Shown one piece after another: positions 1 to 41,151 of a stretch of DNA of 41,151 bases. Below the pieces are notes generated by a model. It saw nothing but the letters and a program-made list of their open reading frames with translations, ran no database searches and had not been told where the DNA came from. The stretch is from NCBI GenBank assembly GCA_944324175.1, contig CALUVH010000016.1:1-41151 (forward strand), in the 5' to 3' direction. Position numbers and translations under genes: made by a program. The DNA is from Candidatus Gastranaerophilales bacterium. GTDB lineage: Bacteria > Cyanobacteriota > Vampirovibrionia > Gastranaerophilales > Gastranaerophilaceae. The number at the start of each line of letters is the position of its first letter. Positions within the stretch are counted from its first letter, which is position 1.

Positions 1-2
1 AT

Positions 3-26
3 GTAGGTCGGATTTACCAATCCGAC
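3..26. repeat. REP-like palindromic repeat upstream of the RAYT gene
   Basis: A perfect 8-bp inverted repeat (arms 7-14 and 19-26, GTCGGATT / AATCCGAC, 4-nt loop) is preceded by GTAG. The same 24-nt unit recurs in reverse orientation at 352-375 with one loop mismatch (23/24). A GT-rich foot plus a short imperfect or perfect hairpin beside a RAYT gene is the known REP arrangement. Degenerate single arms occur at 69-76 and 603-610 (7/8 matches each). Confidence 0.75.
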
Positions 27-87
27 AATAAAAAAACTATATATTGTTTTTTCTCATAGCGAAAATCAAATCCGAAGATAATTATGT

Positions 88-93
88 TATAAT
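88..93 (+). promoter_or_regulatory. -10 box 6 nt before the RAYT start codon
   Basis: A perfect TATAAT ends 6 nt before the ATG at 100. No purine-rich ribosome binding site lies between, and no convincing -35 box is seen at the expected place. The spacing matches that before the genes at 36608 and 41115, so transcription may start at or next to the ATG, giving a leaderless mRNA. Confidence 0.4.
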
Positions 94-99
94 GAGATT

Positions 100-603
100 A
101 TGAATTATAAAAGATTATTTGTAAAAAACGGATGCATTTTTATAACAATGGTCACAAATAATAGGATCCCTATTTTAATTAATAACATTGAAAATATAGC
201 TCAATCTTATCTAGATGTTTCACGGATATACTCATTTGAATTGATAGCATACTCAGTTCAAAATGATCATTTGCATTGTATTATAAGACCTAAAGAAATA
301 AGAGAATATCCCAAAATTGTGAAATCATTCAAATATTCGGTTACTAAAAAAGTCGGATTAGTAAATCCGACCTACAGTAGAATATGGCAAAATCGTTACT
401 GGGAACATACTTTAAGGGATGAGGAAGACCTAAATAGACACATTGATTATGTTCACTACAACCCCGTAAAGCATAATCTTGTCAAAAATGTTAAAGATTG
501 GAAGTATTCTTCATTTCACAAGTTTGTAGAACAAAACCTGTATGATATAAACTGGGGGACGAATGAAGATATTCAAAAGATTATAGACTTAGATTTTGAA
601 TAA
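100..603 (+). CDS. REP-associated tyrosine transposase (RAYT, Y1/IS200-like family)
   Basis: Single-strand DNA nuclease/transposase of the HUH-Y1 class, which recognises REP hairpins. The HUH motif is at residues 57-59 (DHLHC), and the C-terminal helix motif DYVHYNPVKHNLV (116-128) carries the likely catalytic Tyr117. The IWQNRYWEHTLRDEEDLNRHIDY block is typical of RAYTs. The length of 167 aa is normal and the frame is intact. Residues 85-92 (VGLVNPTY) are encoded by a complete 24-nt REP unit lying exactly in frame between the helix carrying KSFKYSVTKK and the conserved IWQ block. The gene is alone, with no IS200 orfB partner and no insertion-sequence ends other than the REP copies. RAYTs are usually single-copy domesticated genes rather than active transposons. 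The family call is firm; activity is unknown. Confidence 0.9.
   Translation: MNYKRLFVKNGCIFITMVTNNRIPILINNIENIAQSYLDVSRIYSFELIAYSVQNDHLHCIIRPKEIREYPKIVKSFKYSVTKKVGLVNPTYSRIWQNRYWEHTLRDEEDLNRHIDYVHYNPVKHNLVKNVKDWKYSSFHKFVEQNLYDINWGTNEDIQKIIDLDFE
352..375. repeat. Inverted REP copy inside the RAYT coding sequence
   Basis: The reverse complement of 352-375 matches 3-26 at 23 of 24 positions. The arms at 352-359 and 364-371 are perfect. Position 352 is the first base of codon 85 of the RAYT and the unit is 24 nt long, so it contributes exactly eight residues (VGLVNPTY) without changing frame. Confidence 0.8.
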
Positions 604-690
604 ATCTGACGTCAATTTAAGCTTTGATAGTTTTGTGAATTGAGTTTTGGTTTTAAATCCCCTCTGTTTGGTGGATTTTATGTTACAAAC

Positions 691-719
691 TTGTTTATTA
701 TTTGATTTTAGAGTATAAT
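691..719 (+). promoter_or_regulatory. Promoter of hppA
   Basis: The -35 TTGTTT (691-696), a 17-nt spacer and a perfect -10 TATAAT (714-719) are followed by a leader of about 32 nt carrying the ribosome binding site AGAAGGAGA (745-753) before the ATG at 759. This is a conventional leadered promoter. The rest of the 604-758 gap shows nothing else. Confidence 0.6.
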
Positions 720-758
720 TTTTTGCGTTAAATCGGTTACATTAAGAAGGAGATTTTT

Positions 759-3185
759 ATGTTTAAAAAACTTTTTTCTCTAAAGGCATTGACAGCTTTT
801 TTTGCTGCATTGTGTTTAGGACTTACTTCTTCTGCAATGGCTAGTGAAGCTGACTTGATTGTACCTAGTATCAAGGAGGCTAGCCCTCAAAGTTTTAACC
901 TGTTGCTTATCGGCATTGGTATTTCTATCATTGGGCTGATTTTCGGTTTTATTGAGTTTTTGAGAATTAAAAAACTTGATGTACACAAAGCTATGGCAGA
1001 TGTCGGAAACACTATTTTCGAGACTTGCAAAACTTATCTTATTCAACAAGGTAAATTTTTGCTTGTATTGGAAGTATTGATTGGTTTATGTATTGCGTTT
1101 TATTTCGGTTGCTTGCAAAAAATGGGATTGTCAGGGGTTTTGACAATTCTAGGCTGGTCGGTAATCGGTATTTTAGGCTCTTATGCGGTTGCTTGGTTTG
1201 GTATCAGAATGAATACCTTAGCAAACTCCCGCACAGCGTTTGCATCGCTCAAGGGTAATCCGTTAAATATTATGAACATCCCGCTAAAAGCAGGTATGTC
1301 AATAGGGGTTTGCCTTGTATCGGTTGAGCTTATTATGATGTTGACAATTTTGTTGTTTGTCCCTGGACATCTTGCTGGAGCGTGTTTCATCGGGTTTGCT
1401 ATCGGTGAAAGCTTAGGCGCATCTGCTTTGCGTGTTGCAGGTGGTATTTTTACTAAAATTGCCGATATCGGATCCGACTTGATGAAAATTCAATTCGGTA
1501 TAAAAGAGGATGATCCTAGAAACCCTGGAGTAATCGCTGATTGTACCGGTGATAATGCAGGTGATTCAATCGGACCTACTGCTGACGGGTTTGAAACTTA
1601 TGGTGTAACCGGTGTTGCGCTTGTTTCATTTATTTTACTCGCAGTTATGGGCGTTGATAATCAAGTCCAATTATTGACTTGGATATTCGTAATGAGATTT
1701 TTAATGATAGTTACATCTGTTGTTGCTTACTGGATTAACGGTATTGTAGACAGAGTGTATGCTCGCAGAACTTCAAAATTCGATTTTGAAACTCCGTTGA
1801 CAAACCTTGTATGGTTGACTTCGGTTTTATCTATAGCAATGACTTTTGCAGTCAGCTATAAACTTTTGGCACCTATGGGCGGAAGTTTGTGGTTAGTGCT
1901 TTCTTCAATCATTTCTTGCGGTACTTTGGGTGCTGCATTAATACCTGAATTTACAAAGATATTCACTTCTCCAAAAGCTAAGCATACTGAAGAAGTTGTG
2001 ACGGCTTCTCGCGAGGGCGGTGCATCTTTGACTATACTTTCAGGTGTTGTCGCAGGTAATTTCTCTGCGTTCTGGATTGGAATGGTAATCGTTTTATTGA
2101 TGGGACTGGCTTACTTTGCAAGTCTTCACATCCCTGAAGGTACGATGATTTATCCTTCTGTATTCGCATTCGGACTTGTAGCATTCGGATTTTTAGGTAT
2201 GGGACCTGTGACCATCGCGGTTGATTCTTACGGACCTGTAACTGACAATGCTCAGTCTGTGTATGAATTGTCTTTGATTGAAGAAATTCCTGATGTTAAG
2301 GCTGAAATTGAAAAAGATTACGGCTTTACTCCTGATTTTGACAATGCAAAGAAATATTTGGAAGAAAATGATGGCGCAGGTAACACATTCAAGGCTACTT
2401 CTAAGCCTGTACTTATTGGTACGGCGGTTGTTGGTGCTACCACTATGATTTTCTCATTGATTCTTGTAATCCAAAATACTTTGGGTATTCAACCCGAATT
2501 GATTTTGAATACGCTTAACCCATATACATTACTTGGTCTTTTGACAGGCGGTGCGGTAATTTACTGGTTTAGCGGTGCGTCAATGCAAGCTGTTACCACA
2601 GGTGCTTATCGCGCAGTTGAGTATATCAAGCATAACATCAAGCTTGATGATGAAAGCTCAAAGTCTGCAAATGTGGCTAATTCAAAAGAGGTCGTGAAAA
2701 TTTGTACTCAGTATGCTCAAAAGGGTATGGTAAATATTTTCATAGCACTATTTGCTTTTGCACTTGCATTAGCTTGTCTTTCAGCTCCGAATACAAATTC
2801 AAATGCGCCTGTAGCATTTTTTGTAAGCTATTTGGTTGCAATTGCTGTGTTTGGCTTGTTCCAAGCTGTATTCATGGCTAATGCCGGCGGTTGCTGGGAT
2901 AACGCTAAAAAAATCGTAGAGGTCGATTTACAAGAAAAAGGTACACCTTTACATGAAGCTACTGTTGTCGGTGATACCGTAGGTGATCCGTTCAAAGATA
3001 CATCTTCTGTTGCTATGAATCCGATTATTAAATTTACAACGCTTTTCGGATTACTGGCTATGGAAATTGCAATTAATGAATCATTCAGAAATTTTGCACC
3101 GATTGCAGGATGGGTGTTCTTGATTATTGCATTGATTTTCGTTGTAAGATCTTTCTATGCAATGAGAATTCCAACAAATAAATAG
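759..3185 (+). CDS. hppA: Membrane-bound ion-pumping pyrophosphatase
   Basis: Integral membrane enzyme that couples pyrophosphate hydrolysis to H+ (or Na+) export. The catalytic block KEDDPRNPGVIADCTGDNAGD near residues 250-270 and the second Asp-rich site near the C-terminus (GDTVGDPFKDTSSVAMNP) are present. The GNTFKATSK segment has Lys where K+-dependent enzymes have Ala, which predicts a K+-independent pump. The usual DxxxxxxxKxE motif reads DIGSDLMKIQ here, the form I associate with the divergent Bacteroidetes/Chlorobi-type subfamily. The 808 aa exceed the roughly 700-770 aa common in bacteria, because of a signal-peptide-like N-terminus (ending SAMA|SE) and a loop insertion around residues 505-545. 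About 16 membrane segments are expected. The gene has its own promoter and terminator. The family is certain; the pumped ion is inferred. Confidence 0.95.
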   Translation: MFKKLFSLKALTAFFAALCLGLTSSAMASEADLIVPSIKEASPQSFNLLLIGIGISIIGLIFGFIEFLRIKKLDVHKAMADVGNTIFETCKTYLIQQGKFLLVLEVLIGLCIAFYFGCLQKMGLSGVLTILGWSVIGILGSYAVAWFGIRMNTLANSRTAFASLKGNPLNIMNIPLKAGMSIGVCLVSVELIMMLTILLFVPGHLAGACFIGFAIGESLGASALRVAGGIFTKIADIGSDLMKIQFGIKEDDPRNPGVIADCTGDNAGDSIGPTADGFETYGVTGVALVSFILLAVMGVDNQVQLLTWIFVMRFLMIVTSVVAYWINGIVDRVYARRTSKFDFETPLTNLVWLTSVLSIAMTFAVSYKLLAPMGGSLWLVLSSIISCGTLGAALIPEFTKIFTSPKAKHTEEVVTASREGGASLTILSGVVAGNFSAFWIGMVIVLLMGLAYFASLHIPEGTMIYPSVFAFGLVAFGFLGMGPVTIAVDSYGPVTDNAQSVYELSLIEEIPDVKAEIEKDYGFTPDFDNAKKYLEENDGAGNTFKATSKPVLIGTAVVGATTMIFSLILVIQNTLGIQPELILNTLNPYTLLGLLTGGAVIYWFSGASMQAVTTGAYRAVEYIKHNIKLDDESSKSANVANSKEVVKICTQYAQKGMVNIFIALFAFALALACLSAPNTNSNAPVAFFVSYLVAIAVFGLFQAVFMANAGGCWDNAKKIVEVDLQEKGTPLHEATVVGDTVGDPFKDTSSVAMNPIIKFTTLFGLLAMEIAINESFRNFAPIAGWVFLIIALIFVVRSFYAMRIPTNK

Positions 3186-3210
3186 GGAAATGAGTATTAT
3201 CTCATATAAA

Positions 3211-3247
3211 AAACAGCCTCAATTTTTGAGGCTGTTTATTTATTTTT
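3211..3247 (+). terminator. Intrinsic terminator after hppA
   Basis: A perfect 11-bp stem (AAACAGCCTCA at 3211-3221 with TGAGGCTGTTT at 3227-3237) with a 5-nt loop is followed by a T-rich tract. It separates hppA from the next gene. Confidence 0.85.
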
Positions 3248-3295
3248 TCTTTGTGATACTATAGCAGTATAGAAGTTTTAGAAAAGGAAAAAGAA

Positions 3296-4300
3296 ATGAG
3301 CTTAGTAGTATATTTAGGGATAGATGTGGGATCTGTAACAACAAAACTTGCGCTTGTTGATGAAAAGGGTAAGTATGTTGACAGTTACATGCTTCGTACA
3401 GCAGGTAAACCCGTGGTTGCAGTCCAGACAGGACTTAGAGAATTGCTCAAAAAAGCAATAACTGATTATGATGTACAAGGGGTCGGAACTACCGGTTCAG
3501 GCAGAAATCTCGCCGGTGCTTTGGTCGGTGCTGATATAATTAAAAATGAAATTACTGCACATGCTGTCGCTGCAAGTGTTAATGTCCCTGGGGTACAAAC
3601 TATATTGGAAATAGGTGGGCAAGATAGTAAAATTATTATCTTGCGTGATGGTATAGTTACTGATTTTGCTATGAATACCGTCTGCGCTGCTGGTACAGGC
3701 AGCTTTTTGGATCAACAGGCTAATAGACTTAATGTTCCAATACAGGAATTCGGTCCTACTGCTTTAAAATCAACTAATCCAGCGCGTATCGCCGGTCGCT
3801 GTGGTGTGTTCGCTGAAAGTGACTTAATCCACAAGCAACAGTTAGGGTATCCGGTGGAAGATTTATTGTATGGTTTGTGTCAGGCCCTTGTTCGTAACTA
3901 TTTGAGTAATCTTGCTTTGGGTAAAGAGCTGTTGCCTGTGTTTTCTTTCCAAGGCGGAGTAGCAACAAACTCAGGTATGGTTAAGGCTTTTGAAGAGGCT
4001 TTAGGTCATAAGGTTGTTGTCCCTGAAAACCACCAGACTATGGGAGCTATAGGAGCTGCGCTACTTGCTATGGAAAATCACCAGTATACTGAAGCGCCTA
4101 CTAAGTTTAAGGGGTGGGAAGTGGGTGAAATGCATTTCTCTTCTATAACCTGCGAGTGTAACGGTTGTTCTAATAATTGTGAAGTTATTACAATTGTTGA
4201 AGGCGTTGATGAAATTCAAAAAGTTGACAAAATTAAAGATATAAAAGGTAATATTATCGCTCGTTGGGGTGGTACTTGCGGTCGTTGGGACAGAGCTTAA
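3296..4300 (+). CDS. BadF/BadG/HgdC-type ATPase, acyl-CoA dehydratase activator-like
   Basis: ASKHA-fold ATPase related to the activator of 2-hydroxyacyl-CoA dehydratases, which uses ATP and a bridging [4Fe-4S] cluster to inject an electron into its partner. Visible are the N-terminal phosphate loop GIDVGSVTTK (8-17), GTTGSGR (64-70), the EIGGQDSK motif (105-112) and the two family cysteines C130 (NTVCAAGTG) and C169 (GRCGVFAESD) that normally ligate the cluster at the dimer interface. An extra C-terminal tail carries C286, C288, C291, C295 and C328, which could bind another metal or cluster. Ribosome binding site AAAAGGAAAA precedes the ATG. No dehydratase subunit lies nearby, so the partner is unknown. 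The fold is sure; the substrate system is not. Confidence 0.85.
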   Translation: MSLVVYLGIDVGSVTTKLALVDEKGKYVDSYMLRTAGKPVVAVQTGLRELLKKAITDYDVQGVGTTGSGRNLAGALVGADIIKNEITAHAVAASVNVPGVQTILEIGGQDSKIIILRDGIVTDFAMNTVCAAGTGSFLDQQANRLNVPIQEFGPTALKSTNPARIAGRCGVFAESDLIHKQQLGYPVEDLLYGLCQALVRNYLSNLALGKELLPVFSFQGGVATNSGMVKAFEEALGHKVVVPENHQTMGAIGAALLAMENHQYTEAPTKFKGWEVGEMHFSSITCECNGCSNNCEVITIVEGVDEIQKVDKIKDIKGNIIARWGGTCGRWDRA

Positions 4301-4373
4301 TTCAAAATTTAGTTTTGTTTTTTCTCCGTCATATTTCTTTATTTTTTACACATAAAAAGGTTTTCATGTTAAC

Positions 4374-4967
4374 ATGTTGGGTATGAACTGGAAAAATTTA
4401 AGTAGGAAAAAAAGAGCATATATCGCTGCATTTGCGACAATTGTTGGAATTTTGATGTGGGCTTTTATTTCAGCCGGTATTATTACGCATAATTTTAATC
4501 GCAGTCAAGTAGCAGGTGAGCAGGATCGTAAAGAAGCTTTAATCAATGGTATTATTCTTACTGAAACCAAGGATGAGATGAAGTATTGGGAAATTTACGG
4601 TGAGCATGGTACTTATGATAGTAATAACGAGGTTGCTCTGCTTTCAAATGTACTGGGAAATTTTTATAGTGATAATGAAGTGTCAATGAGTTTTCAGTCT
4701 ACGAACGGTACTTACAACTCTGTCAAAAAACAGATTACGCTCTATGATGATACATTTATAGTTATAAAAGACGGTACAACGCTTGAAGCTGATAGGCTTG
4801 TATGGTCTGGTAGTGATAAGCCCGTTATAGCGACAGGAAATGTTAGAATAACTCGTGATAATCGCTTGCTTACCCTTGCTGATAAGGTTGAGATTAGTCC
4901 TGATTACTCGCACTTTAAGATTACGGGAAATACCGTTTCTAAAATTTATGATACTAAGGAGAAGTAA
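4374..4967 (+). CDS. lptC: LPS export protein LptC
   Basis: Inner-membrane-anchored periplasmic component of the Lpt lipopolysaccharide bridge. One N-terminal membrane helix (about residues 16-38) follows a basic stretch (NLSRKKRA). It is followed by beta-jellyroll-like repeats such as YWEIYGEHGTYDS, LEADRLVWSG and LTLADKVEISPDYSHFKITG, typical of LptC. The length of 197 aa matches the family. Its stop overlaps the start of the lptA-like gene by one base (TAATG), so the two are translationally coupled. The start is not certain: AAAGG at 4356-4360 is 13 nt before this ATG, and an in-frame ATG follows at 4383. LptB, LptF/G and LptD are not in the window. Confidence 0.8.
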   Translation: MLGMNWKNLSRKKRAYIAAFATIVGILMWAFISAGIITHNFNRSQVAGEQDRKEALINGIILTETKDEMKYWEIYGEHGTYDSNNEVALLSNVLGNFYSDNEVSMSFQSTNGTYNSVKKQITLYDDTFIVIKDGTTLEADRLVWSGSDKPVIATGNVRITRDNRLLTLADKVEISPDYSHFKITGNTVSKIYDTKEK

Positions 4968-5956
4968 TGAAAAAAATATTAACCGCTATATTGATGTTAG
5001 GATTTGTGTATGGAGTTTGCGCTTTTGCCTCTGATCTTGTAATTGAATCAAAGACGCAATCTTTTAATGAAAATGAAAATAAAATAAAATTTGACGGTGA
5101 TGTTAAAGTAACTATTGATGATATGAAAGTTGTTGGCGATTCTGCTGATGTAAATATGAATAACGATCAGCAGCTTGATACCGCAACTTTTTATGATAAG
5201 CCTTATGCTTATGAGGTAAAGAAAAATAAAAAACGTGAGGTTAAGGCTAATATATTAAAAGTTTCTTTGATTACAAAAGTCGTTCGCGCAGAAGGTGATA
5301 CTCAATCTATAATTTTTGAGGGTAAAACTCCTATCGCTGTTATAAATGCTGATGTACAAGAGTATGACACAAAAACGGGTATTATGACTGCTACTGGTGC
5401 TGTAACTATTCATTATAAAGAATTAGAAACTTTTTCAAATACTGCAAAAGTTAAGACTGATAAAAATGGTGATTTAAAAAATATTGAGCTTATCGGTAGT
5501 GCGCGAATTAAAGAAAAAGCAAATGAATCTTATGCAGATAGATTTGTCTATGATTCTTCTACAGATGTGCTGACTGCACATGGTAATACAACTTCAAAAT
5601 CTACTAACGAGGATGGAAGTGTATTCCTGTTAAAAGCAAATTATCAAGAATATACCAAAGCAAAGGGTATTTTTAATGCAAGTGGAAATGTTCGAGTTTG
5701 GTATCAGGATTATTACGCTGTAGGTCCGAAAGTTACCGTATATCCGTCTAAAACAACCGGTAAACCGAACGATATTTATATGAATGGTCGTTCAAGTATT
5801 ACACAAGGTGTTAGAACTATTTATGCTGATAGGATTAAAATGACTGTCGAACCTAAAGACTTTAAGGCTGAAGGTAATACTCGTACCGTTATTAAAAATA
5901 TCGGCTCTGGTAGTACAAATGATGATGAAGATTCAGGTATGGGACTTGGATTGTAG
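4967..5956 (+). CDS. lptA: LptA/OstA-family periplasmic LPS transport protein
   Basis: Periplasmic LPS-carrier family. A signal peptide covers roughly residues 1-21 (MKKILTAILMLGFVYGVCAFA|SD). The mature part has several OstA-like beta repeats: IKFDGDVKVTIDDMKVVGDSAD, then MTATGAVTIHYKELETFSNTAKV, then FNASGNVRVWYQDYYAVGPKVTV. At 329 aa it is nearly twice the length of E. coli LptA (185 aa), so it probably holds two or more jellyroll units and may span more of the periplasmic bridge. It overlaps lptC by one base. The C-terminus ends in an acidic/glycine tail (DDDEDSGMGLGL). The family is firm; calling it the LptA ortholog rather than an OstA paralog is an inference from position. Confidence 0.8.
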   Translation: MKKILTAILMLGFVYGVCAFASDLVIESKTQSFNENENKIKFDGDVKVTIDDMKVVGDSADVNMNNDQQLDTATFYDKPYAYEVKKNKKREVKANILKVSLITKVVRAEGDTQSIIFEGKTPIAVINADVQEYDTKTGIMTATGAVTIHYKELETFSNTAKVKTDKNGDLKNIELIGSARIKEKANESYADRFVYDSSTDVLTAHGNTTSKSTNEDGSVFLLKANYQEYTKAKGIFNASGNVRVWYQDYYAVGPKVTVYPSKTTGKPNDIYMNGRSSITQGVRTIYADRIKMTVEPKDFKAEGNTRTVIKNIGSGSTNDDEDSGMGLGL

Positions 5957-5971
5957 TAAAGGAATTCGCTC

Positions 5972-6751
5972 ATGGAAAACAGTAAAGCAAATAAGGCAAT
6001 AGAGGCTTATAATAAGGGTGATTATCAAAAAGCGATTGATTTATTCAGTTCCGTCCTTGAGACAGAGCACTCTAGCGCTGAGTTGTATAATAACATCGCC
6101 CTTTGTTACAGTAGTATAGGTGATTCTGAAAAAGCTGAGAAAAACTTCTTGAAGGCACAGGAATTAAATCCGAAATTACCGCAAATTTATATTAATCTTG
6201 CTGATATTTATTACAAGAAAAAAGATTTTATGAATGGTATTCAACTGCTTTCTCAAGGAATTTATGAATTACCTGAAAATCTTGTTTTGCGTCATTATCT
6301 CGCAAGATTTTATATGGAAGATTCAAGACTTGACCTTGCAGTAGATGAATTGTATAAGATTTTGGATGCACAGCCTGAAAATTTTGATGCATATTATGAC
6401 CTTGCCAGAGTTAATTTTGAGCTTGGAAACTATGATGTTGCTATTGAAAATTTTGAAAATGTTCTTGAGTATAAAGACAATAATGAATGGGTATATTATT
6501 ATTTGGCTCAAGCGTATGAGGCTAATAATGAGGTCGATAAAGCAATTTCAAACTATTTAAAAGCTATTGCTGTGAATTACAATTTTATTCCTGCATATAA
6601 AAAGGTTGGAATCCTATTTTTGGCTCGTGAGGATTATGAGGATGCAGTAGAATATTTTGAGGATTATCTGGAAATGGATATTCCACAAGAAGAAAAATCT
6701 CAGATTAGGGAATTGGTAGAAAGAATCAAGAAAAAGCAAAAGAATGGTTAA
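5972..6751 (+). CDS. Tetratricopeptide-repeat protein
   Basis: 259 aa made almost entirely of TPR helices, about six to seven repeats with consensus such as ELYNNIALCYSSIGDSEKAEKNFLKAQELNP and VYYYLAQAYEANNEVDKAISNYLKAI. No signal peptide or membrane segment is seen, so it is probably a cytoplasmic scaffold. Ribosome binding site AAAGGA sits 9 nt before the ATG. The last 8 bases overlap dprA, consistent with one transcript from lptC onward. Function cannot be read from the sequence. It resembles the other TPR protein at 32936 in design, but the two are not close copies. Confidence 0.85.
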   Translation: MENSKANKAIEAYNKGDYQKAIDLFSSVLETEHSSAELYNNIALCYSSIGDSEKAEKNFLKAQELNPKLPQIYINLADIYYKKKDFMNGIQLLSQGIYELPENLVLRHYLARFYMEDSRLDLAVDELYKILDAQPENFDAYYDLARVNFELGNYDVAIENFENVLEYKDNNEWVYYYLAQAYEANNEVDKAISNYLKAIAVNYNFIPAYKKVGILFLAREDYEDAVEYFEDYLEMDIPQEEKSQIRELVERIKKKQKNG

Positions 6752-7832
6752 CGAAAAATATTGGATAGCGTTTTCGGCAATTGAACAATTAGATAGCAAT
6801 TTTATTCAAAGGCTATATAATTATTTTGGTGATATAAGATCTGCTTATGAAGCCGATTCAAAGGATTTGTCACAGATAGAGGGGTTAAGTGTCAAAAAAA
6901 CTGAAAATTTTTTAAGATATCGTGATAAGACAGATCCTGATAAGGCTTTAGAATTAGTGGTTTCACGAGGTATTAATTTTTACACTTTTGAAGATGAAAA
7001 GTATCCTAAGATGCTTTATAATATTGATAATCCACCGGCTGTACTATATTATAAAGGAGATATAGAGGGGTGTAATTTAGAAAGAACACTTGCCGTTGTC
7101 GGCTCAAGACGTGCTTCGAGTTATGCAAAGGATGCTCTAGGTAAGATTTTGTCAGGACTTAAAAATACTGATATATGTATTGTCTCAGGTCTTGCATCAG
7201 GTCTTGATACTACGGCCCATCTAACAGCGTTAGAATGTAATCTCAAGACTATCGGGGTAATTGCAAGTGGATTTGATTATACTTATCCTGCTGCTAATAA
7301 GCATTTGTATGAAAAAATACAAAATGGTAATGGAGCGGTTGTGTCAGAATATTACCCGACATTTGAACCATTGAAGTTTAGGTTTCCTCAGCGAAACAGA
7401 ATTGTGTCAGGGCTTTCATATGGAACTGTTGTTGCAGAGGCGTCCTTGAAAAGCGGAGCCTTGATTACTGCAAATCTAACGCTGGAGCAAGGACGCGAAT
7501 TAATGTGTATTCCAGGATTAATTACCAATCCTAATACAGAAGGAATATACAAGTTGTTAAAAAATGGTGCAACTTTGGTTACCTGCGCAGAAGACATTTT
7601 AAATGCTCTTAACTGGGAAGTAAAAGTTGAGCAATTGTCTTTACCTCAGTTGGACATTGATTTAGATGAAAAAAAGATCTGCGATGCCATAGCTGTGGAA
7701 GAAAAAGGTTTTGATGAATTACTTCAAATCACAAAGTTAAGTATTGAAGAGTTGCTATCCCTATTGACAATGCTTGAGCTTAAGGGCATAATTAAACAAG
7801 TTGATGGAGATAGATATAGGAAAGTTGTTTAA
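6744..7832 (+). CDS. dprA: DNA-processing protein DprA (Smf)
   Basis: Binds incoming single-stranded DNA during natural transformation and loads RecA. An N-terminal helix-hairpin-helix-like region (IEGLSVKKTENFLRY) is followed by the Rossmann-like DprA core: LAVVGSRRASSYAKDA, SGLASGLDTTAH, VIASGFDYTYPAAN, FPQRNRIVSGLS, EASLKSGALITANLTLEQGR and IPGLITNPNTEGIYKLLKNGA. A C-terminal winged-helix-like tail (FDELLQITKLSIEELLSLLTMLELKGIIKQ) completes the usual three-part architecture, and 362 aa is normal. It starts inside the end of the TPR gene and is followed after 11 nt by topA; dprA-topA adjacency is common in bacteria. No other competence genes are in the window. Confidence 0.95.
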   Translation: MVNEKYWIAFSAIEQLDSNFIQRLYNYFGDIRSAYEADSKDLSQIEGLSVKKTENFLRYRDKTDPDKALELVVSRGINFYTFEDEKYPKMLYNIDNPPAVLYYKGDIEGCNLERTLAVVGSRRASSYAKDALGKILSGLKNTDICIVSGLASGLDTTAHLTALECNLKTIGVIASGFDYTYPAANKHLYEKIQNGNGAVVSEYYPTFEPLKFRFPQRNRIVSGLSYGTVVAEASLKSGALITANLTLEQGRELMCIPGLITNPNTEGIYKLLKNGATLVTCAEDILNALNWEVKVEQLSLPQLDIDLDEKKICDAIAVEEKGFDELLQITKLSIEELLSLLTMLELKGIIKQVDGDRYRKVV

Positions 7833-7843
7833 AAGGGTGTAAT

Positions 7844-10168
7844 ATGGCTTCGGTAAAAGAGAAAGAAAACAAAAAAAGTAAAAATGAAAAATCACTCGTA
7901 ATAGTCGAGTCTCCTGCAAAATCTAAAACAATAAAAAAAATTTTGGGAGATAGTTACCAAATAGAGGCAAGTTACGGTCACATTAGAAATTTACCGACAA
8001 AAGATCCTAAAACTGATAACTTAGGTTTTGATGTGAATAAAAATTTTGAACCAAAGTTTGAGATTATTCCTGGGAAAAAAGATGTTGTAAAAAAATTAAA
8101 CACGCTTGCTAAAAAATTTGATAATATATATATTGCATCCGACCCTGACCGAGAAGGTGAGGCGATAGCTTGGCATGTTCGTCAAATCTTGGATGTTCCC
8201 GATGAAAAAATAAAACGTATTGAATTTAACGAAATTACCCCAAAAGCTGTAAAATATTCTGTTGAACATCCTCGAATGATAAATATGGATATGGTACAAG
8301 CTCAACAGACCAGACAAATCTTGGATAAATTGGTTGGTTATAAGCTTTCTCCGGTATTGTGGAAGCAGATGGGAAATTATAACCTTTCAGCAGGGCGCGT
8401 TCAGTCTGTTGCACTACGTATGATTTGTGAACGTGAAGATGAAATAGAGGCTTTTGTACCTCAGGAATACTGGTCAATTCATGCAGACCTCGCAAAAGAA
8501 GATAAGGTATTTGAGGCTGAGCTATCAAAATATAAAAATGAACCTATAGAAAAAAATATTAAAAATCAGCAAGAAGCTCAAAAAATAGTTGATTATTTAA
8601 CAAATGCTGATTTTTCAGTGTCTAAAGTTACTAATAAATCAACTAAACGTAAGCCTACTGCGCCGTTTATAACATCAACCTTACAGCGGGCAGCAAGTTC
8701 CAAATTAGGCTTTGGCGTTCAAAAAACAATGCAGGTTGCTCAAAAACTCTATGAAGGTATAGAGTTAGAAAGCGGTGCAGTTGGTTTGATTACATATATG
8801 AGAACCGATAGTGTCAGAGTCTCTGATGATGCGATGAATATGGCTAAAGATTTTATTTTGAGTAATTACGGCGAAAAATACTATCCTGAAAAACCGAATA
8901 TTTATGTAAAGGGTAAACAAAATGTTCAGGACGCTCACGAGGCTATCAGACCTTCTTACCCTGAGCGCACTCCTGAAAGTATTAAAAAATATTTGGACAA
9001 TGATCAGTATAAATTATACAAACTTATTTGGGAAAAATTTATGTCTTCTCAAATGGCTAATGCTGAGTTTGCAAATAAGTCAATCGAAATTCAAGCCGGT
9101 GATTACACTCTTAAAGCAGGTACAAGTAAAGTTACTTTTGATGGCTTTTTGAAATTATACAATGATAGCGATGATGAAAAGGAAAAAATTGAGGATGCTA
9201 AAATCCCTGATTTAGAAAAGGGTGATAGGGTAACTTGTAAAAAAATTAATCCAAAACAGCACTTCACCCAGCCTCCTCCTCGTTATAATGAAGCCTCACT
9301 TGTTAAAGCTTTGGAAGAACACGGAATTGGCAGACCTTCTACTTATGCTACCATAATTACGGTTATACAGACTCGTAAGTATGTCGAAAAACGTGATAAA
9401 GCTCTTCATCCGACTATCCTTGGACGTGCCGTTTCTAAGCAGCTTGTATCTCAGTTTTCGGATATTATGGATTATAAATTTACAGCAGGCATGGAAGAAA
9501 AACTGGATAAAATTGCCGACAAAAAAGCCGTGTGGAATAAAGTTTTAAAAGATTTTTATGACCCGTTTATGGAAGAAGTCAATTCTGTTATGAAAACCGC
9601 TCATAAGATAAATATTGAAACTGACATAAAATGCCCAAATTGTGGCAAAGTTATGATTGTTCGCACAAGTAAATTTGGAACTCAGTTTCTGGGATGTTCC
9701 GGTTATCCTGAATGTAAGACGGTTATGTCGATGAATGTTTTATCAGACCAACAAGATGTTGAAAGTACTGAAGACAGACCGCAAGAAGTGTGTGAGGAAA
9801 AATGCGAAAAATGCGGAGCTGACATGGTATTCAAGGTCGGACCATATGGAAAGTACATGGAATGCACTAATGAAAGCTGTAGGCATCGTAAGCCTTATCG
9901 AAAATCTACAGGTGTAAAATGCCCTAAATGCAAACAAGGTGAAATTGTAGAACGCAAGTCTAAGCGTGGTACAATTTTTTATGGTTGTAATCGCTATCCT
10001 GACTGTGATTTTACCCTTTGGAATGAGCCTACCGGAGAAGAATGTCCGGACTGTGGTGCGCTTTTGGTTAAAAAACAATTGAAAAAGGGTACTGTAATTG
10101 AATGTTCTAACAGAAATTGTGGGTATAAACGTGCTGAGGATACTCAAGATAATTCTGAAACAGAATAG
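7844..10168 (+). CDS. topA: DNA topoisomerase I
   Basis: Type IA topoisomerase that relaxes negative supercoils. The Toprim domain has LVIVESPAKSKTIKKIL with Glu22 and the DxDxE set D100, D102, E104 (SDPDREGEAIAWH). The active-site Tyr is Y318 in GLITYMRTDSVRVS. The C-terminus carries four four-cysteine zinc modules, at about 597-624, 654-679, 693-721 and 734-759. The 774 aa fit the long zinc-finger form. An N-terminal lysine-rich stretch (KEKENKKSKNEKS) precedes the core. Ribosome binding site AAGGG lies 6 nt from the ATG. Part of the lptC-to-aroE run. Confidence 0.97.
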   Translation: MASVKEKENKKSKNEKSLVIVESPAKSKTIKKILGDSYQIEASYGHIRNLPTKDPKTDNLGFDVNKNFEPKFEIIPGKKDVVKKLNTLAKKFDNIYIASDPDREGEAIAWHVRQILDVPDEKIKRIEFNEITPKAVKYSVEHPRMINMDMVQAQQTRQILDKLVGYKLSPVLWKQMGNYNLSAGRVQSVALRMICEREDEIEAFVPQEYWSIHADLAKEDKVFEAELSKYKNEPIEKNIKNQQEAQKIVDYLTNADFSVSKVTNKSTKRKPTAPFITSTLQRAASSKLGFGVQKTMQVAQKLYEGIELESGAVGLITYMRTDSVRVSDDAMNMAKDFILSNYGEKYYPEKPNIYVKGKQNVQDAHEAIRPSYPERTPESIKKYLDNDQYKLYKLIWEKFMSSQMANAEFANKSIEIQAGDYTLKAGTSKVTFDGFLKLYNDSDDEKEKIEDAKIPDLEKGDRVTCKKINPKQHFTQPPPRYNEASLVKALEEHGIGRPSTYATIITVIQTRKYVEKRDKALHPTILGRAVSKQLVSQFSDIMDYKFTAGMEEKLDKIADKKAVWNKVLKDFYDPFMEEVNSVMKTAHKINIETDIKCPNCGKVMIVRTSKFGTQFLGCSGYPECKTVMSMNVLSDQQDVESTEDRPQEVCEEKCEKCGADMVFKVGPYGKYMECTNESCRHRKPYRKSTGVKCPKCKQGEIVERKSKRGTIFYGCNRYPDCDFTLWNEPTGEECPDCGALLVKKQLKKGTVIECSNRNCGYKRAEDTQDNSETE

Positions 10169-10179
10169 GAGGTTTTATC

Positions 10180-11019
10180 ATGTATAAATTTGGTTTAATA
10201 GGATATCCTTTGGGACACTCTCTTTCTGCTGTAATTCATAGGGCAGGGTTTGAAAGTATTGGTGTGCAAGCTTCTTATGATATTCTTGAAACGCCTCCTG
10301 AGGATTTGGTTTCCCGTATTAAATCTTTGAAAAGAGAAAATTATTTCGGGTTTAATGTTACTATTCCTTTAAAACTTCCTGTAGCACTTTTTATTGATGA
10401 AGTTGATAAAAGAGCTGATGTTGCAAGTGCAATTAATACAGTTGTAATCAATTCTGACAAGACAATGAAGGGTTATAACACGGATGTTTTGGGATTTAAA
10501 AAAGCTATACCTTATGGAGTTGAGCTTGAAAATAAAAAAGTTGGAGTTTTAGGTACAGGAGGTGCAAGTCGAGCTGCGACTGTAGCTCTTGTTGAATGTG
10601 GTGTAAAACACATCGCTTTGTATACGAGGAATATTCCGAATTCTTTAGAATTGTTAAATTATTTACGAAGGACTTTCCCTCAGGTAGATTTCTCTACTCA
10701 TCAGATAGATGCAATCAGAGATTTATCTGAGCTTGCTATGCTTGTTAATACTACTCCGATTGGCATGCTTGGGCGCTCAGCTGACCTTTCTCCTGTTGAA
10801 TTTTCTGCGCTAAAGACTATGTCTTGTGATGCTGTAGTATATGATGTTATTTATAACCCTAAAAAAACAGTTTTACTTAAAGATGCTGAAAAGCTTGGTC
10901 TTCAAACAATTAACGGGCTTGATATGTTTATCTATCAAGCTGTCAGCGCTCAAGAAATTTGGTTGAATAAGACACCTGATTTTAATGCTATGAAGCTAGC
11001 TGCTTTGGAAAATTTGTAA
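10180..11019 (+). CDS. aroE: Shikimate dehydrogenase
   Basis: Reduces 3-dehydroshikimate to shikimate with NADPH in aromatic amino-acid synthesis. The substrate-binding serines are in GYPLGHSLS (8-16). The catalytic Lys65 is in NVTIPLK, where the usual His before Lys is Leu. Asn86 (SAINTVV) and Asp102 (YNTDVLGF) complete the site. The NADP-binding loop is GVLGTGGASRA, followed by the usual VVYDVIYNP and GLDMFIYQA blocks. The length of 279 aa is standard. A strong ribosome binding site AGGAGG precedes the ATG and the gap to topA is only 11 nt, so it is co-transcribed. No other shikimate gene is present here. Confidence 0.95.
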   Translation: MYKFGLIGYPLGHSLSAVIHRAGFESIGVQASYDILETPPEDLVSRIKSLKRENYFGFNVTIPLKLPVALFIDEVDKRADVASAINTVVINSDKTMKGYNTDVLGFKKAIPYGVELENKKVGVLGTGGASRAATVALVECGVKHIALYTRNIPNSLELLNYLRRTFPQVDFSTHQIDAIRDLSELAMLVNTTPIGMLGRSADLSPVEFSALKTMSCDAVVYDVIYNPKKTVLLKDAEKLGLQTINGLDMFIYQAVSAQEIWLNKTPDFNAMKLAALENL

Positions 11020-11047
11020 GATTAATAATTCTTAATAAAGGCTGAGT

Positions 11048-11102
11048 TTGTGGCAATAAATTTCGTGTTATATACTTTATATTTATAGAGTATATAACAC
11101 GA
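11048..11102 (+). promoter_or_regulatory. Promoter overlapped by a 14-bp inverted repeat
   Basis: The -35 TTGTGG (11048-11053), a 17-nt spacer and the -10 TATACT (11071-11076) form a promoter. The -10 is the end of the left arm (11063-11076, TCGTGTTATATACT) of a perfect inverted repeat whose right arm is 11089-11102, with 12 nt between. No T-run follows, so it is not a terminator. It looks like an operator covering -10 and +1, or an mRNA hairpin ending just before the start codon. Confidence 0.5.
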
Positions 11103-11112
11103 GAGTATAATC

Positions 11113-11658
11113 ATGACAGTACAAGTTTTTACAAATTATTCCGCTCCTACAATGCCTATGTATGGACAGCCAGGGTATATGCCTATGAATTATGGTTATC
11201 CGTCATTATTTATGTCTGGGGGATGTATGCCACCTATGGTCGGTGGTTGTTATGATACCTTTGGTGGTATGGGGTATGGAGGTTGTTGTTGTGGTGATGG
11301 CTATGGCTATGGAAATTATGATGACGGTAAGTTGTCAGGGATGGAAAAAGGTTTGCTTATTGGAGCAGCCAGTGCTGTTGGTGTGGGTTTAATTGTTAGA
11401 TTTGCAAAGCCAATCGGACAATTTTTCTCTACCGTTGGAAAAGGAATATGGAGCGGGCTTAAGTGGACTGGAAATATGATTGCAAAGGGTGCGAAAGCAG
11501 CTTGGAGCGGTATAAAATGGGTCGGTAAGAAAATAGGTCAAGGCGCAAGCTGGCTATGGAATAATACATTGGGTCGACTTTTCAAAAAGAAAGACTCATC
11601 AGCTGAGAAAGTTTCAACAGCTGATACATCTCAGAATTCAACTGCGAAGACAGAATAA
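11113..11658 (+). CDS. Gly/Tyr-rich protein with Trp-containing amphipathic repeats
   Basis: I do not recognise a family. The 181 aa fall into three parts. Residues 1-72 are low complexity, rich in Gly, Tyr, Met and Pro, with C38, C46 and a C58-C60 triplet. A hydrophobic Gly/Ala segment at about 80-97 (GLLIGAASAVGVGLIVRF) could enter a membrane. Residues 112-147 hold two 18-residue repeats, IWSGLKWTGNMIAKGAKA and AWSGIKWVGKKIGQGASW, basic and amphipathic. The tail is charged and Ser/Thr-rich. There is no cleavable signal peptide. A membrane- or surface-associated structural protein is a guess. It is a one-gene unit: its own palindromic promoter in front and a terminator behind. The only ribosome binding site candidate is a weak GAGAG at 11101-11105. 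Confidence 0.7.
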   Translation: MTVQVFTNYSAPTMPMYGQPGYMPMNYGYPSLFMSGGCMPPMVGGCYDTFGGMGYGGCCCGDGYGYGNYDDGKLSGMEKGLLIGAASAVGVGLIVRFAKPIGQFFSTVGKGIWSGLKWTGNMIAKGAKAAWSGIKWVGKKIGQGASWLWNNTLGRLFKKKDSSAEKVSTADTSQNSTAKTE

Positions 11659-11684
11659 AAAGAGGTTAAAACCTCTTTTTTTTA
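11657..11684. terminator. Bidirectional intrinsic terminator
   Basis: The stem AAAAAGAGGT / ACCTCTTTTT with a short loop and A/T tracts on both sides can stop transcription from the left gene (+) and from the permease gene ending at 11682 (-). Confidence 0.85.
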
Positions 11685-12911
11685 TTCATAGCGAAGAGCG
11701 TCTATCGGATTTAGTAATGATGCTTTATAGGCAGGGTAATATCCGAACAGAACACCTATGGCTCCTGAAAAACCTAATGACAGTAATATTGAGAATGTCG
11801 AAATCGAAATGCTCATATCACTGAATACTTCCATGCTTTTTGCGCCTAACACCCCTATCAGTACACCTATTAATCCTCCTATAATGGACAGAAGAAAAGA
11901 TTCAATAAGAAATTGAAGTCTTATGTCTGAAGCTTTTGCACCTATAGCCATTCTTATTCCTATTTCTTTTGTTCTTTCGGTTACAGATACCAGCATTATG
12001 TTCATAATACCTATGCCGCCTACGAGTAGTGATACGGATGCGATTGCACCTAAAAGTAATGACATTGTCCGTGTAGAAGATTTAATGGTTTCTTGCATTT
12101 CAGTGAGGTTTCTAACTTGAAAATCATCTTCCTGAGTTTTTCCTAAGTGATGACGTTTACGAAGTAGTTCAGAAATTTCTTGTTCAGCTGAAGCAAGATA
12201 TTCTTCGGATTGGGTTTGTACGTTAATCATTTTAACAGTGCCAGGAAAATCTGTCCCAAAAACTTTTTTTTGAGCCGTTGTAATCGGGATGAATACTAGA
12301 TCGTCTTGATCCATTCCCATACCATTTTCACCCTTGACTTTCAATGTCCCGATGACTTTGAATGGGATATTGCCTATACGAATTGTTTTATTAATCGGAT
12401 CCATATCTCCGAATAGTTCTGTAGATACGGTATTCCCGATAATAGCAACTTTTGTGGTGTTTTTTATGTCTTCAGGTATGAAGTTTCTTCCAGACATTAT
12501 TTCCCAGTTTCTTATAACAAGATAAGAGGCTGTAGTACCTGATACACTTGTTGACCAGTTTTGGTTACCGTAGGTGAGCTGTTGTGTTTCTGAGCTGTAG
12601 GGAGCTACTGCAAATATTCCATTAACGCTTTTTTCAATAGCTTCTGCGTCTTTCAGTGTAAGGGTCGGTTTTGTTCCGCTTCCCATTCTGACCCCACCGG
12701 AGGTAACTGAGCCTGAGCGTATCATTAGTAGGTTACTGCCCATAGATTCCATATCTTTTGCAATTTTTTCACTTGCTCCTGTTCCTACTGCGAGCATTAT
12801 TATAACAGCGCTTACACCGATGATTATACCTAAACTTGTGAGCATTGAACGCATTTTGTTTATTTTAAGTGATATTATTGACATTTTTAGTAGTGATTTA
12901 AAATCAATCAT
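11682..12911 (-). CDS. MacB-like ABC transporter permease (FtsX-type)
   Basis: Membrane subunit of a MacAB-type tripartite exporter or mechanotransmission ABC system. An N-terminal membrane helix (SMLTSLGIIIGVSAVIIMLAVG) is followed by a large periplasmic MacB core domain (about residues 50-270) and then three C-terminal helices in the FtsX domain, beginning ASVSLLVGGIGIMNIMLVSVTERTKEIGIRMAIGA. The end, YYPAYKASLLNPIDALRYE, is the family hallmark. The 409 aa correspond to the MacB permease half; the ATPase is a separate gene overlapping by 4 bp (ATGA). The substrate is unknown (macrolides, peptides or lipoprotein-like molecules in relatives). Confidence 0.92.
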   Translation of the reverse strand: MIDFKSLLKMSIISLKINKMRSMLTSLGIIIGVSAVIIMLAVGTGASEKIAKDMESMGSNLLMIRSGSVTSGGVRMGSGTKPTLTLKDAEAIEKSVNGIFAVAPYSSETQQLTYGNQNWSTSVSGTTASYLVIRNWEIMSGRNFIPEDIKNTTKVAIIGNTVSTELFGDMDPINKTIRIGNIPFKVIGTLKVKGENGMGMDQDDLVFIPITTAQKKVFGTDFPGTVKMINVQTQSEEYLASAEQEISELLRKRHHLGKTQEDDFQVRNLTEMQETIKSSTRTMSLLLGAIASVSLLVGGIGIMNIMLVSVTERTKEIGIRMAIGAKASDIRLQFLIESFLLSIIGGLIGVLIGVLGAKSMEVFSDMSISISTFSILLSLGFSGAIGVLFGYYPAYKASLLNPIDALRYE

Positions 12912-13594
12912 ATCTTTACCTCATCAGAAATTATGTTTCCGTCTTTAAATCTTACTACGCGTTTGCAGTATTCTGCTATGTCCGGTTCGTGCGTGACGAG
13001 TACTATTGTTTTTCCTGTCTTTGCATTTAAGTTAACAAAAAATTCCATAACTTCAATACTTGTTTTTGTATCTAAATTACCTGTAGGTTCATCGGCAAGG
13101 ATTAATGGAGGGTCATTGATAATAGCTCTTGCTATAGCTACACGTTGTTGTTGACCACCGGACATTTGATTGGGCATGTGGTGGGCGCGACCTTCCAGTC
13201 CTACTATTTTTAAGGCTTCCATAGCTCTTTTATGGCGTTCTTCTTCTGGAACACCGTAGTATATCATAGGAAGTTCAACATTTTCTATTGCGGTCGTACG
13301 TGATATGAGGTTAAATCCTTGAAACACAAAGCCCATTTTTACATTTCTGATTTGTGACAATTCGTTTGAGTTAAGAGAAAGTACATCAATCCCATCGAGG
13401 TGATAACTTCCTGAATTAGGTTTATCAAGTGTTCCTAACATATTCATAAAGGTAGATTTACCTGAACCGGAAGCCCCCATTATCGCAACGAATTCACCTT
13501 CTTCAATGCTTAGAGATACATCATTTAAGGCATTAAATGAATCTTCTCCTGTTTGATATGTTTTTATAGCATGTTTTACCTCTATTAAACTCAA
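12908..13594 (-). CDS. ABC transporter ATP-binding protein (LolD/MacB type)
   Basis: Cytoplasmic ATPase that energises the adjacent permease. Walker A is GASGSGKST (about residues 40-48), the signature is MSGGQQQRVAIARAI, Walker B is LILADEPTGNLD, and the H-loop is VTHEP. The length of 228 aa is standard. The start is TTG at 13594, supported by AAAGGA 6 nt upstream. It lies 13 nt after the adaptor gene and overlaps the permease by 4 bp, so the set is made from one mRNA. In E. coli MacB the ATPase and permease are fused; here they are split, as is common outside the gammaproteobacteria. Confidence 0.95.
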   Translation of the reverse strand: MSLIEVKHAIKTYQTGEDSFNALNDVSLSIEEGEFVAIMGASGSGKSTFMNMLGTLDKPNSGSYHLDGIDVLSLNSNELSQIRNVKMGFVFQGFNLISRTTAIENVELPMIYYGVPEEERHKRAMEALKIVGLEGRAHHMPNQMSGGQQQRVAIARAIINDPPLILADEPTGNLDTKTSIEVMEFFVNLNAKTGKTIVLVTHEPDIAEYCKRVVRFKDGNIISDEVKI

Positions 13595-13607
13595 ATTTTA
13601 TCCTTTC

Positions 13608-14768
13608 TTAAAACATTCTCATAGGAGGTTTATGATCTCCTGATTTGCTTTCTTTGCCTTTTATTCCGATAAGTACTTTGGTGCCTTCCTTTATTTCATT
13701 TGATATAATTTCTGTTTTAGAATCATCACTTGCACCGGTTTCTATGGTTATTCTTTTAGGTTTTCTTTTTTCGAGAATCCATATTCCTTTTGTTTTATAT
13801 TTTGTACCGTCAGTTTGCGGAGTGAATTTTAAAGCTGTTGTAGGTGCACATAGAACATTTTCGCTTTTGTTTGTTATAATTGAGACATTAGCTGTCATAC
13901 CGGGTTTAAGTTTAAGATCGTTGTTGTCTACATCTACGATTACGGAGTAGGTAACAACATTTGATGTATTAGTAGAAGCTAGTCGAACTTGGGTGACTTT
14001 ACCTTCGAATATGCTATCAGCATAGCCATCTAGCGTATAGGTAACATCTTGACCTTCCTTTACTCTACCAATATCGGCTTCAGAGACATTTACTTCAATT
14101 TGCATTTTTGTCAAATCTTGTGCTATTGTAAATAACTCAGGAGCTTGAAAGCTTGCAGCAACAGGTTGACCGAGGTCTATTTCTCTTGATATTACAGTGC
14201 CGTCTACTGGTGCTATTATTTTTGTATAACCTAAATTTGTTTGAGCTGTCTGTAAAGAAGCTTGATATTGATTGATTTGTGCTCTGGCTGCGTCTATTTG
14301 AGCAAGGTCAGATTTATAAGTGCTATAAGCTTGATCAAGTTCGCTTTTGGCAACAAAGTTTTTTGCATAAAGATTTTTATATCGCTGATAGGTTTTTTGG
14401 TCATATTCTGCTATGGCTTGAAGTTTAGCTAAGTTTGCGCGAGCATTTTCGATTTGTGCTTGATTTTGTTTTACAGTAGCTTCAAATGTTGCGGGGTCTA
14501 TTTGGGCTAAAATTTGTCCTTTTTTTACTTGAGAGTTGTAGTCGACGTAAATTTCTTTAATCAGACCTGATACGGTGGATCCGACGCTTACTGTGTTAAC
14601 AGGATTTATTGTCCCTGATGCTTCTACAAATTGCGTGATTGTACAGCGCGTTATATCTTTCGTTTCGTATTTTACACTATGTTTTATTTTTGTTGTAATT
14701 ATCATTGATAAAATCAGTAGTAATATAATGATTGTTGGTATCAGATATCTTTTTTGTAATAAATTCAT
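13608..14768 (-). CDS. Periplasmic adaptor (HlyD/MacA family membrane-fusion protein)
   Basis: Links the inner-membrane ABC transporter with the TolC-like channel. One N-terminal membrane anchor (about residues 7-26) is followed by the first lipoyl half (VSGLIKEIYVDYNSQVKKGQ), a long alpha-hairpin (about residues 95-190, rich in A, Q, K and N), the second lipoyl half (KIIAPVDGTVISREIDLGQPV), and beta-barrel and membrane-proximal domains (FEGKVTQVRL, LKPGMTANVSI). The length of 386 aa resembles MacA. The ATG overlaps the upstream tolC-like stop by one base (TAATG). The C-terminus is Lys- and Pro-rich. Confidence 0.93.
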   Translation of the reverse strand: MNLLQKRYLIPTIIILLLILSMIITTKIKHSVKYETKDITRCTITQFVEASGTINPVNTVSVGSTVSGLIKEIYVDYNSQVKKGQILAQIDPATFEATVKQNQAQIENARANLAKLQAIAEYDQKTYQRYKNLYAKNFVAKSELDQAYSTYKSDLAQIDAARAQINQYQASLQTAQTNLGYTKIIAPVDGTVISREIDLGQPVAASFQAPELFTIAQDLTKMQIEVNVSEADIGRVKEGQDVTYTLDGYADSIFEGKVTQVRLASTNTSNVVTYSVIVDVDNNDLKLKPGMTANVSIITNKSENVLCAPTTALKFTPQTDGTKYKTKGIWILEKRKPKRITIETGASDDSKTEIISNEIKEGTKVLIGIKGKESKSGDHKPPMRMF

Positions 14769-16240
14769 TATTGTTTATCCTCTATTGTTGTAGTTACAGC
14801 TTGTGGTAGTGCCATTGCCAGTTCAAGATTAGCTCTTGCAACGTTATAATTATAAACGGTCTGAACATATTCGTGTTGAGCGCTGTTATATTTTACTTTT
14901 GCATCTTGTAATTCAATGTAATCGCCAAGTCCGACTCCATAGCGTCCGTCTGCAAGTTCAAAATTTTCAAGAGTTTGCTTTACTTTGACAGCGATTAGTG
15001 GAATTTGTTTTTCTAATTGTATCATATCAACGTATGCTTTTTGCACTTCAAAGTAGATGTTTTGTTTGCTTTGTTCAATTTCATTTTCTGCAAGTTTTAC
15101 TTGAAGTTTACCGTTGTCGATTTCAAACTTTTTCCCTACGATATTCAAAGATGAAGAAAGGCTTATTGAAACGTTGAAAGATTGAGTATTATTAACATCG
15201 CGATATCCATAACCTGCTCTGCCTTGAATAGATGGGTAGTATTCTCTTTTTATGTATAGCAAAGATTCTTTCATAGCGTCTAGCGTTGCATCGAAAGCTT
15301 TTAGGTCGGGTCTGTTTTTATATGCGAGTTCTACGCTTTCTTCAAAAGTATAAGGAAAAGGTTCAAATTTGTAGTTTTCAAGTATATTAATTTTTTCTAC
15401 TTTAGATGTTAAAAATGCATCAGATACTCCATCCGGAGGATTACTTATATCTACTTTATCGTCAATTTTTTTTAGACTGACAGGTGTATTAGTTTGAAAG
15501 TTAAAAGTTTCAGTATTGGTAATTTCATATTCAGGTGCAAAAGCTATGTACATTGAGTTATTTAATTTTACCAAGGCATTTTGGTATTCTTTCACTGCAT
15601 TTACCAGAGTTACTTTTGAATCACTTAGATTTACTTCAGCATTTACCAAGTCGATTTTTGATTTTATACCTTCTTCAAAGTATGCTTTTGTGCGTTGGTA
15701 ATTCCTTTCATTTATTTGGACATTTGCTTTGTTAATATCAACAGAAGCTTTAGCAGCAAGTACTCCGTAGTAGTTTGTTTTTACATCAAAAATGGTATCT
15801 AAGACAGTATCGTCAAATGTATATAGTGCAGCTATTGCATTGAATTTATTCATTCTGATATTTGCGTTTGTTTTCCCAAAATCCCATATTAGTTGAGTTA
15901 ATGAAGCTTCAGCGTTGTAATAATTACTGCTCCCTTGCCTCATTAGACTGCTACTTGTTGCATTTTCTGTTGCGTAGTAGCCTGTTCCTACTCCGATAGT
16001 TGGAAAGTAATCTGCTTTTGCGATGCTGGTTTTGTTTTTTGAGACTCCATAGTTATAACGTGCTTTTTTTATCGCGGGACTATTATTCAGTGCAAGTTGA
16101 ATACAGTCTTTAATTGACAAAACAGCATTTTTTTCTATAGTCGCATTCTCAATGGGGTAACTTGGTTGTGTTAGTAAATAAAACAAGGTTACAAAAAAAA
16201 ATATTTTGTTATATTTAGGGAAAATTATTTTTAAATTCAA
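14768..16240 (-). CDS. tolC: TolC-family outer-membrane efflux protein
   Basis: Outer-membrane channel partner of the downstream adaptor and ABC genes. It has two related halves of the OEP family (LSIKDCIQLALNNSPAIKKARYNYGVS early, and FEESVELAYKNRPDLKAFDATLDAMKESL in the middle) with long helical coiled stretches and an N-terminal hydrophobic signal region (IFFFVTLFYLLTQPSYPIE). I chose the TTG at 16240 because AGAGGA (minus strand, 16252-16247) lies 6 nt before it and the signal sequence then begins cleanly (NLKIIFPKYNKIFFF). The frame can be extended to another TTG at 16270 with no ribosome binding site. Length about 490 aa. The gap to trkH is about 80 nt and could hold its own promoter. 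Confidence 0.9.
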   Translation of the reverse strand: MNLKIIFPKYNKIFFFVTLFYLLTQPSYPIENATIEKNAVLSIKDCIQLALNNSPAIKKARYNYGVSKNKTSIAKADYFPTIGVGTGYYATENATSSSLMRQGSSNYYNAEASLTQLIWDFGKTNANIRMNKFNAIAALYTFDDTVLDTIFDVKTNYYGVLAAKASVDINKANVQINERNYQRTKAYFEEGIKSKIDLVNAEVNLSDSKVTLVNAVKEYQNALVKLNNSMYIAFAPEYEITNTETFNFQTNTPVSLKKIDDKVDISNPPDGVSDAFLTSKVEKINILENYKFEPFPYTFEESVELAYKNRPDLKAFDATLDAMKESLLYIKREYYPSIQGRAGYGYRDVNNTQSFNVSISLSSSLNIVGKKFEIDNGKLQVKLAENEIEQSKQNIYFEVQKAYVDMIQLEKQIPLIAVKVKQTLENFELADGRYGVGLGDYIELQDAKVKYNSAQHEYVQTVYNYNVARANLELAMALPQAVTTTIEDKQ

Positions 16241-16321
16241 AACAAATCCTCTATACTTACATTTATTCAACGATTAAATCATGTTATTTGTTCATTTTAA
16301 TCATTTAAATAAACTAAAATA

Positions 16322-17791
16322 TTAGGAATTTTTTATACTCCAAAAATCACGTTGAAAAAATACAAGAAAAGGTATAATTTCAAGTCGTCCGACTAGCATC
16401 CATATAATCATTGTGATTTTAGAGATTGGATGGAGGGTTGAAAATGACCCCATAGGTCCAGTTACCTGTCCAAATGCTGGTCCTATGTTGCCAAGTGCTG
16501 ATATCGAACTGGAAATACCTGTTACAACATTGTGTTCTGAAATTGTTATGATTATAGCCCCTAAGGCAAATATTATAAAGTAAAAATATACAAAAACAAA
16601 AATTTGTCTTATGACTTCCGTAGATACAACGCTATTGTCAATTTTGACATTAATAACAGCATTAGGGTGAAGTATCCTGACAAGTTCTGCTTTCAATGAT
16701 TTAAAAACAAGTATCCAACGAGTCATTTTTATACCACCACCTGCTGAACTCGCGCAAGATCCCATGAACATGACCATAAATAAAAGAACTTGTGCGCAAA
16801 AATCCCATTGGGCAAAATCGACACTTGCACTTCCTGTTGATGTTGTAATACTTATAACCTGATAAAAACCACTTGTTATACTGTCAATTACGTTATAGTT
16901 ATCATTGAAAAATAAAACTAAAGCTATTGCTGTTGAAAATATAAAAATACCGGTTGTATAGGCTCTAAATTCTTCATTTTGAAAAAGTAAAAAAGGATTT
17001 TTTCTATTTATAGATTTATATTGTAAAATAAAACTAGCTCCTGCAAAAAACATAAAAAATAGGATTATCCAGTTTATTAAATTTGAATGATATCCAAACG
17101 TACTTTCAGGATTCGGGGAAAAGCCACCGGCTGCAAGGGTTGAAAAAGAGTTGCAAACGGCATCAAATAATGGCATACCTGCCAGTTTAAGTAAAATTAT
17201 TTCCAAAATAGTTAAGATTCCATATATTTTCCACAATGCTGATGCAGTATTTCTTATCCTTGGAGTTATTTTATCTTCAGTAGGTCCAGGGGCTTCTGCA
17301 AAAAACATTTGTCTTCCTGCTACAGCAAACTGAGGTAATATTGCAATAAAAAGGACAATAATTCCTAAGCCTCCCAGCCATTGAGTTAATGAACGCCAGA
17401 AAAAGAAAGCTTTTTCGTAGTGGTAGTGTGTAATTATTGTTGCTCCGGTTGTTGTAATACCTGATACTGCCTCAAACAGGCTATCTAATGTTCCCAGTCC
17501 GTAGAACAGATAAGGTATTGCAGATAGTATTCCAAACATAATCCAAGAGATAACAACTATGAAAAGAGCTTCAGATTTTTTTATATCGTTCAGATTTTCT
17601 ACCTTTGACGCATTAGGTATTAATTTTCTTAATGCCAAACCTCCCAGTACTCCAACAATACTTGCTATTAAAAATGGCATTATACTTTGAGTTTCGTTGT
17701 AATAAAATCCGACTGGTATAGGAGTTAGTATAACTATTCCTATGTATATCATTATGAGTCCGATTGCATTAGCTAAATAATTTAATCGCAT
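16322..17791 (-). CDS. trkH: Potassium uptake protein TrkH
   Basis: Membrane pore of the Trk/Ktr potassium system. The four pore-loop filter segments are visible: SGITTTGATIIT, STLAAGGFSPN, ITTSTGSASVD and ISALGNIGPAFG, each with the conserved Gly. The C-terminal GRLEIIPFLVFFQRDFW is the usual family end. The 489 aa with about ten to twelve membrane segments fit TrkH. Its ATG follows the trkA stop with no gap, so pore and regulator are made together. Confidence 0.96.
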   Translation of the reverse strand: MRLNYLANAIGLIMIYIGIVILTPIPVGFYYNETQSIMPFLIASIVGVLGGLALRKLIPNASKVENLNDIKKSEALFIVVISWIMFGILSAIPYLFYGLGTLDSLFEAVSGITTTGATIITHYHYEKAFFFWRSLTQWLGGLGIIVLFIAILPQFAVAGRQMFFAEAPGPTEDKITPRIRNTASALWKIYGILTILEIILLKLAGMPLFDAVCNSFSTLAAGGFSPNPESTFGYHSNLINWIILFFMFFAGASFILQYKSINRKNPFLLFQNEEFRAYTTGIFIFSTAIALVLFFNDNYNVIDSITSGFYQVISITTSTGSASVDFAQWDFCAQVLLFMVMFMGSCASSAGGGIKMTRWILVFKSLKAELVRILHPNAVINVKIDNSVVSTEVIRQIFVFVYFYFIIFALGAIIITISEHNVVTGISSSISALGNIGPAFGQVTGPMGSFSTLHPISKITMIIWMLVGRLEIIPFLVFFQRDFWSIKNS

Positions 17792-19129
17792 CTACTTTAC
17801 CTTAAAAAAATCTTTTATAGCGTTAGCACAAGAAGCTTTCGTAAAAATAATTAAAATATCATCAGTATGAATTTCAGTTAAACCTTGGGGAATTATTACC
17901 TGATTTTTTCTTTGAATGACTCCGATAATTGCATGTTCAGGAAAACGTAAGTCCATAATCCTTTTTCTATCGAATTCAGGAAGAACGTTTATTTCAAGTA
18001 CTTCCCCCTGTCCTTGTTCAACAGTGGCAAGAATATCGACATCATTTTCAGCTAAGTCATTTCGAACTTCATTTATAGCTGAATTTTTAGGTGAAATAGC
18101 AATGTCAATTCCAACTTTTTCAAACAGCGGAATATTTAAGACTTTTGCAACTCTTGCTATAACTCTTTTTACTCCAAGTTGTTTTGCCAAAAGTGAGCAT
18201 AAAAGGTTTCTCTCATCATTGTTTGTAACACCTATTACAACGTCAGTAGCTCCGATTTCTTCTTCATCTAAAAGTTTTAAATTCGTTCCATCACCATTTA
18301 TTACAAGTGTGGAATTGAGTTGTTCACAAAGACACTGACACCTTTCATAATCTTTTTCAATAATTTTTGTTTTTATTTTTAAAGCTTCTAAACTCTTAGC
18401 CAGCATTAATCCTACTGTTCCACCACCGATAATTGCGACTGATTTAACGCATTCTTTTTCATGAAAAAACGTACCTGCCAGTATGTCTAATGAATGAGAA
18501 GTCCCCATGAATATAAGCTTATCGTCTTTAAGTAATATGGTGTCACCATTTGGAATAAATAATTCACCATCTCTTGTAATGCCGACTATCAAAGTCCCGC
18601 TTGTAAAACCGCAGTCTTTTACTTTTTTATTAACTATTGATAAGTTGGGTTGCAATTTGTATTCAAGTAATCTCGCTCTACCGTCTGCAAAATTTTCTAC
18701 ATCCAGAGCATGTGCAACTGTTACAATTCTGAAAATTTCCTGTGTAAGCAACTCTTCCGGCCAAATTATGTAGTCGATAAAAAAGTCTCCGGAAGAGTCA
18801 CTTCGCTCAAAGTTGAGAGTGTTTTTATACTCCTCTTTGCTTATAAAACAAATTGTCTTTACTTGTCCTACTCTTTTGGCAGATAGACAGGCTACAATAT
18901 TTGCTTCATCTATCGCTGTACAAGCTATAAATATATCCGAATTTTGGATATCAGCACATTTTAAAACGCTTATATCTGAAGCATTACCCTGAATAAAACT
19001 GATGTCCAGTTGATTGAATTCATCAGTTCTGTTTTCTTCTTTATCAATTATCGTTATGTCGTGATCTTCAAAAAACTCAGTTGCCAGCAGACAACCTATT
19101 TCCGTAGCACCGTATATTACTATTTTCAT
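17792..19129 (-). CDS. trkA: Trk potassium system regulatory protein TrkA
   Basis: Cytoplasmic gating ring of the Trk channel. It has two tandem RCK units, each with an NAD(H)/nucleotide-binding Rossmann half and a TrkA-C half. The first loop is YGATEIG (residues 6-12), which departs from the usual GxGxxG; the second, IGGGTVGLMLAKSLE, is canonical. TrkA-C halves are around 140-220 and 365-445. The length of 445 aa is standard. It is the first gene of a six-gene reverse run. Its start has no ribosome binding site and lies 9 nt after a -10 box that sits inside a 15-bp palindrome. Confidence 0.95.
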   Translation of the reverse strand: MKIVIYGATEIGCLLATEFFEDHDITIIDKEENRTDEFNQLDISFIQGNASDISVLKCADIQNSDIFIACTAIDEANIVACLSAKRVGQVKTICFISKEEYKNTLNFERSDSSGDFFIDYIIWPEELLTQEIFRIVTVAHALDVENFADGRARLLEYKLQPNLSIVNKKVKDCGFTSGTLIVGITRDGELFIPNGDTILLKDDKLIFMGTSHSLDILAGTFFHEKECVKSVAIIGGGTVGLMLAKSLEALKIKTKIIEKDYERCQCLCEQLNSTLVINGDGTNLKLLDEEEIGATDVVIGVTNNDERNLLCSLLAKQLGVKRVIARVAKVLNIPLFEKVGIDIAISPKNSAINEVRNDLAENDVDILATVEQGQGEVLEINVLPEFDRKRIMDLRFPEHAIIGVIQRKNQVIIPQGLTEIHTDDILIIFTKASCANAIKDFFKVK

Positions 19130-19135
19130 TATGGA

Positions 19136-19167
19136 TTGATTTTAAATCAAAGATAAATTTTTTACAA
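19136..19167 (-). promoter_or_regulatory. trkA promoter with palindromic operator
   Basis: On the minus strand, TTGTAA (19167-19162), a 17-nt spacer and TAAAAT (19144-19139) are followed 9 nt later by the trkA ATG. The -10 lies inside TTGATTTTAAATCAA (19136-19150), a perfect 7+1+7 palindrome. The half-sites TTGAT/ATCAA resemble CRP/FNR sites but are separated by 5 rather than 4 nt. Confidence 0.5.
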
Positions 19168-19182
19168 GTTGGAGCAATTTAT

Positions 19183-20181
19183 TTGCTTTACATGTTTTAT
19201 CTCATTATGCTCGGTAGTATTTCTGCAATAAAAACTAATTATGAAAAGTGTGGCTATTCTCGTTTGAAAAGGCTCTTTCAAAAGGATATAAATTTTCGAA
19301 AGTATGATGAATTTGTCCCAAATGCAAAATCTCAGGTAGTTGGTAATTTGCCATCTGAGATGATTAGATATATTGTGACAAATTTTCCGGATAAAAAAGC
19401 TGATAAGATAAAGCAGTTTCAAAAAACGTTGGGAGATGTTGCGGTTTTTGTCCGAGAAAGTATGCAAGAACTGAAAAAAGAACGAAGAATATACCATGGA
19501 TTAGATGAACTTGATGATGATGAAATAGTACTGTTTCAGTCAGAAATGTCAAAAATATTAAAGAATGGGACTTTTGGTATTTTGCCTCAAAATTCTTCTG
19601 CTGATTTTAAATACATTGATAGAGGTGCTTTTGGTCAAGTTTTCAAATTGTCAGTTAAAGAAGAAAATGGTAGAAATTTGATGCCTGATTCTGCTATGAA
19701 AATTTATTATAAGATTAATTCTCCTGTAGTTCCTCATATTCAAGGGAATTATGCAGAGGCAAATTTTATCACTTTTATTAAAAGAGTATTGGGACATGAT
19801 ATGGGAAAATCTCAATTTGCCAAGCATTATATTTCGGATATGAAAAACGGTTATTCGTTGAGTGAATTTTTATACTGGGATGGTGATTATGATTTCGTAG
19901 GTAGAGATTATAAACGATATTTTAGGGTTGATAGTAATGATGCTTTAAAAAGTTTTATCGCAGGAAAAATTTTTGATTGGGGTGGTTTTTTTAAAATGGC
20001 TGATTTTACCGGAGATAAAATAACTATCCGTTACTTAAAAAAGTTATATAATCATCCCAATATGACGGGTAGTTTGTTTGAACAATATGAAAAAATCTTG
20101 AAAAATAAAAAAAATCCACAAAAAGAAAAAATTAAAAAAGCCTTGGATTTATATTACCAAGGCTTAGGACAAATCTATTAA
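19183..20181 (+). CDS. Unknown protein with a protein-kinase N-lobe-like region
   Basis: No family recognised. The 332 aa start with a TTG supported by GGAG at 19171-19174, 8 nt upstream. Residues 1-15 are hydrophobic. The middle contains kinase-like elements in the right order: a glycine-rich loop RGAFGQVFKL (147-156), a VAIK-like lysine in SAMKIYY (K173) and a possible helix-C Glu in NYAEANF (E192), followed by a hinge-like ISDMKNGYSLSEFL (217-230). No HRD catalytic loop or DFG motif follows; the nearest Asp segments are DFVGRD (237-242) and MADFTGDK (272-279). The C-terminus is Lys-rich. It could be a degenerate or minimal kinase, a pseudokinase or a coincidence. It is divergent from trkA and convergent with yggT. 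Confidence 0.65.
   Translation: MLYMFYLIMLGSISAIKTNYEKCGYSRLKRLFQKDINFRKYDEFVPNAKSQVVGNLPSEMIRYIVTNFPDKKADKIKQFQKTLGDVAVFVRESMQELKKERRIYHGLDELDDDEIVLFQSEMSKILKNGTFGILPQNSSADFKYIDRGAFGQVFKLSVKEENGRNLMPDSAMKIYYKINSPVVPHIQGNYAEANFITFIKRVLGHDMGKSQFAKHYISDMKNGYSLSEFLYWDGDYDFVGRDYKRYFRVDSNDALKSFIAGKIFDWGGFFKMADFTGDKITIRYLKKLYNHPNMTGSLFEQYEKILKNKKNPQKEKIKKALDLYYQGLGQIY
20130..20165 (-). terminator. Terminator of mtnP-yggT inside the opposing coding sequence
   Basis: On the minus strand, AAGCCTTGG and CCAAGGCTT (plus positions 20157-20165 and 20138-20146, 10-nt loop) are followed by a run of T. It lies 20 nt past the yggT stop and within the last 50 bases of the plus-strand gene. Confidence 0.65.
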
Positions 20182-20184
20182 AGT

Positions 20185-20454
20185 TTATCTTAATGTTAAC
20201 AATAGATAAATCGCAAAATTTGCAATTAGTTGAAGTACTAACAGTGCTATAATAGGCGAAAAATCAAGTCCACCTACCGGAGGTATAAACCTTCTAAAAA
20301 TTTCCAAATAAGGGTCTACTGTATTTCTGAGAGTATTCCAAGGTTGATTTTCCCATTTTATACTTGGAATCCAAGTTAAAAATATTCGTAAAATTATTAG
20401 AAATGAAAATAAATTAAAAAGATTACTTACTCCAAAAATTATACCATTTGTCAT
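20185..20454 (-). CDS. YggT family membrane protein
   Basis: 89-aa integral membrane protein. Two hydrophobic segments (FGVSNLFNLFSFLIILRIFLTW and SPIIALLVLQLIANFAIYLLL) flank the family motif NTVDPYLEIFRRFIPPVGGLDFSP. The role of YggT proteins is poorly defined; relatives affect osmotic tolerance or chloroplast/cell division. I chose the ATG at 20454, with AAGGAT 6 nt upstream, instead of a longer frame running back into mtnP. It follows mtnP by 10 nt in one operon. Confidence 0.88.
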   Translation of the reverse strand: MTNGIIFGVSNLFNLFSFLIILRIFLTWIPSIKWENQPWNTLRNTVDPYLEIFRRFIPPVGGLDFSPIIALLVLQLIANFAIYLLLTLR

Positions 20455-20464
20455 TTTAATATCC

Positions 20465-21268
20465 TTATAATTGCGAATTTTTCTTTGTTTGTGCGCAAGT
20501 ACAATTTTTACGCTCAGAAGGAATTTTTTCAATCATCTTAAACAGTAGATTTTTGAGGTTTGCCACGTTTGAATTGAATACCTCAATTACTTCATGATGA
20601 GATACCGGAGGAACATCTCCGACAAGACCTGCATCGTAGTCTGTTATTAATGATATGTTTAAAGGACACATATCCATTTCTTTTACAAGGTATGCTTCAG
20701 GAAATGCAGTCATATTGATTACTTCCCAACCTTGATTAGTAAAGAATTTGGATTCTGCTTTAGTTGAAAAACGAGGACCGTTGATTACAACAACCGTTCC
20801 TTGTTCATGAATATTTATACCCAAATCTTTACCTGTTTCAATAGCAAGTTTTCTTAGCTCAGGACAGTATGTATCAGCAGCAGATGGGTGAGTTACGATA
20901 GGACCTTCAAAAAATGTTGATTTTCTTCCGTCTGTCCAATCTACAAACTGGTCACATATTACAAAATCACCTGGTTTAACATGCTTTTGTAAACTGCCGG
21001 CAGCGCAAGGTGAAATTACTCGCTCACAACCGATTGATTTCATTGCCCACACATTTGCTCTGTAGTTGAGTAAATGAGGTAATATAGTGTGATTACGACC
21101 ATGACGAGGCATAAATGCCACTTTGTGTTCACCTATCCTCCCGATAAAAACATTATCACTAGGCATACCATAAGGAGTTTCAATTCTAACCTCTTCTATG
21201 TCCTCTAAAAAGTTATAAAAACCTGAACCTCCAAATACACCTATTGTAGCCAATTTTTTATTTTCCAT
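20465..21268 (-). CDS. mtnP: S-methyl-5'-thioadenosine phosphorylase
   Basis: Nucleoside phosphorylase family 2 enzyme that splits methylthioadenosine (a polyamine/AdoMet by-product) into adenine and methylthioribose-1-phosphate. It has IGVFGGSGFY at the N-terminus, PRHGRNHTILPHLLNYRANVWAMK, SPCAAGSLQ, INGPRFSTKAES, INMTAFPEAYLVKEM and TDYDAGL. The Met-Thr/Asp-Tyr-Asp pattern points to MTA rather than guanosine/inosine use, but methylthioinosine or mixed specificity is possible. The length is 267 aa. The C-terminus is Lys- and Cys-rich (NCTCAQTKK). A strong GGAGGA ribosome binding site precedes the ATG. Confidence 0.92.
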   Translation of the reverse strand: MENKKLATIGVFGGSGFYNFLEDIEEVRIETPYGMPSDNVFIGRIGEHKVAFMPRHGRNHTILPHLLNYRANVWAMKSIGCERVISPCAAGSLQKHVKPGDFVICDQFVDWTDGRKSTFFEGPIVTHPSAADTYCPELRKLAIETGKDLGINIHEQGTVVVINGPRFSTKAESKFFTNQGWEVINMTAFPEAYLVKEMDMCPLNISLITDYDAGLVGDVPPVSHHEVIEVFNSNVANLKNLLFKMIEKIPSERKNCTCAQTKKNSQL

Positions 21269-21423
21269 TATAAGAATCCTCCATGATTTATACTAATTCT
21301 CTACTCAAGATTAACATAAAAAAGTTTGAAAATCTGTCAAATTTAATAAAGTTTACATATCTAAAATTCCCCATTATAAAAAGGTTATAGGGGCGTTATG
21401 CGCACAGCTGTTCAACTTTGGGG

Positions 21424-21451
21424 TTGCAATTGAAAATTTTTGATATATAAT
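21424..21451 (+). promoter_or_regulatory. Promoter of the lytic transglycosylase gene
   Basis: TTGCAA (21424-21429), a 16-nt spacer and TATAAT (21446-21451). The -35 matches the TTGCA(A/T) type seen before gltA, mutS2 and the TPR gene at 32936. Confidence 0.6.
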
Positions 21452-21471
21452 GTTTGTATAAACTACATTCC

Positions 21472-21489
21472 TGAAAGTTGAAACTTTCA
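21472..21489 (+). promoter_or_regulatory. 5' leader hairpin before the lytic transglycosylase
   Basis: A 7-bp hairpin TGAAAGT/ACTTTCA with a 4-nt loop sits in the leader of about 95 nt between the promoter and the chosen start. I tried to fit known c-di-AMP and c-di-GMP riboswitch cores and could not. The rest of the 285-nt gap (21269-21553) contains only an imperfect CCCC..TATAA / TTATAGGGG repeat at 21369-21393. Confidence 0.3.
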
Positions 21490-21553
21490 TCAACACAACC
21501 GAGAGCGGATGCTTTTTAAGGAATTTTCAATTTACAAAACAGAGGATTACATT

Positions 21554-22180
21554 TTGAAGAAACTAGTACTATTAACTTTTACGTTAATCTGTATGTTTTG
21601 CTTGTCTAACCAAGCGCAGGCTACAGATGTGAACTCAGTAAAAGCGACAATAGTGAAGCACGCAATCGAAATGGGCGTAGATCCTGCAATTGCATTGAGT
21701 ATCGCAAAAACTGAGTCAGGTTTCAGACACGAAGCTAGAAGTGCTTATGGTGCCGTTGGTGTGTATCAGTTAATGCCTTCTACTGCACGGAAAATGGGAC
21801 TGAACCCGTATTCTTTGAATGACAACATCAGAGGTGGTATTATGTATTACAAGATGATGTATAAGATGTTCGGGTCAGTTGAGTTAGCTCTGGCTGCGTA
21901 TAATGCAGGTCCGGGGAATGTAAAAAAATACAATGCAGTACCTCCGTTTGCTGAAACAAGACGTTTTGTTTCGAAAATCATGGCAGATTACAATCGACAA
22001 AAAGTTACGCCAGATCCTGCAGTGTTGAATGCAAAGGCTACTGCTGCTGCTAAATCAGCACCGAAAACTCCGGCTCCAGTACCGACAGTAAAGGTTCAGG
22101 ACGCAAAGGATTTGCAGGCTGAAATTTTTGACGATTCACCAATCGAGCTGGATATTTCAACACAGACAATTGCTATTTAG
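21554..22180 (+). CDS. Secreted lytic transglycosylase (SLT domain)
   Basis: Cleaves peptidoglycan glycan strands between MurNAc and GlcNAc in the periplasm. With the TTG start at 21554 (AGAGGA 7 nt upstream) the protein begins with a clean signal peptide MKKLVLLTFTLICMFCLSNQAQA. The SLT domain follows: the catalytic Glu is E54 in IAKTESGFRH, then AYGAVGVYQLMPSTARKMG and ELALAAYNAGPGNVKKY. The C-terminus is an Ala/Pro/Lys linker and an acidic end. A longer reading from ATG 21509 adds 15 residues before the signal peptide and is less likely. A strong terminator follows. Confidence 0.92.
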   Translation: MKKLVLLTFTLICMFCLSNQAQATDVNSVKATIVKHAIEMGVDPAIALSIAKTESGFRHEARSAYGAVGVYQLMPSTARKMGLNPYSLNDNIRGGIMYYKMMYKMFGSVELALAAYNAGPGNVKKYNAVPPFAETRRFVSKIMADYNRQKVTPDPAVLNAKATAAAKSAPKTPAPVPTVKVQDAKDLQAEIFDDSPIELDISTQTIAI

Positions 22181-22200
22181 TGTGGAGTTAGCAAATTTTG

Positions 22201-22234
22201 AAACGAGACAGCATTAGTGCTGTCTCGTTTTATG
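22201..22234 (+). terminator. Intrinsic terminator after the lytic transglycosylase
   Basis: A perfect 13-bp stem (22201-22213 with 22218-22230, AAACGAGACAGCA / TGCTGTCTCGTTT), a TTAG loop and a short T-rich tail. Confidence 0.85.
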
Positions 22235-22339
22235 TAAATTTTCTTAACAATTGAAGATAATTCTTAAAGTTATCAATCAATAATACCGATAATCTATATG
22301 TCTAAAAGTATATTTAAAGACAGAAAGGATTATCAGGAA

Positions 22340-24256
22340 ATGGGCCTAGCAGCTTCACAAGCAAGACTATTAAGCATTACAGCTAGATTGACTCATAACG
22401 AGACACAATCTCAGTTGATAACTAATGCTAAATTGCGCCTTTCTGATAAGTCCAGCGAAGCTAGTAAGGAATACATGGAAGCGTTAAATGCTACCAAATT
22501 TGTATACACAAACTATGACAGTAGTGGCAACCAAGTATCACAAGCAATGACCGTCGGGACAGTAACCCAATACAGTGATATCAAAAATCAATATGGTTTT
22601 GTTGATTCTGCAGGGCGTTTACTTGTTTCTTCTCAGGACGCAAAGAACTATGAAACAAGTAATGATTTGGCAACTTTTTTGGGCAAATATGGCATTGGTG
22701 ATATGGATAACCCTAAGTATGATGAAGCTCTTGAAAACATTTATGGTGAAGAGTTCGGAAATTTCTTTGATGAGGGAAATCCTAATTCTTGGTATGACAA
22801 AATCAATGGTGCAACAGCTGGTTCTATTGGTCAGATGGCTACAGTAAGTGGTACTGGAGCATCTTTTAACGATAGTTTGATAAAGGATGAAGCTGCTTAT
22901 AATGCTTGGGTTGAAAGTTTAAAAAATAGTGTAAATGGAATTGATTTTGGTGATAAAAAGACTGAAGGTCTTTTCAACACTTGGGTGGATTCAATAACCG
23001 ATGTACCTGAATATGTAGCAGAGCCAACAGCACCAATAAAACCTACTGCGCCTCAAAGACCAGCGTTTCCTGATTTTTCAGCTTTGGCGACAGCCTACAA
23101 CGGTTCACAATGTTATGGAGCCGTAGGAGCTAGTTTAAGTGGTATAGGGCACATGGAACATAACCTGGCTGCTTTGATTTGGGGTGAAGGCGGCATGGGC
23201 GAAGGCTCTTGCAGTATAACTAATTCTAGTGGAACTATTACAGTAAATAGAGATGTTGCAATAGATTATAAATATGTATCCTTAACAAATTATGATTTCT
23301 CTGATACAACTTCATCAAAAGAGTTGGCAGCAGCATTGAATGAGTATGGAGAACAATATCAGCAAATTGCAGATATTCAACAAACATTAATAGACTTATA
23401 TTGTGATGTAATCAATTATCTACATAACAGTGGAGGAGTTGGTTCAAGTACTACGCATCTTGATAGTCGCAGATATACTTTAAATGGCAGTGCAGGAGTT
23501 AAGACAGCAGATCAATTGTATGCTTCTTGGAAAGATTTTTACAATCAGTTAGGTAATTTCAGTACTCTTCAAGATGAAATGATAAAAGAATGGGAAGAAG
23601 AGGTATGGAAACCTTATGAAGAGCAATTAAAGCAGTATGAAAAAGATTATGCTCAGTATCAAGAAGATTATCAAAAGTGGCATGATGATTTTATTGGTGC
23701 ATTGAATAACTGGTATGATCAAATGAAAAATGCAAAAGAGGCTTATAAAGATGCATTAGATAATCTTCCTGCTAAGCAAATTCCAGATGAAAATGATCCA
23801 AAGTATCAATGGTACACAAATCTTTGGTTTAGAATGGGTGGATTATCAGATGCAGAAAAACAAGATAATCAAAATAATTACAAGATATTAGATGATTACT
23901 ATATGTATAATGAAAATTGGTTAAAATTTGCCTTAGAACATGGTATTGTAACAATGGAGCAAGTGCAATTCCAAGAAGAAGGTGAAACTATCAATGAAAA
24001 AATGAATCAATATGCTTGGACAGCTATTCAATATGGTAATTGTGCAGATTTAGTTGAGGTGACAGATGATGTTGCGATAGCTAAGGCTGAAGCTGAATAT
24101 CAGAGAAAGACAGCAGATATTCAAGCTAAAGATAAGAAATATGATAACGATTTGAAAAAATTAGATACAACTCACAATGCGCTGCAAACTGAATATGACT
24201 CAATAAAGTCTGTCATAGATAAGAATGTTGAAAGATCTTTTAAGGCATTTTCATAA
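22340..24256 (+). CDS. Large coiled-coil protein of the MGLAASQARLL type
   Basis: Function unknown. I start at the ATG at 22340 (MGLAASQARLLSITARL), with AAAGGAT 9 nt upstream, rather than the ATG at 22298, which has no ribosome binding site. The N-terminal 50 residues form a helix with flagellin/hook-protein-like texture (ASQARLLSITARLTHNETQSQ). Middle parts include a Pro-rich linker (PEYVAEPTAPIKPTAPQRPAFP), a Gly/Ser region, and a strongly charged coiled coil (EEEVWKPYEEQLKQYEKDYAQY). The C-terminus is another coiled coil ending YDSIKSVIDKNVERSFKAFS. No signal peptide or membrane segment. The conserved-looking N- and C-terminal ends with a variable middle suggest an exported filament-like or contractile-secretion substrate, but this is inference. 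My memory that Gastranaerophilales carry such proteins in several copies cannot be checked here. Confidence 0.75.
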   Translation: MGLAASQARLLSITARLTHNETQSQLITNAKLRLSDKSSEASKEYMEALNATKFVYTNYDSSGNQVSQAMTVGTVTQYSDIKNQYGFVDSAGRLLVSSQDAKNYETSNDLATFLGKYGIGDMDNPKYDEALENIYGEEFGNFFDEGNPNSWYDKINGATAGSIGQMATVSGTGASFNDSLIKDEAAYNAWVESLKNSVNGIDFGDKKTEGLFNTWVDSITDVPEYVAEPTAPIKPTAPQRPAFPDFSALATAYNGSQCYGAVGASLSGIGHMEHNLAALIWGEGGMGEGSCSITNSSGTITVNRDVAIDYKYVSLTNYDFSDTTSSKELAAALNEYGEQYQQIADIQQTLIDLYCDVINYLHNSGGVGSSTTHLDSRRYTLNGSAGVKTADQLYASWKDFYNQLGNFSTLQDEMIKEWEEEVWKPYEEQLKQYEKDYAQYQEDYQKWHDDFIGALNNWYDQMKNAKEAYKDALDNLPAKQIPDENDPKYQWYTNLWFRMGGLSDAEKQDNQNNYKILDDYYMYNENWLKFALEHGIVTMEQVQFQEEGETINEKMNQYAWTAIQYGNCADLVEVTDDVAIAKAEAEYQRKTADIQAKDKKYDNDLKKLDTTHNALQTEYDSIKSVIDKNVERSFKAFS

Positions 24257-24286
24257 AAAAAGAACCGATTATCGGTTCTTTTTTTA
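24255..24286. terminator. Bidirectional intrinsic terminator
   Basis: GAACCGAT (24262-24269) pairs with ATCGGTTC (24271-24278), flanked by A and T runs on both sides. It serves the plus-strand gene ending at 24256 and the minus-strand peptidase ending at 24288. Confidence 0.85.
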
Positions 24287-24287
24287 T

Positions 24288-25448
24288 TTAGTTATTGAAA
24301 GCTTCAAAAAACGCCTGTATTAACTTATGCCCTTGAATTATAGAATTATAGTCTAAGGCTTCATCTTTTGAATGCATATTGTATACTGTGGCAAGTCCTA
24401 CCAAGTATGGTGAGAATATTTCTCCGTTTTTATTTTTTTTGCCTGCGTAAATGTGAGTTTCCGCTCCTGCGTGGAATGATGAAATTTTGTAAGGTATTCC
24501 AACTTTTTTAGCTGCTGTTTCAAAAAGTATAGGAATATATTCATCTTCTACTTTTTCAAAAGGAGGAAGATGTTCTTCAAAAGTGATTTCAAATTTGGCT
24601 ATATTTGCGTATTCTTTATTCGCATAAGCTATTTCATTTTGCATAAGAGTTTTAAGCTCTTCTTCTACGCTACGACTTGCACTTCTAATAGAATATGTAG
24701 CTTCTGCATGGGTGTTAATTACGTTTGTAACATTTACATCTCCAGCTCTAATACCACCGAGGTTGCAGGAGGTAATGACCTGATTATTTTCTGAGTAAAA
24801 TACTCCTTGTGGTAAGTTAGATATAATATCCGCGATTAATTTAGCCGCATTTTCTCTTGTTTTATCTGCTATATCAATTCCGGAGTGTCCTCCCTTATAT
24901 GTATTTACTGTGATTTTTGCAATTGTGTAACTGGCACCGGATACTTCTAATTGACCAAGACTATCGCTGTCACATACAAGTATATATTTGGAATTTAGTT
25001 TTGAAAAATCAACGTGCTTAATACCTGACATCCCTGATTCTTCGTCACGTGTGAACATTAATTCTAGTCCGCCATGTCGCATTTGAGAATTGGCAACTTC
25101 TTTTGCCAGTAAAAGTGCATTTGCAACGCCAGCCTTGTCGTCGCCTCCTAAGGTTCTATCTTTAGCTCGTATTAAATCACCGTCAATGTAGGTTTTAACA
25201 GGACTTTCATCACCTATTACATCCATATGAGCCGACAATAGTAGCGATGACTTATTTTCATCGGTAGCAGGAACGTTTGCATAAACATTCCCATAGTCAT
25301 CAAGTTTACAGGAAATGTTATTTGTTTGGCAATATTTAACAATCCAGTTTGCAACATTTTCTTCTTTTAGTGAAGGTGATGGTATTTCTGCTAAATTACA
25401 GAATAAATCAATCAATTCATTATTTTCTCTTAGTTTTTCAATTTCCAT
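24288..25448 (-). CDS. M20-family metallopeptidase (PepT-like)
   Basis: Two-zinc cytoplasmic amino- or dipeptidase. The metal and catalytic residues are visible: H74 and D76 in LLLSAHMDVIGD, D103 in LGGDDKAG, E136/E137 in FTRDEESG, Asp in LVCDSDSLG (160-162) and His in FHAGAETHIYAG. A lid/dimerisation domain (about 170-290, GGHSGIDIADKTRENA) lies in the middle as in PepT and related M20 enzymes. The length of 386 aa is near PepT (about 410). Ribosome binding site AAGGAG precedes the ATG. Tripeptidase is the best guess; deacylase-type activities exist in the family. Confidence 0.85.
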   Translation of the reverse strand: MEIEKLRENNELIDLFCNLAEIPSPSLKEENVANWIVKYCQTNNISCKLDDYGNVYANVPATDENKSSLLLSAHMDVIGDESPVKTYIDGDLIRAKDRTLGGDDKAGVANALLLAKEVANSQMRHGGLELMFTRDEESGMSGIKHVDFSKLNSKYILVCDSDSLGQLEVSGASYTIAKITVNTYKGGHSGIDIADKTRENAAKLIADIISNLPQGVFYSENNQVITSCNLGGIRAGDVNVTNVINTHAEATYSIRSASRSVEEELKTLMQNEIAYANKEYANIAKFEITFEEHLPPFEKVEDEYIPILFETAAKKVGIPYKISSFHAGAETHIYAGKKNKNGEIFSPYLVGLATVYNMHSKDEALDYNSIIQGHKLIQAFFEAFNN

Positions 25449-25531
25449 ATATTCCTACTCCTTAATATTAAGTAAATTGGGTTACAATATCATAGTACTA
25501 TCCAGAATAAAAGACAAGTATTAATTTGAAA

Positions 25532-27901
25532 TTATTTAATGTCAATTACGCTAACTCCATCTCCACCTTCGGTGTTATTGCCGGGACGGTAGTCTTTTAC
25601 GTAAGGAGATGTTGATAAAAATTCCCTCAAGGCTGATTTTAAAGCTCCAGTACCGTGACCATGGATTAATGTTAGTGGAGAAACGTTTGCAAGGCTTGCT
25701 TCATCGAGCCAACTTTCAAGTTCGTCCAAAGCATCCTCAACTCTATATCCACGAAGGTCTAGAGTATTTGATACGTTGTATTTTTTCAGGGTAAAACTTT
25801 CCATAGAATTTGAGATAAGCGAACTTTGTTTTTTTTCATATTTTTTTTCATATGCTGCAAGTTTTTCTTTTTTGATTTTAGTTTTAATGTTTCCCATTAA
25901 AACAGGAACATTGTTACTTTTGTCAGGTAGTCCGAGTAATGTAACGATTTGATTTAATTCTTTGAGTATTACTTTGTCATTTATAGATATATTATTCCAA
26001 TTAATCTCTTGATATTCGGTTTGTTCATTGTATTCTTCCAGTTTGTTTCGAAACTTTTGTTCAAGATTTCCAAGTCTAGCATAAGCACGACGAGCTACTT
26101 TTTCGGATTTTTCTTTGCGTAATTCATCAAGTATTTCTTTAATTTCTGCTTTTACAGAAAGTAATTCGTAGTCGAATTTATCCTTAATTTTTTTAATTGT
26201 TTTTTTCTTGTCTTTTTTTATTTCCGATAAATTATTTTCATATTCTTTTTTAATAGAAAGTGACTTTTCTTTAATATTTTGTGCGTCTTGGAGATTTTGA
26301 GATAATTCCTGTTGTGTTTGTTGAAGCTTTTCGACCACTAAAAAGGAAGAATCTTTTTGAGAGATAAGTTGATTTTTAGCGTTTTCAATAATAGATTTAT
26401 CAAGTCCGAGGTTTGAAGAAATAAGTATTGCGTTACTTAAGCCCGGAATACCCATTAAAAGTTTATATGTAGGTTTTAGTGTGGTTGTGTCAAATTCAAC
26501 TGATGCATTTTTAAAATATGGGTTGGAGTATTCCAGCGCTTTAAGCTCCCCATAGTGAGTTGTAACAGTTGAATAGACACCTTTATTCGCTAAGTATTCT
26601 AAAATTGTACTTGCCAGCACAGCCCCTTCTTGTGGGTCTGTTCCTGCACAAATTTCATCTAGTAGTACAAAACTGTCATTGTCACTTTTATTTGAAATTT
26701 CGATGATATTTGTCATATGTGAAGAAAATGTGGACAAATTTTGCAAGATACTTTGATCATCTCCAATATCTGCAAATATATTTTTGAATGGGTGAATTTT
26801 AGCCATTGTACAAGGTAGGAACATGCCAGACTTTGTCATCAAAAGGAACAGACCTATTGTTTTAAGTGTTACGGTTTTTCCTCCTGTATTAGATCCTGTT
26901 ATAATTACTGATTTATATTCTTTTCCTATTTCAAAGTCGTTTGCTATAACATTTTCAACATTCCCTATTAAAAGCGGATGGCGCATTTTTTCCAGTGATA
27001 TAATTTTCTGTTCTTCTGTTATTTCAGGTTCTATCGCTTGAATTTTTACGGCATATCGTGCTTTTGCAAAGTGATAATCTATTTGCGCTAAAAGTTTTTC
27101 GCTGAGAGCAATTTCTGTAATTTTATTTCTGATTAGGTTTGTTAATACTACTAAAATTCTTACAAGTTCGGCGTGAATTTGTGATTTTAGCTCTCTTATT
27201 TTGTTGTTTAAAGGTACTATAGACTCTGGTTCTATGTAAAAAGTTTTATTGGAAGCTGATACATCATGCACAATACCGGAGACTTTATTTTTAGAAGGTG
27301 CCATTACTTGGAATACAATTCTGTCATCTCGAGTTGTGTAAATATTTTCTTGTAGATGTTTTTGAAAGTCTGTATCAGCAAGAAGGGTATTAACTTGTTT
27401 TTTTAAGTTTTTTTCGGTGTCTTTTAACGACGCATAAAGCCCCTTAAGCTCAGGGGTTGCATCTTGTCTGATATTTAGTGTGTCGTCAAATGTATCAAAA
27501 ATTTGTTCTTCAAGTTCTTTATCTGAAATTAGTTCTTTCGAAAGTGAAAGCAGTTGAGAATTTTGCTCCAAATTACTATTTAGAAATTTTTTTACAAGTC
27601 TTGATGAGCGAAGAGTTTGAGCTATGTCGATTAATTCTTCCTCGTTAAGGTAGTTTGTTGCAAGGATGTTTTGAATTTTTTTAAGATCAGCGACAAATCC
27701 GATTGGCAACTCTGCTGGCATGTCAAGAATAAATTTTGCTTCTTTCGTGTACTGCAGTTCTCTTTTAATTTCAGGAATGCTATTTTGAGGCTTGCAATCA
27801 AGGCAAAGCTTCTTGCTTTGTGGAATTTTAGCAAGTTCCGATATTTTTTCTTTAATTTTATCGAATTCAAGAGTTTTGAAGGTTTTAGTCGTAATGTCCA
27901 T
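25532..27901 (-). CDS. mutS2: Endonuclease MutS2
   Basis: MutS-family ATPase with a C-terminal Smr nuclease domain. Known members suppress recombination or act on collided ribosomes. From the chosen ATG (27901) it is 789 aa: N-terminal core, clamp/lever helices, Walker A GSNTGGKT (336-343), Walker B FVLLDEICAGTD (411-422), a long Lys/Glu coiled coil (about 540-640), and Smr with LDLRGYR and HGHGTGALK at the end. The frame is open 43 codons further upstream, but that part has no MutS2 similarity and overlaps the preceding gene. The chosen start lies 7 nt after a TTGCAA-N17-TAAAAT promoter and has no ribosome binding site. Confidence 0.95.
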   Translation of the reverse strand: MDITTKTFKTLEFDKIKEKISELAKIPQSKKLCLDCKPQNSIPEIKRELQYTKEAKFILDMPAELPIGFVADLKKIQNILATNYLNEEELIDIAQTLRSSRLVKKFLNSNLEQNSQLLSLSKELISDKELEEQIFDTFDDTLNIRQDATPELKGLYASLKDTEKNLKKQVNTLLADTDFQKHLQENIYTTRDDRIVFQVMAPSKNKVSGIVHDVSASNKTFYIEPESIVPLNNKIRELKSQIHAELVRILVVLTNLIRNKITEIALSEKLLAQIDYHFAKARYAVKIQAIEPEITEEQKIISLEKMRHPLLIGNVENVIANDFEIGKEYKSVIITGSNTGGKTVTLKTIGLFLLMTKSGMFLPCTMAKIHPFKNIFADIGDDQSILQNLSTFSSHMTNIIEISNKSDNDSFVLLDEICAGTDPQEGAVLASTILEYLANKGVYSTVTTHYGELKALEYSNPYFKNASVEFDTTTLKPTYKLLMGIPGLSNAILISSNLGLDKSIIENAKNQLISQKDSSFLVVEKLQQTQQELSQNLQDAQNIKEKSLSIKKEYENNLSEIKKDKKKTIKKIKDKFDYELLSVKAEIKEILDELRKEKSEKVARRAYARLGNLEQKFRNKLEEYNEQTEYQEINWNNISINDKVILKELNQIVTLLGLPDKSNNVPVLMGNIKTKIKKEKLAAYEKKYEKKQSSLISNSMESFTLKKYNVSNTLDLRGYRVEDALDELESWLDEASLANVSPLTLIHGHGTGALKSALREFLSTSPYVKDYRPGNNTEGGDGVSVIDIK

Positions 27902-27908
27902 AGTTGTT

Positions 27909-27937
27909 ATTTTATGCACAAATAAGTGAGTTTGCAA
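27909..27937 (-). promoter_or_regulatory. mutS2 promoter, leaderless layout
   Basis: On the minus strand, TTGCAA (27937-27932), 17 nt, TAAAAT (27914-27909), then 7 nt to the ATG. No ribosome binding site is present. It lies in the 40-nt gap after the previous gene. Confidence 0.6.
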
Positions 27938-27941
27938 GCTC

Positions 27942-28856
27942 TTAGTCAAGATAGACGTCTTCAAGTAGTTTAATTTCAAAATCAGTGCCGGCAGGTATTG
28001 AAATTCTTCCACCTTTTGCAAAAATTGCAAATACAGGAGATCCTACTATGTTAACACCGTAAACTAATACACCTGCAACCGCTGTAAATGGAGTTAAAAT
28101 AAGCGTCCAAGGGTTTTGAGCGAGTTTTACGGTTCCTCTCATTGATTTTTTGTAGAATTTAGCTCCCGGTTTTGTTGAATTAGCAACACCTTTCCAGTAT
28201 TGGTGTTTACCTTTTATGTTATTTACAAATATTTTTTTACCGTTAGCTTTGGTAATTTTAGCTTCTACTTTTCTAGTTGTGCCTCTAAATACCAATCTAT
28301 CTACATTAATTACGATAAGTCCGCCATTACCGGTCATTTGAGGAGGATGTGAGTCTTCGATTGTAGCCTTAAATATTGTACCAGCTGGGATTGTTACATA
28401 TCTTTGTGTGATACTTTCTTGTGTTTTAAAAGACATTGTCGAATTTACTGGAGTTGAGTCAGAAATTGCTGTTAGGGATTTTACTTTAAATTTAGTACCT
28501 TTTTTGATTTTTATTGCAGTTATTCCTTCTCGAGAAAATTTACTTTTTTCTTGTCCAGGTAAGTTTTCAATACGCCGAGGTGCTTTTTTATTGGTTTGTT
28601 CTATAGCAGGTAAATTTTTGGGAGGTAGAGGAGTTTGAGAGCTTTGTGAAGATGTTGGAGTTGAGGTTGTTTTTGGTGTAGTTACTTCAGTTTTGGGTAA
28701 AGGAGGAAGCAAGTCCTTTTCAATTTGAGAAGGATTGTAGTGCTTTCTTATTTCTTCATCAACAGAAGTGTCAAGTTCTAAAGCCAATGCTGACATTGAA
28801 AACATTGACAATGCCAGCATTAAACTTAATGTTTTTTTGAAAAGCGAGCTTTTCAC
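27942..28856 (-). CDS. Secreted protein with IPAGT motifs (paralog of 32146-32832)
   Basis: No named family recognised. The GTG start at 28856 follows GAGGGG by 8 nt. A signal peptide (about 1-26, ending ALA|LE) is followed by a Pro/Thr/Ser linker (about 45-95) and a beta-rich domain: IKIKKGTKFKVKSLTAIS, VTIPAGTIFKATIED, GGLIVINVDRLVFRGTTRKVEAKI, then a hydrophobic Gly/Val stretch (TLILTPFTAVAGVLVYGVNIVG) and a closing ISIPAGTDFEIKLLEDV. The same order occurs in the protein at 32146-32832. The repeated 'IPAGT + beta strand' units recall beta-barrel pieces of cell-envelope or secretion proteins; export to periplasm or outer membrane is inferred. It follows gltA by 17 nt. Confidence 0.75.
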   Translation of the reverse strand: MKSSLFKKTLSLMLALSMFSMSALALELDTSVDEEIRKHYNPSQIEKDLLPPLPKTEVTTPKTTSTPTSSQSSQTPLPPKNLPAIEQTNKKAPRRIENLPGQEKSKFSREGITAIKIKKGTKFKVKSLTAISDSTPVNSTMSFKTQESITQRYVTIPAGTIFKATIEDSHPPQMTGNGGLIVINVDRLVFRGTTRKVEAKITKANGKKIFVNNIKGKHQYWKGVANSTKPGAKFYKKSMRGTVKLAQNPWTLILTPFTAVAGVLVYGVNIVGSPVFAIFAKGGRISIPAGTDFEIKLLEDVYLD

Positions 28857-28873
28857 TGTTTTTACCCCTCACG

Positions 28874-30244
28874 CTATTTAAGTAATTCATTGATAGCTTT
28901 TGCAGCTTTTTTGCCAGCTCCCATAGCATTTATAGCGTTAGATTCTCCAACAGGGGCAACATCACCACCCGCGTAGACAGTTGGTATGTTTGTGCAACGA
29001 GTTTCGCCATCTACGGTTATATAACCGCGTTTGTCTGTGATAATTTCAATGCCTTCAGCTTCAGCAGATCTTTGAATAATTGGATTAGGACCAGTACCGA
29101 GAGCAACAATAACCGTATCTAATTCCATAGTTTCGATTTTACCAGTTGCAACAGGTTTGCGTCGACCGCTTTCATCAGGTTCACCGAGTTCCATTACCTC
29201 TAATTCTACAGCTTTAACATATCCATCTTCGCCCAGAATTTCTTTTGGTGCATATAAGAATTTGAATACAACACCTTCTTCTTTTGCATGACGAATTTCT
29301 TCCAGACGTGCAGGTAATTCTTTTTCTGTACGTCTGTAAATTATATAGACTTCCTCAAAACCGACACGTACGGCAGTTCTGGCTGCATCCATTGCAACAT
29401 TACCACCACCAAATATTGCAGCCTTTCTACCAACTCTTAACGGTGTTGGACTGTCCGGTTGTCCTGCTTGCATAAGATTTACACGCGTTAAAAATTCATT
29501 TGCAGAGAATACTCCGTTTAAGTTTTCCCCTGGAACGTGAAGCATTTTTGGTAATCCTGCACCTGAACAGATAAATATGGCATCAAATCCATCTTCTTTT
29601 AACTGTTTTAAAGTGATAGATTTACCTACGATAACATTTGTATGGAATTTAACGCCCATTGCTTTTAGGTTTTCAATTTCTCTATCAAGTACAGTTCTAG
29701 GAAGTCTGAAAGGAGGTATTCCATAACGAAGTACCCCGCCCAACTTGTGAAGAGCTTCAAATACAACCACTTCATGACCTTCTTTTCTCAAGTCTGCAGC
29801 GGCTGTAATACCTGCGCAACCTGAGCCAACAACTGCAACCTTTTTTCCTGATGGTTTAATTTCAGGCATTTCAGCTTTTGTATTATCTCCCACATATCTT
29901 TCGAGTGCGCCTATTGCAACAGGAAGACCTTTAATGCCTAAAACACAATTTCCTTCGCATTGGCGTTCTTGAGGACATACACGTCCGCATACTGAAGGTA
30001 GCATACTTGTTTCTCGAATTATTTCACCTGCTTTATCTAAATTACCTTCTTTTATTGCTTGTATGAATTGCGGTATTTGAATGTTTACAGGACATCCTTG
30101 GACGCATCTTGGATTTTTACAGTTTAAGCATCTTGATGCTTCAAGTTTTACCTGTTCTTCTGTTAAATTGCTTTCTACAGGATCAAAGTTATGTCTTCTT
30201 TCCATTTTATCCTGCTCTTGCACACGTTGTCTTTCTATTGCCAT
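28874..30244 (-). CDS. gltA: NADPH-dependent glutamate synthase small-subunit-like oxidoreductase
   Basis: FAD/NAD(P)-binding iron-sulfur flavoprotein of the GltD/SudA/NfnB group. The N-terminal cluster cysteines are C39, C42, C47, C51 and C86, C90, C96, C100. The FAD loop VAVVGSGCAGITAA (about 141-154) is followed by the NADPH loop AAIFGGGNVAMDAARTA and the closing TVYAGGDVAPVGESNAINAMGAGKKAA. The 456 aa match the stand-alone form. Relatives pair with a large GltB subunit or with NfnA (transhydrogenase); neither gene is adjacent, so the real partner is open. It has a good promoter and an AAGGGG ribosome binding site. Confidence 0.88.
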   Translation of the reverse strand: MAIERQRVQEQDKMERRHNFDPVESNLTEEQVKLEASRCLNCKNPRCVQGCPVNIQIPQFIQAIKEGNLDKAGEIIRETSMLPSVCGRVCPQERQCEGNCVLGIKGLPVAIGALERYVGDNTKAEMPEIKPSGKKVAVVGSGCAGITAAADLRKEGHEVVVFEALHKLGGVLRYGIPPFRLPRTVLDREIENLKAMGVKFHTNVIVGKSITLKQLKEDGFDAIFICSGAGLPKMLHVPGENLNGVFSANEFLTRVNLMQAGQPDSPTPLRVGRKAAIFGGGNVAMDAARTAVRVGFEEVYIIYRRTEKELPARLEEIRHAKEEGVVFKFLYAPKEILGEDGYVKAVELEVMELGEPDESGRRKPVATGKIETMELDTVIVALGTGPNPIIQRSAEAEGIEIITDKRGYITVDGETRCTNIPTVYAGGDVAPVGESNAINAMGAGKKAAKAINELLK

Positions 30245-30285
30245 CTTATATCCCCTTATTTAAAATATGATATTATCATATTGAT

Positions 30286-30314
30286 ATTATAGGCGAAAGA
30301 ATTCCTATATGCAA
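30286..30314 (-). promoter_or_regulatory. Promoter of the gltA-type gene
   Basis: On the minus strand, TTGCAT (30314-30309), a 17-nt spacer and a perfect TATAAT (30291-30286), then a leader of about 35 nt with AAGGGGA before the ATG at 30244. This is a leadered example of the local TTGCA(A/T) promoter type. Confidence 0.7.
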
Positions 30315-30348
30315 GAAATTTAATAAATAGAAGTTAATATTATTTATA

Positions 30349-30375
30349 GAAAACAAAAGCGGTGATTTCACCGCC
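30349..30375 (-). terminator. Terminator after proS
   Basis: On the minus strand, GCGGTGA and TCACCGC (30374-30368 with 30365-30359) are followed by CTTTTGTTTT. It ends the two-gene unit 32146 / proS. Confidence 0.8.
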
Positions 30376-30380
30376 TAATG

Positions 30381-32117
30381 TTATTTTATATTTTTAACTA
30401 TTTCGATAATTTTATCAGCAGCCTGTTCAGGTGTAATTTTTTCGACTTCGCCAGTTTCGCGGGTTTTGAATTCGACAAGTCCTTCATTGATTGTTTTACC
30501 GACAGTTATGCGGTAAGGGAAACCTATTAGATCTGCATCTTTGAATTTGACTCCGGCGCGTTCGTCCCTATCATCAAGTACAACTTCAACATTAGCTTTT
30601 TGAAGTTTTTCATACAGTTCATTTGCTGTTTTCATCTGAAGTTCGTCTAATATATTTACGGGAACGATAGTGACATGGTAAGGTGCAATCGAAATTGGCC
30701 ATTTAATCCCATGTTCATCATAGTGAGCTTCAACTGCTGCAGCTGCAGTTCTTGAAATTCCAATTCCATAGCATCCCATTACAAAAGGTTTAGTCTTGCC
30801 GTCAATATCTGTATATACAGCATTCATCGGTTTGGAATACTTTGTACCAAGTTTAAATATATTACCGACTTCGATTCCTCTTGTTACTAAAAGCGGTTTA
30901 CCGCACACAGGGCAAAACTCTCCTCTTTCAACAAGGCGAATGTCAGCGTATTTTAATTCATTTAGCCCTAAATCATTCAAATTCGCACCTATAAGGTGTT
31001 TGTCGGTTTCGTTAATGCCGACTACAAAATTTTTCATATCTTTGACTGTTTCATCTAAAATGATAGGAACATCAGTTATACCTTTAGGACCAATAAACCC
31101 AGGTACGGCGTCAAAACCGTGTTCAGCCATCAATTCAGCTATTTCAGCAGAGGATGCAATTCTGATGTCTATTCCGCCTGCGGCATTCATTAATTTAGTT
31201 TCTTCCACGGTTTTATCTGCTCTAATTAATGCTATGACAGGTTTTTTATCGACGATATATACAAGTGATTTTAAAATCAGCGATGAAGGGATATCTAAAA
31301 ATGCTGATAATTCCTCAATAGAGTGAGTGTTTGGAGTATCAACAATTTTTGTTTCACTGAAATATTCTTTACCATCAACAACTGCTTTTGGTAAGTTTGA
31401 TATCGCATGGTTTGAGTTTGCGGAGTAATCGCAGGTATCGCAGTAGAAAACATCATTTTCACCTGCATCAGTATCAGTTATAACCATAAATTCATGGCTA
31501 ACGCTTCCGCCTATTGCACCTGAGTCAGATTGAACCATTTTAGTTGCGAGTCCGCAGCGATCAAAAATTCTTTTGTAAGCACGCGCCATGTTTTCATATT
31601 CTTTATCAAGTCCCGCTTCGTCGACATCAAAGCTGTAAGCATCTTTCATTATAAACTCGCGACCTCTTAAAAGTCCGTAGCGAGGTCTGACTTCATCACG
31701 AAATTTTGATTGGATTTGATATAAGTTCACTGGCATTTGTTTGTATGATTTTAGCCCGTCTCTAGCTATGGCTGTAATAACTTCTTCATGAGTCGGACCA
31801 AGACACATAATTCTGTCGTGCCTGTCTTTTAGACGCATAAGCTCTTTTCCGTAAGCCTCCCAACGACCAGATTCTTCCCATAACTCTTTTGGTTGGACAA
31901 AAGGCATTAAAAGTTCCTGAGCGCCTGCTGCATCCATTTCCTCTCTGACTATATTTTCTACTTTTTTCAATACTCGCCACATTAGTGGTAAGAAGTTATA
32001 TACACCGCTTGTGAGTTTTCTAATATATCCTGCTCGGGCAAGCATTTTATGAGAAACAACTTCTGCATCAGAAGGAAATTCTCTTAGGGTTTGTACGAAT
32101 AATTTTGACATTTTCAT
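30381..32117 (-). CDS. proS: Prolyl-tRNA synthetase
   Basis: Class II synthetase that charges tRNA-Pro. It is the long bacterial form: motif 1 region in the first 80 residues, motif 2 FRDEVRPRYGLLRGREFIMKDAYSF, a YbaK-like editing insertion (about 225-390), then motif 3 GCYGIGISRTAAAAVE and the anticodon-binding domain (ISIAPYHVTIVPVN onward). The length of 578 aa is usual. AAGGA precedes the ATG at 32117; a second ATG two codons later is also possible. It follows the secreted-protein gene by 28 nt and ends at a terminator. Confidence 0.97.
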   Translation of the reverse strand: MKMSKLFVQTLREFPSDAEVVSHKMLARAGYIRKLTSGVYNFLPLMWRVLKKVENIVREEMDAAGAQELLMPFVQPKELWEESGRWEAYGKELMRLKDRHDRIMCLGPTHEEVITAIARDGLKSYKQMPVNLYQIQSKFRDEVRPRYGLLRGREFIMKDAYSFDVDEAGLDKEYENMARAYKRIFDRCGLATKMVQSDSGAIGGSVSHEFMVITDTDAGENDVFYCDTCDYSANSNHAISNLPKAVVDGKEYFSETKIVDTPNTHSIEELSAFLDIPSSLILKSLVYIVDKKPVIALIRADKTVEETKLMNAAGGIDIRIASSAEIAELMAEHGFDAVPGFIGPKGITDVPIILDETVKDMKNFVVGINETDKHLIGANLNDLGLNELKYADIRLVERGEFCPVCGKPLLVTRGIEVGNIFKLGTKYSKPMNAVYTDIDGKTKPFVMGCYGIGISRTAAAAVEAHYDEHGIKWPISIAPYHVTIVPVNILDELQMKTANELYEKLQKANVEVVLDDRDERAGVKFKDADLIGFPYRITVGKTINEGLVEFKTRETGEVEKITPEQAADKIIEIVKNIK

Positions 32118-32145
32118 AATTTTTTTTCCTTACTATTTATATTTT

Positions 32146-32832
32146 TTATATTACAGGCACATCAATAGGATCGATTAGAATAACTTTCAATGTTGTTCCT
32201 TTATTGATATATATGTCACTGCCTTTTCTAATCATATCAGCAATACCGTCGTAGACGTAGTAGGCACCAGCTCCAATTCCTCCGCCAATTGCAGATATTG
32301 GCACAGTTAAAATTCTTAAGTATCCGCCTGCAACATCTTCAAATGTTTCATCTCCCCAATTAGTTGAGGTTTTTGCTATATCTTTAGTTTTTTCCCAATT
32401 TTGTTTTAGTGCATCCAGATAACCTTTTGAAGCTGTGAGTCCGCCGTCATAAGTTAGATCAGTTCTACCGACAACAGACATTGAAATAGGTAGTTGTCTT
32501 CCATTTGGTGTTACAACGTGGTCAAAATTCAGGTACATTATTGAACCTTTTGAAAATCTTTGTGAAGGGGTAATTTTGCTTATACTACCTCTTACTAGGG
32601 AACCCATTGGAAGTATTACGTCAGTATCAGATGTCTGGTCTGTCATCAAAACTGCTTGGAATTCTTTTCCAAGAAATTCAGGAGATGAGCTAATCGGTGT
32701 TAATAGTTTTAGCTCAAATTTAGTTCCTGCAGGAATTCTTTTTGTCTTTGCATTAGCGTTAAATGGTGCTGCAAGTACCATTTGAGTAAGCATAAACATT
32801 GTTAAAATAACTGATAAAATTTTTAATCTCAT
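32146..32832 (-). CDS. Secreted protein with IPAGT motifs (paralog of 27942-28856)
   Basis: No named family. I start at the ATG at 32832 because AGGAGAG lies 6 nt upstream; the frame runs ten codons further without a ribosome binding site. A signal peptide (MRLKILSVILTMFMLTQMVLA|AP) precedes RIPAGTKFELKLLTPISS, then VILPMGSLVRGSISKI, SIMYLNFDHVVTPNGRQLPISM, a Gly-rich hydrophobic part (VPISAIGGGIGAGAYYVYDG) and a closing IYINKGTTLKVILIDPIDV. These match, in order, the units in the larger paralog, which also has a Pro/Ser linker absent here. Likely periplasmic or outer-membrane-associated. Upstream of proS in the same unit. Confidence 0.75.
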   Translation of the reverse strand: MRLKILSVILTMFMLTQMVLAAPFNANAKTKRIPAGTKFELKLLTPISSSPEFLGKEFQAVLMTDQTSDTDVILPMGSLVRGSISKITPSQRFSKGSIMYLNFDHVVTPNGRQLPISMSVVGRTDLTYDGGLTASKGYLDALKQNWEKTKDIAKTSTNWGDETFEDVAGGYLRILTVPISAIGGGIGAGAYYVYDGIADMIRKGSDIYINKGTTLKVILIDPIDVPVI

Positions 32833-32866
32833 AAAAAACTCTCCTGTAATTATCCGGAACACGATT

Positions 32867-32896
32867 ATTTTACATCAAAAGATGAAGTTTTTGCAA
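32867..32896 (-). promoter_or_regulatory. Promoter of the secreted-protein/proS unit
   Basis: On the minus strand, TTGCAA (32896-32891), 18 nt, TAAAAT (32872-32867), then a leader with the AGGAGAG ribosome binding site. Its -35 lies 4 nt from the -35 of the opposite-strand TPR promoter. Confidence 0.5.
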
Positions 32897-32900
32897 TAGT

Positions 32901-32929
32901 TTGCATAAGTTTTAAAAAGCTGTTAATAT
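32901..32929 (+). promoter_or_regulatory. TPR gene promoter, leaderless layout
   Basis: TTGCAT (32901-32906), exactly 17 nt, TAATAT (32924-32929), then 6 nt to the ATG at 32936. No ribosome binding site lies between. Confidence 0.6.
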
Positions 32930-32935
32930 TTAACT

Positions 32936-33850
32936 ATGTCAAAACTTGATAAAATAGAAGAATTACAAAATGTCCTAAAGGAGGATAATACGAATTTTCA
33001 AGCGCGCAGACAGCTCGCTGTGCTTTTGCTCGATACGGGTTTCCCTAAAGAGGCGTTGCAGCACTTCTTATATTTAACAAAATTTTTTAATGACGATAGC
33101 GGGATTTACTATAATCTTGGTATTGTATATGAAAAGTTAAAGGAGTTTGATAAGGCTGTTGACGCGTATAAAAAAGCGATAGAGTTATCTCCTGATGAGG
33201 TTGATTCTTATTACAATCTGGGGCTTGTGTACATTGCAAAAAAGATGTATGAGGAGGCTGTAGACTGCTTTGAAACTGTCTTAGAGCATGATAGTGATGA
33301 TTCTAATTCTTACTTTAGTATTGGACTTTGCTATTTCAAAGAGGGTAAGCTTGACGGTGCAAAGTATTATTTTGAACGTACTGTTGAATTAAATGATGAG
33401 GATATTTACGCTCATTTTTACATTGGAAATATTTTGAAAGATCAGGGGGATTTGGATGGCGCTTTGAATAAGTTTTACAAAGTGCTTGAGCTTTCGCCGG
33501 ATTATAGCTGGGCATATTTTAATATAGCTGCGATTATGTATGAAAAGCAGGATTATGAATGTGCAATAGATAATTTAAAAAGAACGATAGAGCTTAACAG
33601 CAAGGATTACGATGCTTACATCATTTATGCAAAGATTTTAACAAAGATGAATAAGCTTGAGGAGGCGTCAGAAATTCTTGAAATGGCAGAAGAACAGGGC
33701 GCTAATACAGGTGATTTTTATTATATTTGTGCTAGACTTGCAAAGTTGCGTCACGAAACAGAAGAGAGCAACGAGTATTTAAAACTCGCACTAAAAAATT
33801 TCACTACCCTGTCAATCAGCCCGAAAAAAGTTCAGGCTGAAATGATGTAG
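32936..33850 (+). CDS. Tetratricopeptide-repeat protein
   Basis: 304 aa, almost all TPR helices (about seven repeats, e.g. GIYYNLGIVYEKLKEFDKAVDAYKKAIELSPD and DSYYNLGLVYIAKKMYEEAVDCFETVLEHD). No signal peptide or membrane segment. Cytoplasmic protein-protein scaffold by family; the partner is unknown. It is a single-gene unit, divergent from the secreted-protein/proS unit and convergent with the pilin-like gene, from which it is 10 bp away. The start has no ribosome binding site and sits 6 nt after a good -10. Confidence 0.88.
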   Translation: MSKLDKIEELQNVLKEDNTNFQARRQLAVLLLDTGFPKEALQHFLYLTKFFNDDSGIYYNLGIVYEKLKEFDKAVDAYKKAIELSPDEVDSYYNLGLVYIAKKMYEEAVDCFETVLEHDSDDSNSYFSIGLCYFKEGKLDGAKYYFERTVELNDEDIYAHFYIGNILKDQGDLDGALNKFYKVLELSPDYSWAYFNIAAIMYEKQDYECAIDNLKRTIELNSKDYDAYIIYAKILTKMNKLEEASEILEMAEEQGANTGDFYYICARLAKLRHETEESNEYLKLALKNFTTLSISPKKVQAEMM

Positions 33851-33860
33851 GAAGTGTTAA

Positions 33861-34901
33861 TTAGTATTTGCATATTGCATAGTAGTTAGAGTTGTCTTTT
33901 CTTTGAGGGTCTACTAAGATGTCATGAAAATACGGATGGTACATCCAGGCAAGAGAGGAAGCATATTGTTGTGATGTCCAGTAAAAATCTTCGTTGTTTA
34001 CAAAAGCTTTTTTAAAAACTTCTCTATATCTTTTTTCATCCAAGTTTAGATTAATGTCGTGATATAAGTAACCGCTTGATTGTGCAGTAATTTTATCTGT
34101 TTTATATACATAATTCATTAATGCGGCTAAATCTGCTCTTGAGGTAAGATTATTAATTCCGCCGCATTGTTTGACTGCGGCGGCCCAGTAATCTTTGGCA
34201 TTAGTTCCTCGGTAACAAGAGGAGATTCCATATTTCCCCTTAATCAACATACATTCCTCATATGATAGAGGATTTTGCGGAATAAATGGAGCCCCGTAAC
34301 AAACGCCATTTAATTCAAAGGCACAGCTACCCCTGCCAAGTCTATTTACGTTGATTGCGTATATATCTTTGCCAGAACTATTAGGTGCTTTATATCCGGA
34401 TACATCGTATAACATTGATATACAACTTATTCCGTTGATTTGATTATTAAAAGGATCTTGTTTACATTCAGGATTATAGGCTATTATTGCGTTTATTCCA
34501 TTTGAAAATTGTATTCCAATAGTTTCGGTTGTCCAGGTTTCCTGTCCCAGATAATATGAGTTTTTTATTGTGGATAAATCAACTGTTTTATTTGTATTGC
34601 CCCATTTTATATTTTGTGTAATACATTTATTCACTTCTCTATTAGAGCATATTTTATCTATTTTTATATAATTTTGGAGTTGCTTTACAAAACTTTCGGT
34701 GTCGATGTAACCTGATAAAACCCCTTCGGCGTTCATTTGTTTAGTAGCTTCTTCAAGCTTTTTGACAAACACATTCGAGGCGGTATCCCAAGCTTTTTGC
34801 TGATGTTTTTGTATCAAATTGGGTATTGTTAGTGCTGCAACTACTCCGATTACTATAAGTGCAATTAGTATTTCTGATAATGTAAAAGCTTTTCTTTTCA
34901 T
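33861..34901 (-). CDS. Type IV pilin-like / pseudopilin-type secreted protein
   Basis: The N-terminus has the prepilin peptidase signature: a short basic leader MKRKA, cleavage before FTLSE (Ala rather than Gly at -1, Glu at +5), then the hydrophobic helix ILIALIVIGVVAALTIPNL. The mature protein is 341 aa, much larger than common major pilins (about 150 aa), with a Cys-rich C-terminal domain (e.g. KICSNREVNKCI, GRGSCAFELNGVCYGAP, ECMLIKGKYGISSCYRG) that probably forms disulfides outside the cell. The domain after the helix is not a family I can name. AAAGGAGG precedes the ATG. No pilus assembly genes are nearby. A minor pilin, pseudopilin or adhesin is likely. Confidence 0.82.
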   Translation of the reverse strand: MKRKAFTLSEILIALIVIGVVAALTIPNLIQKHQQKAWDTASNVFVKKLEEATKQMNAEGVLSGYIDTESFVKQLQNYIKIDKICSNREVNKCITQNIKWGNTNKTVDLSTIKNSYYLGQETWTTETIGIQFSNGINAIIAYNPECKQDPFNNQINGISCISMLYDVSGYKAPNSSGKDIYAINVNRLGRGSCAFELNGVCYGAPFIPQNPLSYEECMLIKGKYGISSCYRGTNAKDYWAAAVKQCGGINNLTSRADLAALMNYVYKTDKITAQSSGYLYHDINLNLDEKRYREVFKKAFVNNEDFYWTSQQYASSLAWMYHPYFHDILVDPQRKDNSNYYAICKY

Positions 34902-34966
34902 TTATACCTCCTTTTGTAATGTGTCACCTTACATATTTACAATTATTATTGAGGCAAAATAAAAAT

Positions 34967-35176
34967 ATGTCAAGACTTAATCTTTTAGGTGCAAACATAA
35001 AAAAGTATCGAAAGCTCAGAAAGCTTTCGCAAAATCAGCTGGCAGAAATTTTGGATTTTTCGCGAGAGCATATTGCTTGCATTGAGACGGGCAAAGAATT
35101 CATAAGTCTGCGAAAGCTTTTTGACTTAGCTGATATATTGGATGTACCTGTTAAAGATTTTTTTAATTTTGATTAA
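34967..35176 (+). CDS. Small XRE-family helix-turn-helix regulator
   Basis: 69 aa from the ATG at 34967 (the frame is open 16 codons further without similarity). Nearly the whole protein is a Cro/C1-type DNA-binding domain: LGANIKKYRKLRKLSQNQLAEILDFSREHIACIETGKEFISLRKLFDLADILDVPVKDFF. No other domain. GAGG lies 12 nt upstream. It is divergent from the pilin-like gene with only 65 bp between the starts, so it may control that gene or itself. I see no clear operator palindrome in the gap. Confidence 0.85.
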   Translation: MSRLNLLGANIKKYRKLRKLSQNQLAEILDFSREHIACIETGKEFISLRKLFDLADILDVPVKDFFNFD

Positions 35177-35196
35177 TCTCGGATAATAACACAGTT

Positions 35197-36528
35197 TTAT
35201 TTGTTTTCAGGCATGAGAATTGATATTACTGCGTTATTGAGGTTGAGATATTTTTTGATAGTGGCTTCAAGATCCGCTAATTCTATTTCTTCAAGGTCGT
35301 TTAGATAATCCTCAATAAGTTTGAGATCGTTGCAGACTGTGAAGTAATAGCCGATTGTTTCTCCTATTTCTGACACGGTCTCAGCTTCTTGAGCAAAACG
35401 AGATTTGATTTTTTTCTTAGCCTTAAGTATTTCATCTTGTGTAATCGGTCTTGTTAATAGCCCTTGAATTTCTTTTTTTATAAGATCAAGTGCTAATTCT
35501 TTTTTCTCCGGCTTAAAATTGGCTTGTATAAAGAAATTGTTCCCATCTTTAAACTGATAATGTTCACTGTTAATCATATTAAAGATTGGATCTTTTTGTT
35601 TTTCTATCAAGTTTTGATATAGTCTTGAGCTTGTTCCATCCCCGAGTATTATGCAAATAAGATCGAGCTCAATATTCGCTTTAAGCTCGCTTGCTTTAGG
35701 TCCGAGATATCCTATCATTAAATAACCGGTATTTGCATTTGTTGTGTTTTCTACAATGATGGTGTTATCTGTCGGGGTATCAATTTCGTTGAATTTTTGT
35801 GGAGCATTTTGTCTGTTTTTAAAATCGAATCCTTTTTCGACTGCGTCGAGTACTTTTTGTTTGTCAAAGTCTCCGACTATTATTGTTGTCATATTCTCAG
35901 GAGTGTAAAAAGTTTTGTAGTAATCCATAATTTGTTTTTGTGTGACTTGTGAAATTATTTCAGGTGTACCTATAACATCTCTTTTGTAGGGGTGTTTTTT
36001 GTACATATTGAAATTGCAAGCGTTGTAGACTTTTGTCCAATTTTGGTCTTTACGCATTCTGATTTCTTCTATTACTACATGTCTTTCGCGCTTGTCGCTT
36101 ACAGAGCTGTCGTCTAGGTCAAAAGGTGCGCCAATTTCTTCTTCAGGAAGTATAGGATCAAGCATCATATCAGCGTGCAAATCTATTGCAAGATAAAGAT
36201 CTTGATCTTCTTTCCCCTTAGGTAGGGTAACGTAGTAAAAAGTATAATCCTTCCATGTTGCTGCATTGACTATAGCTCCTTTTGATTCGAGAATTTTATC
36301 AAATTCACCTGCTTTGTGCTTGTGAGTGCCTTTGAACATAAGGTGTTCTAAAAAGTGAGAAATTCCGTTATTGCTGTCGTTCTCGTTAATGGAGCCAGTC
36401 TTCACCCAAGTGCTTACGTTCACCAAATCACCTTCTTTGTGAGCAAGGACAATCCTATGACCGTTATCGCGCTCGTATATTTCGACATCTTGTGTTAAAA
36501 ACGGATATTTGACGTAACTTTTTTTCAT
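35197..36528 (-). CDS. M16-family zinc peptidase
   Basis: Inverzincin-type protease resembling mitochondrial processing peptidase beta. The zinc motif HFLEH is at residues 58-62, with the downstream Glu in VVIEEIRM (154/155). Between them the stretch IGAPFDLDDSSVSDKRER looks like an insertion relative to the usual EEIEREK spacing. The C-terminal half (VENTTNANTGYLMIGYLGPKASELKANIELDLICIILGDGTSSRLYQNL) is the inactive second domain. It is 443 aa from the ATG at 36528, which has AAAGG 8 nt upstream; a GTG three codons earlier is less likely. Substrate unknown, no signal peptide. Divergent from nanE. Confidence 0.9.
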   Translation of the reverse strand: MKKSYVKYPFLTQDVEIYERDNGHRIVLAHKEGDLVNVSTWVKTGSINENDSNNGISHFLEHLMFKGTHKHKAGEFDKILESKGAIVNAATWKDYTFYYVTLPKGKEDQDLYLAIDLHADMMLDPILPEEEIGAPFDLDDSSVSDKRERHVVIEEIRMRKDQNWTKVYNACNFNMYKKHPYKRDVIGTPEIISQVTQKQIMDYYKTFYTPENMTTIIVGDFDKQKVLDAVEKGFDFKNRQNAPQKFNEIDTPTDNTIIVENTTNANTGYLMIGYLGPKASELKANIELDLICIILGDGTSSRLYQNLIEKQKDPIFNMINSEHYQFKDGNNFFIQANFKPEKKELALDLIKKEIQGLLTRPITQDEILKAKKKIKSRFAQEAETVSEIGETIGYYFTVCNDLKLIEDYLNDLEEIELADLEATIKKYLNLNNAVISILMPENK

Positions 36529-36572
36529 TTGAATCACCTTTTTTTATATTTTAACTCTTTGTAAATATTATA

Positions 36573-36601
36573 CTGCAAAAATAAAATTTTTAGGTTATAA
36601 T
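36573..36601 (+). promoter_or_regulatory. nanE promoter, leaderless layout
   Basis: CTGCAA (36573-36578), exactly 17 nt, TATAAT (36596-36601), then 6 nt to the ATG at 36608 with no ribosome binding site. A minus-strand TATAAT (36572-36567) that could serve the M16 gene abuts it. Confidence 0.6.
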
Positions 36602-36607
36602 TCACCT

Positions 36608-37297
36608 ATGGAAAATATAGTTAATCGATTAAAAAATAAGGTAGTAGTGTCAGTTCAGGCGATGCCTAGTGAGCCTTTGTATTTAGAAAAGTGTATGGCA
36701 GCGATGATGAAATCGGTTGTCAAAGGTGGAGCTGGTGGGCTAAGAGTTGCTGGAGTAAGGGATGTAAAAAATGCCAAAACGCTTTTCGATATCCCAGTAA
36801 TCGGGATTACTAAGCCTGATATAATCCCCGCGAACTGGCAAGAAATTGTCTACATAACATCGACTGTTAATGATGTGTTAAGTTTAATTAGCGCAGGGGC
36901 TGATGTAATTGCATTTGACGGTACATCAAGACCTCGACCGGATGGCAGTAAGCTTTCAGAGATTATTAAATACATTAAAATAAACAAACGAGTTTCAATG
37001 GCGGATATTTCGACAGTAGAAGAGGGTATCAGCTGTGCAAAACTTGGTGCAAATTTGCTTTCTACTACACTTTCTGGATATACACAATTTTCTCAAAACC
37101 GTGGAGATGGGCCGGATTTTGAATTGCTTGAAAATCTTGTAAAAGAAACAAATGTTCCAGTTGTGCTTGAGGGAAGAATTTGGGAGCCAGAAGAGGTTGA
37201 TCGAGCTTTTGAACTTGGGGCGCACTGCGTTGTAATCGGTTCAGCTATTACTCGTCCTCAGTTGATTACAAAAAGATTTGTACAAAGAAAAAAGTAG
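36608..37297 (+). CDS. nanE: N-acetylmannosamine-6-phosphate 2-epimerase
   Basis: TIM-barrel enzyme that converts ManNAc-6-P to GlcNAc-6-P in sialic-acid/ManNAc use. The family blocks are present: SVQAMPSEPLY, GAGGLRVAGVRDV, PVIGITKPD, GADVIAFDGTSRPRPDG, SMADISTVEEG, LLSTTLSGYT, VVLEGRIWEPEEV and HCVVIGSAITRPQ. The length of 229 aa is normal. It is followed 7 nt later by a ROK kinase that could supply its substrate. NanA lyase and a transporter are not in the window, so external sialic acid or an internal amino-sugar route are both possible. Confidence 0.93.
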   Translation: MENIVNRLKNKVVVSVQAMPSEPLYLEKCMAAMMKSVVKGGAGGLRVAGVRDVKNAKTLFDIPVIGITKPDIIPANWQEIVYITSTVNDVLSLISAGADVIAFDGTSRPRPDGSKLSEIIKYIKINKRVSMADISTVEEGISCAKLGANLLSTTLSGYTQFSQNRGDGPDFELLENLVKETNVPVVLEGRIWEPEEVDRAFELGAHCVVIGSAITRPQLITKRFVQRKK

Positions 37298-37304
37298 GTG
37301 TTTG

Positions 37305-38180
37305 ATGAGAAAAGCTTTAGCCATAGATGTTGGCGGAACTAAAGTATATAGTACGCTTGTGAATGAGAAGGGTGAAATTGTTTCAGATGTAGAGAAGTTT
37401 TCAACACCAAAGACTTTTGATGAGATATGTTCACTTTTTAAAGAGATAATAGAAAAACACGAGCGAGAAGTGGATGTGGTGGCATTTGCTACTTGTGGTG
37501 CTGTGAATAATTCTAATGACGGGATTTTAGGTTCTACTGGTAATATTGCGGAAGATTATCCAAAGATGGATTTTGCTTCATTGAGCAAAAAAAAAGTTTT
37601 TGTGGAAAACGATGCCAACTCTGCTGCTTGGGCTGAGCATATAATAGGTGCGTCAAAAGGAATGGCATATTCAATAATGTTAACTTTAGGCACTGGCGTA
37701 GGCGGTGGAATAATCCTTGATAATAAGTTATATAAAGGGAAAAATGGTGCGGCTGGAGAAATGCATTTTAAAATGCGTAGGAATAAGCATAGAAAATGTA
37801 CTTGTGGTTCGTATGACTGTTTTGAAAGCTATGCTTCAGGAACAGGATTGAAGCTTACAGCGCGTGAGATGTTAAATGATATGAGCGTTACCTCTTATGA
37901 TGTTATAGCAGGGATGAAAAACGGTGATGAAAAGATGATAAAAGTTTTTTCTCGCTGGCAGGATGATATTTTGACCGGACTTATCGGATTAGCTGATATT
38001 TTTGACCCTGATGTTATTGTGCTTTCCGGATCTATGGCACAGTTTGTCGATACTGACTATTTGACAGAGCAGGTGAATAAGGAAATTGTGACAACACCGA
38101 CAAAAGTTGTAAAGGCTCAAGCGGGAAATTATTCAGGTATGATTGGTGCCGCACTTTTAGCTTTGGGGGTTGAGCGCTAA
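37305..38180 (+). CDS. nanK: ROK-family sugar kinase, likely N-acetylmannosamine kinase
   Basis: ATP-dependent sugar kinase of the ROK family, inferred to phosphorylate ManNAc because it follows nanE. The N-terminal ATP loop IDVGGTKVYS, VENDANSAAWAEH, TLGTGVGGGIIL and the zinc motif CTCGSYDCFES are visible. The usual ExGH before the zinc cysteines reads EMHF (GAAGEMHFKM), so the Gly is missing and the His is shifted by one. I start at the ATG at 37305, 291 aa, because the ROK match begins there; the frame runs nine codons back into nanE. It overlaps the next gene by one base. Substrate could also be glucose or GlcNAc. Confidence 0.85.
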   Translation: MRKALAIDVGGTKVYSTLVNEKGEIVSDVEKFSTPKTFDEICSLFKEIIEKHEREVDVVAFATCGAVNNSNDGILGSTGNIAEDYPKMDFASLSKKKVFVENDANSAAWAEHIIGASKGMAYSIMLTLGTGVGGGIILDNKLYKGKNGAAGEMHFKMRRNKHRKCTCGSYDCFESYASGTGLKLTAREMLNDMSVTSYDVIAGMKNGDEKMIKVFSRWQDDILTGLIGLADIFDPDVIVLSGSMAQFVDTDYLTEQVNKEIVTTPTKVVKAQAGNYSGMIGAALLALGVER

Positions 38181-38398
38181 TGGGAAAGGCTAAAAAAAGA
38201 GGGTTTCGTAGAGGTGATTTGGATGAGTTTTACAGACTTTCTCGCGAGGAGGCTGTGCAGGAGGTTGTAAAACTATTGAAAGAGTCTGATAATAACGCGA
38301 TTAGCTTAATTACTTTGTTCGGGTTAAGTGCTGAGGAGCTGCTTGAGGCTGGTGCTGATTATGAAGATGTTGTGCAGATGCGGAGTATGCTAAAATGA
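38180..38398 (+). CDS. Small conserved-looking helical protein
   Basis: 72 aa; family not recognised. A basic N-terminus (MGKAKKRGFRRGD) is followed by two predicted helices (EFYRLSREEAVQEVVKLLKES and SLITLFGLSAEELLEAGADYEDVVQMRSML). No signal, membrane segment or cysteines. It is locked between the kinase (TAATG overlap) and the UbiA gene (ATGA overlap), which argues that it is a real, translated gene. An RNA- or protein-binding role is only a guess. Confidence 0.7.
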   Translation: MGKAKKRGFRRGDLDEFYRLSREEAVQEVVKLLKESDNNAISLITLFGLSAEELLEAGADYEDVVQMRSMLK

Positions 38399-39369
38399 AA
38401 AAGTTTTTTGAACGTTTCCTTTTTTGGTGCGATTGCTCAAGGGCTTTTGCGTTGCCTATGACGGTTATGTCGTGGGTTGTCGCTTTTTTATGGGGAATTA
38501 AAAACTCAGGTGATATTTTTAATGGTATCTTAGCGCTTGTAGGAATTATATTCGCGCACCTCGCAACGAATTTACTTGATGATTATTTTGATTATAAAAT
38601 CCTTATAAAAGATGAAAGTTATTTAAAATCAGCTCAGAAATGTAAATGTGCCCATATTTTTGAGGGGCGTGTAGAACCTGTTGAAATTTTGAAAATGGCA
38701 TTTTTCTTTTGTTTGATAGCTGCTTTGATTGGTTTAATTTTGACGGTTAAACTTGGAATAACGATTGTCGGCTTGGCTTTTGTAGGTGCATTGGTAACAT
38801 TGTTATATCAAAAATGTTCACTTGTAGGGTTGAGTGAGGTTGCGGTTTTTGTTGCGTATGGACCATTAATGTTCGAGGGCGTGTATTATGTAATGACGGG
38901 CGACTTTTCTTTGGAGGTATTTTATTTATCTTTAGCGGTGGTTATGTTCACGCTCGGATTTTTGTATGTGCATACAATTTTGGATTATGAGGGTGATATG
39001 ACATCTCATAAAAAAACACTGTGTTGTCGGATTGGTGATGTAGGCAAAGCTTTAAGGCTTTTGATTGCTTTTTATGTAGTCGGTTATTTGATGTGCGTTA
39101 TGCTTGCTTTTCGCAGTAATAATTTCTATTTACTGCTGCCGTTTTTAACTATTCCTGTTGCGGTTGAGACTTATCGTCATACAAAAGCTTTTCAAAAAGA
39201 CGCTATTCCTGTAGTCAGATGGTGGAATTTGCCTTTTGAAAACCAAGAGTATTTCAAATCTGAGGGAAGTTTTTCATTTTATTTTACATTGTTTCAGGCT
39301 AGGAATTTGATGATGGAATTTTGTATTTTAATGTGTATTGCTATACTTCTTCCAGCGGTTCTACAATAA
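38395..39369 (+). CDS. UbiA-family membrane prenyltransferase
   Basis: Intramembrane enzyme joining a prenyl chain to an acceptor. The first Asp-rich motif is NLLDDYFDY (59-67) and the second is LDYEGDMTSHKKT (about 197-209), both needed for Mg-pyrophosphate binding. About eight membrane segments. At 324 aa it is slightly longer than MenA or UbiA (about 290-310), with a soluble stretch near the C-terminus (WWNLPFENQEYFKSEGS). The substrate is unknown: menaquinone, another quinone, or a lipid headgroup. Its last 29 bases overlap the end of ilvB on the other strand. Confidence 0.85.
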   Translation: MKKFFERFLFWCDCSRAFALPMTVMSWVVAFLWGIKNSGDIFNGILALVGIIFAHLATNLLDDYFDYKILIKDESYLKSAQKCKCAHIFEGRVEPVEILKMAFFFCLIAALIGLILTVKLGITIVGLAFVGALVTLLYQKCSLVGLSEVAVFVAYGPLMFEGVYYVMTGDFSLEVFYLSLAVVMFTLGFLYVHTILDYEGDMTSHKKTLCCRIGDVGKALRLLIAFYVVGYLMCVMLAFRSNNFYLLLPFLTIPVAVETYRHTKAFQKDAIPVVRWWNLPFENQEYFKSEGSFSFYFTLFQARNLMMEFCILMCIAILLPAVLQ

Positions 39370-40939
39370 AATCTATTAAAAATGGTTTTTCATCAGAAAA
39401 TGCTTTTTTGACGGCTGATTCAAGTTGTGATTTTTGAGTAACTTTTATCGCTTCTATTCCGTAGCTTTCTGCAAGTTTTGTGAAGTCTGGATTAATGAGT
39501 TTTGTCGCGAAGTAATTTTCATTAAAGTTATTTTTTTGCAGTTGTCTTACCATACCGAGATATCCGTTGTTGAGAATCATAACTTTAACAGGTAGATTAT
39601 ATTCTTTTAAAGTCGCAAGCTCTTGGATATTCATCTGAATTGAGCCATCTCCAGCTATGCACACGATAGGATTTTTAGAAGCGGTAGCAGCTCCTATCGC
39701 AGCAGGGAAGCCAAAGCCCATTGTGCCAAAACCTCCTGAGGTTATCATTTTGACTTTTTCAGGTAAGTATTGTATTGCAAAAATTTGATGCTGTCCGACT
39801 TCTGTTGTCACGATTTCAGCGTATTTGTAAATCTCTTTTATGACATCAGAAGATGAAAGATGTTTTGTCGTTACGCTAAATTCTTTGTCCAAATTTTTTA
39901 GAATCAATATTGAATTAAGCCAGCTTGGGGATTTCGGTTTTACATTGATTTTAGACAGAAATTCTTTGATGTCAGCGCAAGTACATTCAGAGGTATCCAT
40001 ATTTCTACCGAGCTCATTGGGGTTAATATCGACTTGTATGACGATTTTATCAAGGAGGCAATTTTTATCAAAGGCTGATGTAATTCTATCGTTAAGCCTT
40101 GCTCCAAGAACGATTAGAAGATCCGCTTGCCTAAACACTTCATTTGCAGCGTTGCTTCCATAAATCCCGAGCATGCCAAAAAAGTTTGTTGAATTTTTTG
40201 AATATGCACCCATACCAAGCATCGTTGATACAATTGGTATATTGTGGAGTTGTGCGAATTGATACAACTCATTTTCAGCTTTTGATTGAAGCACTCCTGC
40301 TCCGCAAATTATGAGCGGACGAGTGGAATTGTCTATTAATTCTTCTATTTTGTGCAGATTGTCAAAATCGTTGTGATAGAATGTTTTAAAGCTTGGTAAA
40401 ATGTTTTTATACTCTGCATTTTGAGAAAAGACATCTTGAGGAATATCGATTACAACGGGTCCTTTTCTTCCCGATTGTGCAATTTCAAAAGCTTCAATAA
40501 GCGTTTTTTCAAGCTCGCTTGCATCTTTTACTTGAAGTCCTGCTTTTGTGATGGTTTTTGTCATTTCAACGATGTCGACCTCTTGGAAAGAGTTTTTTCC
40601 GAGTAAACTTTTGTCGATTTGTCCCGTGAGAATTACAAGTGGAGTCCCGTCAAAGTGCGCGTTAGCGATACCAGTAAGTGTATTGGTAGCCCCGGGACCT
40701 GAGGTCACAAGTACAATTCCTACACGACCGGTTAGCTTTGCATACCCTTCTGCGCAGTGCACTGCTGCTTGCTCATGGCGTACAAGATAATGCCTTACAG
40801 TACTTTGCTTAGACAACTCATCATATACATCAAGTACAGCACTCCCAGGGTAGCCAAAAATCCTGTCCACCCCGAGAACTTTCAGGGTTTGAACAGTGAT
40901 TTGCGCACCTGTAAGTATTTTGTTTTGTACTTTTTGCAT
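39341..40939 (-). CDS. ilvB: Acetolactate synthase large subunit
   Basis: ThDP- and FAD-dependent enzyme joining pyruvate with pyruvate or 2-oxobutyrate in branched-chain amino-acid synthesis. The catalytic Glu is E56 (VRHEQAAVHCAEGYAK), followed by TSGPGATN and FQEVD. The central FAD-binding domain runs from about 185 to 335, and the ThDP motif is GDGSIQMNIQELATLKEYNLPVKVMILNN. The 532 aa are close to, slightly shorter than, the usual 560-600. No ilvN small subunit, ilvC or ilvD is next to it. GGAGA precedes the ATG. The family also includes catabolic acetolactate synthases (AlsS), but the FAD-linked features favour IlvB. Confidence 0.92.
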   Translation of the reverse strand: MQKVQNKILTGAQITVQTLKVLGVDRIFGYPGSAVLDVYDELSKQSTVRHYLVRHEQAAVHCAEGYAKLTGRVGIVLVTSGPGATNTLTGIANAHFDGTPLVILTGQIDKSLLGKNSFQEVDIVEMTKTITKAGLQVKDASELEKTLIEAFEIAQSGRKGPVVIDIPQDVFSQNAEYKNILPSFKTFYHNDFDNLHKIEELIDNSTRPLIICGAGVLQSKAENELYQFAQLHNIPIVSTMLGMGAYSKNSTNFFGMLGIYGSNAANEVFRQADLLIVLGARLNDRITSAFDKNCLLDKIVIQVDINPNELGRNMDTSECTCADIKEFLSKINVKPKSPSWLNSILILKNLDKEFSVTTKHLSSSDVIKEIYKYAEIVTTEVGQHQIFAIQYLPEKVKMITSGGFGTMGFGFPAAIGAATASKNPIVCIAGDGSIQMNIQELATLKEYNLPVKVMILNNGYLGMVRQLQKNNFNENYFATKLINPDFTKLAESYGIEAIKVTQKSQLESAVKKAFSDEKPFLIDFIVEPLEEV

Positions 40940-41079
40940 TGACTATTCTCCGATAAATGAATATTAGCATAAAAGTGCCTACTTGAATGAATAATTTTTT
41001 TGTAACAAATTATAAAGCCTTACTTTGTTGAGAATTGTAGCTTTTTCTCCTGTGGATGAATGAAATTTTTATTTCCCCC

Positions 41080-41108
41080 TTGCGGAGCAGCGAAAAATAC
41101 GATATAAT
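41080..41108 (+). promoter_or_regulatory. Promoter of the last gene, leaderless layout
   Basis: TTGCGG (41080-41085), exactly 17 nt, TATAAT (41103-41108), then 6 nt to an ATG at 41115. No ribosome binding site. The 40940-41079 stretch shows nothing else. Confidence 0.55.
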
Positions 41109-41114
41109 CGAAAT

Positions 41115-41151
41115 ATGAGTATTACGTTTAGAAATACAATCAGGTTGGAAG
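41115..41151 (+). CDS. Start of a further gene, cut by the window end
   Basis: An open frame begins at the ATG at 41115 and reads MSITFRNTIRLE to the window edge (12 codons). It is too short to identify. It is supported only by the promoter placed 6 nt upstream in the same layout as other genes here. Confidence 0.4.
   Translation, partial: MSITFRNTIRLE

Follow-up and report, generated by a model that had tools for sequence, protein, structure and literature searches.

Introduction

Archaea, Actinobacteria and Deinococcus-Thermus provide most of the documented cases of leaderless initiation; Cyanobacteria, to our knowledge, have been described as making no great use of either Shine-Dalgarno (SD)-led or leaderless genes. 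In Actinobacteria and Deinococcus-Thermus, more than 20% of genes are TA-led leaderless genes (PMC3160421). Almost one third of the ORFs in Deinococcus-Thermus are −10-motif genes, which were tested experimentally and give rise to leaderless mRNA (PMC12340547), and leaderless transcription was predicted by GeneMarkS-2 for 21.6% of bacterial species, a figure quoted in PMC9581028.

The genes described here belong to a Candidatus Gastranaerophilales bacterium of the Vampirovibrionia. Their kind, TA-led leaderless genes, is already known; the lineage is new, and a non-exhaustive literature search found no report tying Gastranaerophilales or Vampirovibrionia to leaderless genes, phase-variable pili or homopolymeric tracts. 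As in the TA-led genes of PMC3160421, a TANNNT Pribnow-like box has its first T some 12 bp before the start and an SD is absent, but the excess in Gastranaerophilales is about 6% of genes rather than more than 20%. The class also resembles the −10-motif genes of Deinococcus-Thermus (PMC12340547) in that an ORF-adjacent −10 would act as the promoter, the −35 often being dispensable in that phylum; it differs in being a minority predicted from sequence and in its extended −10 TG. The genome is mixed, with SD-led genes alongside putatively leaderless ones that have a near-start promoter box, which matches the GeneMarkS-2 leaderless class as outlined in PMC9581028. The same paper gives Cyanobacteria as an example of a different GeneMarkS-2 class with a weak upstream signal, and the Vampirovibrionia genome looks unlike that.

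Promoter-like sites in the window

The window, the whole 41,151-nt stretch of DNA that was analysed, comes from contig C16 of a 1.68-Mb Candidatus Gastranaerophilales MAG in 38 contigs. Every one of the nearest named relatives of its nanE (92-93% identity) comes from a Candidatus Gastranaerophilales MAG. The sites and genes concerned are as follows.

88..102, plus strand: RAYT start; TATAAT (88-93), 6 nt, ATG at 100; TG extension, clear −35 absent; NF047646, E=2.5e-37.
25532..27901, minus strand: mutS2, putatively leaderless; TIGR01069, E=1.2e-230.
27899..27937, minus strand: predicted mutS2 promoter and start; TTGCAA, N17, TAAAAT (27914-27909), 7 nt, ATG at 27901.
32901..32938, plus strand: predicted promoter and start of a TPR gene; TTGCAT (32901-32906), N17, TAATAT (32924-32929), 6 nt, ATG at 32936.
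32936..33850, plus strand: TPR-repeat protein gene, putatively leaderless; Pfam TPR_1, E=1.6e-40; upstream SD absent.
36567..36601, no strand: imperfect inverted repeat at nanE; 16-nt arms, 75% complementary; it includes the nanE −10 together with a TATAAT placed back to back with it on the opposite strand.
36573..36610, plus strand: predicted nanE promoter and start; CTGCAA, N17, TATAAT (36596-36601), 6 nt, ATG at 36608.
36608..37297, plus strand: nanE, N-acetylmannosamine-6-phosphate 2-epimerase, putatively leaderless; NF002231, E=6.7e-76.
41080..41117, plus strand: one copy of a dispersed repeat promoter, truncated where the contig ends; TTGCGG-N17-TATAAT-N6-ATG.

The first-pass annotation had described four of these sites (TPR, nanE, mutS2 and 41080) as independent occurrences of the layout TTGCA(A/T)-N17-TATAAT-N6/7-ATG. 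The 17-nt spacer and the 6- or 7-nt distance to the ATG hold at all four; the hexamers are not exact everywhere, with CTGCAA at nanE, TAAAAT at mutS2, TTGCGG at 41080 and TAATAT at the TPR gene. Nor are the four sites independent, as 41080 is one of at least 28 copies in a repeat family. Direct reading bore out the arrangement given for the RAYT gene (TATAAT-N6-ATG) and for trkA, where 9 nt separate the −10 from the start. The TPR −10 agrees with TATAAT at only four of six positions; the orthologous TPR start of a congener (L074) reads TTGCAC-N17-TATTAT-N6-ATG. An Rfam search of the window gave zero matches.

A −10 box at a fixed distance from start codons

We scanned the window together with forty 20-kb stretches, 821 kb of readable sequence that make up half of the genome (34% GC); one 20-kb stretch of the same genome (L011, C9:1-20000) consists of N throughout. 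A simple coding-score caller, which used no promoter or SD information, called 722 genes. The null for the box peak was taken from ten flanking offsets, not from a full model.

Counted from the start codon, the first T of TATAAT shows a peak at −12 and −13. At these offsets, exact TATAAT occurs at 27 genes against 1.6 expected, a TANNNT box with at least five of six matches at 60 of the 722 genes against 14 expected, and a bare TANNNT at 95 against 44, with a P value against the flanking offsets of about 1e-19 or lower. The expectation that a TATAAT peak would end at −7 was thus borne out in the half of the genome scanned. With the test offset shifted at least two bases toward the ATG, or one to nine bases in the other direction, the count fell from 60 genes to between 7 and 21. 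A scan independent of the start calls, in which every intergenic TATAAT was taken with the offset of any ATG after it and the repeat family was removed, gave 39 ATGs at a spacer of 6 or 7 nt against 17.2 expected (P=5e-6). Chance would be a natural reading of the recurrence within the window, where TATAAT-like words are common at 34% GC and the TPR box is degenerate. As a general explanation it is refuted by the strength of this peak and by the cross-species conservation described below, and we hold it to be extremely unlikely even for the recurrence within the window; single sites may be due to chance.

Properties of the box genes

The 60 genes were chosen without regard to SD, start codon, operon position, T at −1 or TG, and they differ from the remaining genes in each of these. 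An SD is present in 2 of the 60 and in 367 of the 662 others (3% vs 55%), and all 60 start with ATG, compared with 599 of 662. Box genes are operon-internal in 15% of cases vs 34%, and 49 of the 60 are first in their transcription unit vs 397 of 662, so that first genes are enriched, not exclusive. A T precedes the start codon in 48 of the 60 (80%) vs 43% (P=9e-9). Bacterial transcription usually starts at a purine preceded by T, so this favours the A of the ATG as the initiating base. The extended −10 TG is found at 24 of the 60 boxes, compared with 50 of 358 boxes at leadered distances (40% vs 14%) and 8 of 72 boxes at wrong offsets near starts.

The same position could be read as a signal for translation rather than transcription: the genes would have short or longer leaders lacking an SD, and TATAAT at −12 would be an AT-rich, unstructured or S1-binding element. 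In Cyanobacteria and Bacteroidetes many leadered genes indeed lack an SD, starts preceded by AT-rich signals have been described (PMC3160421, PMC5397173), and about 40% of the genes here (295 of 722) have neither an SD nor a box. A signal of that type does not account well for a precise hexamer at a single offset, accompanied by a TG extension and T at −1. No comparable excess was found for five further hexamers that are AT-rich and similar in composition, and the nanE box shifts together with its ATG (see below). We therefore regard this alternative as very unlikely.

We consider it highly probable that a subset of genes, about 6%, is transcribed from promoters of the housekeeping sigma factor in which 6 or 7 nt separate the end of the −10 from the ATG, giving leaderless mRNA. 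Under the standard numbering of −12 to −7, transcription would start on the A of the ATG. From the position of the box we infer this RNA 5′ end and, by analogy with leaderless mRNAs elsewhere, a route of ribosome binding in which the start codon itself would be recognized. Most other genes have Shine-Dalgarno leaders. The leaderless promoters would typically be of the extended −10 type (TGnTATAAT), with a TTG −35 at 17 nt in a minority.

Annotated genes with the box include mutS2, uvrB, uvrC, dnaG, mnmG, lpxA, rlmD, thiE and those for a YifB-like ATPase, a FliI-like ATPase, an LptG-like permease and a PurD-like ligase. By inspection, DNA repair and replication genes (mutS2, uvrB, uvrC, dnaG) look frequent in this set.

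Size of the class

The first-pass annotation had proposed that a sizeable fraction of genes may be translated from leaderless mRNAs. This was right in kind, and the size is modest. About 14 of the 60 box genes are expected by chance, leaving an excess of 46 of 722, or about 6% of genes (about one in fifteen). Among genes that lack an SD and are apparently first in their transcription unit, 48 of 226 (about 21%) carry the box. The leaderless fraction is rough and probably low, because the gene caller is simple. Some box genes have a same-strand upstream neighbour at most 40 nt away, and an upstream promoter could reach these too.

The −35 element

A peak of TTGCA near −35 had also been predicted, and it is weakly supported. 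At −35, TTG occurs 42 times, compared with about 17 at neighbouring offsets, and it is likewise enriched at a spacer of 17 from intergenic TAnAAT (62 vs about 23); for TTGCA, no genome-wide peak at −35 was found in the half of the genome scanned. Only 12 of the 60 putatively leaderless genes have a TTG 17 nt upstream of the box. TTGC was considered as the −35 consensus of the lineage and rejected: C at position 4 was initially counted in 34 of 74 intergenic TTG-N17-TAnAAT pairs, a number inflated by the copies of the repeat family, and in 22 of 62 once these were removed. This still exceeds the 28 of 202 used for comparison (P=3e-4), and the commonest single −35 hexamer in such pairs is TTGACA. 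TTGCA is a local form, for instance at mutS2 and the TPR gene, and the more typical companion of the leaderless −10 is the extended −10 TG.

Conservation across relatives

Among 98 distinct nanE loci, 88 have a TATAAT-like box (TANNNT, at least four of six matches) at −12 or −13 from an in-frame ATG. The position of this ATG differs from that in the window's protein by 0 to 4 codons, and the box moves along with it. The exceptions are nine loci without a box and one with the box at −11; nine of the ten belong to other families within the order. For mutS2, a qualifying box at −12 or −13 is present in 16 of 30 orthologues, and most of the rest have, by eye, TTAAAT at the same offset. Many mutS2 orthologues keep TTGCAA or TTGTAA upstream.

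These alignments also bear on the idea that the start codons are misplaced, the true starts lying downstream and the transcripts being ordinarily leadered. Starts were picked by a simple coding score, and in some nanE orthologues another ATG follows two codons later. Most nanE orthologues, however, have no downstream ATG before the conserved region of the protein, and the mutS2 N-termini align from residue 1. Moreover, wrong starts would not be expected to yield ATG at all 60 genes or the exact 6- or 7-nt relation to the box. Misplaced starts are thus a very unlikely explanation, and we retain leaderless transcription from the near-start box as the preferred reading.

The same peak was seen in two further Gastranaerophilaceae genomes (G011, 25 vs 5.4; G038, 19 vs 4.4), and a weaker one in a genome from another family of the order (G023, 9 vs 2.6) and in one from another family of the class (G122, 13 vs 4.2). 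At phylum level, where class membership was deduced, partly from similarity, no significant box peak was found in three Cyanobacteriia-like genomes (G105, G130 and G081), nor was a peak found in the small samples from two GC-rich genomes (G046 and G050). A leaderless class in Vampirovibrionia, with none detected in the sampled Cyanobacteriia, would place its gain or loss on a known branch. In practical terms, gene callers applied to these bacteria, which are uncultured and widespread in the gut, should use the −10 box to place starts; mutS2, uvrB, uvrC, dnaG and mnmG are among the genes affected.

The inverted repeat at 36567-36601 separates nanE from a divergent M16 peptidase gene and has a TATAAT in each arm. 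Many nanE loci of the family also have this TTATA...TATAA arrangement. The repeat is a candidate divergent promoter pair or operator.

A dispersed repeat with poly-G tracts and prepilin genes

The pattern around 41080 has 28 matches in the genome (L262-L289), compared with 0 for a reversed control pattern. The true copy number may exceed 28 because many contigs end inside copies; several copies, including the one at 41080-41151 of the window, are cut in this way. The copies have about 120 nt of common upstream sequence, starting TTGTAACGAAA, followed by the promoter and the ATG, which opens an ORF of about 36 codons running into a tract of 11-12 G (22 G in one copy). In complete copies, an SD-led prepilin ORF of 355-379 aa lies 215-266 nt after this ATG. 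The prepilin N-terminus matches PF07963 N_methyl (E=1.3e-5) and is similar to the geopilin chain (E=0.0014), and the C-terminus differs strongly between copies.

In one subtype exactly one phase of the tract fuses the leader ORF in frame with the prepilin; in the other subtype none does. One copy (L285, 1518-2873) has 11 G, and its leader ORF is fused in frame to the prepilin, giving 451 aa. In the two 11-G copies L285 and L276 the leader ORF continues through the tract, whereas most 12-G sister copies stop at 36 codons. Comparisons between leader ORFs revealed no synonymous excess (8 vs 111; 20 vs 396) and no purifying selection, and translation of the leader ORF is for this reason unproven. 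Two copies (L265 and L270) have an identical C-terminal region and different 5′ parts, which suggests recombination between copies.

Apart from one short, weak match, the repeat DNA was not found in the 38 relatives that were searched for it. A spacer-pattern search for its 5′ part gave no match; the pattern was probably badly set. A diversity-generating retroelement (DGR) was considered as the source of the prepilin diversity and rejected, as the bacterium's own assembly (97% complete) contains no RVT_1 match. A reverse transcriptase match was found in three of five congeners.

We tentatively propose, as a possible though rather doubtful reading, that these loci, at least 28 in number, form a family specific to the species and have near-identical leaderless promoters. 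Poly-G slippage might shift the end of the leaderless reading frame and, in one subtype, fuse it in frame to the prepilin; if so, the set of type IV pilin variants expressed by each cell would keep changing.

Poly-G (G11) tracts are common in many Gastranaerophilaceae genomes (L317, L318, L325, L327, L330 and others) and seldom occur elsewhere in the order. Several of the tracts closely precede prepilin ORFs or fall inside them, some sit in glycosyltransferase- or acyltransferase-like ORFs, and they suggest a family-wide habit of phase variation.
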